Origin: Sparassis latifolia
Lineage: Eukaryota > Basidiomycota > Agaricomycetes > Polyporales > Sparassidaceae
Direction: 5' to 3'
Length of the DNA: 64,000 bases
Assembly (NCBI GenBank): GCA_018466975.1
Contig: CM031556.1
Coordinates: 2,790,001-2,854,000, forward strand
The translations under genes were made by a program, and so were the position numbers. The number at the start of each line of letters is the position of its first letter. Positions within the stretch are counted from its first letter, which is position 1. Positions 1 to 64,000 of this stretch are shown here, piece by piece. The notes beneath the pieces are model-generated. The model had not been told where the DNA came from. It made no database searches and saw only the letters and a list, made by a program, of their open reading frames with translations.

Positions 1-632
1 AAGAGCAAGAAGATGACGAATACGAAGACCAAATGGAGTACGATGATTTGTCGGGCTATCGTGGCGATCCTTCCACTAGTCGACGTGCTGCCGCCGGCGC
101 AGGGCGACGACGCTCGACACGTACGTCCAATGGTGACGGGAAGCGCACCGCTGATGAATGGGCCGAATGGCGAGGCGAACGCCGCTCAACCAGGTTGGGT
201 GCTCCAGCGGAAACTCAGCTCGACAACGCGCTTCCCACCAGGGCACGAACGGTAGACAGCACAGTTAGCACAAACTCGGCGGAAGGAACTCCATCGCAGG
301 CTCCGAGCGGTTTGAAGATCAAAATTCATGGCGCGGCGGCGATGAAACCCACCGAGACGGCAGTGGAGGTTGTTGCCGGAAAGAAGAAAAGCAAGTACTG
401 GTACTACGCAGTGGAACCAGTGGCTGCAGTCGCCTCCGCTCCCCCACCTCCAAGTGATTACGCGTCTACGTCATATCACGATGCAGGATCATCAGCTACG
501 AATGGTTCACGGTACGGCGGGGGGTCAGAAACATCGGAAGTCAACGGGCATGACAAGAACGGAGACATGGAGTTGTACGAGAAGAGTTTAGAAGGGAGTC
601 TCTCGCCGGCATCCAGCATGGATGAATCATGA
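1..632 (+). CDS. 3' end of an unidentified, probably nuclear protein (partial)
   Basis: The frame is open from the first bases of the window and stops at 630-632, so this is the C-terminal part of a longer protein. It begins with an acidic stretch (EQEDDEYEDQ), followed by an Arg-rich low-complexity part, a compact motif DEWAEWRGERRSTRLG near 160-210, the segment KKKSKYWYYAVEP near 380-420, and a Ser/Gly/Pro-rich tail. The mixture of acidic, basic and disordered segments suggests a chromatin- or nucleus-associated protein, but I cannot assign a family. The first ATG in frame (33) is not the true start because the frame continues upstream out of the window. Confidence 0.6.
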   Translation, partial: EQEDDEYEDQMEYDDLSGYRGDPSTSRRAAAGAGRRRSTRTSNGDGKRTADEWAEWRGERRSTRLGAPAETQLDNALPTRARTVDSTVSTNSAEGTPSQAPSGLKIKIHGAAAMKPTETAVEVVAGKKKSKYWYYAVEPVAAVASAPPPPSDYASTSYHDAGSSATNGSRYGGGSETSEVNGHDKNGDMELYEKSLEGSLSPASSMDES

Positions 633-983
633 TCCTCTCGCGAATTGCACTATGATCTATCGCTTTTTCTTGCATTTGTTTTGCGGCCACTTATATTCAC
701 CTCGCATTGGTTTAGTTATCGGTCACGTCGCATAGTTCCTAGCCTACTATTTAGTTCTTGTCCCCACCTTGCTGGACAATGCTAATCGCACTCTCCATGA
801 CATGTCCACTGGTGTGCTTCACGGTGAAAGCCTGGGCTGTCGATGAGTGAACGTGACGAGAACCAGGCTCACGGATTCGGAATATCGGCAACGTCCGCCA
901 CAGAGAAAGACGCTACCGTGACATGATGACTGCCCCAGTCGCAGGCTTACAGCTCTCTTTTGACAACATACTCTTCCCCATTT
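633..983. other. Intergenic spacer before MIP
   Basis: About 350 bp without a supported gene. It should hold the 3' UTR of the upstream gene and the MIP promoter. I see no repeat or RNA gene in it. Confidence 0.5.
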
Positions 984-3485
984 ATGCTTGCAAGATCTGC
1001 GGGGAATGCTTTGTCAAAGCATGCAACTCCGGGCTTTCGCTCCAGAGCCTGTCTCAGATCCCACTGGAAGTCCGCCAGAGTCCTTGCTCGTTCCGCGACC
1101 TCTGTCTCGGTACCTGCCTCGGTCGACGATGCAGACATCATAGCCTTGTTTGACCATCCCTCATCTACACAGAATTCTACCTGTCACACACCAACTGGAC
1201 TATTCGGTTTTCCTGTCCTTACCACACCTTCTTCGTTCAATGCTTTAGCTGATTCCACCCTCCGTCGCGCCGAACTCCTGACTGATCGCGTACTTCGGGC
1301 ACGCGAATCTCGGAGCGAGCTGTTCAAGGTGGTGAAGAACTTAGATCGGCTTAGTAACTTGCTGTGTGGGGTCATAGACCTCGCGGAGCTTATTCGGAAT
1401 GCGCATCCAGACTCATCTTGGATACGGAGTGCCGAGGAGGTGTACGAGAAATTATGCGAGTTCATGAATGTACTCAATACACATGTCGGGTTGTACGAAG
1501 TGCGCATTTTAAGTCACCTTTCGCACTTGGGTGTCGAATTGAAGTCTGTTCGACCAGGTTTTACGAGCCGTACTGTCCGATGCCGATGTGGTAAAGTCCC
1601 TCAGTGCGGAAGCGCACCAGACAGCCCTCATATTCTGGCGAGACTTTGAGAAGTCCGGAATAGACCTTCCTCCCGATCAGCGCAATCGTTTTGTGTCGTT
1701 ATCGACAGAGATAATGCTGCTTGGCAGACAGTTCTTGAACGAGAGTGCAAGCCCTCGGCCTCCCGCTGCTATCGCACCTTCAGAGTTGCAAGGGTTGAAG
1801 GACTTGGGAATGGGTGCCAGACTAAGATTGCAAGCCCAGGTGACACAGCGAGATCTGCACGTTTACCCTGGTTCCATGCAAGCCCAGATGATTATGCGTT
1901 CCGCACCTTCGGAGGAGGCACGACGAAAGGTCTACATGGCAGGTAATACCAGTACACCCCAGCAAATTGCGATCCTGGAGAGGCTTCTGCATTCTCGCGG
2001 AGAACTTGCTCGGCTCGTAGGGAAAGAGAGCTTTGCCCACATGGCCCTGACCGACAAGATGGCAAAATCGCCAGGTGTGTCACTCCATCACTTCTGTCTT
2101 CCGTCTAATGCCTAGTCCGATATTCGCGGTTATCGCAGAACATGTACAATATTTCCTGGATGCTATCTTGGACCACACTCGCCCGTATGCGGAGAGCGCA
2201 CTGCGCGCGTTAAGCATGCGGAAGCAAGCACATCTTAATACGTCACCATTTCCAGTCATTCAAGCATGGGATAGGGATTATTACTGCCCCCAGAACCTCC
2301 TGCACCTCCCGTAACATTGCCGCCACTAACACTCGGTACAGTCATCATGGCCCTCTCACGGCTATTCAAAAACCTGTACGGCGTATCACTACAGCTCTCG
2401 GAAGCTGCACCTGGCGAGATCTGGGATACTGACGTGCGGAAACTCGAAGTTGTCGATGAGGAGACCGGCTTACTTGGCTGGATATACGCTGACGTCTTTG
2501 CGCGACGAGGCAAGCCAAGCGGTGCTGCACACTACACAGTACGATGTTCTCGCAGAACAGACGATGACGATGAGTTGGGGGACCTCGTACTAGCCGATGA
2601 GAATGACAAGGCGGTCGTGCAGATGTCCCGGGAGTTTGAGGCAACCCATCAACGTCGAATACCAGGGCAGGAAGGGGTGTTCCAGCTCCCAATAGTGGTG
2701 CTGGTCTGTGAGTTCTCGAGACCATCCATCCGTGGAGGGCCGACCATCTTGGAGTGGCATGAAGTGTTGACGCTATTCCACGAAATGGGCCATGCCATGC
2801 ACTGTAAGTTTCCGTACGACTGATCGTGCACCTCTTATGAAGTTCCATTTTATTAGCGATGATCGGGCGAACAGAGTACCAGAACGTCTCCGGCACACGC
2901 TGTGCCACAGACTTCGTCGAGCTCCCCTCCATTCTCATGGAGCATTTCCTGAATTCTCCGACAGTCCTCTCCCTTTTTGACCGTGACGGCACGGTCGACA
3001 TTCGCCAAACCGGTAACCACCACGAAGACCCCTGCCGCTCAATTGATACCCACACCCAGATCCTCCTCGCCTCACTCGACCAAATATATCACTCTCCGGC
3101 AGTGCTCAGTCCTAACTTCGATTCAACGGCCGTCCTAGCGAAACTATACGAGACGCGCGGTCTCATCCCTTACGTACCTGGGACTTCCTGGCAGACACAG
3201 TTTGGCCATCTCTTCGGGTACGGTGCGACGTACTATTCCTACATGTTCGACCGTGCAATTGCCTCACGCGTCTGGCGCAAGCTCTTTTCGCACGACCCAC
3301 TTAATCGGGAGACGGGCGAAAAGTATAAACGCGAGGTGTTGCGATATGGTGGTGGGAAAGACCCATGGTCGATGGTTGGCGCGTTGTTGAATGCTCCAGA
3401 ACTGGAGAGTGGCGATGCTGAGGCTATGGCGGAGGTAGGCAGGTGGAGGATCGAGGATGAAGTTGCGATGCCTGGAAGACATTGA
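984..3485 (+). CDS. OCT1: Mitochondrial intermediate peptidase (M3 metallopeptidase), one apparent frameshift
   Basis: Thimet-type zinc metallopeptidase that removes an octapeptide from imported mitochondrial precursors in the matrix. Exons read 984-1499, 1558-2074, 2139-2803 and 2857-3485, with introns of 58, 64 and 53 bp. The start [10 protein letters not shown] opens an Arg/Ser-rich mitochondrial presequence; the in-frame TTG at 960 is not used. The zinc motif HEMGH lies in FHEMGHAMH near 2780, followed across the last intron by the conserved block [13 protein letters not shown]. The predicted length is about 775 aa, usual for the family. Oddity: between DRDYYC and PPLTLG the frame changes by one base at the C-run 2287-2291, where six C would keep the frame and five are present. 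This is either an indel in the assembly or a real lesion. MIP beside the HD genes is the standard landmark of the agaricomycete A mating-type locus. Confidence 0.93.
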
Positions 3486-3721
3486 GTTTCAATATTCAGT
3501 ACTCAGTGGGAATGACGTACTAGTAATGTTGCGGGCGCAGTACTTGAGCGTACGCTGTCTGATGACAGGACTTTCGGCACCTCATGCCAAATTGCAGTCC
3601 GACAACACACAGCCAGAGGTTATTTGCACCAGAGGCAGCTCAAAGTTTATTTCTATAGAATCAACCATGCTGTAAATAGGTAGTTACCGTGACCACCCGC
3701 CCGGCCCACAGGATGCAAGCC
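3486..3721. other. Short spacer downstream of MIP
   Basis: Likely MIP 3' UTR; nothing else recognised before the terminal repeat that starts at 3722. Confidence 0.4.
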
Positions 3722-5074
3722 CAGTGAAACGTTGGATTTTGAGGTCGATTCCTATGTAATGAATGATGGCGGAGTATTCGCTGTCCGTCGATGGCATTCG
3801 ATCTCAGCAGAAAAAATGAGGCTGAAACGTTTGAGGTTGGATGTGGTCAACCAAGCTGCGAACATTATGACAATCAATGTTGTTAGACGGCTTTTCCCAG
3901 CCCTTGCAACTGCAAGCCATCGAATCTCGTCGAGTCTCATCGAATATGGTGTTGCTGGGAGCAATATGGTGTTGCACGGCGCGCGGGATCAAATACCATT
4001 TATTTCTTCATTACTACAATACGAGCTGCACCAGAAATACCGGTTGAAGACCAGTACACATCCTGAAATGCCGTACCGACTCTAGTGGGGTTCACAACGC
4101 ATCGCAAAAACCCTCGAAGTGCCGCCCGACATGTTCCCTTTGCTGCTAGAAAACTAGGTGCTCCAACAAGCACGAACAACAAATGGATGGAAAAACTCTG
4201 TATCACAAATGTCCACCTGCTGGAGTTGACCTGATCAGCACGAGGTATCATGGAAAGATTCATGTGACATACCTCAGAAATAATCAGGTGGTGGGACTGC
4301 GCACGAGCCGGAGTAGGAGTAGAGTAGGATGTGCGTCGCCATCTAAGCTATACTTTAACTGTAAGTGGGATTGCGTATTATCGCTAGCGGTAGGTGTGAA
4401 ATCTAGAAGGTGGGGCGTACTCTTGAATTGCGGGAATTTCGACGCGGACTTGCCGCAGCGCTTCCCGCCCGCGCTCCTCGACATCGTATCCACTCAACAG
4501 ACCTGCAGCACTTGCAGCACCGGCAAGTGGAGCTTTCACAGTCTGTCACCTGCAGTGTGCACTTTACCACTTGCAAACAGCAAGCTAGCTTCTATCCCCG
4601 CCAAACTCACCTATGGACGTCCGTCTTACGTGGCAGGTAGAGGCACTCACCCAGCATAGGTTATCGCACCAGTTGTTGTCGAGGTCTTGTTGACGTAGGA
4701 ATATGTGCATCAAAACAGACTAAGAGGGCATAAGAAGCCAGGTCCCAGGATCCCTCGGTGGAGGCACACGCAAGAAGGAAGACTTTAAGAGAAATGAACT
4801 TGAATACTTGATGGCATACTGTTCGCATGGGAAGACTTGTGGGCGCTAACTTGAAGTGAAAGGCGTAATGGCAGCAGAGCATGGGCCCAGGAGCTACTAG
4901 GGAAAGACAGAAGGCAATGGGCTGTAGCCCAATATGACGGGATACGACAGGATACGATGCACTAGGGCGTATGCGTGTTCAACACGCTGCCGCCACTGAT
5001 TCGATCTGATTCGACCTCACTCGAGCTCGTGGGATTCGCAGGCCACTCGACCTCAAAATCCAACGTTTTCACTG
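3722..5074. mobile_element. 1.35-kb non-autonomous element with 27/28-bp terminal inverted repeats
   Basis: The bases at 3722-3748 (CAGTGAAAC..GAGGTCGA) reappear in reverse complement at 5047-5074, with one extra A as the only difference. No long ORF with recognisable protein motifs lies between them; the ORFs of 100-160 codons present look like chance frames and one begins inside the terminal repeat. I infer a MITE-like or deletion-derivative DNA transposon sitting between MIP and HD2. The flanking bases show no convincing target duplication, so the superfamily is unknown. The element fills most of the MIP-HD2 gap. Confidence 0.55.
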
Positions 5075-6138
5075 CAGGGCCCGTATGAAGCAGTGGCGGG
5101 CATCGAGTAGAATATGACGTCACCTCCCGATTCCTGTTTGTGGCGCAACATTTTAGTGCGGGACAAATAAACCTAAATGTAGAGGCTCAAGAGATCCGGC
5201 GGCAATCTAGCGACGCGAACCTCAGGTCAAGTCAGTACATATAGCTTGCTATATGTTAGGGCTGGTGGTTTCCCAATCAGGAAACATATATTAGTCAGCA
5301 CATAGGTATGTCGGAGAACATACTGGAATCTCCTAGAATTACTGTGTAGTATAAATATATGGCCCCAAACGCATGAGCCCCTCATGCGCTTGTGACCCAT
5401 GGCCTAACAGCCGAGTGAGTAGTAGTGATCAACCTCACAATACTATATTTGGCCTAGGACTGTTTGTTCACACTAAAACACGAACAACAAACAACAATCG
5501 GGAGGTGAGTTTGAACGAAAACCGTCTAACGTTCTGAATTTAGCTGGAAAGAAAAATACGGATGATTCCCCATAGGTTGAACCTTCATGATCTTACAAAT
5601 TTCAGACTGCATCGTGGTTGTCAACGAGGTGAAGAACTAACGAGGCGAAGAACCAATGAGGCGAAGAACTGAGACACGGTCGGAAGCACCACATTAATCG
5701 GATGGTCCAGGGAAAATATACAGCTTCGAGATGGAATGGGAGTCTGAGCTACTCAGTTCATCCGGCAACCCAGTTGCACCAGTTGCGACTCTTTGCCCTT
5801 GGATCTCGGGCCTTGCAGTAATACTATTAGGATGTACAGTGATCAAGGGGTAGAGGGGGTTCTGACAATACAATATGTAGAATAAGGATAGAGTAACACA
5901 CCGTAAAGCGATAGACAACGACAGCGGATACAGCATGTAGATACCAAAGCAGATAGGCAACAGACAGTCAGGGATGAGAATAGGCGGGTGAAAAAGGTAA
6001 GTATCAACATGGACAGCTAACAGAGCAAAAGATGAAGATAAGCAGATGAAGAGGGCGAATAACAAAGAGACGCTAGGCTGTCGGATGTCAATACCGATAG
6101 AAAACCTGGATCCACGAGCAACGTAACAAAGGCCTCCG
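5075..6138. other. Spacer and probable HD2 3' UTR
   Basis: AT-richer non-coding sequence. A 16-bp tandem repeat lies at 5625-5672. The part close to 6138 is probably HD2 3' untranslated sequence. No supported gene. Confidence 0.4.
5625..5672. repeat. 16-bp tandem repeat, three copies
   Basis: Three adjacent copies of a unit of the form YGAGGYGAAGAACYRA (5625-5640, 5641-5656, 5657-5672), each differing at two to four positions. Confidence 0.8.
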
Positions 6139-8244
6139 TCATGACGAGCCAATATCCGTAAACGAGGAAAGGGAAATGGTACTGGACGACCACTGCTTTT
6201 GCATCTCTGTCTGCTCAACCGTGTCGTCAAACAGCATGTCCGATCGTAGACTGTCTATCGGTGACAAGCTGTCCAAGAAACCTAGGTCCAGATAAGGGTC
6301 TGATATGGACGCGGACGACCAGACTTTAGGAGGGGGTAGAGGAGTAGGCGGTGGAGGAGGAGTAGACGGAGGACTCTCGGTCTCACTCGACGATGGGGAA
6401 CTTGACCCGGATGATACTGAGGTGAGGGATGACGAGCGCGAGCTTGTCCGTGAATACGGTGTGTATGAGAACTGGACAATATCTGGTGTCTGAGAGAAGG
6501 ACGTGTCTGAAGGTGCTTCTTGTCGGACAGAGCCAATCATTCCGCTCGAGACGGAGTATACGGACGCAGACGAAAACAATTGAGGCTGTAACGAGTCCCG
6601 AGGATCATGGTCGCTGGATATAGTAATCGGAATCGACAAAGGCGAGAGTGACATGGACGATGCTGCGGATGACGAGTATACATCTGACAACGCGGGCGAG
6701 ACGTGGCGGCGGTCAGTACTCGTGCTGGCAGGTAGGCGTGTCGGCAGACCAGCAGTCTTCCGACCAGGTCTGGCAACTATTGGTTGATGAGATTTAGGCA
6801 GCGTCGACTGCAGGACTGTCAAATCGTGTGCCGTCCACGTGGAGAAATCTGGAATGGCCTCCTGAGATGCTTGAAATCCTCGGGTAACGTATGTAGGAGA
6901 TGCCGAACTGACGACAGTGGTGGGAAGCAGGACGGGTGACGGTGAAGGTGGCAAAGTCGAAGACAAAACGACGTCGGCAGAAGGTTCAGGTTGTCTATTG
7001 CGCTCCCGGATCCGTGGTACACCAACGTACATGTCGTGTCGACAGTGGTTCTGCACTTCACCAATCAAAGTCATCTTGGCAAACATATCCGCGAGCTGAG
7101 TCATGCCAACAGACGATGAGTTATTGTGACGCGTGGTAGGCTTCCGAATCCAAGGTGATGCAAACCGACCGTTGCATTCTGCGATAGGAAATGGATCGTA
7201 GGAGCAAATGGGTGGGTACAAGGCTGGATATGCATGCGGAGGTGCTTTCAGAGGAAATTTGGTATTTCCTGCTGAAGGTGGGGGGAGTTCTAACGCGTCT
7301 GAGTAGGGCTATGAGAAGACGAGTAAGTGACTAACTAGGGAATCCCATAACCACACACCTGTTTAAGTTTTGCTGACTTAACATCGCATTCCTCTGCCGA
7401 TAGGATTGCCCAAAGCGACTTCTCCAAATCAGCAGGTAACGGCACAGAAGAGCCACTTCCTCCTTCTATCCCATCCTTCCCAGAGCGAGTTCGGCGGTTC
7501 TGAAACCATCGCTGGGCTTCAGAAAAAGAGTATGAACAGTATACCAACATACCAGGAAACTACTGCGGTCCGTACCGTTCTTCGCAACGGGATCCTGCTT
7601 CCCCGGTTGGGAAAAGAATAACTTGCGCTGGAGGAAGATCATAGACCACAGATACCAATATAAGAACGCAGACGTGAAGTTAATGACAAATAATTTCAAT
7701 TTACCTGAGTGAATTGGTGCCCACCCCGCTGAAGCTTCGGCGTAGGACAGTCATTATCATGCTTCTCGACTTGCCTGGCTTGTAAGACACGAGATCCAAA
7801 TCTGCTAACAATTTCATCCAACCAACATTGAAGCAACCGAGTATACTTTGCCGTATGAGCAGACTTCAGCAGCACCCGTAACCTAGGGAAATCGAGACGA
7901 TCCAAGTCGTCTCCCAGATGGAGACGACAAATGTCTCGATATTGCGATTCGAACGCTGCCTTTAATTCGGTAGCAACCTCCAAAAATTTATCCGAAAGCC
8001 GCCAAGCGGTTCCAAAGTCGAGGCCCACTGTAAGAAGATCGTACATAGGAGACCGTGGTGCAGGAAGAAGTATGGCCATCGCAGAGCCATGAGCACCTGA
8101 CGGCGACAACGGCGGCAGACTTTTTGAGGGAGTAGCATTCGGAACTGAATGAAGCAGACTGCGAGAAGCTGTGGCAATACGTCGTAGTAGATCGCCTTCT
8201 GCGGTAATCTGTTGTAGCAGATCGCCATCACAACGGGTCGACAT
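6139..8244 (-). CDS. HD2: HD2-class homeodomain mating-type protein
   Basis: A-locus homeodomain transcription factor, the partner of HD1. Read on the minus strand as exons 8244-7705, 7627-7553, 7511-7359 and 7308-6139, all junctions in phase 0, giving about 645 aa. The start is the ATG of MSTRCDGDLL; the longer frame from 8331 begins with TTG. Residues 1-180 resemble the HD2 N-terminal dimerisation region, with conserved Leu/Arg patterns such as LDRLDFPRLRVLL and TARY-like HTAKYTRLLQCW. The third exon carries homeodomain helix 3 with WFQNRRTRS, followed by PLPADLEKSLW, typical of HD2 proteins. Helices 1-2 are not clear: exon 2 gives only 25 residues (RKLFFSQPGKQD..) and the spacing to WF is about six residues short of canonical. 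The intron between exons 2 and 3 is only 41 bp, so that junction may be wrong. The long C-terminus is Ser/Pro/Thr-rich. Confidence 0.85.
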
Positions 8245-9023
8245 AGTTGGAGGATGAGTAGTGGGAGCGCTCGTCAAACCAAAAGGGGTCGCATTAATAG
8301 GTTGTTTGCAAGACTGGGGGTGTGCAAACAAGTCGGATACAACAAGTTGTCAATAAGAAAATACCTTGTCGTGGCTATTGTTCTATTTGGGATCTATACG
8401 GTATACGTAACACACCACTGTGGTATGACACTAGGCCCGTGGTCAAAAAATCTTGCACAAGCGGTCTTTGAGCGGTCTGCAAAAAAAGCTTCTGATAGGG
8501 GACCTTAGCCTTCGCATCTCGTCAAGATGCAAGGACATTTCGGACGCGAGTGGCTCAGGCTGCGCGGCTTGGTGGTACCACTGGCGCATACTGGCCCGGG
8601 TGCCACCGACCTGAGTTTCCGGAGCGTTTGGTTTCACAGCCCGCACTGTGAAGGGATTTTTGCAGGGACCTATCGATATGATCCCTGCTAGAAACAATGC
8701 GGCCATGGGCCTGTCTATGGGCCTGTTTCGGGTCCCAAATTCGATATGAGTTTGCAACGTTGGATCAGTTCCCACACTCAGTGTTACAGAGAGGTTTGTG
8801 AGGCCCATCGACGGAGGGGCACTGAGCGGACACTTGCTGGCAGTCAGATATTGCAGTACTCTTCTGTTGCACAGAAGGAGGCTCACCGTGGCATACACGC
8901 ATGTTGCCGGCCGTGGGAAGGATGTCGCGTATCGGCCCATTGTTCGTGTAGATCAGTCACAGTGTCACGGTGTCACGCCATGTACTTCAACACAGCACCG
9001 TAACGTGGGTCACAAGCTCCTCC
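8245..9023. promoter_or_regulatory. Divergent HD2/HD1 promoter region
   Basis: 779 bp between the HD2 start codon (8244, minus) and the HD1 start codon (9024, plus), so both genes must be driven from here. Short direct repeats are visible (GGGCCTGTCTATGGGCCTGT near 8706-8725, and GTGTCAC repeated near 8961-8977). A minus-strand ORF of 165 codons crosses the region but has no recognisable motif. No specific transcription factor site is claimed. Confidence 0.6.
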
Positions 9024-11877
9024 ATGATCGATTCGATTCGGCGTCGTGTACTTCAAGCTGAGGATGTATTCCTCTCAGCTCTTTCCGCTGGCTCTGCCGC
9101 AATCCAAAATTTCAGTCGCTTCTGGATAGCTCTTCACGGCGATGTCGACATCGCCTTACAGTCTAACGATATTGATGACGACCTGAAGTCGCTGATCTAC
9201 TTCACGTCAATCAGAGTGCAACAGGTGGCCGAAGGATGGTATGAGTTGGAGCTTACCAATGACAAAATAGTATCGTCTATGGTCGACGAATTAGAATCTA
9301 TTCTGGCGCAATTAACACTCGAAGATATAGATTCCGCCTCTTACCATACCCCTTTTTCCGAGTCCGCGAACGGTATGCTGTTTCCCCCCTTTTTTTGTGG
9401 TGCGATTAATTTGCATATCCGTCCGTAGAGGTGTCCAGTTCATCTGATGGTTCGAGAAAATTGCATGATATCGGACAGCAGAGCCCAGCAGTTGCAGGCC
9501 GATTTTCTCCACCATCTCGTGGGGCGTCACATGTACCTTCTGCGGTACCTGTGAAAGAAGACGAGGGCAAGTACACTGTGCCTTTGGAAGGCCGAAAACG
9601 AAAACGGGACTCTCCGTTTGATGACTGCAATCCATGGGTAGAGGAAAGTAAGGCAAAACGAACACGGTATGTGATGCATGGCTTGATCATGAGCTCCGGT
9701 TAATGTCAAACCAGACTTGAAACAACCGACCCCTGTAAGATCCAATCTGACGAGAATAAGGGTGAGTGGGATGTGCCTGTGGAAGGCCGGAAACGAAGAA
9801 GAGACCCCTCGTTAGATGACTGCGATCCGTCCGCAGTCGAAACGAAGAGAAAGGTGAAACGAACTCGGTGCGTAGTCCAAGGCCTGATCATGAGATTAGG
9901 CTGATGTCAAAGTAGGCTCGAGACTGCGGCCCGCGATTTCTGTGGGATCCAGAGTGACTACGAGGTGCCTGTAGAAGGCCAAAAAATAAGAAAGGATACC
10001 TCGCTAGTCGACTGCAGTCCGTCCGTAGTCGAAACGAGGGCACAGGCGAAACGAACCCGGTATGAAGTCCATGGCCTGACTGTGAGCTGGGCTGACATTG
10101 GATTAGATTTGAAACTGCGGTCGGCGACTCCTGCAATATTCAGGGTGTATACAATGTGCCTGTAGAAGACCGAAAACGAAGAAGAGATGCATTGTTGGAT
10201 GAGTTAATTGACTATGAGTCGTCCAGAGTCGAAAAGAAAAGAAGGGTGAAACAAGCTCGGTACGTAGTCGATGGTCTGATTGCGAGCTTAGGCTGACGTT
10301 GGACTAGATTTGAAGCTGCAATTGACGACTCCTGCGGAATTCAGAGTGCGCACGATGTGCGTGGAGAAGACCGAAGACACAGAAGAGTCGTCTCGTTAGC
10401 TGGTGGCTACAAACCGTACAGTCGCCCCGAAAAAGGGACAAAGCGAACCCGGTAGGTGGCTCCGCCGCGACCACAAGTCTGCTGATACTGATCTGGATCT
10501 GGATCTGTTTGCAGCTCGCATCTGTCGTCGTCTTTCGACTCCTACGGGATCGAGCTGCAATCTTCATCAGGGGAATATAATTCTTCCCCATCGGGCGATT
10601 CAGTCGCCCCCCAATCTGAGATAGCTGTCCTTCGTCAGGAGATGTCGTCTCAGACTAACATCCAGCCCTCATCCCCATTGAGGTCGGATCCAGACCCACC
10701 TGTTGTACAAGTAGCAGAGCTATCCAGCTCTAGTCAGCGGCGAAAGCGTCGTCTGTCTGACGCAGACGATCAACCCAAGCCTAAACGACCTCGTGGTCTA
10801 AGTGTTGCACCTCGGCAAAAATATGCAGTGTCAGACCCATTACCGTTACCAGTAACCTCTGGAAAGCATGACGGCCGATCCTTTAGCCTTGATGGCTGGT
10901 TTGAATCCCATTTCCGTATGCCGGAGAGTGTGTCTGCAGTGGAGTTAGATCCTTCAATTCCGGTAAGCGTAGAGGTCGATACCAATTGGGTTCCAGAGGA
11001 CGTTGGCCTACTGGGCGACGCAGCCATGAAGATACCAGAATCGAGTAAGCCACTATACTGGAGAATGTCAGTCGGAGCACTGAACTTGCATCTACCAGTT
11101 CCTGCTATCCGAGACGTCGTGCTACCTGCGGATATCGCCTTGCAGAGCGACGCATCCAAACTGTCACATCCATCCTTTGACTTTGCTGCGACCGGCGAAG
11201 ATATCGCAGACATACTGGAGGCCGCTATTAACGGACTGCAGTCCGTACCTGGAGAGGATGGAGGGTTTGTGGCCCCCCAAACCGAGCTCGATCTGTCTCA
11301 GACGGTCGATCTTTATATGCCTCCATCATCCACTGCCCCGCCCGACGTATTATCGACGGTTTCGGCGATGTCTGCTAAGGCAGATGTCCTGTCCCCGTTT
11401 ATTTTCTCGTCTTCAACCCCCTTTACCTTGGACTTGGAGCAGCAAGCAGCTGTCTCGGGGATTTCAGACGTTGCTGAACCCTCGCCGTTCGAGTTGAATG
11501 TGGCGCCTTTGCAGCTTGATCATGATGTTCCGCCTCCGCTGTATTCTTCGTCTCCACCACCATCGTTCCTCGAGAGTCTTTGGAGCACTGCGTCATCTGC
11601 AGCCTGGGATCCTTACTGGGAGCCGTTGGAGCAACCTTTCGATGGCGCTTCGCAAGGTGCTCCGCCGCCGTATTACGAACTTCAGGTTCTGGACGAGGTT
11701 CAAGGGCTAGATTTGAAGAATCCCGACGTTGCTGAAGTATTCGTGGACGACGGATCATGGGTTGACGCCGGCCAGTTAGAATCGAAGAAGCAGACGAGAC
11801 GCCAGGAATTGAATGTGGCCGCAATTGATCATGGTGCGTCACGATTTCCTTCCGGTTGTTCTCCTTATCGGGTCTAA
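9024..11877 (+). CDS. HD1: HD1-class mating-type protein with amplified basic exons and no visible homeodomain
   Basis: Exons read 9024-9372, 9429-9666, 9715-9867, 9916-10059, 10107-10259, 10308-10451 and 10515-11877, giving 847 codons with every junction in frame. The start is the ATG of MIDSIRRRVLQAED; the frame from 8970 begins with GTG. Residues 1-116 match the HD1 N-terminal dimerisation region (RRRVLQAEDVFLSALSAG..FWIAL). Where other HD1 proteins carry the homeodomain, exons 2-6 instead encode repeated segments of the form VPVEGRKRRRD..KRTR. Exon 7 has a further bipartite basic cluster (RRKRRLSDADDQPKPKRPR) and then a long acidic, Pro/Ser-rich region that could activate transcription. 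No WF..R homeodomain signature is present. The end is uncertain: splicing from GTGCGT near 11834 to an AG near 11896 would give an alternative stop at 11933-11935. HD1 and HD2 should bind each other only when they come from different mating types. Confidence 0.85.
9715..10514 (+). repeat. Tandem array of four exon+intron modules inside HD1
   Basis: Four consecutive units of about 191-207 bp, each an exon of 153, 144, 153 and 144 nt plus the intron that follows. The preceding exon's 3' half and its 48-bp intron (9560-9714) belong to the same family, making five copies. Introns of 48, 48, 47 and 48 bp are recognisably homologous (GTRYGWAGTCYAWGGYCTGA-like starts), while the last, 63 bp, has diverged. 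All junctions fall after the second base of an Arg codon, so exons are symmetric phase 2-2 and duplication keeps the frame. Each exon encodes a core VPVE-x-RK-x-R-R/K-D followed about 20 residues later by KxKRTR. Confidence 0.9.
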
Positions 11878-12195
11878 TCTTGCCTCCGGGATATTAGTAA
11901 TCGGATTACACGCTCCATTGCCTTTTGTGTCATGATCGTTATCTTATCACCCTCGGTCAAGCTATACCCAGCCTGCTCGCTGTCGCATGACGTCACGGCG
12001 TCGCTTTACTGCTCGCTCGATTGATGGCTATCTCAGCGATGTTGTAACCTTGGTCAGACCTGGAGGCCTGTTCACCCGTGCTGACCCGAAGTAACCCTCA
12101 GGCGGGTGTGATCGCAATCAAGTACCAGACTCGCCAAGTCGCGTCAATGGTCAACGGGTCATCGACCGTTTGACCACTGTTGACGCTATATACTC
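11878..12195. other. HD1 3' flank
   Basis: Non-coding apart from a possible last short HD1 exon ending at 11935. Contains the inverted pair GGTCAACGG/CCGTTTGACC near 12148-12177. No other feature seen. Confidence 0.4.
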
Positions 12196-13170
12196 CGCAT
12201 CCGTGGATGGATTCCACGTGCACTGTGCGCCCCGCGCCTGCTTGTAGATTCCACTTGCACTCACCGCCTGTGGATTCCACCTATACCCCCCGCCTGTGGA
12301 TTCCACCTATACCCCCCGCCTGTGGATTCCACCTATACCCCCCGCCTGTGGATTCCACCTATACCCCCCGCCTGTGGATTCCATCCCATCTATACTTTTC
12401 ACCCCTGGATTCCATCTATACCCCGCACCCGTGTATTCTGCAATATACCCTGCGTCCGTGGATTCCGCTCTGGACCCTGACCGCAGAACCTGCTGTATTC
12501 CCCGCGACCCCGCCTCCCCGGGGTGAACTCCACTATACACGCTTCGCCCTTGGCTTCCACCTATACCCCGCGCACGTGGATTCCGCTATATACCCCGCAC
12601 CTACCCGTAGATTCCACCTGTACTCTGCGCCTGTGGATCCCACTTATACTCCGTCCCTGTGGATTCCACCCCATCTATATTCCGCTCCCCTGGATTCCAC
12701 CTGCACCCCGCACGGATGCATTCTGCTATATACCCCCGCCCGTGGATTTCCCGGCGGCTATCGATCCTGACTGTGGAACCTGTTATATTCTCCGCGAGCC
12801 CGCCCTCCTTATGAATTCCGCTATACGCGCTCCGCCCTTGGATTCCACTACACTGCGCACTCGTGGCTTCCACCTATACCCTGCGCCCGCGGATTCCGCT
12901 ATATACCCTGCGCCCACGGATTCCGCTATATACCCTGCGCCCGCGGATTCCGCTATATACCCTGACTGCGGATCCAGCGATATTTTCCGCACTTGTGGCT
13001 TCCACCTATACCCTGCGCCCGTGGATTCCGCCATCTACCCTGACTGCGGATCCAGCGATATTTTCCGCACTTGTGGCTTCCACCTATACCCTGCGCCCGT
13101 GGATTCCGCTATACACGCTCCATCCGTGGATTCTACTGTATACCCCGTGCCTGCGTATTCTGCTAAACAC
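12196..13170. repeat. 1-kb GC-rich minisatellite with higher-order structure
   Basis: Degenerate tandem repeats built on GTGGATTCCACCTATACCCC. Near 12270-12375 the unit is 26 bp and four copies are nearly perfect. Downstream, units lengthen and combine: a 78-bp block starting at CCTGACTGCGG is repeated almost exactly at 12961 and 13039, and a longer block containing GAACCTG..CCGCGA..GGATTCC occurs near 12470 and 12770. Long ORFs here (proline/tyrosine-rich) are a by-product of the period and composition and are not called as genes. Confidence 0.9.
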
Positions 13171-13479
13171 CCAGAACGTGTGGGTTCCTCTATATATTCC
13201 TCGCTCTCTCACCTCCTCTTTCGGATTGCTTGCTGCTGTCTGCCAGGGAATTTTTGCCGTCTTCTGTAACGAAGCACTGAATACCCGAACAAGGAGCAAG
13301 GGGGTAGTCAGCGTTCGCTAATGCTGAAAACACCACAGCGACTCTGGTGTTGTGTCGTGAGGTCCTTCCAGACGAGTCTCTGTGCAAAGTCTCTCCGGGT
13401 ACTCTGGTCAATTGTCGCACTTCACCTATCAATTTCAGCTGCGCTAGATGTACGTAGTTTCTCTCCAACTTTATGTTGA

Positions 13480-14130
13480 AAGTACTGACTCTTTTGATCC
13501 AGATGATCACGTCTGGCCAAAGTGCCGTGGAGTTTTCAACATGCGCCGTGCTGGTGCGCAACATTAGACTACTGCCACTATTCAGTGCGAGACGTGAGCA
13601 GCACTTGGTCTTTGACGGATGGCTTGAGCAATACTTGCATATACCCCTGGTTGTATCAAATGTCGGTGCTGGATCCGTCCACTCCAGTTGATATCTGGCC
13701 TCAGCGCTCTCTCTAATGAGTGAGTTTAGCACAAGACGTCTTCAGACCTATGCTTACATCTCTTTTTATCAGTTTCTGTTGTTGAAGTCGTCCTGCGAAC
13801 GGTATCAGTTGACTTTCGTGGCCTGGGCCCTCCCTCTTCCCTACTAAACGGGGTGTTTTGACCCGTGGCGCCCATTGACCGCGGATGCTAGTACTGTCCG
13901 ATCAATTCTCCATCGCAACCGCAGACTTGGATCTCTCCTTGTCCGCTGTAAAGCCGACTGCTATCCCAGGGGTATCACATCTTACTCATAGCTGTCCATT
14001 CTCCTCGATTTTCATCACTCGCTCGAGCCAGTCACTGCCTCATGTATCTTGGGAACCTCACTGGAACACAGCGAACGGTTGCCTGATGTCGATTGTCCCC
14101 AGCTCATGCTTAAAGGTGGCAAAGACCTGA
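13480..14130 (+). pseudogene. Probable relic of a second HD1-like gene (C-terminal part)
   Basis: Short translated stretches in different forward frames resemble the C-terminal half of the intact HD1. Near 13600-13660, HLVFDGWLEQYLHIP parallels SFSLDGWFESHFRMP of HD1. In the next frame, VLDPSTPVDI parallels VELDPSIPVSV, in the same order and spacing. Near 14030-14060, SWEPHW parallels AWDPYWEP. No continuous frame links them. I infer a decayed HD1 paralogue or duplicated fragment, as expected in A loci that have gained and lost HD pairs. The similarity is short and judged by eye. Confidence 0.4.
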
Positions 14131-15111
14131 GAATTTGGAACATCCTCCGTTATCGGTCTCTTTATAAGTGATGGTACGTCACCGCACAATGCGTTCCAGA
14201 GCAAGCGGCGCACACCGGAGGAAACGAAGTTGATGACTAAATCCTGCGAGAGGGGCTGCTTGAAAATTTGACCGTCGACATAGTGCCTTTTCGTATGTTG
14301 CGATCCTAGTCTCGTATTTATCGCGTCTGATTTTCTGCTGCCCAGGGCACATCTCAACCGCCAGCAGCGTCTTGCTTGCGTCATTTACCATTTCTGTATT
14401 GTCGTTGTCCTGTCTCCTGCATCCGGGTTTCTTCATAACTAGACTGACTTGATTTTTCTCCTTTTTATCGTCGTTTTTCGCGCAATATACCTTGCTCGTG
14501 CTCCCGTTTCATGCACTGGTCGTTTGATGCTGAAGAGCAGAAGATGGATTGAAAATCGACAGCAGAATGTATCCTCGAAACAAGGAAGAAGGCGCGAGCA
14601 ACGTTACAGGGGCAACCTATGGCAATATGCAAGATAGATCAAGTTGTTCAGCACTCTCATTTGCGCCAAGTCAGTTTGCCAGCCGTCTCTTCTGCAGTCT
14701 GTGGCGCATCGCCAATGCCAGATCCTGCAATCGTCAGACGAGAAGACTTTTCCCATCAAGACGAACAACTTACAATAATGAGTTCGATAATGCCAACGCG
14801 TTTCACCTTGTAGCACGTATGAAGATGCTGACAATTATCCACCGCCGGGACGAGTGCGGCAAGATTGTTCGCTAGCGATTCCTCGCTTTCTTCCACAATG
14901 ACGGACTAGAGACGAAGACTTGGGCATTCAATAAATCAACACTCGTTGAACGACATGCTTTCTCACCAAAGTAATACTCCTCCTGGACAGCTGATCATTC
15001 GCGTCGCGGTAATCTACCGTTTGCTGACGAGAACACATATACAACAAGCACGGGACGTACTATATATATACAACTCACCATGAGGTCGACCGTGTCACTC
15101 GTTTTCTTGCG
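14131..15111. other. Spacer without supported gene
   Basis: Roughly 1 kb with only short overlapping ORFs on both strands and no recognised protein motif, RNA gene or repeat. Confidence 0.4.
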
Positions 15112-16764
15112 TCACCCATACGGATGGTATCTATTAAGATGCGAAGACCGATAGGAGGGCAGACGAAGCAGGTACTGAGGTTTAGAGGGAGTAACATGAT
15201 TGGGCATAGAATGAGTGTTCAAATTAAGTGACATTGGTGTAGCAGGTGGTAATAGAATGTGTTGAAGAACGAGAGCAAACAGCAAAAGAAAATCCAGAGA
15301 ATGCTTCAGATAGACGAGAATGCAGTGGGCGGAGGAAGAAAAGGTGTCGAATGGTTGGCTTAAAAACCCGTCTGAGCTGGATCCCGCCTCTAGTACATAC
15401 AAACTGGCCTCGAGTGCCGCAGGGCAAGACGCCCATCGGCACAAATGATGGCGACGATCCACACCGCGAGCTCCGAGTCGATCTCTGGCAGCACATTGGA
15501 CTGTACCCTGGCGTCAGCAATGGATTTCAAGGGCGGGCGGGTAAAAAGAGAAGGAAGGTGAGTCATCATATCGGTGAATTCAGGAATGTCTGGACTTTGT
15601 ACATTCCCTAAGGGAAGTAAATCTGGACAAGGTGGCATGCTGACTCAGTCACGGTGTCGACACCTCATACAAACACAGATACCTGTGACCCAAACCATCA
15701 GAGACAATCATACCAGCTCCTCCACTACGGCTGGATTCCCCCGAATCCACTGAACGATATCACGCACTGACTCGTGGAGACCGCCTTCGGAAACCACATA
15801 TCCAAAAACCTGCCCTGCTGTTCCGTTGGTATACAGTGCTCCGGCTCGCTGGAATAAATACAATGCCCTTCAGGCTTCTATGCATTTTCACTTATCCATG
15901 TACGTCTTTCCCTTCTGAGAATTGAACTTCTGAACCACGTCCCCAACACAATAGACGCACATCTGTATCTGTGACAGAAGGTGTGTCACGTCACGCCACC
16001 AAACTCATGAATGTGCTGAAACAACCCATTCGTCTGAACCAGAATTTAATCCCCAGATCTCAATCAAAGAGTGCAAGCTGAACATGACAGAAGATAATGA
16101 CAAATAACAAGGAGCTCCATTCCAAAAGACTGAATTAAAATGGAGATTCAAGACTCACTATCGGCGATTTTCCAAGTTGAAGTGACGGCAGAGTTCATTC
16201 TCGTTCGCTCAGTCCAGAGTTTAGCCCTATAGGAAAACCGTGGAAAGACAGATGCAAGTGTCGGTGACATCGCTTGCCCACAAGAGTTTTAGGGACAGGA
16301 GGCCATCGAGTGATGACTGCGTCAAGTACAACCCCGCCAGCTATTCAGACAAGACCTCAAGTACCGTCAATCCTGCCCGGAGCAGAGAGTGAAAGCAAGA
16401 TAGTCAATCGCCTGAATCGTTGTCCATCTGATGTCGTCACAGATTGTCAAAGGCGAGCCAGTCAACCGATGAGTGGTGAGCTTTCCGATAGCCAATGAAG
16501 TCTCCAACAAGGTGCAGAAAGGGGCCTTAATCGGTCTGCGAACAGCGATGCTTGTCAATAAATGAAGCAATTCAAGAGCAATATTATGGTCATTGTGATT
16601 AAAACTGTGAGTAGCGGAATACCAATTGTCGTCGTTATCGCATCCCACAGAAGATCGATTTCATCACAGCCTGGAACAGCCAGCGGCCACCCAGCCACCT
16701 TCACGATCCTCCTTTCAACGCTGCTCATCTCGTCAGAGATGTCCACAATTTTTTCTCTCCACAC
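15112..16764 (-). CDS. Multi-exon conserved-looking gene, possibly the A-locus beta-flanking gene; reading frame not fully resolved
   Basis: Several coding-like segments follow one another on the minus strand. About 16764-16640: DEMSSVERRIVKVAGWPLAV. About 16600-16370: RRPIKAPFCTLLETSLAIGK and IRWTTIQAIDYLAF. About 16230-16155: AKLWTERTRMNSAVTSTWKI, ended by a GTGAGT donor. About 15849-15712: RAGALYTNGTAGQVFGYVVS and HESVRDIVQWIRGNPAVVEE, flanked by good splice sites. About 15638-15400: MPPCPDLLPLGNVQSPDIPE, PLKSIADAR and ELAVWIVAIICADGRLA. About 15420-15300: ALEASLYVLEAGSSSDG. I do not recognise a domain. Position one step beyond the HD genes fits the beta-flanking gene (beta-fg) known from agaricomycete A loci, but that is a synteny inference. 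Some joins do not keep frame, notably before MPPCPD and after ADGRL, so the copy may be damaged or the exon boundaries may differ. Confidence 0.45.
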
Positions 16765-17614
16765 TTACGACTTGCTCAAAGGCACCTATCTCGTTTATAC
16801 ATTTATCCAGAACTAACGGTTAGGTTGTCTCGAGGCCTCTTCCAGCGAGACTAAATTGGCCAGAGATATGCCAAGACGTGGTTTCGACTTCGTCCAGCGC
16901 ACTGTTTCTTCTTCGACCTCAGCTGCTCCTCACCCTCGATCCATCTATTGTGAACAGCCTGCCCGAATTCTATCATTCCCAAGCCCCACGGGATATGGAC
17001 AGTTCTACGGCAGGCGCGAGGGGGCGGAGGTGGCTTCGGCGATGCCTCAGGGTGCTATAGTTTGACCAGACCCGGTGAGGCCAAACATTTCGAGCTTTCT
17101 ACTCCACAGTTTTCACCGCTCTTGTATATTGCCCTCTTCGTTCTGACTGCCTGCATTATTACCAGCTCCCTCGACATACACTGCAGCCTACACATCTCGT
17201 GAGACTTGGATGTTGCCTCAGCACACGCTGAAAGACAATGTAGCATTCCCTCCATCTTCAAAGTCCAGAACAGGCCAATTTTGTTGGATCGAGGTGTATA
17301 GGTTGATTCATACGTGGTAGCTGGTGCCTTTGCAAATCATTCATCGACCACCCAAGGAAGCATGCAGCACATTGTCGACTCAGGGTATGCACAGGCCTTG
17401 GCCGAAGGAGCTTTTGACTCCCGGTCAAGTGAGTGGTAATTCGCTGTGATTCACTGGGCGTGGCAAATGGGAAAGTACGCCGGGCTATCACAGTTGTTCG
17501 GTGATATCAAATTTATGATAATGGGTTAGGGACGCCTGAGCTATACGTGTGATTTGTTGTCTGAAGTCGGGATGGTAGTCTGTACAATACAGATGGGGGA
17601 ATGTAGAGGGGGAT
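16765..17614. other. Spacer without supported gene
   Basis: About 850 bp, probably including the promoter of the minus-strand gene at 15112-16764. Short forward ORFs near 16856-17065 have no recognised motif. Confidence 0.35.
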
Positions 17615-17840
17615 GCCTAGCAACTGTGTGCAAGGGCTTGCGTTCTGTCTTCTTATATGATGCTGAGTCTTCTGTGTTCTCTTATCTGTGTGCCTACAAC
17701 CGTGTGCAGGGCTTACCGAGTCTTCATTGTCTTCTTAACAGTGTGCCTACAACTGTGTGCAGGGCTTACCGAGTCTTCTGTGTTCCTATCCGAGTGCCTA
17801 CAACTGTGTGCAGGGCTTTACTGAGTGCGTGTGTCCTAAT
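17615..17840. repeat. Tandem repeat, unit about 50-65 bp, three to four copies
   Basis: The block GTGCCTACAACTGTGTGCAG followed by GGCTTACCGAGTCTTC recurs near 17690, 17740 and 17795, with a diverged first copy near 17615 (AGCAACTGTGTGCAAGGGCTT). Confidence 0.75.
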
Positions 17841-18234
17841 ACGATGTGCCTGGCTGATAACTTTCCTACGTGTTGTCCGAGAACTTTCCGAGAACGGGTT
17901 GAGTATCTAGCAACCATGTGCTAGACTACCCAACAGAAATGATATGAGAGTGCAGTAGTTGTGTTCGTAACAACTCACTGCCTGCGCTGAACTGACTTCG
18001 TCGGGATCCTTTTAATTACGAGTAACAATGTTACTGGGAGGAGTGGAACAAACTCCTATTCTTTTAGTTTATCACTTTGTAGGGTAAGCTACAAGTGGAG
18101 GGAGAACTCTTCACTTATAGGGGTGCTACAAGTGGGGAGAGAAGACTGAGGGTCGGGGCACCTCGCGGGTCCTTTTATACCCCTCGGGTGTCACCCGTTG
18201 TGACCGTTACATAGTAGTGTTACATGGCAGATTG

Positions 18235-18460
18235 GCCAATAGCAAAATAAGAGCATCACGTGATCAAAGGGGAAAGTAGGAAGGAAAAATGTCTTAGGAC
18301 CTTCATGTCCAATAGCATAAAGTGAGCAGGGAGAAACAGAGAAGACAAAACTCTTGGGACCTCCATGTGCAATAGCATAAAGTGAGCAGGGAGAAGTAGG
18401 GAGAAAGCAGTTTTCGAGTTTTTCCCGTCCAATAGCATAATGTGAGCATCAGGTGACACG
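18235..18460. repeat. 60-bp tandem repeat, four copies
   Basis: Units begin with CCAATAGCATAAAGTGAGCA and include GGGAGAA and GGACCTYCATGT. Copies start near 18235, 18308, 18368 and 18428; the first and last are the most diverged. Confidence 0.8.
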
Positions 18461-19030
18461 CTCGGCCAAACGTTCTCGGGTTCCGTCTTAGTCACGTGAC
18501 TTCTTTGTCGAGCGCTTCACCGGTGGTTATGTGTTCACAAGCCAAACACTTTTGGTGCATGACAGCGTTCACCTCCCGCGAGCTTCACTATGTTTACAGT
18601 AAATCATTCAGTACGTTCTTGGTGTTTTTGCTTGCGAGAAGTGGCCACAAGCATACACTTCAAGAGAAGATCCTAACGGCCCCTCGATCGAGGACTTATT
18701 TTCCATGTCATTGGTCTTTTTTTGAGTTATCCATTTCGATCCGTGTACTCTGTAACACTGGCCTTCCATTGAGAGTTTCCCCTTCCCCCGGGTGATGACT
18801 ACTGGTTGGGCGTTCCAGCGCCTGGCATTTGCTATCCTTGCCCGTGATTGGTAGGATGATGTGCTGCTCATATCTCTATTGCCAGTGATGAATAAATCCA
18901 CATGTAATGTGAGGACAAAGCTCTAATTCTGCAGCAGCAGCATCTATGAACACCGTCAAGTGCATGGCGCTTATGACACGCAAGCCAAGAGTGTTCATTT
19001 GACCCCAGGCTGCGCAAGCGTGCACACAGC
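18461..19030. other. Spacer without supported gene
   Basis: No coding motif on either strand. The sequence between 17930 and 18230 just before the tandem repeat is LTR-like in composition, but no second copy was found. Confidence 0.35.
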
Positions 19031-20436
19031 CACTTTAGGGTACCCTTCTGACCTAGCTCTTAGCTTCAACATAATCTATATTGTGTAGTGGCTAAGAGCC
19101 TCTCAGGTGTCAGGCAGACCATGGTACCAATACATGTCTCAGGGCATTATATGGGATTACTCAGGGCAAAGGCAGGGCAAAGGCTGGTCCAATGGCACAA
19201 TTATCATATGGGATGTCCTATAGTACTAGAGCATTGATATTTATATCCCAGTATTACTGGTTGTCCCATGGTGCCAGGGGTATATAGAGATGTCCCACTA
19301 TTAGTAAAAGATGTATTTTCAGGCTATTGTATGGTAGTTTTTTTATACTTTGTTCTACAATCATATTGTATAAGCTCTAATTATAAAAACAGTGGCTAGA
19401 ATATTGTAAATAAGTGCCTTATTTGCACTTTATATATGGTGAAATATTTATAAAAAGCAGGATATCCCATATCAAGTATTGTGTATGCATTTGTAATGTT
19501 ATAAAGACTATATTACTATTGGTAGCATGTACAACAACTTCATTAGCTCATATAACAACTAAGACAGGTCAAACAACAATGTTTATTCTCATGTTTTAAA
19601 ATCAATTTTACATTTTCTGACATAATGTTCAGACTAACATGATATAATCTTTGGCATATAGTATGTATCATAGCTATACTACAACTTTCATCAAGTGTCT
19701 CAAGAAATAGAACTACTCAGTCTACTAATATACTAGCAAAGGAGATATATTCTTGTCATGTCTCCTATCATATACTGTATTTGAATGAAAAAAGAAAGGC
19801 ATTTGACCTAAAACTTCAGTCAAGTTACACTCAGAAATGCATTCACTGAATGACACCTTTGTATTATGGGATGTCCCTTTATGTGATGGGATATCCCTTG
19901 TAAGGACCTGTCACTCTTAAACCTTAGTAATTCAACTGTTAGTATAAATCTCTAGGCTAAAGAAGAGACTAAATATCTGTGAATCTTAAAATAACATCTT
20001 AGGATGTCCTTAAAATGGGAGATCTCACCTTATATAATATGCAAATAAAGTGCTTGTTTATATCACTATAGTCACTGTTTTTATAATTAAGGCTTAGATA
20101 ATATGATAGTGGAATAAAGTATTAAAAAACTATCATACAATAGCCTGAAAATACATCTTTTACTAATAGTGGGACATCTCTATGTACCCCTGGCACCATG
20201 GGACAACCAGTAATACTGGGATATAAATATCAATGCCCTAGTACTATAGGACATCCCATATGATAATTGTGCCATTGGACCAGCCTTTGCCCTGCCTTTG
20301 CCCTGAGTAATCCCATATAATGCCCTGGGACATGTATTGGTACCATGGTCTGCCTGACACCTGAGAGGCTCTTAGCCACTACACAATATAGATTATGTTG
20401 AAGCTAAGAGCTAGGTCAGAAGGGTACCCTGAAGTG
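19031..20436. mobile_element. 1.4-kb AT-rich element with about 400-bp terminal inverted repeats
   Basis: The left arm from 19031 (CACTTTAGGGTACCCTTCTG..) is repeated in reverse complement ending at 20436 (..GGGTACCCTGAAGTG). Similarity continues inward about 400 bp, to near 19435 on the left and 20030 on the right, at roughly 90 percent by eye. The 600-bp centre has no ORF of note. The element is markedly more AT-rich than its surroundings and contains repeated GGGATGTCC/GGGACATCC motifs. I infer a non-autonomous foldback-type DNA transposon. A clear target duplication was not found. It abuts a 5'-truncated F-box gene and may have taken part in its truncation. Confidence 0.75.
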
Positions 20437-20439
20437 TCA

Positions 20440-21258
20440 CCTGCCTTCATATTGAATTTATATATTTGGAAAGAAAGAGATAGGTGACAATCTACGCGAC
20501 TGGAAGTGCCTTAGGAAGTTGATTCTTAGTTGGGTTATACCGTATGTTTGGAGATGGAGCGGTTCTAAGCTACATCCCGATGAAGTGATGTTTCTCGATG
20601 ATGTCTGCCCTCTTATGCAGCCAGGATTTGACAGCAATGATGCACACTCCACCGACGATGAGAAATGACATTTCTGTTGTCCAGGTGAAGTCCCAATCAC
20701 ACTGGATGACCTGCATGGATTCTATGAGACCGAGACGGCCAAGCGTATTGAGCACACAGTCCGTGGCATGGTCGACTGTACGGACTTAGATTGCGAAGAT
20801 CCACAGTTGGTGATGCAGATTTGGCAAAGTCGCTACAGCCTGCTCATGCTGCACATGATGCGGCATCTTGCCGTGAGCTGCCCGATGCTGGAAGAAGTAG
20901 AGTGGATCTCTTATGGCAAGGTCAGAAGCGTCCAATGAGTGTGGACAACTCGCAGCAGCTGCAGGGCGAAGAAAGATGGTTCTATTCTCATGATCAATCA
21001 ATCATGAACGACCTGGAATTCACAGGGGCATTGGGTCGTGATTTGCCTCTGTTCGTGCCACTTGTTGGCTGGGAACGGAAATATTTCAACCAAGGATGGA
21101 GGTCGTATACTGTCGTAACAATGGGGTTCAATAAAACATCGGCCTTCAGGACACCTGCATTACCTAGCGCATATTTCTTGTTGTTTTTATATATGTACCA
21201 TTTACCATTACGCGGTGTGACTGGTGACGCGATGCGTTACTCAAACTTACTTCCATAA
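20440..21258 (+). pseudogene. 5'-truncated F-box-like gene copy (C-terminal part)
   Basis: The translation is homologous to the last third of the intact F-box-like protein at 43291-45252: GDNLRDWKCLRKLILSW and FLDDVCPLMQP near 20470-20630, RHLAVSCPMLEEVEW near 20855-20900, and LEFTGALGRDLPLFVPLVGW near 21010-21070 matching LNYVGSVRGNPPPFLVLVGQ. The 5' half is absent and is replaced by the TIR element ending at 20436. One in-frame TGA lies at 20666-20668. A 42-bp intron near 20914-20955 would restore the frame before QLQGEERW. I infer a dead fragment of a small F-box gene family. Confidence 0.6.
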
Positions 21259-21345
21259 CTCACCACTCACCATGTCTCTCAGATGTCGAGCATCTATTCA
21301 AGAACTCCCAGAAGAGATTTTCTCCGAGATTCTGAATTATTTCAG

Positions 21346-21737
21346 CACCTGGACCTCACGTGTTCCTAAGCTAATAAGCTTGTCAAGCGCCCCCGGTACG
21401 GCAAGCTAATAGGCTTGATTGGCCTATGTCCCGCACACTGTCGGTAACACTGGGAATATTGTGGGCTCGATGCCCAAAGCATCGAGCTTACATGATAGCA
21501 CTGATAAGGCCCATGTCGTCATCAGCGCTGATGTATAGATAGCATGTGCCGCCCCGCCGGTCATCATCAGGTACCGCCGGCTATCGGATCCTGCTTCCGC
21601 GCCCAATGCCGGCGCCCTCGTCGCCGCCGTCCCCGATGACGATGACGACAATTCCCTTGTATCTTCCCCAATTCTCTCCATTTTTTTTTCGCTTTTTTGA
21701 TGATGTTCTATGACTGTGTAGCTATACTGTAGCTTGT
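21346..21737 (+). repeat. Left terminal inverted repeat of the KDZ element
   Basis: Reverse complement of 29392-29783 with a few substitutions and a 3-bp indel near 21702. On the minus strand it contains an 85-codon ORF (21424-21681), present with only two amino-acid changes in the other arm. Confidence 0.85.
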
Positions 21738-21910
21738 AATACTACAATTCTGAGTCTAATGAGTACAGGCTCACGGTTGTTGAAGGAAGTTCAACAACAT
21801 CACATGATGGACCATTGGTCGGGGGGCGCTTGCTATCTAGTACCCTGTGCACTACTCTGCGACTCAACAATGTCCTCTAGTGTAGGTCAGCTCTAACAGC
21901 CTGTTTCAGC

Positions 21911-24900
21911 ATGGGGGCCCACAGATCAAAGGGAGTCTCCCGAACAGTCCGAGTCACCACCTTGGTTTCCTCGGCACGCTCATCTGCAGTCGGACAGCGC
22001 ATCAAGGAAGTCCATGGAACTGTGTATGGCATGACGGCAATTGCAAAGGAGAAAAAGAGAGCAGAAGAAATGCTCCTGCAAAATATTGCTGGTGAGTACA
22101 ACTGCCTTGTCCAAGGTTCGACACTCATCTCGTGAGTCGCAGGACTGAGTGCTGAGAAGATCCGGGCGCTCTTGGACATGCGGGGGGATTCTGTTGTAGA
22201 TGACAGTACGGACAACAACCAGCAGGACTTGCCAAGAACTGAGGAGGTGGGGGCAGCTGACGACATGGAATGGGAGATGCTACCAGATGATCTGCAAAAT
22301 GACTTGACGTTCACCATGGCATTCCGAGATATCGCGGGGTCGAAGTGAGTACCCTTTAGTATTCTTTGTACACTAATTTGTGACATTACATTCAGGTGGA
22401 AACCTCGCTGGTACAAAGATATGCGCACTTGGCGGCAACGTATGTGCCACCTGGACGAAAATTGGCAGCCCCTTCTCCCGAAACTTGTAGACGTGTACTT
22501 ATCCTGACGCTATGGTCCTGACCGACCAGCTGATGAACCTACCGAAGCAACCGCCAGCGCAGATGATGGCATCAACTACAACTTCGAAATCCCTGTCCTC
22601 GACATCTACTTGACTGTCAACTCCGCGTCAATCTGCCGACCTGCACACATCGAATCTGTCGCTGAAGCTCTTGTCTTCAATGGTTACCTCGGATCAACAC
22701 CCCTCAACCCAGGACTCGCAATCTCTCTCAAGACGTTAGAACTACTTCGCTGTATCAGGCTCTACAAGCCCTCATTCAGTATTGAAGCCTTTGCAAAACT
22801 CCTCTGTCATTTTTATATGGTGAGTTTACTGAAATCCCCCGAAAGTACTTGATAGCTAACCTTGCCACCTACAGATTCCTTTCCGTCGCCGCTATCATGC
22901 CGCGCTTGGTGATGCATTCGACATCTACCTTACGATTCTGCGCATGGTCTGCAAGAAGGTCCTTAGTGCACTGGGCCATGATACGCCCAACTGGCGAGCA
23001 TTAAATGGTTGCCCAGCTTGCGGATATGAGGTGCAAGTTTCACTACATGTAGCCTGCCTCGTACTGACCTTTTCTCTGTACAGCTCAAGGATGAGCCTTC
23101 GCTTGAATTCTTGCATATGTACTGCATGGACGGTAACAGTTCCCTCAAGCGGTTGGCTCCTGTGGGTGGGTGCCGCGCAGGAGATCTTCGGATGCTAGCC
23201 GACAGTGACTACTACCTTTCAGAAGACTTCATCGAGAAGTATGCCGATGAAGTGCAGTCGAGACGTACGCTGAACAAGGTCGACATACCATTGCACCGGG
23301 ATACCAATGAGAATGCCGAGAGCGACCGTGGTGAAGATCAGACACCGGATGGAGGCGATCCAACAGACAGCGATATGGGGCCTGTGTCTGGTTGCACCGA
23401 GAATTGGAAGGCTGCAGCTGCAGAAGAGAAGAAGATGTGGGGAGTCTTCGAGGAGACAGGTATATTTGCAAGTGCATGCAGGCACGGCCTTATTCTCTGG
23501 CTGATCAACATGGTTCGGAGCGGTGAACTGTAAGTATTTCTTTTATTTTCAAGGGATGGGCTGACAAATCTTCAACAGTGCTAAATATCCTCTCGCTATC
23601 GTCGCGAAGGCTATGGAAGTATTCAGACCTCACACACTGGCAGGCTACGACATTGGTTGCTCCTTCGAGCAGACCGTTCGTCACAGTTCACTTGGGCCAA
23701 CGTTCACCCACCTTCACTTGCGTTGCTGTGTCAACGCATTTCACGGTTACTCGCATTCCTACCCCTGTCAAATTCGATACCATCTGAACGTCATCAAAGG
23801 GATGAGCCTTGAAGACCTGGAGACGCTCGAGCGCATCTTCAGTGCTTCGAATCTGCTGGCTTCTGTCACACGCTACGCCTCCACCTTCCAGCGCCAAGTA
23901 TTTATTCTTCTTTTCTTCGAGCAGTGGGACAATGAGAAGTATTCAAATCTCGGCACGATGCTGTACAACAACTATAAGCAAGCGCTCGATATTATTCAGA
24001 CACAGTCTGTTGCTCTCGCAGATGTCATGGCATCTCTCGGTGTCTGCGATGAGGACCTCAAGCTGTTTGAGTTGGAGGAGCAACAGTATTTTGCAACACT
24101 TGGGCAGGAGCCGGAATGGGATGTCTATGCCATGGCATATGTCGAGGCACTACAAGAGCTTCGTGCAATAACGTGAGTGAACCACGACATCAATACGGCG
24201 CCATGCTGATCACATTTATATAGTACTCAAGTTGACGAAGCATCCTCACGGTTCCTCAATGCTATGCCAACTGACTACCAGTTCCTACCACCTACCAATG
24301 GTCCTACACGGTATGAAACGGAGATGTCGACTACTTGCAAGCTCGAGACTCGGCGGCGTTATTTACGAGAGTGTCTCAATATTTTGACGCAGGAAGTCAT
24401 TGCGATGGAAGTGAAGATGGGTATCACCAACCGTTGGCAGCCATCTGATGCCCCTTATGTCGAAACGGTCAAATATATAGCCACTCACAAGTATCAACTG
24501 GCATTGGGTAAGCTGCAGAGGCTTGTCATACAGCGGCTCTTTGAGCTACACAAGTTGAATCTCATGCAGATGGGTAGGTATTTTTCAGTGGATCCTATGC
24601 CGTCATTGTTAACTAATGCTTGAAATAATTAGCTTACCGTGTGCACACGCATATTGCCAAGAGCCTCCAGACACGCTGCAGGGCAATCCGAAATGCCGTC
24701 ACCTCATACAACATCGCAGCGGTGGCTCTGAATCCTCCACGCCCGACTCTTGACTGGGACAAGGTTTCTCACTACAGTTTTCTTGAAGAGTTCAACCTCC
24801 TGCACGATACCCGCCATGACATCCGTGAGAAGCAGTGGATGCAGCCAGCCATGTGGGAGACAATGCATCTCCACCGCCAGATCCAGCGTGAGCACGAGGA

Positions 24901-25303
24901 GATCCAGAGGTGTAACGTTGAAGTGCGGCGCATTCATACCCACATTCGTGATGAGGACATGCTCTTCAGCACCGTCCTCGATGACCTCTGCCACCGGCAA
25001 GACCCACTGCATGGTGCTGTGCTAGAATATTGCTCTCGCCATCGGGTAGTCAACACTCACATCCTTGCATTCCTGCAGCGCATCTATGCACTGCAAGGCT
25101 TCACGGGCAATCCATTTCCTGGCAAACATCTTGGTGTCCCTCATTTATTGCCGGTCACTCATTCGGGTGTTGAAGATCTTCTCTCAGCTAAGACGCATGA
25201 GTTGAATGAAGAAGAGCGCACGGGACTGGAGCTTGATGATGACGATGAAGCAGAAGGTGACATCAGTGGTTTGGTAGATTATGTCTCAAATCTCGCGGTG
25301 TAG
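21911..25303 (+). CDS. KDZ transposase with one in-frame stop
   Basis: Transposase of the Kyakuja-Dileera-Zisupton superfamily. Introns read at about 22092-22142, 22345-22395, 22820-22874, 23031-23082, 23530-23578, 24174-24223 and 24573-24632. Characteristic blocks in order: WQPLLPKLVDVYLS, NGYLGSTPLNPGLAISLKTL, PNWRALNGCPACGYE, FLHMYCMDGNSSLKRLAPVG, GVFEETGIFASACRHG, GYDIGCSFEQTV, RCCVNAFHGYSHSY, GMSLEDLETLERIFSASN, and a C-terminal coiled-coil-like region (HTHIAKSLQTRCRAIRNAV). These match the basidiomycete KDZ proteins that carry a CxC-type cysteine cluster. The codon at 22505-22507 is TGA where the family has Trp (YLSxRYG). All other exons are open, so the gene was lost recently or the stop is a sequencing error. 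The N-terminus before 21911 was not resolved. Confidence 0.85.
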
Positions 25304-26156
25304 TTACATGATGTCTTCTGTATGTCTGACAATATAAATATATTGCGAGATTATCACGGAGGGCCTATTGTCTGAGCATTTGCAGTGTGGCAGTATCCTG
25401 AGCTGAATGCACTGGTCACTGCAGTAGGCTGCAATCTTAGAGTACGATTGGCAGTGTAAGTCGCAATGGTGCACATCGATCTATAGCAAATCACTCTCCG
25501 CATGCGCACCTTGCTACTCGCACATCGCACTTCTATGCACATGTCTTCCGCTACAATCCACTTCTATGCTGTTATCGGTAACAACCAACCTGGCATATAT
25601 TCACCAATGCGGTGGGTGACAATCCACAAATCATTTACAAGGTAAATGGTACTCACATCTGTGAAGCCCGCGCAATGTTGCCATTGGGCATAGCAGCGGC
25701 CCGCTGCCTCTCGTTGTCCGATGCACCAGCAGTGAGGATGCCCACGAAGTTTACGATGCTCTCGCAGACATGCTGCATTATGTAGAAGCTGCAAGAGACT
25801 CGATTGCGCTCATACAGTACATTACAACTTCGGCAGCAATCGGGAACTTGCTGCCATTGGGCCGCAAGTTCTACACTGTCGTTTGGGGCATAGAAAATGG
25901 TATCTACTGTGATGGGAAGTGGTAAGTTAACTGAGCTCACAATTTTCAGGACACATCTTACCGTGATCACTACAGGTCGGGGGATGTGCAGCCACTGACA
26001 CAATTCTCCAGAGCCATGCACATCAAGGAGAATTCGTTCCTTGCAGCCTTACTTTTTTGGCTGAAGCGCAGTGCCCCGCCAGCTGCTGCAGGTACCACAG
26101 CTGTCAACACTGCATCACCTGCCACGCCTTTGCTGCCACCATATCGATGAAGTCCA
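25304..26156. other. KDZ element interior between its two genes
   Basis: No convincing coding segment; overlapping ORFs of 60-120 codons on the minus strand have no recognised motif. It probably holds the transposase 3' UTR and the promoter or first exons of the second gene. Confidence 0.4.
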
Positions 26157-28635
26157 TTGCATTCACGCACGACCATGAGCACAGCCAGTCCACACGGGCC
26201 AACACCTACGTCACTGGCCCCGATCGTGCCTTCTCCAGTGCATTCCACGGCATCGTCCCATGGTCGTGCAGCAATCTCGCGTGCAACAGACATACGTACC
26301 GCTGCAATGCCATTGATGGTGGGGACTCCAAGGGCTTCATCTAGTACACAGGCCGCCGTGGATGTGCAGACCCAGCGGTCCTCCAGTACACAGTCCGCCA
26401 TCGATGTGCAGACCCAGCTGTCACACATGATTAACAGTGAGTACACTCATCTCCCGGTGACAAACCTTAACTGATCTTGTTAGATCTCAGCATTGGAGAT
26501 GATTTACGACGACACCCCTCAACGAGCGTGAATGGCAGCTCTCCCGATGGCCTACATGTTCTCAGACAGCTCTTCCGGCATCCTGTCTCTCATGCTTCAT
26601 CTCCGGCGTTGGACATGCAGGAGACTTCTGCGGAGGCGCCGCATGGTCATCCTGTGTTCTTTCTCGGAGAGATGGCGGACGTCTATTTCCAAACACATCC
26701 GATGTCTGACGATGTTCTCCTGCGCGTTGTGCAAGCACGCATTCATAGCAGTACTTTGGAGGAATTTGCAGGGTTTGTTGATGCCATGGGACTATCTGTG
26801 AATGCTCAATGGCTGTGGCATTTGTTGGTACTTCCTCAGGTATAGATACTCAATATTCAGGCCTCAGATCTTAGTTTCCTAAATGTCCTGTATTCCTCTA
26901 TGTTTTTTGTGAATCTCCAACATAGTCACGTGAGGAATAAAAACTATGACATGTCATTCCCACCCCACTGCTTCCCTTGCTTCTGTGATCCCCTCTTTCA
27001 CCGCTGTGATGTGAGAACACGGCCCTTTGACGCATGGTCAGGACGGGCCCTGATGGCTTGCAGCACCTCCTTACCAGAGGGCGTAAACCGTCGACTACCC
27101 AGACGCGCTACCCATGGCGACACCGCACAAAATGCAAGATCTTTTCCCGCACCCCTGCAGAAAAGGCTTTGCTGAAGGTGAAGCGGAAGGAGCACAAGGA
27201 CGCATATCACACCGCGCTTCAAGAAGCGAGGGAGGTGGTTCTCACCGAAGCAGAGTGCCTCCATGAGCACTTCAGTTCTCACAATGTTGACTACTACTTC
27301 AAGGCCATCATGCAATGCTCACGCCTCTCATCCAAGAGGGCTGTCAGCCGCTGGAATGCCTTCTTGAGCAAGGAGACAAAGCTGTACAATGATGGTGAAG
27401 TGCCTTCTACTCTGTGGTGATCAACAGTACCTCTTACAAATGTCTTTCTCTCTCTCTCAGCTCTCCCCGAAGGTGCGCCGCATGAGCGTGTGTCTGCCGC
27501 CATAATCAAGGATATATCAATGCGATGGAAGAGCATGTTGAAGGAGGAGCAAGAAGCAGCTACTGAAGACAAAGTGAAGGCTTTGGATGAGCACCGAAGC
27601 ATGCATGCCCATGCCGAGCACAATGTCCCTCTGAGCACATTCAATGATGCGCGAATGACTATGGCAAATATTGAGCATGAGGTACGTAGTTTTCTCATGT
27701 ACTCACCGACCATGCTGACTACTCCGCTTTTTCAGCTGGTGGCCCTTCACGATCGTACCAGCACCGAAGTCCTCATGTTCGCTGTGAGGTCGGACGTCAA
27801 TCAGTACAACCAGCCTTTTATATTCTACAGCAACCCGCGCTTAGCCCACTTTATTGCAATGACCACCAAGTGCACTGTACAAGAGCTTGCAATGTGTATG
27901 GAAGGATATTGTATTTCCGGAGTCGAAGGCAAGTCGTCACATGGTTAATGCGCCTGATCAATACTTACAGTTCTACCAGGTGTTGTCAGCAATTACATGC
28001 AGGAAGTGCTGGATTTGAAGAAGAAGACAAGTGGGCTGATCATGCAGAAGCTCAGTAAGTGCGGCCACAAATGTTTTGTATTAATTCTGACTGGTTTGAT
28101 AGAATGAGCTGCAGTGAGAGGCTCTATCTCGCGGATGGTGTACCTCAACTTCGACACCCAAATTACCGCAAAGTTCGGTGTAGTTATCGAGAACTGGCCG
28201 TTGCCTAAGTTCTGCTGCCTGGGGGATGTAGGCTCGCATACCAAACTTGAGATCTTGTTCAGGTCCTGGGAGTCTGGTCGCACGCGCTTCCGGTCCATGC
28301 CTGATGAGGAGTGGATGCAGTGGTTGGAGCGACGGTCTCAGCAGGTGACAACAGAGGCTGGAGATGATCAGGAAGACACTGTGCAGGATGCTGACACTGT
28401 GCAGGATGCTGACACTGTGCAGGAGGCCGACACTGTCCAGGCATCTTCCGAGCTTGCGGTGCATGCTACACCGGTAGATTCCCCATCTAACGTCGTTTTG
28501 CCCCCACCCACTGGTCAGAACATGGTAGCCGCATCCTCTGTGACTCTGCCCACCAATGACCACAGTCCTGAGACCTATGCGAACAAGCGTCCCCAGCAGG
28601 CCGATGTCACGGACGGGGCCTCTCAGCGCAAATGA
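26157..28635 (+). CDS. Second protein of the KDZ element, function unknown
   Basis: A chain of forward exon-like frames separated by short GT..AG introns. About 26157-26435: Ser/Thr/Ala-rich. About 26483-26841: PVFFLGEMADVYFQTHPMSD. About 27030-27415: KALLKVKRKEHKDAYHTALQ, SRWNAFLSKE. About 27460-27690: IIKDISMRWKSMLKEEQEAA, NVPLSTFNDAR. About 27737-27930: LHDRTSTEVLMFAVRSDVNQ, MCMEGYCISGVEG. About 28114-28635: VYLNFDTQITAKFGVVIENW, then a QDADTV repeat and a low-complexity tail. The segment RMSVCLPP..RWKSMLKEEQ resembles the end of an HMG-box helix bundle, but I would not assign a domain. It lies on the same strand as the transposase and inside its TIRs. Exact exon ends and the start are uncertain. 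Confidence 0.5.
28376..28440 (+). repeat. 18-bp in-frame tandem repeat
   Basis: GACACTGTGCAGGATGCT repeated about 3.5 times, encoding (DTVQDA)n in the second KDZ-element protein. Confidence 0.9.
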
Positions 28636-28641
28636 GTAAAG

Positions 28642-28839
28642 ATGGGTGCACCATTCACAGACTTTGTGAACGTCGTCTCCGCTCCAGATGGTTCAGGCCT
28701 CATGGTTCCCAAGAAAACTCGGAAGTCACGCAGTGACAAGGGTGTGAAGAGGGGTCCTCGGGTGAAGAAGAAGACGGCAGAGGCGGTCGAGAATGTGTCG
28801 CCATCCACGATGGAAGATACAGTGCCATCCACCATGTAA
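28642..28839 (+). CDS. Short basic ORF in the KDZ element, probably the 3' exon of the upstream gene
   Basis: 65 codons starting MGAPFTDFVNVVSAPDGSG, then Lys/Arg-rich (VPKKTRKSRSDKGVKRGPR) and ending PSTMEDTVPSTM. It begins seven bases after the stop of the preceding exon. It could be a separate small basic protein or the tail of the second gene joined through an unrecognised intron. Confidence 0.35.
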   Translation: MGAPFTDFVNVVSAPDGSGLMVPKKTRKSRSDKGVKRGPRVKKKTAEAVENVSPSTMEDTVPSTM

Positions 28840-28849
28840 GTAGGTGGCG

Positions 28850-29060
28850 TGTCTCGTCTCCTCGATCGCCCTCCCTATCACCTTCTCTATCGCCACCGTG
28901 CTCTTTGTTACCTTCGCCCCTCCATAGCCGTCGCCCTCCATCACCGTCGCCCTCCATCGCCATCGCCTCGATCGCTGTCACCCTCCATCGCCGTCACCTC
29001 GATCGCTGTCGCCCTCCATCGCCGTCACCTTTATCGTCGTCACTACCGCTCATCGCCTCT
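28850..29060. repeat. Pyrimidine-rich minisatellite
   Basis: Degenerate copies of TCGCCCTCCATCGCCGTCACC with a period of about 18-30 bp, inside the right part of the KDZ element. Confidence 0.8.
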
Positions 29061-29391
29061 ATCCTTACCTCCCTCCATTGCCACCACCTTCGCTCTGACC
29101 ATCATGTTTGCCTTTGCCTTTACCCTTTGTCCGTGGCCTTCTCCTCTACTGGCACTATTTCCTTTCATTGTTACCCCCTCCTTCCCATTGCCTCTTTCTA
29201 CTTCATATATTCCCCATGGCCCTTTCATCTCACCATACTACTACACTTGTTCCTTCTTTCACATTACATCTCCTCCCCTTCCATAGGTGTGGATAGATTT
29301 AATCTCAATGGAATTAGGTTCCTTTGCCTGCCCATCATTGTCTCAAGGAACATTAGGTGCAATTACCAGTGAGTATCTGAAGAGTCTACTG

Positions 29392-29783
29392 TGGTGGAGC
29401 TACAGTACAGCTACATGGTCATAGAACATCAAAAAAGCGAAAAAAAAATGGAGAGAATTGGGGAAGATACAAGGGAATTGTCATCGTCGTCATCGGGGAC
29501 GGCGGCGACGAGGGCGTCGGCATTGGGCGCGGAAGCAGGATCCGATAGCCGGCGGTACCTGATGATGACCGGCGGGGCGGCACATGCTATCTATACATCA
29601 GCGCTGATGACGACATGGGCCTTATCAGTGCTATCATGTAAGCTCGATGCTTTGGGCATCGAGCCCACAATATTCCCAGTGTTACCGGCAGTGTGCGGGA
29701 CATAGGCCAATCAAGCCTATTAGCTTGCCGTACCGGGGGCGCTTGACAAGCTTATTAGCTTAGGAACACGTGAGGTCCAGGTG
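29392..29783 (-). repeat. Right terminal inverted repeat of the KDZ element
   Basis: Inverse of 21346-21737. It contains the plus-strand ORF starting MERIGEDTRELSSSSSG near 29449 that mirrors the one in the left arm. Confidence 0.85.
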
Positions 29784-30645
29784 TATTTTGGTGGTCAACC
29801 GAATGTTCCCCGCAGATACAGGATTGCGCATGTGTTATCGCAAGTCAGCCGTCATTTGCGGGTGATTGCATTTTGCTTCCTTGTGCGAGATATTGCAGTG
29901 CGCAACTGCAGCTTGGCCTACTCCGCTATTCGCTCATTCAATGCCACTGTGGATGATGCACATTTTGTACAGTAAGTTTCAGTTATATGCCACATAGTAT
30001 GCATGACAAGTCCAAAGTTTGCCACGTGTCTCATTAAATGCCAGTTCGTTTAGCATAGGAAGCATGAACTACGGATATGTGCCAAACAAGATGTGGACCC
30101 CAAACTTTCCAGAGCTTGCTCTCCACCTTAACTTGACAGTGTGGCCATTCACAAACCTCCATTCTTTCCATTGTATGGTAGGCTGCTGTTGCCCTGAAGA
30201 TCTGCAGCTACTGCGCGGTTGCTCTCGCCTTGAGTCTCTTGCAGTCTCCTGGTGCAGCAGTTTTGTTTTCCCAGACCTAGATGGGTGGCCAGAGCTGCAA
30301 GTCCTCCACGTCTACCCATATTCGAGAAACAAACATGATCAAGTAGCTTGTCCATCTGCACCCAAGATATACTCCAAATTGACGACTCTTGCAGTTCATA
30401 CTGTACCTTCATCGCCGTGGTGGTCGAATCACATCGGCATACTTTCCCTCATCTACGTGTGCTCAGCCTCCAGCATGAGGCATCGTCACCAGAAGACATG
30501 TATGGCTTCATTCACAGGCATTCATCATTGCTGGAAGTCAATGTATCCTTCTCGTCTTTTAGACATTTCCTGAGCCTTGAAAGCCTGCTGCTGCTTGTTG
30601 AGGGTACTGGTATCTGGACACACCAGTTCACTTCGGGCGATGAAT

Positions 30646-32541
30646 CCCAGTCAAAAACCCGTATGTCTGGAACGGATACAAATGACGACAAGCGGAATAA
30701 GTCAGAGGAGATCTAAGCTTATAGAAGATGTGACAGACTCGGCACTTATATGTGACTTGACATCGTCTTCTCAGCCTGTTTTTAGCAGCGCGTTTTTGAA
30801 TCACTAGTCATGTAAAGTTTCTCTGTCCTGGAACAAAGTGTCCCAGATGCTAGGACCATGACATAATCCCGGAGAGCACACCGACACGTCTGAAAGTATT
30901 ACTCTAGTCTCGCTAGCCCTCCTACTGTCAGTGCAGTCGACGCGCCATCGACGTGTCCCACCTCGTCTCTCAACTACTATAGTACCTTCAATATTACTTC
31001 AGTTTTCTGCTCTAACCGTGCTGAGTCTTCCATGCTAGATTCACCACTGCCAGAAACTCAGTCTAACACCTCGTCTTCGTCTGCCGACATAGATGCCACG
31101 CTGGCAATTCAATCATCCATACTAGATTCTCGGCTGCCTGAACATCAGCCTCACGCCTCGTCTTCCGAGTCCGCCAACGTGGACGTCTCAGGTGATGGTG
31201 CGTACAACTAATTCTATTACCGATCTCATTATTCTATTCTATTCTATCATTTAGATCCTACTCAATTGCGACCAGATAGTACTGTCCCCAGCACATCCGT
31301 TGTAGCCCTGCACACGACGCACGTAGATGCACAAAGCATTCCACTAGTCGTGGTCTGTGGCTCACATCCTCACGCTTGCATTTATCTTCTCATACTCACG
31401 TCTATTTGCGTAACCAGCCTTTTGATCCACTGTATGTACCTCCTCTCTTTGGGGAGCATCTCACTCACTGTCTGATGGTTCTACAGTGCTGATGAGTTCG
31501 ATCCACCTACTCCTTACTCTCTCCCCACCCAGTCCAAAACTATGAGTGCAAGTGGTACGGCCGGTACGGGCGTAGCACCTGCCGATAGTGATCTCAGAGC
31601 GACCGCTGCGGATGCACCTGCAAAGCCGAAGTGCAAATCACCCAAGATAAAAGCGAACAAGTCTAATGATGCATCGTACATGACATCGGTTATGCCTGTT
31701 TGCCCACGCTCACTGCCAATCTCTCTCCCACAAGTAATTTGTTTGCCATCGACTGGCTCCCAACGAATCAAGGGAAATCACGCGACGAATTCAGCGCTGC
31801 TTGGGCAGCTGTAGATGCAGAAACCAGGAAGGTAATGCAATGTACTATGGTATTCTTCCTTACTCATTCTTGTCGCTGCATGCAGAAATACGAGGTTCTC
31901 AGTGCGACCAAGAAGACTGCTGCAAAGATGGAGGAGGCTGCAAAAAGAAAGGCTAGTAGAGCGACCAAGGCCACTAATAAATCGAATGCGAACATCGCAG
32001 GTGCCTCTCAAGCGACTTAGGTATTTTTCCGTGTTTCTCTTTCGAACCGTACTGATGTCGATGCCCAGGGTTGTGGCTGGGTATCCAAATTCTGTTGCAT
32101 GTGGAGGCGGGCAGCTCGGGTGACAGTTGTGGGGCGTGGAGCACATTGCAGAGGGGGAGCGAGGTGAGCGTGGTGCAGGGCGCAGGGTGCAGGGCACAGG
32201 GCGCAGGGGCAGGGGCGGGCGCTGGCTTACTCGGACAGCAACGGACGATATCGAAGGATAACGGACCTCATCTCAGTCTATCGAAGACTATCGATGTGTA
32301 GCTAAAGGGAACGGAATGTATTCTACGGGTCGAGGATGAATCTGGTTGACATCGGACAGTTATATACCTGGGCCTAACAGTTTCGAAATGCGCATACAGA
32401 GCATATTTCTGCTCCTTTTTTCTTTGAAGCTGTCCGCTCTCAAAATAAAATAGTCCAGTTTTCGAACCAAAATGGAGTATTTCTACGTCTTAATATTTAT
32501 TCCTTTCTCGTCCTTTCTCGTCATACAGGTTTTTGACTGGG
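30646..32541. mobile_element. 1.9-kb TIR element with exact 7-bp target duplication
   Basis: Ends are CCCAGTCAAAAACCCGTATG at 30646 and, in reverse complement, CCCAGTCAAAAACCTGTATG ending at 32541 (one mismatch in 20). GATGAAT flanks both sides exactly (30639-30645 and 32542-32548). It interrupts the F-box gene within the GDE codons after GIWTHQFTS. The interior encodes a small HMG-box-like protein but no transposase that I recognise, so it is probably non-autonomous. The superfamily is not assigned. Confidence 0.85.
31542..32018 (+). CDS. Small HMG-box-like protein in the 1.9-kb element
   Basis: Exon 1 starts at the ATG of MSASGTAGTGVAPADSD and runs into a Lys-rich linker (KPKCKSPKIKANKSNDASY). 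Further frames give NLFAIDWLPTNQGKSRDEFS, AAWAAVDAETRK and, after a short intron near 31830-31886, KYEVLSATKKTAAKMEEAAK followed by an Ala/Lys-rich tail. The order F..W........EF...W..VD...RKKYE resembles an HMG box. The junction near 31690-31735 does not resolve cleanly, so one exon edge is uncertain. The role is unknown; DNA binding is inferred. Confidence 0.4.
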
Positions 32542-33141
32542 GATGAATATGAGAGATATATGTCTCAAGGGGTTCATCTAGACTCCCCTTACACTCCCTA
32601 CCCTTTGACTCTACGGTCCCAGTCGTCAAATATCGGATTCAAATCATTTGCTTTCGCACGCGTGCCTCTGGCATCCGATCCCACACATTCATCTCAAGGT
32701 CCCCTTTATGAGTTGACTAGACTCGCTTTACCTGTAAAGATTCAAGCGGCATTTTGGTCCAGCGATGAGTGGGTGTCCGACGTTCCTCAGTTCCTAGCAA
32801 TGGCAGACGTTTTCAGAGCTGTGGAGGAATTGCGCCTATCCTATGAAACTATTCAGTTGTATAAGGAATTCACAGACTTCATGGTCAGTATCTTTCCTTG
32901 TTGGTGCATGGGCAAATGCTGACGCTGTAATAGAGAGAGATTGGAGAGCAGCTGAAGGGTTGGAACTGTCTCCGCAAGCTATCCCTATGCTATTCTCAGA
33001 AAGACTGCTGGCAGTGGGGCCCTCAGAAAGACAAATACGAGTCATTTCGGCTCCCCAACAATACTTTGCTTGACAATGTCGCTGCTCCCATCCAAGCATT
33101 GGTCTCAGAGCTGCATTGGTCTGACTCCTCCTTTAGGTGTG

Positions 33142-33353
33142 TGTGTAGGCAACTGCGCCTCGGGCTACAAGTAGAAGAGAATAGAAATTAGCTTAGCTAC
33201 CTAGGAGCCTGTTCAGCTCCTTATATACTATAAACTAAAAGACTAGAAACTACCAGACCATTCTCGAGACATTGTCCTTACTAATCCTAACTCTACGGAC
33301 CTTTCCCGGACCTTTCTGTAGATGCCAGATTGCTAATCCGCATACCTTCAACA
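33142..33353 (-). repeat. 3' LTR (left-hand copy)
   Basis: Direct repeat of 34415-34624. On the minus strand a purine-rich tract (GAGGGGGTG, just right of 33353) precedes it, as expected of a polypurine tract. Confidence 0.9.
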
Positions 33354-33554
33354 CACCCCCTCAATTCGGCATCTCCAAAATTCGTCGGCTATCCATACTT
33401 GGAAATCCTGTACCTTGCTATATGTTGTGGGAGCCCTATGCTCGTGACAAGAGAGCCACCTGCTACCATCCCACCAGATCCTTCGACCACGACAGCAGAG
33501 CCTATGCTTCGTTCCCAAGGTACTTCCCTTGATTCCCACGGTAACCCTAACTCT

Positions 33555-34337
33555 TCAAAATGCAACGTCTTGCAAATCAAAGGCAACCGACGCCTTTTCG
33601 GCCTTTGCCGAATTCCTTTCGTTGTACCTGCCCGGTAAGCGACAATCACGAGCAATATGACCACGCTTTCCGCAATTGTAACATTCCGCGTTACGATTTC
33701 GATTGTCACGTTCTTTCTGCGCGAATAATGCCGTATTCTCAACTTCTTTTTCATCGTCCGCTTTAGGCAATTCTCCGTGTCGTCCTTCTTCATCGACTAG
33801 AGCACCTGTCACATCTGCTATCTTCAGATCACCCTTGGTGGCTGTGAGTGTGCCCGCGATATTAGAGTAGTCCTCATGTAGATTGAATATAAGGACATCA
33901 GTAACATCTTTGTCTTCGAGCGCAACTCCAATGCTCTTCAACTTCGCTGCCAAATCGGTAATGCCGCTGATGTAATCCCAGATCGGACACTTGGGATCAT
34001 GCACGAAATTGTAGAATTGACGCTTGAGGGCGATTCGGTTTGCACGGCTATTTTTCTCGTAGACCGCCGCCAACGCTTTCCATGCCACCGGTCCATCCTC
34101 GCAATCACGAATGTAGCCGTACTGGCTCGGATCGACTGTAAGCCCGATCAGTGTGAGTCCATCTTCTGCTTTCTTCGGCCAGTCTCCCAACTTGTCTTCG
34201 GCAGGCTTCGACACCTTTCCACTCACAATGTCCCAGCACGCGTTGCGCCGCATGACCATGAAAACTGCAAATTTCCAGTCATAGTAATTATCTCCCGTGA
34301 GGGTCGGGAGCTTGACATGGGGACTCAGTGATGCCAT
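33555..34337 (-). CDS. Copia-type Gag polyprotein
   Basis: 260 residues from the ATG of MASLSPHVKLPTLTGDNYYD. The N-terminal LTGDNYYDWK and the central region (RANRIALKRQFYNFVH..YISGITDLAAKLKSIGVALED) match Ty1/copia Gag proteins of the UBN2/retrotransposon-gag type. A CCHC zinc knuckle CYNCGKRGHIARDC follows. The frame ends soon after the knuckle, where an autonomous element would continue into protease and integrase. It would form the particle shell and bind RNA; mobilisation would need enzymes from another element. Confidence 0.9.
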   Translation of the reverse strand: MASLSPHVKLPTLTGDNYYDWKFAVFMVMRRNACWDIVSGKVSKPAEDKLGDWPKKAEDGLTLIGLTVDPSQYGYIRDCEDGPVAWKALAAVYEKNSRANRIALKRQFYNFVHDPKCPIWDYISGITDLAAKLKSIGVALEDKDVTDVLIFNLHEDYSNIAGTLTATKGDLKIADVTGALVDEEGRHGELPKADDEKEVENTALFAQKERDNRNRNAECYNCGKRGHIARDCRLPGRYNERNSAKAEKASVAFDLQDVAF

Positions 34338-34401
34338 CTCGCATGATAAGATCGAGTGATAAGATATGAGGGAGAGATTAGATATGAACTAGTGTGAGCG
34401 T

Positions 34402-34414
34402 GGGGCTCATAACC
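34402..34414 (-). promoter_or_regulatory. Primer-binding site matching the anticodon arm of initiator tRNA-Met
   Basis: The 13 bases GGGGCTCATAACC directly inside the 5' LTR (plus-strand reading) equal the anticodon-arm sequence of eukaryotic tRNA-iMet with its CAT anticodon. Copia-type elements are known to prime from a half tRNA-iMet cut at this arm. Confidence 0.75.
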
Positions 34415-34624
34415 TGTAGGCAACTGCGCCTCAGGCTACAAGTAGAAGAGAATAGAAATTAGCTTAGCTACCTAGGAGCCTGTTCAGCTCCTTATATACT
34501 GTAAACTAAAAGACTAGAAACTACCAGACCATTCTCAAGACATTGTCCTTACTAATCCTAACCCTACGGACCTTTCCCGAACCTTTCTGTAGATGCCGGA
34601 TTGCTAATCTGCATACCTTCAACA
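34415..34624 (-). repeat. 5' LTR (right-hand copy)
   Basis: Direct repeat of 33142-33353. It borders the primer-binding site on its inner edge. Confidence 0.9.
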
Positions 34625-34843
34625 GTGTGCGAAACGTACAATATGTAGGAATGAACCTGCATTGTGTCCAAGAGAACTACCCATACCAGCACGTGGCGGC
34701 TCTTGAGCAGGCACTACACTCATTGCTGGGCCCTGCTGATGACGATGTGGCCTTCGATCTGAATGACCGCGACCTGCTCATGCGTGCATGGGAGGCTCGG
34801 AACAATCCGCGCTGTGCTCGCATGGTGCGCTACCTCGCAGAGT

Positions 34844-35058
34844 CATCAGGAAAACCCAACTTTTACTTAAAGGTGTCCTTATGTGACTTAAATGCACTTA
34901 TGGGCCTTAAATAAGGTAAAAAAGGACAAAAAGTCTATAAGTCATATTTCCTTAGAGCCTTAAAAGTCGACTTTTGGAAAATTATGGGCCTTAAATAGGG
35001 CAAAAAAGGACAAAAAGTCGGAATAAGTCCCATAAGTAAAAGTTGGGTTTTCCTGATG
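34844..35058. mobile_element. 215-bp MITE
   Basis: Ends CATCAGGAAAACCCAACTTT and the matching reverse complement give an uninterrupted TIR of at least 25 bp. The interior repeats GGCCTTAAATA and AAAAGGACAAAAAGTC twice each and has no ORF. It splits the F-box gene between RYLAES and CPTLQEFEW. The exact boundary against the target is ambiguous by a few bases, so no target duplication is claimed. Confidence 0.85.
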
Positions 35059-35280
35059 CGTGCTGCCCGACATTGCAGGAGTTTGAGTGGTTCCCCAACG
35101 GTCACAATGATGATTATGTGCGATGGATGTGGAAAATTCGCAGGGGAAAGGATGGTAATATACGCTCTGTGATAGGCGAACTCTCTTATGTAGGGTCAGT
35201 ACGTGGCGATCCTCCTCCATTCTTGGTGTATGTCGGTCAGGAACGGCGGACCTCCCTTGTGCCTCAGATCTTGTATTTCT

Positions 35281-35927
35281 TGGTCTCGTACCCCGACGTG
35301 AGCGAGTAACGCACCCCACCACCGCCCTCGCTCTGACGTCTGGGGCATTTCAACCGTGACACCCCCCCTTGCTCTTATCAGCCCTAAGCGAGATTATCTG
35401 AGCCCGCGCCATCAATTGTCCTGCCTAAATCGGCAATTCCTCTATGCTTCCTCTGACTTTCGAGCCATAATATCACCGCGTACACCCACTGTTGTAGCAG
35501 TCATTCTCTGTAACTAGCATAGAAATACTATCTTGACAATGTACATGTAGTTTAATGAATTATATGAGTGATTGCGGCCGCAGAAAACATGAACTAACTG
35601 TAGACTCTACTTACTTTCCTTGGTTTCTCACAGAGGTGTCTCAATCCTACTTATTCCTCTTGCGAGGAAGCTCATATTGCATCACTTTTATATTTTTGCA
35701 TGATCACATGGCCTCCTCGCAGGCAATGCCCTCAAAAGTTGAGTATGAATCTCGACATCGAGTCTCTGTACCTTCCCGAAAAGGCAGGATGATTGATGGC
35801 AAAGGCTCAGATAATCTCGCTTAGGGCTGATAAGAGCAAGGGGGAGTGTCACGGTTGAAATGCCCCAGACATCAGAGCGAGGGCGGTGGTGGGGTGTGTT
35901 ACTTGCTCACGTCGGGGTACGAGACCA
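35281..35927. mobile_element. 647-bp TIR element with exact 8-bp target duplication
   Basis: TIRs of about 125 bp start TGGTCTCGTACCCCGACGTG at 35281 and mirror the sequence ending at 35927. GTATTTCT flanks both sides (35273-35280 and 35928-35935). There is no coding capacity of note. It sits at the 3' end of the F-box gene. The last 50-odd bp of that gene (TGGTGTATGTCGG..TTGTAT) are present on both sides of the element, more than the target duplication explains. Confidence 0.85.
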
Positions 35928-36070
35928 GTATTTCTTGGTGTATGTCGGTCAGGAACGGCGGACCTCCCTTGTGCCTCAGATCTTGTATTACTGACACTGA
36001 GAGAACAGGCTGTCGTCGAAAGAAGGTGAACCACACTGTATTCATCAGCCTCAATAAATTCATTTGTATC

Positions 36071-39000
36071 GGCACTCGGACTATAGGGGTAGTGCCCGCC
36101 GAGAAATTAAATCAATTAATTAAAAATTAATTAAAATAATTCGAGGAGAGGTACGGAGCGAACACGGTCGCTTCGCATTGAGAGTCAGAAGAATGAAAGG
36201 TAGTATACCATTCTTAAGAAAGGGAATGCATTCTCTGCACCCAGATTTCCTCTGATAGGATTTTCACCTCATGATAATAAATCAGCCGCAGAGTGTGAAC
36301 TTCGTCCCAGTCTGAGAATGAAAGGTGCTCCGAGCACCTTCGCTGAGTGCGAGTGCCGACTGAGCAACTGTACTCGGCCTGCTAGGGGTTGCGGCTGGAT
36401 CCTGCTTGTGAAACCGTACTCGGGTGGGCCTGTGAGAGAGTCAACAGACAATAGTTGAGCACAATACCGCTATTGACCGAAGACGAACTTATTACTCACC
36501 TTGTAGATACATGGACGCGAGAGAAATGCACCAGGACAGTCATCCGCGGGCACTGTAAACACCTCGTGGTGCACGCTTCTTTGCGGGCGCTAGCATCCGA
36601 CACGCGTTGTGTTGCGCGCCACCCGCAGTGTTCCTTTGTGCGTGTGAAGTTGATGCAGCTGGTGGTCCCGCCCTTTCATCAGCATTCAATGGCCTTTTCA
36701 TCCCCCTGGCCGAAGTAGAACCACGCGCTAGAGGTTCCGCAAAGTGTGCCGCCTCACCATATTCGAACTGTACTGCGGATTGCTTCAAGCTGACTCTCCC
36801 TAGCAGCACACCAACATGCCAATCAGACACCTCATCTGAGCTGTGGTGAATCTGCTTGTTCGCATCAACCTCCTTGTCGAGTGTCGCTCTTGGCTGCATC
36901 AGAATTGATGGCATCAATGCAGGCTGCGGCTGCAATAAGCTTTGCAGACGATCGTATGCCGCCTTGTACTGCTCGACGGAATTTTCCTCGTTTCGAATTT
37001 CTACCCAGGTCTTGTAATAATTCTTCAAGTGTTCTGGGAGCTTTGACAGAAAAGATAATTAGAGACAACCTGCAGATGCAGTGTGGTGCATACCTTGTAG
37101 AAGATATGAATACCATTGCAATATGTTGACCATTCCTGTGTAAGCATGATCCAATTCGGTTGCTTCTTGCCTGCAAAAAGGCCGTCAATCTTCTTGGCCA
37201 GAACCCGATATAGCGCACGCTCTTCAGGGCTATGAATCGGGAGGATTGCGATGCGTGTCTGTTGTTGATAAGCAAGATGATCATGCCGGCTCTTCTCGTT
37301 GATTGTAAAGTTCGAATGGTAGGGGAGCATCCCGAAGGTTTTGCGCGATGCATCCGACAGTGGCAGGATACCGAATGTCTCTCTGGTGCGTGCATAATCA
37401 TTCCCGTTGACCCACCCAAGGAGTGAACTCGGCTTCTCCATTGCGCCAGGGGCAAATGCTGCAGCGGTCAGATCCTTGAGGCTGGCTAGATGGTTCGGGT
37501 CCATATATCGAAAGTCCTTTGTATGGCTGGCCGTGCGATTGAATGTGCCAACCTGAGAAGGCGTCAAAATATCGGGCCATTTTTACTAATTTGGGAGAAC
37601 CTTACCTTGAGATTATGACATAGACGGTAATCTCGAAGGAGGTTCACAGCGAAGCATGGACAGGCATTGTACGACCCGAAGCGCTTTGCAATGTTCTGGT
37701 GCACACCTCCTTCAACATTGTTAGTCCCCCGCAGACACCTGTACAGCGTAAGACCATCATGGTCCTTCCCGTGTACTATATACAGCCGAACACCTGGAGG
37801 ATCCGAGTAGTACCCCATGCGAATATTTTCGAGGACATTGCGTGCTTTCTCCCACGATGCATCATTGAAGAGCGGCTGCCCAGTCTTTGCATCCTTAAAT
37901 GGGCTGTAGGTTCCGATGACCTCTGCGACGCGCAGCAGCAAAACCTCTGGTTGTGGGACAAAGTGTCGCACCCTTCGCCACACTCAGTCGGACTTCCAGA
38001 GCACCATCTGACACCACATCAGCCCACGAACCTGAAGCACACGTTCAACGGCAGCCTTATCAGTAGGATCAGGAATGAGTAAATGCATCGTGCAAGGCAC
38101 GGGTGAAGGGGCACCGCATTCCATGATGGACAGAGATCTTGAACTGGTCCATCAGGTGCCATATGTCACCCAACACACGAGATCGTATTGCAGATTCCTG
38201 ATAGGAGAGACTCGGAGTTATGGAGTTAATGCCTTCAAAAAGTTTGCTGGCCTGAGCAAGAGCTCTAGGATCCTTCTCGGATTGACCAGTATTTTGTTCA
38301 GCTTCGGGTTCATGATCAAGATTGTTAAGATCATGATCTGGATCGGCACTGCAACCATCGCAGCATTGATGATCTTCCAGTTTGTCAATAAGTGACAATA
38401 ACTCGGAAGGAAATGGAAGAGAAGGAAGTGGTGCAGACTGGCGAGGTGTCATTGAGACTTCATGATCCTCAGTACATGTTTGAAGATCCTTCATGCAACA
38501 AAGCAGTTGAAATGGACAAGTGCCACCCAGGCGAGAAATCGGAGTATCTTCTTTTGTACTGAGAAGCTCGCCACGCACAAGGTACGCAGATTGTAATACC
38601 ACTGTGATGTTCACAATCACCCTAGTCTTTGAGACATTCACATTCTTGAATTTTGCAGGGCGGTCGGGGGCAATGACACCATAGGCAACTGTCATCGAGT
38701 GGTCACGTGAGAGAAGCGTCACTTTTGTTCCTGCCATTGTGGTGCCCGTGATGGGTAATCTGACCGACACTGTGACCAGCTTGTCGTAGATAGACCAGGA
38801 AGCAAAGACATCCAGTGAGGCATAATTAATTTGATCTTGACTAAGATTTGGGTCATCCCATCTTGTGCTGACTTGAATTGATGGGTCCTTAGGTAGGTGT
38901 CGGTGGAGAACCATAGACGTAAGATCAGCCAGGCTGACATTTGCATGGGTGACAATATTTCGGTCCTTCGCCAACTGTCCTAGTTCAACTGCGCCAACAA

Positions 39001-41928
39001 ACGGTAACCCATCATTGTCTGTAAGACCACAGTCTTTATACAGACGTGTCAGGTCTGCCTTGACATTGACACCAATTTTCTCCACACGTGGACTACGCAG
39101 TAGCACAAGCACTGTGTGAGGCAGGTTCAAGTAACCGTTCTGCATGAATGTTGACACCTGCAATAGAACATTAGAATGAGATTTCCGGGTAAATGAACAG
39201 TAGTGGGCATACCGGGATTAAAAAAATAGACTGCTTGTATGCAATAGAAATAAGGGCAACTCTGCCGTAGATACCACTGTTGCGATCGACAGACCATTCC
39301 ATATCCATTGCAAGTTGAATTGAACTGTCCCAGGCAGTTTAGCAACATCGTCCATAATGCTGTCTAAGCGACCATTAATTTGATATGTGGAACTCAAGAT
39401 TGTGACATTCCATGTCAGCGGTAGGGCAAGTTGCTCCAATGATGAGCTTGGGATGGGAGTTACTTCATAACATAAGGACGGAAACACGCGTTCCAGCTCG
39501 GCCTTGTCTGCACGAACATTATCGGTAAAGACAAGATCGACATCTCCATGGCCAAATTGTCGGAGAGAGTGTGGAATGAGTGCCAGAGCTGGCATGAACT
39601 GATCATGAGCCTTTGTCGGTGTCAGTGTCATTGCACGACATTCTCCATATTCGTTGACCACCGTGTGAAGAGCGCCAAATACCTCCTCTCCGTTGACCTT
39701 CCCGAGATGTTTTGGAACCTAACCACATCAGTTGAGTTTGATACTGAAGCATGCAGAGAAGATATGAAACTTCTCACCTTGTGGCTGTGATCAATACATA
39801 GGATACGTGCAGACAGCATTGCTGTGTGCTGATCCATCTCCGATGCATGCTTCTCAATCATAGAGTCATAGAAGCTTCAGAAGTAGTGCGCTGATGGTAC
39901 ATATCCAGCGTATCCATTGGGATCATCCCATTCACTGAAATTCTCATGTAGTGCAAGAAATCCAGTCTCGACGAGCTGCATGCGGGTTTTGACCATCTCG
40001 AGATATTGGATATGCAGGTGCTCATAGTGTCGTACATGGAATGTTTGTATCATGTCCACAAATGGCACTGGACCTAGACCCCTCTGAAATGAGGAACGGA
40101 GAAGGGCCACCAAGCGGTCTGTGATGCCATTGTGATACGTGAGATGAAATGGAAATTGGGCAGCAAGAGGTGGAGGGAGAATGTTCAGAATTGCAGAAGA
40201 CCAGCTCTGATATACCTTGCTGCAGCCGTCTTGTCCACAGTAGTAACGATAGCCAATAACGAAAATGTTGCACTCGAGATCGACGACCCGGCGTGGAGAG
40301 CGTGACCATGTTTGAAGGCGTAAGTTCACAATCATACCATTTGGATGGCGGCGGCCTGTGGCCTTGCATGCAGGGCACGGGATCTTCTGGAATAAGTGGG
40401 GGAGCCATACAAAATATTGCGGGAGGTAGAAGAGTGCTGGCGTCAGCTGGTGGAGATGCTTCGCCATGAAAATCGGATTACGAGGTGGTAGCATGAACTG
40501 GCCAGCATCATAGCAGGTCGGTCTCTGGGAAGGGTTCCTGTCCATCTCCTCACGCAGTCGCTGACACATATCGTTATAGTCTGTCGATAGCCATGTTGGC
40601 ATCGCAGACTGGCGTCGATCTTCATCACCTGACTCCTCATCGAGAGGTGCTCCCGCGGCAATGTCAGGATTGTCGTCGTCATCTGCAGGGCACGGGTTCG
40701 AGTGATCATTCACCCGTGCTGTCTGCCCAAGAATCGTGTCAATGCTGTCATCTTGCTGATCAAAACTGAAGGTAGGATTTGAAGAGGAAGTCCTCTCTGT
40801 CAGAAGACAAGAGTGAATCAGTATGTTCATGCAGAGAGAGACCGAAAAGTGCTCACCTGCACCAGTTGCTGCAGTGCCTAATATTGAGATTTTCTCCGAA
40901 ACTAGGGCCTGAGACTTTGCAATGGTCGTTGCACACATCACATCCATGTCAACGGAGGTTTCAGAACCACTTTTACCTCCTACCACATCATCAGCCCGTT
41001 CACGTTCCGTGGGGCTTGGACAATCTTCAACGGCAACCCCATTGCCAGATTCGGATAGCGATATCGAGTGCCCACTCTCTGGATTCTGGTCACATTGTCC
41101 AAGAATAGATTGTGATGGCGTCACTGAGGGTTAGCAGGGCTGAACTGACAGCGCCGTGGACACGCGCACCTCGGACGTGAAACTTTCAAGCCCGCCTCCC
41201 AAATAAGACATGGCACCTGAACTCAATGCTTGGGGCCGCGTAGTTGATTCTTCACTTGCAGGAACCGGACTGGAACTAGCGCATCCAGCGCTGTCTGCAG
41301 GAAGAGTCTCGGAGTGGGATTTTGACACATCTGAATAAAATTGTCAGAACCCGCTAGCTACTTGAGATGAAGACATACGGGAGCTGCTCTTTTCATGGGC
41401 AGAAAATGCACTGTCAAGCACATTCGCAGGTGCAGAACCTGCGCAACATAAATGGGATTTAAGAAATGCAAGGATACATAAATGACCACTCACCATTTAT
41501 TTGCGAATCACCGGTCGCAGTAGACTGACGAGATGTGCCGCTTTCCTGCGGTTGAACTAGCATGACGGTCCAAGCAGTTAGGTTAGATTAGCTTAGGCAA
41601 ACCACATTATTGGGCGCACCTTCACTCCGGGTGCCAAAGGTTGGCGGCTGTTTTCTCGGTCTTCCGACTGGTCGCCCCTTCGTCCCAGCATCCGGTTTAT
41701 TTTTCGAACCCTTGGGCGCCGCGCGCTTTGCAACAGTGTCAGTGGCAAGTGCTGTTGGTGCCATCAACGCGTACTTTCTAGAAGCTCTAGTGGAAGTCCG
41801 TGCTGCTGCTGCTGTCGGCGTCTTGGTGTGGCTGCCTGTGTTTGCATGAGTTACTTTTAGGCTTCATGCGGTAAGTCAATTGAAACTCAGTTAAGTCCTA
41901 GCTACGCTACACCTATAGTCCGAGTGCC
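36071..41928 (-). mobile_element. 5.86-kb DNA transposon of uncertain superfamily
   Basis: Ends GGCACTCGGACTATAGG at 36071 and the reverse complement ending at 41928. Flanks TTTGTATC and TTTGTACA match at six of eight positions and are a possible 8-bp target duplication. It contains one long multi-exon minus-strand gene (36540-41764). The left subterminal region has a very AT-rich tract (36115-36140). It lies just past the last tail of the interrupted F-box gene. Confidence 0.7.
36540..41764 (-). CDS. Large transposon protein: AT-hook, Cys-rich domain, DEDD 3'-5' exonuclease, GTNxxEG module
   Basis: Minus-strand exons in order. 41764: MAPTALATDTVAK, then PKGSKNKPDAGTKGRPVGRP, an AT-hook. About 41120-39880: acidic Ser-rich linker, then FYLPQYFVWLPHL, CPAC.., RRVVDLECNIFVIGYRYYCG and KVYQSWSSAILNILPPPLAA, which resembles the basidiomycete DUF6729 family. 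About 39860-39200: AMDMEWSVDRNSG (first exonuclease DxE). About 39160-38070: EKIGVNVKADLTRLYKDCGL, YASLDVFASWSIYD (DEDDy exonuclease, WRN-like). About 37980-37570: LYRCLRGTNNVEGGVHQNIA, KRFGSYNACP. About 37560-36540: YARTRETFGILPLS, NYYKTWVEIRNEE, basic tail. A one-base frame change before AMDMEW (near 39320) suggests damage. I cannot name the transposase superfamily; the exonuclease assignment is the firmest. Confidence 0.6.
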
Positions 41929-41936
41929 TTTGTACA

Positions 41937-43290
41937 CGCCCATTTTGTGAACGGCTGATAATCGGCTGAAATGTGTCACATCGCCAGAGCGCCCCACCGA
42001 GGTCGTGGGAGTCACCCAGCCAGGTGATTGCGAGAGTGAAATCGTATATGGACAGACCCTTGGCCAAGAGCTATCTGGCCAGCAGCTGAGCGGGCAAGGT
42101 GTGGCCAAGCAGACCACCCACGCAAGCCTCAGACGGCTTGCTGGGCTCAAAGTTACGCGAGATTTCATCGAAGTACATATTCTTTCTCGGCAGCCCGTGT
42201 TTCAGATGTATCATTGGCGCAGCAATCTACCGTTGCGAACCGGGTTAATCCATTAGTTCAAAAATACAGGTGTTCGGAAATTTAGAAATATATTGCACGA
42301 CAATGCCTACATAGGTACAGAATATCTCTACAAAACAAATCTGCAGATGAAATTGTTTTCGCAATCTGGCTGTCCATTCTGTCGGAGTGATGCATACTCA
42401 CTGGTGATGATCGGAACAGGTTGATCGCGTGCCCGTGTCCCCTCTCGCGCTCCACCCCCACCGCGGCGGGCCCAAAAACCTGCCCATTGCCAAGGCCCTG
42501 AGTATTCTGTGAATGGCTGAGTGCTGCACACAAATGAGACGTAGGGAAAGTAACAAACCCCATAATGTGCGACGGATACCAGAAAAAAAATCACGCACCT
42601 TGCAGCTGCGTCGGGAGAAAGGATCATGTACAAGAACAAAGGACTCACCGTCGGGCCATGGATGATAGCTGGCTGTTAGGCCAGCTCATCTTGAAACCGC
42701 TTTTGAGGGGAGGCCTTGATGTTAACATGGCAGTGCTGGAAGGAAACGCGTTGGTAAAGTAAGCGCACACGAGCCGTCAGGAAAATGGGCCATCACGGCT
42801 CATTTGAGATTCCGCAACGGCGCGTTCGGCTTGGGCATTGGCTCGAGAACACTTAAGTCCATTCTCTCCTTGTGTAGAGCACTCAAATTTTGGTGTGAAG
42901 ACGATTAAAAACACGAGAGGATATTTGTAAGGTGCATCTAAGCTTCTGGCTACAGCGATTGATGCCCAAACACAAAGAATATGGCCCGATGGTGAGTAGA
43001 TTCCAGCCCGATCTCGGGGCAAGGCCGGAAGCTGGCTGGACATATCCTGCGGAGCTGACTGCGGGATGTCCTGTCCAGGCGATGACCAATCAGCTGGTCG
43101 CCAGATCTTGTACAGCCCAGCCGCCAGAGCTTTCATAAGCCGAAATCTCCCTGAATTGCTCAGAGTCGGCCCATCCCATCGAGGGTTGGGCGTGTATCCC
43201 CTTGCGTGACAGTAAATACGGTAGTCACAGTTGTGACACAACGCGTCGCGCACAAGCGGGAGTTCGCAAGTTTCACTTCTCCCTCATATC
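41937..43290. other. Spacer without supported gene
   Basis: About 1.35 kb between the 5.86-kb transposon and the intact F-box gene. Minus-strand ORFs of 66-158 codons have no recognised motif and no paralogue in the window. The last part should contain the promoter of the gene at 43291. Confidence 0.4.
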
Positions 43291-45252
43291 ATGTCGCTGC
43301 ACCGTGCATCTCTACAAGGTCTCCCAGAGGAAATACTCTCTGAAATCATAAGCTACCATGGCTATCAACAAAATATTCCACGGAGGTACAGGATTGCTTA
43401 CACCTTATCGCAAGTCAACCATCGACTCAGAAAGAGCGCCTTGCCCTTCCTCATACGAGACATTGGAGTACGAAATTGTCAGGTGGCCTGTTCTGTTGTC
43501 CGTTGTTTCAGAGATGCACCGGATCAAGCACGACTAGTACAGTGGGTTTCGTTGTCGGACTGCAAGGGCCCATGTTTACAGCTTATCTGTGTCTAGTTCT
43601 CTGAAAATAGGGAGCACGCTCTATGGACGCGTAGACAACAAGATAGTATGCACCACCCGCTTTCCAGACTTCAAGTTCTTTTGTGACGTGGCGGCGTGGC
43701 CGTTCCTAAATCTTCGCTCATTCGAGTGCGTCGAGGGCTCCTGTACCCCTGAAGACCTCGACGTCTTGCATGGATGTCCCCACCTTGCAACTCTTGCTCT
43801 CGCATGGCGCGATATCTTCGCTTTCCCGAACCTTGATGGATGGCCAGAGCTCGAGGTTCTGCGCATCTACCCCTATTCAAGTTACATCCACCGCCGCACA
43901 GTTCGCCCCGCGACGCACATGACGTTCAATCGGTTGACGACCCTTGTAGTGCAGGACGCGGCCTTGTCGCCGTGGTGGAACAATCACTTCGATCTGCTGA
44001 CCTTCCCTAACCTCCACGTGCTCAGCCTCCAGGATCTGATCTCGTCGCCGAACGAGGTGTACGGTTTTATTGAGAGACATCCCTCGCTGCGCGAATGCAA
44101 CATCTCCTTCCATGGGCTGGGGATGTGCCTCAGTTTCGAGGGCCTGATGATGCTGATTGAGGGTACCGGGATTTGGACGCATCATAATTTGCCAATGCTC
44201 AGCGACGACCATGAATATGAAGAAGAGAAGTCTCAGCAGACTCTCTTTGACTCTCCTTATTTTCACGAACCTCCGCCAGATGAACGCGGAGAAACATACA
44301 TCAGATTCAGTTCCTTCGCCTTTGCCCGGGTTCCCTTTGTGCCCGATTTCAGACTTACCCCAAGAGATGCCAGGTACAAAGTGACCGCCCTCGCCTTGCC
44401 AGTCATGGACCAGGAGACCTGGATACAGAGGGACATCCCGGTGACCGACATACCTGGATTTATGAGAACGGTAGATCGTTTCCCAGAGATGCAGGAGTTG
44501 CGCCTGGCATCTGCCACTGCTCAGTGGTATGAAACCTTTACGTATTTCATGGTCTGTATCCATTCTTCAGTATCAGCTTACGGCGCCTCATACACTTACA
44601 GAATGAGATCGCTGCGCCCATTGGCGAGTGGACGCATCTCCGCAAGCTAAGTCTATGCTACGAGATGCCCCACTGCTGGTCGTGGGGCCCGGAAAACGAC
44701 GAAGTGTCTCTGCCCGCTTGCGACATATTCGTCCTGGACGACGTCGAGCCGCCCATGTATTCACTGGATAAAGAGGAAAGACCCTATTTCTGGGACGAGG
44801 AGGAGGCAGATCCACTCAAGTACTGGAAACCACATCGATACGCACCGATGAACCTGCGCTATCTACGCGAAGAATTTCCCATGGAGATGCCGGCGTTCGA
44901 GGAGGCACTCCGCTGGACGCTCCGCGTCGACGACGATGTAGACATTGATCCGCTCGACCGCAATGTGCTTATTTATGCATGGGAGATACGACACGCCCCG
45001 CGTTGTGCTCGCAAGGTGCGCTATCTCGCTGAACGCTCCCGGACACTGGAGGAGTTTGAGTGGTTTCTCAATGGTCCTCACGGTGGTGTGCGGTGGATGT
45101 GGAAAATTCAGAGAGGGAAAGACGGCCGAATTTGGTCCGTCACGGGCGATCTTAACTATGTGGGATCAGTGCGTGGCAATCCTCCTCCGTTCTTAGTGCT
45201 TGTCGGGCAGGAGCTGCAGACCAGTCTTGCACCCCGATCCTTGTTTTACTGA
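43291..45252 (+). CDS. F-box-like protein, intact member of a local family
   Basis: Exons 43291-43541, 43597-44551 and 44602-45252 join in frame to 618 residues. The N-terminus MSLHRASLQGLPEEILSEII is an F-box-like helix, which would dock the protein to SKP1 in an SCF ubiquitin ligase. The middle has irregular Leu-rich segments (WPFLNLRSFECVEG..PEDLDVLHGCPHLATLALAW; FPNLDGWPELEVLRIYPYSS; FPNLHVLSLQDL) as in agaricomycete F-box/LRR-like proteins. The C-terminal part (LRKLSLCYEMPHCWSWGPEN; RRNVL-like; RWMWKIQRGKDGRI; PPFLVLVGQE) is shared by both damaged copies at 20440 and 21271-35994. Such families are large and variable in mushrooms. The substrate is unknown. Introns coincide with those of the broken paralogue. 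Confidence 0.8.
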
Positions 45253-45425
45253 TCATACTGAGAAGCTCTAAAGATGTAGTTTATTACTTCCTAATGATCC
45301 GGTCCTTAGGAAGTGCTGGTATGTTCTTAGTTGAACGGTACGAGTACACACACGATGAATTACAAAGACCTGAGATCTACGTTACCGGTCAAGGACTAAT
45401 ATATTTCGACATGATTCCGCTAGGC

Positions 45426-46110
45426 TCACACGGAGGTCGTGCGGTCAGTATCCACGGATCCAGAGCCTGCGCCAGTGGCACCATTGACGGCATCACGAGC
45501 CTTCTCGAGGTGAGGCTGAACATAGCTCTGCGCTGTGGCCAGGTATTCCTTACCCGTATCAAGCGCAGACTGCATGGTCTGAGAGGTTGTTTGCGAGTCT
45601 GGAACGTATTGCTGTCGATAATGTGAGTTGCGAATCTTCACCGCTGGTTCTTGAGTGACTTACCTGGGCAGTCTGATAAGCACTGTTCGCAAGATTCTTC
45701 GCCTGCTCAGCGTAGCCTGCCGTAGCAGCTTTGGCAGACTGGACGTCAAACCAGCCTTGTGACGCGGCTACATTCGTCGTGTTGCTGAGACCTTCCTCGA
45801 GCTCGTCGACTGCGCTCGCAGGTTCTTTGTGCTGTTTCAGCACGCTTATAAGTCGCGAAGCCAACAAATATTGGAGAAAAAATATACCTGTGCATGTGCG
45901 GCTGCGGTTTCGGCTGCCGTATGCATCTGGTCGGCGTTATGGCCAACCTCGCTGGTGAGCTCGGCGGTCGAAGCTTCAGCCTCGACAAAAGCAGCGGTTT
46001 TCTCGAAACGCGCATTACTCCTAGAAAAAGGTGTAACAACTATTCCGTACGGATGCAATGAATACGCACTGGTGAGGAGCCGAAGCACCTACGGATCCGT
46101 TTCCGGCCAT
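45426..46110 (-). CDS. Small Ala-rich LEA-like protein
   Basis: Exons 46110-46070, 46020-45888, 45831-45664 and 45611-45426 join in frame to 175 residues. It starts MAGNGSVGASAPHQ. The rest is polar and Ala/Gln/Glu-rich with predicted amphipathic helices (FEKTAAFVEAEASTAELTSE, AVDELEEGLSNTTNVAASQG, TGKEYLATAQSYVQPHLEKA), and it ends Gly/Ser-rich. There are no transmembrane or enzymatic motifs. The composition resembles LEA-like or lipid-droplet/perilipin-like helical proteins of fungi, possibly stress related, but the family is not certain. The third exon uses the AG in GAAACAG at 45832; the nearer AG would break the frame. It is convergent with the F-box gene, whose stop is 174 bp away. Confidence 0.75.
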
Positions 46111-46648
46111 TGCAATGGAAATAAATGTGCAACAAAAGGGCAATGAGATGGGAACTCGGGAAAGAAAGACGATACAGCCACTGCAAGAGAGCTGCCCATC
46201 TTATATACCCTGACCACCAAGTGTGAAGGAGCCCGTTGCAGCCGTTGACGTCAGACGCATCACGTCCACGTGGTCAATCAATGACGTCACGCGTCTCAAC
46301 GCGTCAGTGGCTACTGTATAATGTTATTTGTTCTACGACTCCGAGTGCTAGTTGAAACATTCTCTACTGCCTACAGTCTGACAAGTACAGAATGAATTGT
46401 CCATAACTAGTATCAGACGCAAGATTGCTAGCGATTGCGAATGACATTTCCACGAGGATGTATGGGTATGAGAATAGTAGCTAAACGAAAACAAGGTATT
46501 GGCCAAGAACGATGTGGCATGGCGACACCCTCCGGATTGACAGGCAAAAAAAAAGAGAAAACACAGATGAGCGATAAAGAGAGCCAACAACATTTTTTGA
46601 CGCATCCTCAGATGCAAGATGATGAAACTCGAAACACATACAAACAGC
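46111..46648. other. LEA-like gene promoter and glycogenin 3' flank
   Basis: Contains repeated GACGTCA-type palindromes (for example TGACGTC near 46248 and 46283) that resemble CRE/ATF half sites upstream of the LEA-like gene. This would fit stress control, but it is only a motif match. Confidence 0.35.
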
Positions 46649-49600
46649 TTATTGCACAACACGTCTTTCCTCCTCGTCGAACGAACCCATCCGCAGGAAT
46701 CGCGCGAGAACTTCCTCCGAACCGCGTTTGAAAACGTCCACTCCTCGTGCCGGATCCCACACACGTCCGCCTTTGCGCACACTTCCCATGATCGGCGTAC
46801 TCTCAGGAGTGATTACTGGCCCTTGCGTAGATGGTGACGAAGTGATAGTAGTGTCATTCGACGAGGTACGCGCCAGGGGAGGGGCGAACGGAGACGCAAG
46901 TCTTGCCAGCTTCGGAGACGGCGTACTCTGAGGTGGTGTAACCGGCCCGACAATTGGGGATGATGTCTTCGACGAAACAGAACTCTTCCGAGGTGAAGAT
47001 ACCACTGGCTGCGCAGACGAGAGCCTGCGAGGGGACACAACCTTTGGCGGCGACGGGACCTTCGGAGGCGACGGTGATTTTGGAGGAGACAGTACCTTCG
47101 GAGGAGTCTCCAGCTTGGGAGGGGAATAATTACGCGGAGAACCAAGGGTCTGAGGCGAGCGCAATCCCGACGGTGACCCAGTTGTTGGGAACGGCATCGT
47201 TGACCGCAGAGCGTGTGTCGCCAGAGGGGTCGCCGCTCCCATCTGATCTGGGTCAGCCTTGAACTCGCGGAACGTCGCAGCGGGGAGCAGCCCTCCGCCA
47301 GTACCAATAGAACTGTACGCCACCTCCCGCCGCGCTACTCCTGACACACCTCCTCCGCGCGGCTTCACTTCTATCGCCTTCTTCGGCACCATGTCGTCCG
47401 TGAGAATGCTAACCTGTACGCTCTGGTTCCGCGTCTCCACCGCCGTGGTCTGCACCCCGCATGTGCGGTACTTTTTACCCTTACTAATTGATAGCGCCGA
47501 TGCCGAGCTGGGCGCTCGGGAACGCGACCCACTTCCGCTCCTCTCTCTGCCGCCATCTTGCTCGCGCCGTCCGGTGAGCTCTTTGTCAGATTCCTCATCG
47601 TCGCCCTCGTCTTCGTCGTCTCCGTCCATGCTACTCGCATCCTGTTTTGCTTGCACGACACGCTCCCGCTCCTTCTCCCACTTACGCCACCCATCATCGC
47701 TCGGTGCAGATGGCGATGCCACTATTCCACGGTACGGCGGACGTACAAGACGAGAGGCATACCGCTGGATGCTCGGTACCGTGTCCCATGCATTCGAATA
47801 CGAGAGATTGCTCGGCAGGCCGGCCGACGGAGGTGTCTGCACATGCAATATCGGACGACCTGGAGCAGGGGAACCCAGATGCGCGGTGGGTGGGCTCAGC
47901 TCAGCCTCAATGTATTGAGTAGACGGCGGCGGCGAGTCCGTCACAGGGAACACGCGCCGTGGGACATGGCGAGGCTTCTCCTCCCATGGGAAGACCGCGT
48001 GTACTTTGCTGCGATCGGGCGTGGGTGGAGTCTCATGCGTCTGACCGATAACGCCTGCATACTGTCCTTGTTGCACAAGCTGCTCAGGAATGACAGCGGG
48101 AGGGGGAGGGTTAAAGAACGTGTGTAAGCCAGGACCAGCCGGGGATTGCGGAGGTGGAGGGAATAACTGGTGAGTCGCGTCGTGCTGTTGGCTGGGGATC
48201 TGGTCCCAGACGTTCGGGAAGTACGTGTCAACAGGGAAGGAAGAGGGTCCAGGGGCCGTATTCGGCGGAGGCTCAACCGCGGGATTCCAGGAGAATTTGG
48301 ACGGAGACGGCGGACGAGGCGGCTCAGGGCGTTGATATGGTTGAGGTGGTTGAGTTTGCGTAGGAGGTGGGCGAGGCTCAGGCTGATGGAATGCTTGTGG
48401 TTGAGAAGGGGCTGGGGGCTGAGACGGGGGTAAGGATGGCAGTGGGCCAGGTGGCGATGTCGGTGCGTGCTCAGGTTGCCCATGATAGTGACGTGCGGGA
48501 CGATGATGCCCGTGGTGCGTGATGCCCTCGGGAGGTGGAGACCGTGAATGGGACTCATCTCGTCGGTAATCGTCCACACGTGGATGGACATGCACATGAT
48601 GCTCTGCATGTCCAGGAACATGCGCCGGACGATATTGCTGTTCACCTACATGCCATTCTGGCTGGCGATATGGCTGCTCTGCTGGCAGTGGACGCTGCAA
48701 CTGCGGAGGGTACAGATGGTGGGGAGGCTGTTCCGTTCTTTGGCCTTGATCAGGTCCACCACTGGAAGGCTTGTATTCCTCCTGCTTTGGAGTTATATCC
48801 CCACCCTGCTCCATCTGCTCCTGCGTCTCATGCTGTTCCTGCTGAGGCTCCGGCTCATGTCTAGGTCTCATCAAGTCAACCCGACCCTCCAACGGCAGCG
48901 ATCTGTATTCTCCTTCGTGCGGACCCTGCTCTGACACTTCGGCTGTGCTGCCGATGCGGCTCATACCTTCCACAGCGATCTTGCGCAAGTCCTCCAAGCC
49001 CAGTGTCGCTCCTGCGACAGGTGCGATAGGACCAGTCATTGTCGGGAGCTCACCAAACTCCTGCTCGGTGTCCCATGCGGAAGTGTAGCGCCGGACCTCA
49101 AAGTCTGCATGCGCCATGGGCTGATCGGTGCGATAGTGTCTGTCGTACACGTCGTACCATCGGTCGATGAGTGACGCGTAATCGTACGCATTCCGCTGTT
49201 GCTCACTAGCGCCTAGCGGGGGCTTTTCAGCGCCCACCGAACCGGGCGCGCGGTATGGGATAGAGGACCACGGCTTGCTGGACCCAATGAAGTGGATTGC
49301 GGATATCTTGGACCCAAAGCGTTCGTACGCCGGCGCGTAGCTGCACAGATGTCAGCAATGTCGTCAGGTGGTAGGCCCGCCCGGACTCACGTGTATGCAG
49401 CAGAAGGGGTGGTGTTATACGTAAAGCTGAGCCTGTGCCAATCGCCTCCACGCCACTCGTTCAAGAGCCCTTGGTCCCCTCCGTCCCAGCTTCCCTTTGT
49501 TCGGAGAAGCCCCATTAGTTCATTAAACTTGTCTTCGCCTGGTGAGAAGACAAGCACGCCGGAATTGAAAATATCAGGCCACCCTACATCCGGTACGGCG

Positions 49601-50230
49601 GCGAACTCGTGGGGGATGGTGAACAGGTGAGATATAGGGCGAATGGGAAGCACATCCGCATCCAGAAAAATTAGCTTAGAATATTGGGTCAACCGGAAAG
49701 CATGCAATTTGGTGAGGACATGAGTCAAGTCCGGACGGCCTAGAGTAAACTTGTTGTCAGTGACAGGTCAATAGGGGTGCATAATATGCGGATGGAACTG
49801 ATCGAGTCGTTTGCAGCAGTGCTGAGTTGGAATCAGGCAACTTCGGCCAAACAGGCTGTCTCTGCACCACACTGAGCTTTGCTGGGCATAGCGCGTATGC
49901 GCATCCAAAAAACAGTCGCGTTCTGGCACTGGTCCGAGGAACTCCTATGAAGTTTTCGGGTAAGAACTCACCTAGCAGTTGCAGGCCCTTGACATTGTCC
50001 TCCTGCTCAATGAGTTCCACGCCTACGACGACATCAAATGCCCTCCTCAAGAGCTTGATGGAGGACACATCCACAGTCTCCGGAGTGACAAGACATACTG
50101 TCTGAAATTCAACCTCGGGCTGGACAGGGGGAACCGGGTGAAGGTCTTTGAGCGCAGCTGCGACCGCAAGAGCCCCGGGAAGATAGCTATCAGAAGTTAG
50201 AAGAGATACAAAAGCAAAAGGAGTGGCCAT
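46649..50230 (-). CDS. GLG1: Glycogenin-type GT8 glycosyltransferase
   Basis: Self-glucosylating primer of glycogen synthesis using UDP-glucose. Exons 50230-49972, 49739-49391 and 49340-46649 join in frame to 1099 residues. The start is the ATG of MATPFAFVSLLTSDSYLPGA; the longer frame from 50308 begins with TTG. Catalytic region: LTKLHAFRLTQYSKLIFLDA with the metal-binding DAD, NSGVLVFSP, GDQGLLNEW and HFIGSSKPW. After about residue 290 comes a very long Pro/Gln/His-rich disordered linker. A conserved tail follows (GRVWDPARGVDVFKRGSEEV), probably the glycogen-synthase contact. The gene is a regular flank of agaricomycete A mating-type loci. Confidence 0.92.
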
Positions 50231-51688
50231 GGGCGACCTGCGTCGCTGGAGGAGGAACGTCGTCGAAGACGTGGTATGCGAGCGAGAGACGGAGCGAGCG
50301 AGATCCAACCCAGTGCGGGCGCCTCCGCGTCGATGGCCCAGTCCTGCGTTCGGTTATCAATTCCCCGCAATTATATGTTGTTTACGTACGCACTGATCTC
50401 CGGTCAGTTCTGCTTTCCACCTCTTCTCCACCTCGATGTCAGAACTTTCTTTTTATCCCACTCCCACAGTTTTTTTACTCCGGAACGTCGCAAATCAATG
50501 CGCAGACCTTACACGACCGTGAGCCCTGACCAGCCTCGCATCACCCTCACGTCGGAATGCGCTGTGCCTTCTCCGCTACTATTAAATGCTTCCGCTTACC
50601 CTCATAGCGTTGGAGGAACTGCGAAAGAGCACTTCGGGCTAATCGATGGGCGATAAGCATTTAGTTGCTGCATCCATGGAATGCTTCTCAGTGAGTGCCA
50701 AAAACCATGGGTCAAAGTACTTACGCGTGTTCGCTGTAGCGTGCGTATCAACTATCGTGACATCGGCTGCTCAGAGACTCCACTGATACTGATACCCCAC
50801 CCCACTCCCCGCCGATGTAGCAATGGGAGAGTCTTTGTGAAAACGCAACCCTTCCCTCACGTAAACGAGACGTATGCGGCCGAAGAACACAATATGTATG
50901 TGCTCACGGTGAATGCCAATTGATAATCGCACACTATTTCCTCTTAGGAATAAGACATCAAGCCTCGGGCCCCAGGCTTTATGCAGGGTGAAATGTCTGG
51001 AACAGACGCACGTGCAATAGGATCGTCGCGATTGAGTCGATTACGGTATGCATTCATTGATCGCATGCCTTCCTGCACATTTTTCTACCGTAGAATGCTA
51101 ACAGTATCTAATCTGGGAGGGTCGGGACTCTCAGCAAATACAGCAAACGATTCGCCATTCTTTCTCATGCGGGCTGATATGACGAAAGATATGCTGCGTC
51201 TCATATCATCATGGGCAATTTTATGGTTTCATTTACTCAGTGTACTTCAACTTTGCTTTGACTTTCCCTTCCTGCTGAATATACATTCTTCTTCAATTTC
51301 GGTCTGCGTCACGTCTGCAAACCGACCTTGAAGATGATGAAATTTCATGGAACGCTTTTTCTCGCCTTGCCTCTGTAGTAGACGAACAAGTCACACGAGA
51401 TTGTTTACAGATTTTCATATTCGTGTCCTTCTCAACGTGTACAATATTAATATTATCGAGAAGGATTTCTGCATGACCGATGAAATTTGGCACTAGTACT
51501 AGTCTGACACAGCACAGGGAAAAAGACTTCACGGACGCGTCCGGCGTCTAAGTCTAAAAGACAATGTCACGTGGGCGGCCGAAGTCGTTGACGTCGTCGG
51601 ACTCGTCGCGCGCGACTTCAAGTTCGACGCTGAATGCTTCCGGTGCATTCAAGCCATGGCCTTGTGCTAGCTGAACCAGACACAAACA
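50231..51688. other. Divergent promoter region, glycogenin and ABC1 kinase
   Basis: About 1.46 kb. ORFs of 60-126 codons on both strands are unsupported. No repeat or RNA gene recognised. Confidence 0.4.
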
Positions 51689-54235
51689 ATGATGACCCTT
51701 CGCTTGTCTGCGCTTCCAGCAGGGCTCAGACACTCGATCTTTGCTCGCGTAGGACTGTCCTCATCCCGACGTGTCTCCTCTTCGGCACGCACTTCCTCTT
51801 TGTCATATCAGTTCTTCACCCGCACTGCTGCACCCAGCCCATTTCTTGGACGCAAACTTCTCTGGCTGGTACCAATAGCGGGGGGAATCGCTCTCTATGC
51901 CGCCCCACAGCCGCGCTCTCGTCTTCCTAGCGTCTTCGCCTCGTCCACACTTATACCATGTCCTCCTTCTCCCCAGGTCCACACAAATATTATGTCTCCC
52001 GCAGAACCGGATAGATCAATATTGTCACGCATAATCTCCCTGCTGCATGACACCATCTGGGAGCCGCTCCTCACTACACGTAGATTCATTCATTTATTCT
52101 TCTTGTTCGCGCCTGTGCTACTCTCCACGCCTATGTTGCTCGTCGGACGGCCTGATTCAAGAATTGCTGGTGATAGATGGGGTGCTGTCTGGTGGTATGG
52201 TTTCCTGACGGCTCAGATGCAGCGTGCTGGTCCAACTTTCATCAAGGTTCGCTCATATTTCTTTCCACTTTATGGACTAGACTCTTGTGCGAGAATACGC
52301 GTGAGTGCAAGACGGATGGCACATGCACGCTTATCACTTCATGTCTGCTTTATTGTGAGACGGCGGTGGTGAATCTGCGTCAACCCATGACTAGGAGACA
52401 CTCACTGGTCACTCGATTGTATTCATTGCGTCACACCCCATGACTCACTGCCTGCTGTAAATAAGCTGATTTCTTTTATACAGCTGGCCCAGTGGGCGGC
52501 GTCAAGAGCCGATTTGTTCCCATCGCTATTATGCGACCGACTAGGAGCTCTACATTCACGCGGGAAAGCACACCTGCTGTCTCATACCAAGCATGTGATC
52601 GAAGACGTCTTTCAACGGCCCTTTGACGAGGTTTTCGAGGAATTTGATGAGACACCCATTGGAACTGGTGCCATTGCGCAGGTGAGCAGCATATACTCCA
52701 GTTTTGGGAGACATACCGAGCCAGGCCACAGGTCTACAGAGCTACGTTGAAGAAGGACCTTATCCCTCCATCTCACCTCACACCAAAACGGCACCACAGA
52801 CACGGTCTTCCTTCCGCTTTGATGCCCGAAGAACCGCCCTCCGCCCCAACAGCCGCAGTAGCCATCAAGGTCCTACATCCACACGTTGCGAAGCTCATTG
52901 CGCGCGACCTATCCATCATGTCATTCTTCGCCCACCTCTTTACCCTTTTTCCCGGCATGCAGTGGCTTTCATTACCAGAGGAAGTTGCAGTGTTCGGTGG
53001 GATGATGCGCGAGCAGCTCGATCTACGGCATGAAGCCGAGAACCTTGACATTTTTGGGCACAAGTTTGATGGGCGGAAGCTTCCCGTGACATTCCCTCGC
53101 CCGCTCAGAATGTGGAGCACGCAGGATCTCCTGGTGGAGGAGTTCCAGAATGCGTTGCCCATGGAGATCTTCCTCAAGAACGGAGGCGGGCCCTACAATG
53201 ACATTCTTGCTGAAGTTGGGCTTGACACATTCCTAGTAGGTGGTTCAGCGAGGCGCGTAAGACTCTGACATCTGACATAATGACGTAGAATATGCTGCTG
53301 CTGGACAATTTCGTCCATTCAGATTTGCACCCAGGAAACATCATGGTTAAGTTCTCTAAACCCGTTGCCGTCATCCCTCGCACTTTGGATTCTATCTTCG
53401 GCCAATCAATCTCCACTGATCCCGCAGGTACTCCACCCCCTGGTTCGACCGAGTCTGCATCTGATACCGTGGTCTCGCATCTGCGTACACTGGCGAACGA
53501 CCCACCTGCCTGGCGCGCATCGCTCGAGTCTCTGTACAACGATGGATATGCGCCTGAGATTGTCTTCGTCGACGCCGGGCTTGTGACGAGCCTGAACGAG
53601 TTGAACCGCGAGAACTTCCTAGATCTCTTCCGTGCGGTTGCCGAATTCGACGGGTATCGCGCGGGGATGCTCATGGTCGAGCGCTGCCGCACGCCTGAGC
53701 TCGCGATCGACACTGAGACGTTCGCTCTCCGCATGCAGCACATCGTGCTGAACGTCAAGCGCAAAACGTTCTCGCTCGGGCAGATCAAGATCTCAGACAT
53801 CCTTACCGATGTGCTCAAAGTCGTCCGACAGCACCATGTCAAGATGGAGGCCGACTTTGTGAACACAGTCATCTCGATTCTGCTACTTGAGGGTATCGGG
53901 CGCCGGTTGGATCCCAATCTTGATCTGTTCAAAAGCGCCCTCCGATTTTGAGGCAGCTGGGCAGGCAGATGTCTACACAGGAGAATATGTCGCAGCTTCC
54001 TTCCGGCAATGTTGGAGTTTTCTTAAAGGCAAGTTCCTTCTGGTTCGAAACACTACGGTCGTGTTGACTTCTCAATCAGGTATGGGTCTGGATGGAGGCG
54101 CGTGAGTTTGCCTCCGCTGCGTTCGTGGATGCGGACGAGATGGTTAAATATGATTGGTGCGCTTATTCATTGATCGCATCTGCAGTGTTGTTTGAACTGA
54201 CATGTTTGCACCCTAGGCTCGCACCTAGTATATAG
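51689..54235 (+). CDS. CQD1: Mitochondrial ABC1/ADCK-family atypical kinase (YPL109C-like), one apparent frameshift
   Basis: UbiB-type protein of the mitochondrial inner membrane; the yeast counterpart affects coenzyme Q distribution. Exons 51689-52246, 52484-52681, 52732-53235, 53289-54028, 54080-54156 and 54217-54235. The N-terminus is Ser/Arg-rich (mitochondrial), with membrane segments LLWLVPIAGGIALYAA and FIHLFFLFAPVLLSTPMLLV. Kinase-like motifs: FIKLAQWAASRADLFP (the KxGQ-like region), GTGAIAQVYRATLK, AVAIKVLHP, LVEEF, NFVHSDLHPGNIMV and VFVDAGLV. After KSAL the frame needs one more base (near 53937, in a C-run) to continue PILRQLGRQMSTQE; as written it stops at 53949-53951. With that base the length is 698 aa. 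The intron 54029-54079 begins GC instead of GT. This gene is a known A-locus neighbour. Confidence 0.88.
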
Positions 54236-54505
54236 CTGTCTTCATACAACGGCTGACCCGTTAGACATCCGCGTATACACATTGTACAACCGCGCAGTTC
54301 GTACTTCTGGCGTCGTACGCCTCATTGTCTCGCAGTCTATGATCCTCCAGCATGATCCGAATTCCTTGACAGCTGCTGGAGAAGGTTTCTTCTCCCCATC
54401 CAAGGCATTCACCGCAGAACCTAGACATAGATGAAACGGATGTTAATTCTGCATCAAACCTAGTTCTATCGCCTTAATCTGTAATGCCTTTGATTGCGGA
54501 CTGGA

Positions 54506-56566
54506 TCAGGTGCCTCGATGGGATATCTTAGAGAAGGTGCGCACCAGCTGCTTTGACAAGAACCGTGATGCATCAAATCCCCCCGCACCGTACCACAGCT
54601 GGCAAAGGTCGTGTTCGCTCAGGAAGGGCATAAAGATGAAGTCTAGACTTACTCCAGGATATCCGGACGAACGATAAGACCCTCTTATCTCATACTCTTC
54701 GTCCAGACCCCACAGTTCGCTGGTCTGACCGATGACGTTGTCTCCAAAAATTGCCTTGAGGCTTTCTCGAGGGTCCACATAACCAGTGCTGCGATTCGGG
54801 CCGGGGGGTTGAGTGAGTAAAGGTAGGTGGTAAGCCTGGCTGGAGACGTACGCCCAGATGATCACATCCGCGTCAAGCTCGGTGTCATCGGTGAAGCCCA
54901 GCCCATTTTCCGTGAACCGCTTGGGTTCGACACCCTGCTTGACTTTCACCTGACCGGATTCAATTAATTCAGCGCATCCTACATCAACCCCTGTATAGAA
55001 TGATCAGGTAAGTGCGAGAACAAAGGTGCACAAAAGGGACAGTATTCACAATAACCTAATAATATGAGTGAGCCACAGATTTCAGCGCGCAGACTCAGGA
55101 AGTCGTACCTCCAAGTCGTTCGAAAATGAGAAGGTTCTGGCCTCCCCCGTCTCTTCCCATATTCAGCTTCAAGCCACCCTTCCTTAGTTTGTCGTGCAAT
55201 GGCTTCTCCCTCGCCCATGCCTGATCCTGGTTTGCGATCGCAACTTTCTTCTGCAAGCCGAACGGTAAGGAAAAACATCTGAAATCGCAGATTTCGGCCG
55301 GCATGCCATCCGGATATAATGTTGCGAACTGCGCTGCAATATTCTTCGACGAGACTACACAGGTCGAAGAGCGTTGAACCATCGTCACCGAACTGGCGCC
55401 GTGGAAGGACAGGTCCTGGCACATATCTGCTGCTGTGTTTCCGGCACCGACCACGATTACTCGTTTCCCTGTGAACGGCTTCCCACCCTTGTATGCGCTT
55501 GCGTGCAGGACTTCTCCGTGGAACAGGTCTCTGTCGGAAATTTCAGGAATCCTAGGTGCGCCTAGAGTTCCGATCGCGACAACGATGTGCGCTGGATGCA
55601 GCTCGACCTCGGACCCATCCCTGTCGACCACTAGGTTCCATCTCTTGGTACTGGTGTCATACGCCGCCCTCGGAAGAACAGTTGAATTTGTCCAAACTAC
55701 CAGATCCTGAGATTCGGCATACTGCTGCATCCAGTCTGCCAGTTTACCGCGTGGTGTATAGCTTGGCCAGTTACGGGGATAAGACTGGTAGAGGACTGTC
55801 AGACAACGGGGAAGATCAATAGAGGGCGCACAGACAACCAAAATTGACATACGTGCGTGGTGATTACGAGGTGTGTGCAAAGTAAGGGTCGGATACCGCA
55901 TTCTCCACTGATCTCCGACGGCACCGTTCTTTTCGACAACTATAGATGGAATATTCATTTGCTTGAAACGAGCCGCAATATTTAGTCCGCTCTGTCCTCC
56001 TCCAACTATGACCTGACGTTAAAATCTGACGATGGAAAATGTCCGGTAGCCTTACTTATGATGACATGAGGATCGTTCTCAATCTTCGCTCGTCGTTCCA
56101 GGCGTAGTTCTTCCCAGGATAGTGTGTGTCCACCATAGACGCCGCTCTCGGGACCGGACTCCTCATGGCCCTTGATATCCTCAAGCATCAAACACACAGC
56201 AACAGCCTTCCATTCTGGTTCCTCCGTACTCTCATCTGTGAGAAGGTGTGCATACCCGTGTCCGCGACCAATCGCAGTCTCGAAAGAAAACCCGAAAGCG
56301 ATACCAAAAGGCGTGTCCTGCGGTCGTAAGCCGGGTTGATCATCCAGCTTAAAGTTTGTGAGGCACGCAGCAGGAAGTTTATTGGAGAGGTAAGACGCTA
56401 TCATGTCGTGCCCTTCCAAAGAACGAGTGTCCCAGGTGAAGGTGAGAGCATCCCGAAGCCATCCATTGGGCAGGATTGTCAACAAGAGCCTACTCACGTC
56501 ACCTGAGGATGCTGCACCGTCAAACTTGGTGAGCCATTTACTTGCTATGGTGTCTACGTCAAGCAT
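54506..56566 (-). CDS. FAD/NAD(P)H-dependent flavin monooxygenase-like protein
   Basis: Class B flavin monooxygenase fold; the substrate is unknown. The start is taken at the ATG of MLDVDTIASKWLTKFDGAAS, where family similarity begins; an in-frame ATG at 56725 would add 53 residues. The N-terminal third (LPNGWLRDALTFTWDTRSLE) resembles the SnoaL-like region of basidiomycete members. FAD site VIVGGGQSGLN lies after an intron (56013-56065); FMO motif FHGEVLHASAY near 55520; NADPH site VIVVGAGNTAADM near 55445; and ATGY rebuilt across intron 54789-54851. Between LERLGG and VDVGCAEL two introns (55056-55108 and 54991-55049) enclose a predicted 6-nt micro-exon (55050-55055) that restores GGYWVDVG. 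It is downstream of and convergent with the ABC1 kinase gene. Confidence 0.85.
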
Positions 56567-57595
56567 GGTGTCCGTGAGGAAAGTCAAAGTGTTCGAAGGG
56601 TAGAAATAATCTTCAGCAGATCTCCTGAGATATAAAGCACGGCTGATCATTCCCGGAATCAAACCTTTCGTGCCTAATAAGGCAGTTGCACCTCCCTTGC
56701 AATAGAAACGCAAAAAATAGGGCATTTTGATTTTGGCACCATTTTTGTCCCATATAAGGAGTTGTCAGGCGCCGTTGCAAGGTACATTATTTTTCGGACA
56801 TAATATCCAGAAAGCCAAAGATCCTGAATTTTGCATACTTCTTATCACAAATTTTGAGCGCTATCGACCATGTGTGCACATACGCCTGGAGTGGAATCAG
56901 TACTTCGCAAAACTCGTTGGTTTTACCACTCCTTGAGACAGTATGACATCTCATCAATTCTTGCCTGATTTGGGTTGATTTGGGTGACAAATTTGATTTT
57001 GGGACGTGACACCTGTCTCAGCCCGTCTCAAGGATGCACCAAAGTGCATTTATATCCTCCTATCACTTGGGATTCCCTTGAAGTGAACTAAGACATCAAG
57101 ATGCATGTTAATCAATATATTTGAGGGGGTTTTTGGATTTTTGTACCTCGACAGGAGCTCAAGATCTTGCCCAAGAATTTGGACTTTGAGCCATTTTCAC
57201 GTCTTTCCGGCTCTCAGAAACCATCCAGGCATAGCTAGCCTCCAATATTTCCGTAGGGGTAGCTCACATAGTACTACTACATGTACAAAGAAACTCCGAG
57301 GCAAAATGTGGAAAAGTGAGTGAGAAAAAGCCACGTGTCTCAAGGAGTGGCAGTGTCTCAAGGACCGGAGATGACTGTATTCTTTGTCGGTGGGAAGAAT
57401 ATGAACATAGTGTGTGACGACCTCATAGATGGCGGTCACCACGAGCATTTGCACGAATGACCGTTCAAGCCCTCGTTTTTGCAACACTGATGATCTCATT
57501 TCACAGCCCGAGGCGATACTGGTATACACATGAATATGCCAAACTGAAGAAGGGCCCAGGCGCACGGCATTGAACGACTTCCCGGCAGTATCTAT
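56567..57595. other. Spacer between monooxygenase and oxidoreductase genes
   Basis: Monooxygenase promoter or a possible 5' extension up to 56725, then about 850 bp without a supported gene. CTCAAGG/CCTTGAG-type words recur (TGTCTCAAGGA near 57336 and 57352). Confidence 0.4.
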
Positions 57596-59233
<1,638 letters not shown>

Positions 59234-59499
59234 TATTGTACCGATTGACGATCGGAATGTTGGGCTATGTCGCGATTGAATTTTTTCTGTGAGCCAGTTC
59301 GTGTAAGCACACTAGGCGAGGGAAATGGAAAAGGTTGACAACGTCGACGAGCGATGGTGAACATTCGAACTTTCAATACAGAGGATCCAGATCGATCGAA
59401 ACGGCTGATAGATCTTGTTACAAATCTCTCTGCCATCGAGTGGCGTCATCGCGACTGCCAGGCACCACTGCTGAACCGCTCACTCAACTTTCACTAGCC

Positions 59500-60645
59500 A
59501 TGCCAGCGCACGTGCACCAGGTCTTTGTACAGAGCATCCGGAAAGAAGAACCAGATGTCGCAATCAACTCGAGTGCCCACTCTCCACCCATCCAGTCGTC
59601 CTCTGGGAGAGGGTATATCGGGAAGATAGGCTCTTTGTCCGAGAAGGATCAGTATATCGGGGAGGCAGAGTCTCTGAAAGCAATTGATATCGCTGCTCCG
59701 GAGCTCGCCCCCCGACTAATAGCTTGTGGCGTGTTAGACGAGGAGACAGCAGAATCAGAAGGTGATATCGGGAAGCCCTTTTTTCTCTGTGAATACAGAG
59801 ACATGCGCTCGTTGTCTGATAGCGCCGCTGAAATCCTCGGAAAGAGATTGGCAACCGAGATGCACGCATACAAGAGTAAAAAAGGGTTTGGCTTCCACGT
59901 CCCAACGTACTGCGGTAGAACAAGACAAGAGAATGGTTGGTATGATTCGTGGGAGCAGTGCTATGACGCTCTCATTGGCAGTTTGCTGTCCACGCTTAAA
60001 AAGAGGGGGGGTTACGAGAGCTTATGTGAAATAGGCGACCAAGTTCGCAACCGGTGAGTTTTCTGGTTACACAATGTGGTGATGATACTCAGCAAAGACG
60101 TCCGTAGAGTGATTCCTGCCCTGCTGAGGCCCCTTGTCATTCAGCCGGTTCTTCTCCACGGAGACCTATGGGTACGTCCTTATATATATAGTCGCATACA
60201 GTCCACAACGCACCTGTTACAGAGTGGGAATACTGGGACGGATAGAAAAACAGGCAAACCCGTGATATACGACCCTTCTTGCTATTTTGGCCACAGTGAG
60301 GCAGAGTCAGTACTACTCAATACTATTCCAACGAGAGACTGATCGTACTTGGATGATATCGCACAGCCTGGCTATTGCTCGTATTTTCGGGGGATTCCCA
60401 AGATCCTTCTTCCAGACATATCATCAGTATCTTCCGAAGTCGAAGCCCGAAGATCAATATGAGTTGAGGGGTGATCTCTATGAGCTATACCATTACCTGA
60501 ACCATACGGCTCTCTTCGGTGTAGGTTAACTTTGCCTCTGGTTGAGATCTTCGTGTAGCTGACGGGCTGGCGTCAGGGTTCTTATGCAGGAAGTGCAAGA
60601 CAAAAGATGGACCGTCTTCTTCGAGCTTTTCCGGAAGAAAAATAA
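59500..60645 (+). CDS. Fructosamine/ketosamine-3-kinase family protein
   Basis: Repairs glycated amines by phosphorylating the sugar O3. Exons 59500-60053, 60093-60171, 60223-60305, 60367-60520 and 60577-60645 join exactly in frame to 312 residues, the usual family size. The start is the ATG of MPAHVHQVFVQSIRKE; the frame from 59335 begins with TTG. Motifs: YIGKIGSLSEKDQYIGEAES (ATP-binding Lys and Glu), APELAPRLIACG, FFLCEYRDM, QPVLLHGDLWSGN (catalytic HGD, split by an intron after W), VIYDPSCYFGHSEADLAIAR (metal-binding D) and FFQTYHQYLP. The HxDxxxxN and DP motifs are complete, so the enzyme should be active. Confidence 0.9.
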
Positions 60646-60946
60646 GCAGTTGCAAGGGGTGGATATTTCATTGGCAGTCAAAATGATGTACCGCAGTTGT
60701 ATTATAGAATGCTTCTACGACAGTTTCAACGAGTAAATAAACAGTGAGTGATCTTGCTAGAGACTCGGATATGTTAAGCGCCGTGTTGGAGGCTGTTGCA
60801 CAACACGAACAAACAAACACTCAAATGTGGCCGTTGGTCAGCGAAGTCGAGCGCGTCGCTCTTGCTTGCCACCATCCCTTTGTACTGCTGCCGTGAACTA
60901 CTACTGCTTGTCGGAGTACTTGATTGGACTCTAGACATCATCCAGT

Positions 60947-63900
60947 ATGAGCCAAGGTATGTTCATTTTTCTTCCGGTCACCTAAGCTTTTCACAGCGTT
61001 TGGCTAGCTACAGACCTCGAAGCATCGCGCAGCTATGATGAAACTGGGTATGGTATGGATGAAGACGAAGAGGAGTACGAGGAAATTACACAGGAGGATT
61101 GTTGGACGGTCATCTCGAGCTTCTTCGAGCAGAAGGGTCTCGTCCGGCAGCAACTGGACTCCTTTGACGAGTTCGTGCAGAATACAATGCAGGAGCTTGT
61201 AGACGAGAATGCGGACCTCATTCTTGACCAGGCAGACCAACATACCGGGCATGATGCAGACGTTACGCGCCGCTACGAGATACAATTTGGTCAAATTTAC
61301 CTGTCGAGACCGACCATAACGGAAGCAGATGGCTCAGTCGTGCCAGTGTTCCCGCAGGAGGCTCGACTCAGGAATTTAACTTATTCTGCGCCACTATATA
61401 TCGAGATGAAGAAGAGAGTTTTGGTTGGCAGAGAAGACCCGGAAAGTGCGACAGGGGAGGTAATTTGGGAGCAAGAGCAGGAGGAGACATACGATGACAG
61501 CAGAAAGGTGTGGATCGGCAAGGCAAGCATCACGTTCTCCTTGGCCGGCACGCGTCTCAATGTTAGGTTAGGTGCCAATCATGCTCCGGTCGACATATTG
61601 CATCCTGCATAAATTGAAGGATGAGGACCTGTATGATCTCAACGAATGCCCGTACGACTCGGGCGGCTACTTTATCATAAATGGCTCAGAAAAAGTGCTC
61701 ATTGCACAGGAACGCATGGCCACGAATCATGTCTACGTATTCGCGAAGGCGCAGCCATCGCCCATCAGCTTCCTCGCCGAGATACGCAGCGCGGTCGAGA
61801 AAGGTGGCAAGACAATCAGTCAGTTCCAAGTGAAGCTGTACCACCGTAATCAGGAGCGTTCGGTATGCATTTACCACCCTTATTTGGTGCACCTTACTGA
61901 GACCTGCTTGTAGTTGGGGAACGTTATGAAGGCCAGTATACCATACATTAAGGTCGACATTCCTATCTGGGTAGTCTTCCGCGCTCTGGGCGTTATATCG
62001 GATCGCGACATCCTTGAACATATATGCTACGATATGCAAGATGCGCAGATGCTTGAGATGCTCAAGCCTTGTATTGACGACGGCTTCGTGATCCAAGATC
62101 GCGAGGTTTGTTCAATGACTTTGCATGATTCCTTCCGCATTGACATCCCATGCAGGTTGCATTGGACTTCATCGGAAACCGTGGAACAACCACCGGTCTT
62201 AATCGAGAGCGCCGCTTGCGATACGCGCAGGAGATTCTCCAGAAAGAGATGCTACCGCACATCTCGATGGCGGAAGGTTCGGAGTCGAAGAAGGCTTACT
62301 TCTTCGGATACATGATCCACCGGCTCCTCCTCGCTGCTCTAGAGAGGCGTGACCTTGATGACCGTGACCATTTCGGCAAGAAGAGACTGGATCTAGCTGG
62401 GCCATTATTGGCGAATTTGTTCCGCATGCTGTTCCGCAAGTTGACAAAGGACGTCTATCGATACTTACAGAAGGTTTGCTAATGACTCGTGCATTCCTTC
62501 TGCATCAACTCACTTTTTTTTCCAGTGTGTCGAGTCCCACAAAGAGTTCAACTTAAATCTTGCCGTCAAGTCCAATACGATCACCAATGGTCTTAAATAC
62601 TCCCTTGCCACTGGTAACTGGGGTGATCAGAAGAAGTCGATGGCGTCGAAAGCCGGCGTGTCACAGGTGCTCAACAGATACACGTATGCATCGACTCTGT
62701 CGCACTTGCGACGTTGCAACACTCCATTGGGAAGAGAAGGCAAGATTGCCAAGCCCCGACAATTACACAACACGCACTGGGGTATGGTCTGTCCAGCCGA
62801 GACACCTGAAGGACAGGCATGTGGTCTTGTGAAGAATCTCTCTTTGATGGCGTGCATCTCTGTCGGATCGCTTTCAGCTCCCGTCATCGAGTTTTTGGAG
62901 GAGTGGGGTCTAGAGTCACTGGAAGAGAACGCACATTCAGCTACGCCGTGTACGAAGGTGTTTGTGAACGGCGTGTGGATGGGTGTTCACCGTGACCCTG
63001 CAAACCTGGTCAAGACAATCAAGAAACTCCGTAGGAAGGATGATATCAGTCCCGAAGTCTCCGTGGTTCGTGATATCAGGGAGCGAGAGTTACGTCTCTA
63101 CACTGATGCTGGCCGGGTTTGTCGGCCATTGTTCATCGTCGAGAACCAGCAGCTGCTTCTGACTAAGAAGCATATTGATTTGCTCAATCGCTCGGCGGAG
63201 GAAGAAAAAGCTCTCCCTGGCAGTGGATACAAGTGGGACAATCTGATCAAATCTGGGGTTATCGAGTTATTGGATGCTGAAGAAGAGGAGACGGTCATGA
63301 TCTGTATGACGCCTGAAGACCTCGACAACTCCAGGCTTCAGTCTAGCGGCGTCGATCCGCATGCGAATGACGAAGATTTCGATCCCGCTGCACGCCTCAA
63401 GGCCGTCACCAACGCCCATACTTGGACGCATTGCGAAATCCATCCTAGTATGATATTGGGCGTGTGTGCAAGCATCATTCCATTCCCCGATCATAATCAG
63501 GTAGGTACGCTGAATTTGTGGACCGACTAACGCGTTAACAAGCACACAGTCTCCGCGTAACACTTACCAATCTGCCATGGGTAAACAAGCTATGGGTATC
63601 TACTTGACCAACTTCCTGGTCAGAATGGACACCATGGCGAACATCCTCTACTATCCTCAGAAGCCTCTCGCGACCACTCGTTCGATGGAGTACTTGCGAT
63701 TCCGCGAGCTTCCTGCCGGACAGAACGCGATTGTTGCAATTCTGTGCTACAGTGGCTATAACCAGGAAGATTCCGTCATCATGAATCAGAGTTCCATCGA
63801 CCGCGGTCTTTTCCGAAGCATGTACTACCGCAGTTACATGGACTTGGAGAAGAAGAGCGGCGTGCAACAATTGGAGGAGTTCGAGAAGCCGACTAGGGAC

Positions 63901-64000
63901 ACTACTCTCCGCATGAAGCATGGCACTTATGACAAGTTGGAGGATGATGGTCTAATTGCTCCTGGTACCGGCGTCAACGGCGAAGATATCATCATCGGCA
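60947..64000 (+). CDS. RPB2: RNA polymerase II second-largest subunit (5' two thirds, runs off the window)
   Basis: The start codon is in a 10-nt first exon (60947-60956, MSQ), followed by an intron to 61007 and [20 protein letters not shown]. Further introns: 61523-61571 (GC-AG), about 61864-61913, 62107-62154, 62476-62524 and 63500-63549. Diagnostic blocks: [166 protein letters not shown] and [14 protein letters not shown]. It is the catalytic-core partner of RPB1 in the nucleus. RPB2 is a recurrent A-locus neighbour and a standard phylogenetic marker, so it can place the species. Confidence 0.97.

Follow-up and report, generated by a model that had tools for sequence, protein, structure and literature searches.

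The stretch of DNA analysed here (the window, 64,000 nucleotides of the Sparassis latifolia genome) corresponds to C5:2790001-2854000 of an assembly of 41.4 Mb in 22 contigs, in which all genome searches were carried out. It contains a gene for mitochondrial intermediate peptidase (MIP), the usual flank of the A (HD) mating-type locus, and two divergently oriented genes of the HD2 and HD1 types, with MIP located beyond HD2 as seen from HD1 (Table 1). A MIP query joined from open frames of the window was 97% identical to the S. latifolia MIP record P0007, and 81% identical to the next best match. At about position 2285, the MIP coding sequence shifts frame at a run of five C relative to the S. 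latifolia protein, which represents either an assembly indel or a real break. For HD2, the minus strand carries a 389-codon open frame that should contain the last exon. Together with the domain evidence given below, this arrangement supports the assignment of the gene at 9024-11877 as an HD1-derived mating gene of the A (HD) mating-type locus of Sparassis. The identification as an HD1 mating-type gene put forward in a previous sequence-only reading of this DNA is upheld in this sense, on the basis of its divergent orientation to HD2 and its position beside MIP.

Table 1. Annotated features of the mating-type locus (positions counted from the first nucleotide of the window).
Feature	Position	Strand	Length (nt)	Content and evidence
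MIP (mitochondrial intermediate peptidase)	984..3485	+		Peptidase_M3; usual flank of the A (HD) mating-type locus
HD2 partner gene	6139..8244	-		Open frames 6139-7308 and 7696-8349; start codon from translation; named from position and helix III motif WFQNRRTR
HD1	9024..11877	+		Divergent to HD2; MIP beyond HD2
HD1 exon 1	9024..9372	+		N-terminal dimerisation-type domain (HMM, P0127 alignment, AlphaFold2 model)
HD1 intron 1	9373..9428	+	56	GT..AG and frame; position where homologs run on towards the homeodomain (alignment)
HD1 exon 2	9429..9666	+		SP-rich, acidic context resembling that before NLS1 of homologs (context by eye); NLS unit 1 (~9551-9666)
HD1 intron 2	9667..9714	+	48
HD1 exon 3	9715..9867	+	153	NLS unit 2; symmetric; NLS1 HMM 22 bits on the frame
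HD1 intron 3	9868..9915	+	48
HD1 exon 4	9916..10059	+	144	NLS unit 3; symmetric
HD1 intron 4	10060..10106	+	47
HD1 exon 5	10107..10259	+	153	NLS unit 4; symmetric
HD1 intron 5	10260..10307	+	48
HD1 exon 6	10308..10451	+	144	NLS unit 5; symmetric; basic segment decayed
HD1 intron 6	10452..10514	+	63	Diverged from introns 2-5
HD1 exon 7	10515..11877	+		Head (10533-10554) similar to those of the units; second bipartite NLS; C-terminal region with stop (NLS2 HMM, Mating_C, head HMM)

All six predicted introns of HD1 are of the GT..AG type, and joining the seven predicted exons yields a protein of 847 amino acids followed by a stop, in agreement with the 847 open codons previously noted. Retention of any one of the six introns leads to an early stop. 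Splicing at these junctions is predicted from the sequence. Removal of the whole array as a single large intron was considered and rejected, as exon 1 joined to exon 7 runs into a stop after 152 codons. As long as exon 2 is kept, all 16 keep/skip combinations of exons 3 to 6 remain open in silico; none of the 16 does when exon 2 is skipped. In-frame skipping of exons 3 to 6 is therefore possible. The symmetry of these exons results, however, from the presence of one intron within the duplicated segment, and thus provides no evidence for regulated skipping. Alternative splicing and allele-specific copy number, suggested in the sequence-only reading as means of tuning nuclear import or dimer strength, would be hypothetical modes of control. 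Phase-2 introns and symmetric modules had been claimed throughout, which applies to exons 3 to 6 (phase 2-2) but not to exon 2 (phase 1-2).

Several features were noted downstream of HD1. The DNA shortly after it (12243-13172) is rich in tandem repeats, with arrays of 26-27 bp and 78 bp detected by Tandem Repeats Finder. The sequence at 13572-13695 encodes VFDGWLEQYLHIPL and then, after a frame change, LDPSTPVDI, and is probably the relic of another HD1 C-terminal piece. Its match to the S. latifolia HD1 protein P0127 (BKA93DRAFT_757812) had a tblastn E value of 0.023 when the whole window was searched, and of 1.7e-5 for a 95-aa piece of P0127 against positions 13000-14500, a region chosen afterwards. 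Pieces of a KDZ transposase and of copia-type gag are found further on, at 23565-24173 and 33558-34388.

Domains retained and missing in HD1 and HD2

The domain content of HD1 was assessed with HMMs built from 39 HD1 proteins, a set from which P0127 and six short or fragmentary proteins were left out. The N-terminal HMM scored 70 bits on the window HD1, the product of exon 1 is 39% identical to the N-terminus of P0127, and an AlphaFold2 model of 9024-9371 consists of three helices with a mean pLDDT of 89. A fold search with this model gave nothing significant (best E 0.55). The Pfam Mating_N profile reached 14.8 and 18.3 bits on the window HD1, under its cut-off of 21.4, and had zero matches genome-wide. 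Sequence and model together point to the N-terminal helical dimerisation domain of HD1, through which the protein would be expected to dimerise. At the other end of the protein, exon 7 gave 80 bits with the NLS2 HMM and 29.9 bits with Mating_C, above the cut-off of 22.5, in a genome search for which this was the only match returned; Mating_C was not listed by hmmscan of the whole joined HD1 protein. The C-terminal region characteristic of HD1, with its nuclear localisation signal (NLS) and Mating_C, is thus present.

By contrast, the TALE-type homeodomain of HD1 proteins was not found. The best score of the homeodomain HMM over all six-frame open pieces of at least 20 aa between 8401 and 16000 was 5.5 bits, which is noise, versus 87.6 bits on P0127, and a Pfam scan of the HD1 protein up to E 10 listed neither a homeodomain nor any DNA-binding domain. 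Since this HMM search gave only noise, we rejected the possibility that the homeodomain lies in a different frame or further on, as far as 16000. The HMM for the segment following the homeodomain matches neither the window HD1 nor P0127. Used as a query against the genome, P0127 retrieved the two ends of the window HD1 (its N- and C-terminal parts) and nothing else; as far as these searches show, the homeodomain part does not appear to have been simply placed elsewhere in the assembly. The Homeobox_KN profile found one place over its cut-off in the genome, on contig C9, which we interpret as a TALE gene without a role in mating. The homeodomain genes found elsewhere in the assembly (on contigs C2, C5, C7, C9 and C12) were dismissed as the missing HD1; some of them are taken to be non-mating genes. 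A row of several homeodomain matches at C5:3262500-3271500, some 466 kb away from the mating locus, is probably part of a non-mating multi-homeodomain gene. The window HD1 hence seems to have lost its homeodomain, an absence that went unremarked in the sequence-only reading.

The homeodomain of the neighbouring HD2 is also incomplete. Within 7510-7710, only helix III is recognisable, with its motif intact, and helices I and II were not found in the frames and splicings tried. Applied to the open frames and to 25 splice models that stay open, the HD2 homeodomain HMM reached no more than 7.6 bits, compared with 27-73 bits in five leave-one-out controls. With Pfam, the helix III piece scored 14.3 bits, short of the cut-off of 22.9, and two other HD2 splice models gave no match; a genome-wide search with PF00046 listed 13 places, none of them in the window. 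With such an incomplete homeodomain, a DNA-binding HD2 would therefore have to come from the other allele.

The array of NLS-like exons

Five homologous units, formed by the tail of exon 2 and by exons 3 to 6, follow one another within 9429-10451, the 5' part of exon 2 being unrepeated. Masked self-BLAST of the joined HD1 protein gave unit-to-unit matches down to E 1.7e-16, and at the DNA level 9715-10107 is 70% identical to 9951-10308 (E 2.9e-36). This homology, far beyond chance, confirms the previous description of five tandem exon-plus-intron units with introns of 47-63 nt. Introns 2 to 5 are mutually alike in the unit alignment, and intron 6 is unlike them. The units have diverged to the extent that repeat finding caught the array only as two 3-copy families, and Tandem Repeats Finder did not list it. 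In a codon-free DNA alignment, gaps inside the unit exons measure 3, 6 or 9 nt, not counting one of 29 nt at the place of the unit head missing from exon 2, whereas among the introns there are differences of 1 and 2 nt as well. A plain minisatellite was rejected in view of the Tandem Repeats Finder result and of the difference in gap sizes between exon and intron parts. Among the matches listed in the search of the 41.4 Mb genome, none of the repeat unit was returned outside HD1.

In ordinary HD1 proteins, the homeodomain is followed by an acidic stretch and a motif RKRR..KRxR, as seen in the alignment of homologs. The NLS1 HMM for this region scored 22 bits on the frame of exon 3 and 18.5 bits on the single copy in P0127. 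On the joined HD1 protein it detected unit 2 (17.1 bits), unit 1 (4.6 bits) and unit 4 (1.3 bits), and units 3 and 5 were not listed. On this comparison, the counterpart of the HD1 unit in ordinary HD1 proteins is their first bipartite NLS region, and the proposed resemblance of the units to a nuclear localisation signal is thereby borne out. The basic segment RKRRRD..KRTR, said to be added by every module, has decayed in unit 5 (exon 6); the basic end reads KRTR in four of the five units and KQAR in the remaining one. Classical bipartite NLSs have linkers of 10-12 residues. The pattern applied to HD1 was looser, i.e. two basic residues and a linker of 10-20, followed by five residues of which three or more are basic. 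It matches the window HD1 six times, once in each unit and once in NLS2. Across 46 homologs, one match was found in 5 proteins, two in 15, three in 23 and four in 3, counts that do not all represent NLSs since the pattern also catches basic helices. Basic segments are no proof of import, and the repeated segments are best described as putative nuclear import signals. Some internal repeat was evident by masked self-BLAST (E up to 1e-3) in 6 of the 46 homologs, in no case an array of this type.

Clues to the origin of the unit come from its head. The heads of exons 3 to 6 are alike, but unlike that of exon 2. An HMM built from these four was used to scan 8401-16000 on the top strand; it found the four themselves and then, weakly, the head of exon 7 (10533-10554, E 0.084). 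Single heads compared with the first 80 nt of exon 7 gave shuffle p values of 0.064 (exon 4), 0.0095 (exon 5, at a different offset), 0.011 (exon 6) and 0.38 (exon 3); over the whole of exon 7, the heads of exons 3 and 4 find better matches elsewhere than at its start. In P0127, the single NLS is followed by KRPR LQSESCEI...ASCQISD, which by eye looks like the same head. As the unit head resembles the start of exon 7, tandem duplication across an exon-intron-exon junction is its likely origin, and there is moderate support for a unit made up of an exon 7 head and an exon 2 tail.

The copies also bear signs of selection on the encoded protein. Among units 1 to 4, dN/dS was 0.33-0.55 in all six pairs with dS of 0.60-1.03, and pairs involving unit 5 gave dN/dS of 0.31-0.89. 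A Fisher test on two non-overlapping unit pairs, chosen by the analyst, yielded p 0.0065. The interiors of introns 2 to 5, the only ones compared, differ by 0.21-0.68, somewhat below dS. As judged from these substitution rates, units 1 to 4 are well diverged copies in which the protein is kept better than expected without constraint.

Possible function of the HD1 allele

We lean, with some reserve, towards an HD1 allele that lacks the homeodomain, has its first NLS region amplified to five, and contributes import and activation to the HD1-HD2 heterodimer. The homeodomain and the segment following it would have been lost from the part of the protein that joins the N-terminal dimerisation domain to the first NLS region. 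Tandem duplication would account for the five copies, the duplicated segment comprising the NLS-coding tail of exon 2, the intron after it and some 45 nt at the beginning of the next exon. Every duplication would give rise to a new in-frame spliceable exon composed of the head of the next exon and an NLS. The resulting HD1 would pair with HD2 from a compatible nucleus and carry it into the nucleus by means of its repeated basic signals, sequence-specific DNA binding being left to the HD2 of the other nucleus. For the window HD1 we infer splicing, import, dimerisation and the way in which tasks are shared with HD2, as well as the route of duplication and the order of events.

Such a division between HD1 and HD2 has been reported for Coprinopsis. 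The HD1 homeodomain of Coprinopsis cinerea is reported to be dispensable, with the NLS located on HD1 and not on HD2 (PMC4915694, available text), and a defect in the homeodomain of HD1 does not necessarily lead to loss of function where the HD2 homeodomain works, according to a further report (PMC4101180, available text). The window allele fits this pattern by analogy, as the parts for dimerisation, import and activation appear to be kept or multiplied and DNA binding to be lost, and it looks like a natural extreme of the Coprinopsis situation, in which HD1 reportedly supplies import and activation. It is tempting to speculate that neither gene of this allele encodes a complete homeodomain, with HD1 as a pure import-and-activation subunit strengthened by duplication of NLS exons, HD2 retaining helix III only, and the allele working but being switched on only by a partner with an intact homeodomain. 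We regard this extension as rather improbable; if true, two alleles both without a complete homeodomain should be incompatible whatever their N-termini.

Other explanations of the array were considered. Neutral tandem growth, i.e. expansion of a duplication-prone one-intron segment in a recombination-poor mating locus with the extra in-frame copies tolerated but functionless, is in keeping with the tandem-repeat-rich DNA shortly downstream, the decay of unit 5 and the internal repeats of some kind in homologs. It accords poorly with the low dN/dS among units 1 to 4, with the restriction of unit-exon gaps to multiples of three next to introns that also differ by 1 and 2 nt, and with conservation of the basic end in most units, and we consider it unlikely. 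Alternatively, the basic repeats could stand in for the lost homeodomain by offering a surface that binds DNA or phosphate; several basic clusters along a flexible chain would make the HD1-HD2 pair bind DNA more strongly, and would not serve import. Homeodomain loss and gain of basic units did affect the same part of HD1, and the second NLS in exon 7 could already provide for import. The unit, however, matches NLS1 in homologs whose homeodomain is retained, and therefore has an older role separate from that domain; this, along with the failure of the permissive Pfam scan to list any DNA-binding domain in HD1, renders a substitute binding surface decidedly unlikely.

Finally, the homeodomain-less HD1 and the HD2 with its broken homeodomain could be the remains of a locus losing function, for instance in a self-fertile or asexual line. 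The incomplete HD2 homeodomain and the relic of another HD1 C-terminus would be expected of such a locus. Yet the seven HD1 exons are open throughout, a frame of 389 codons that should contain the last HD2 exon is open, units 1 to 4 show constraint, the predicted N-terminal fold is confident, and S. latifolia is reportedly tetrapolar. We hold degeneration of the allele to be very improbable. If the import and activation reading is correct, the window allele, with its homeodomain gone and its import signal multiplied, and the P0127 allele, with a homeodomain and one unit, form a contrasting Sparassis pair. These two alleles bear on how import and dimerisation set mating-type activation, and on whether alleles specialise into binder and carrier. 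The HD1 array would also offer a readable case of new exons born through tandem duplication across an intron.

Comparison with other HD1 genes

The window HD1 shares with the HD1s of Agaricomycetes (Serpula, Gyrodon, Suillus and others) the locus, the divergent HD2, the N-terminal helical domain, two NLS regions and the C-terminal region. It differs from them by the absence of the homeodomain and by an NLS1 region of five exon copies instead of one. P0127, which most likely comes from the same locus as the MIP record P0007 since both lie on contigs of equal length (878231), was the best match of the NLS2/C-terminal search, and its N- and C-termini are 34-40% identical to those of the window HD1. 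Unlike the latter, P0127 has kept a TALE homeodomain (Homeobox_KN 36 bits), with a recognition helix altered to WFEDVR, and a single NLS1 unit. Allelic HD1s can be very unlike, with 8.95% protein identity reported in Polyporus umbellatus (PMC11766841, available text). The sequence difference between the window HD1 and P0127 is therefore not in itself unusual; the difference in architecture is.

The HD1 of Grifola frondosa, a fungus that like Sparassis belongs to the Polyporales, is described as having a C-terminal domain and one NLS without a DNA-binding domain, and an exon array is not reported in the available part of that paper (PMC10607315). The HD1 homeodomain is degenerate in a1-1 of Pycnoporus cinnabarinus and the motif was not found in Postia placenta, a defect comparable to that of the window HD1; NLS amplification is not reported for either in the available text (PMC4101180). 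The genome paper of S. crispa lists HD1, HD2 and MIP, and its available text does not mention a missing homeodomain (PMC6207663). Two to four NLSs are reported for HD1s of Hypsizygus (PMC8686365, available text). The sequence-only reading held that no HD1 of this structure had been described. This stands for the exon array, in that no description of NLS exon amplification in HD1 was found in the available text of the literature searched, among the matches listed, but not for an HD1 without a DNA-binding domain, of which Grifola is an example (PMC10607315). The clearest repeat among the homologs is that of the Plicaturopsis crispa HD1s P0155 and P0161, which like the window HD1 feature an internal duplication in the NLS part. 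In these two, known from proteins only, the duplication consists of one extra half of NLS2, and the homeodomain is kept.
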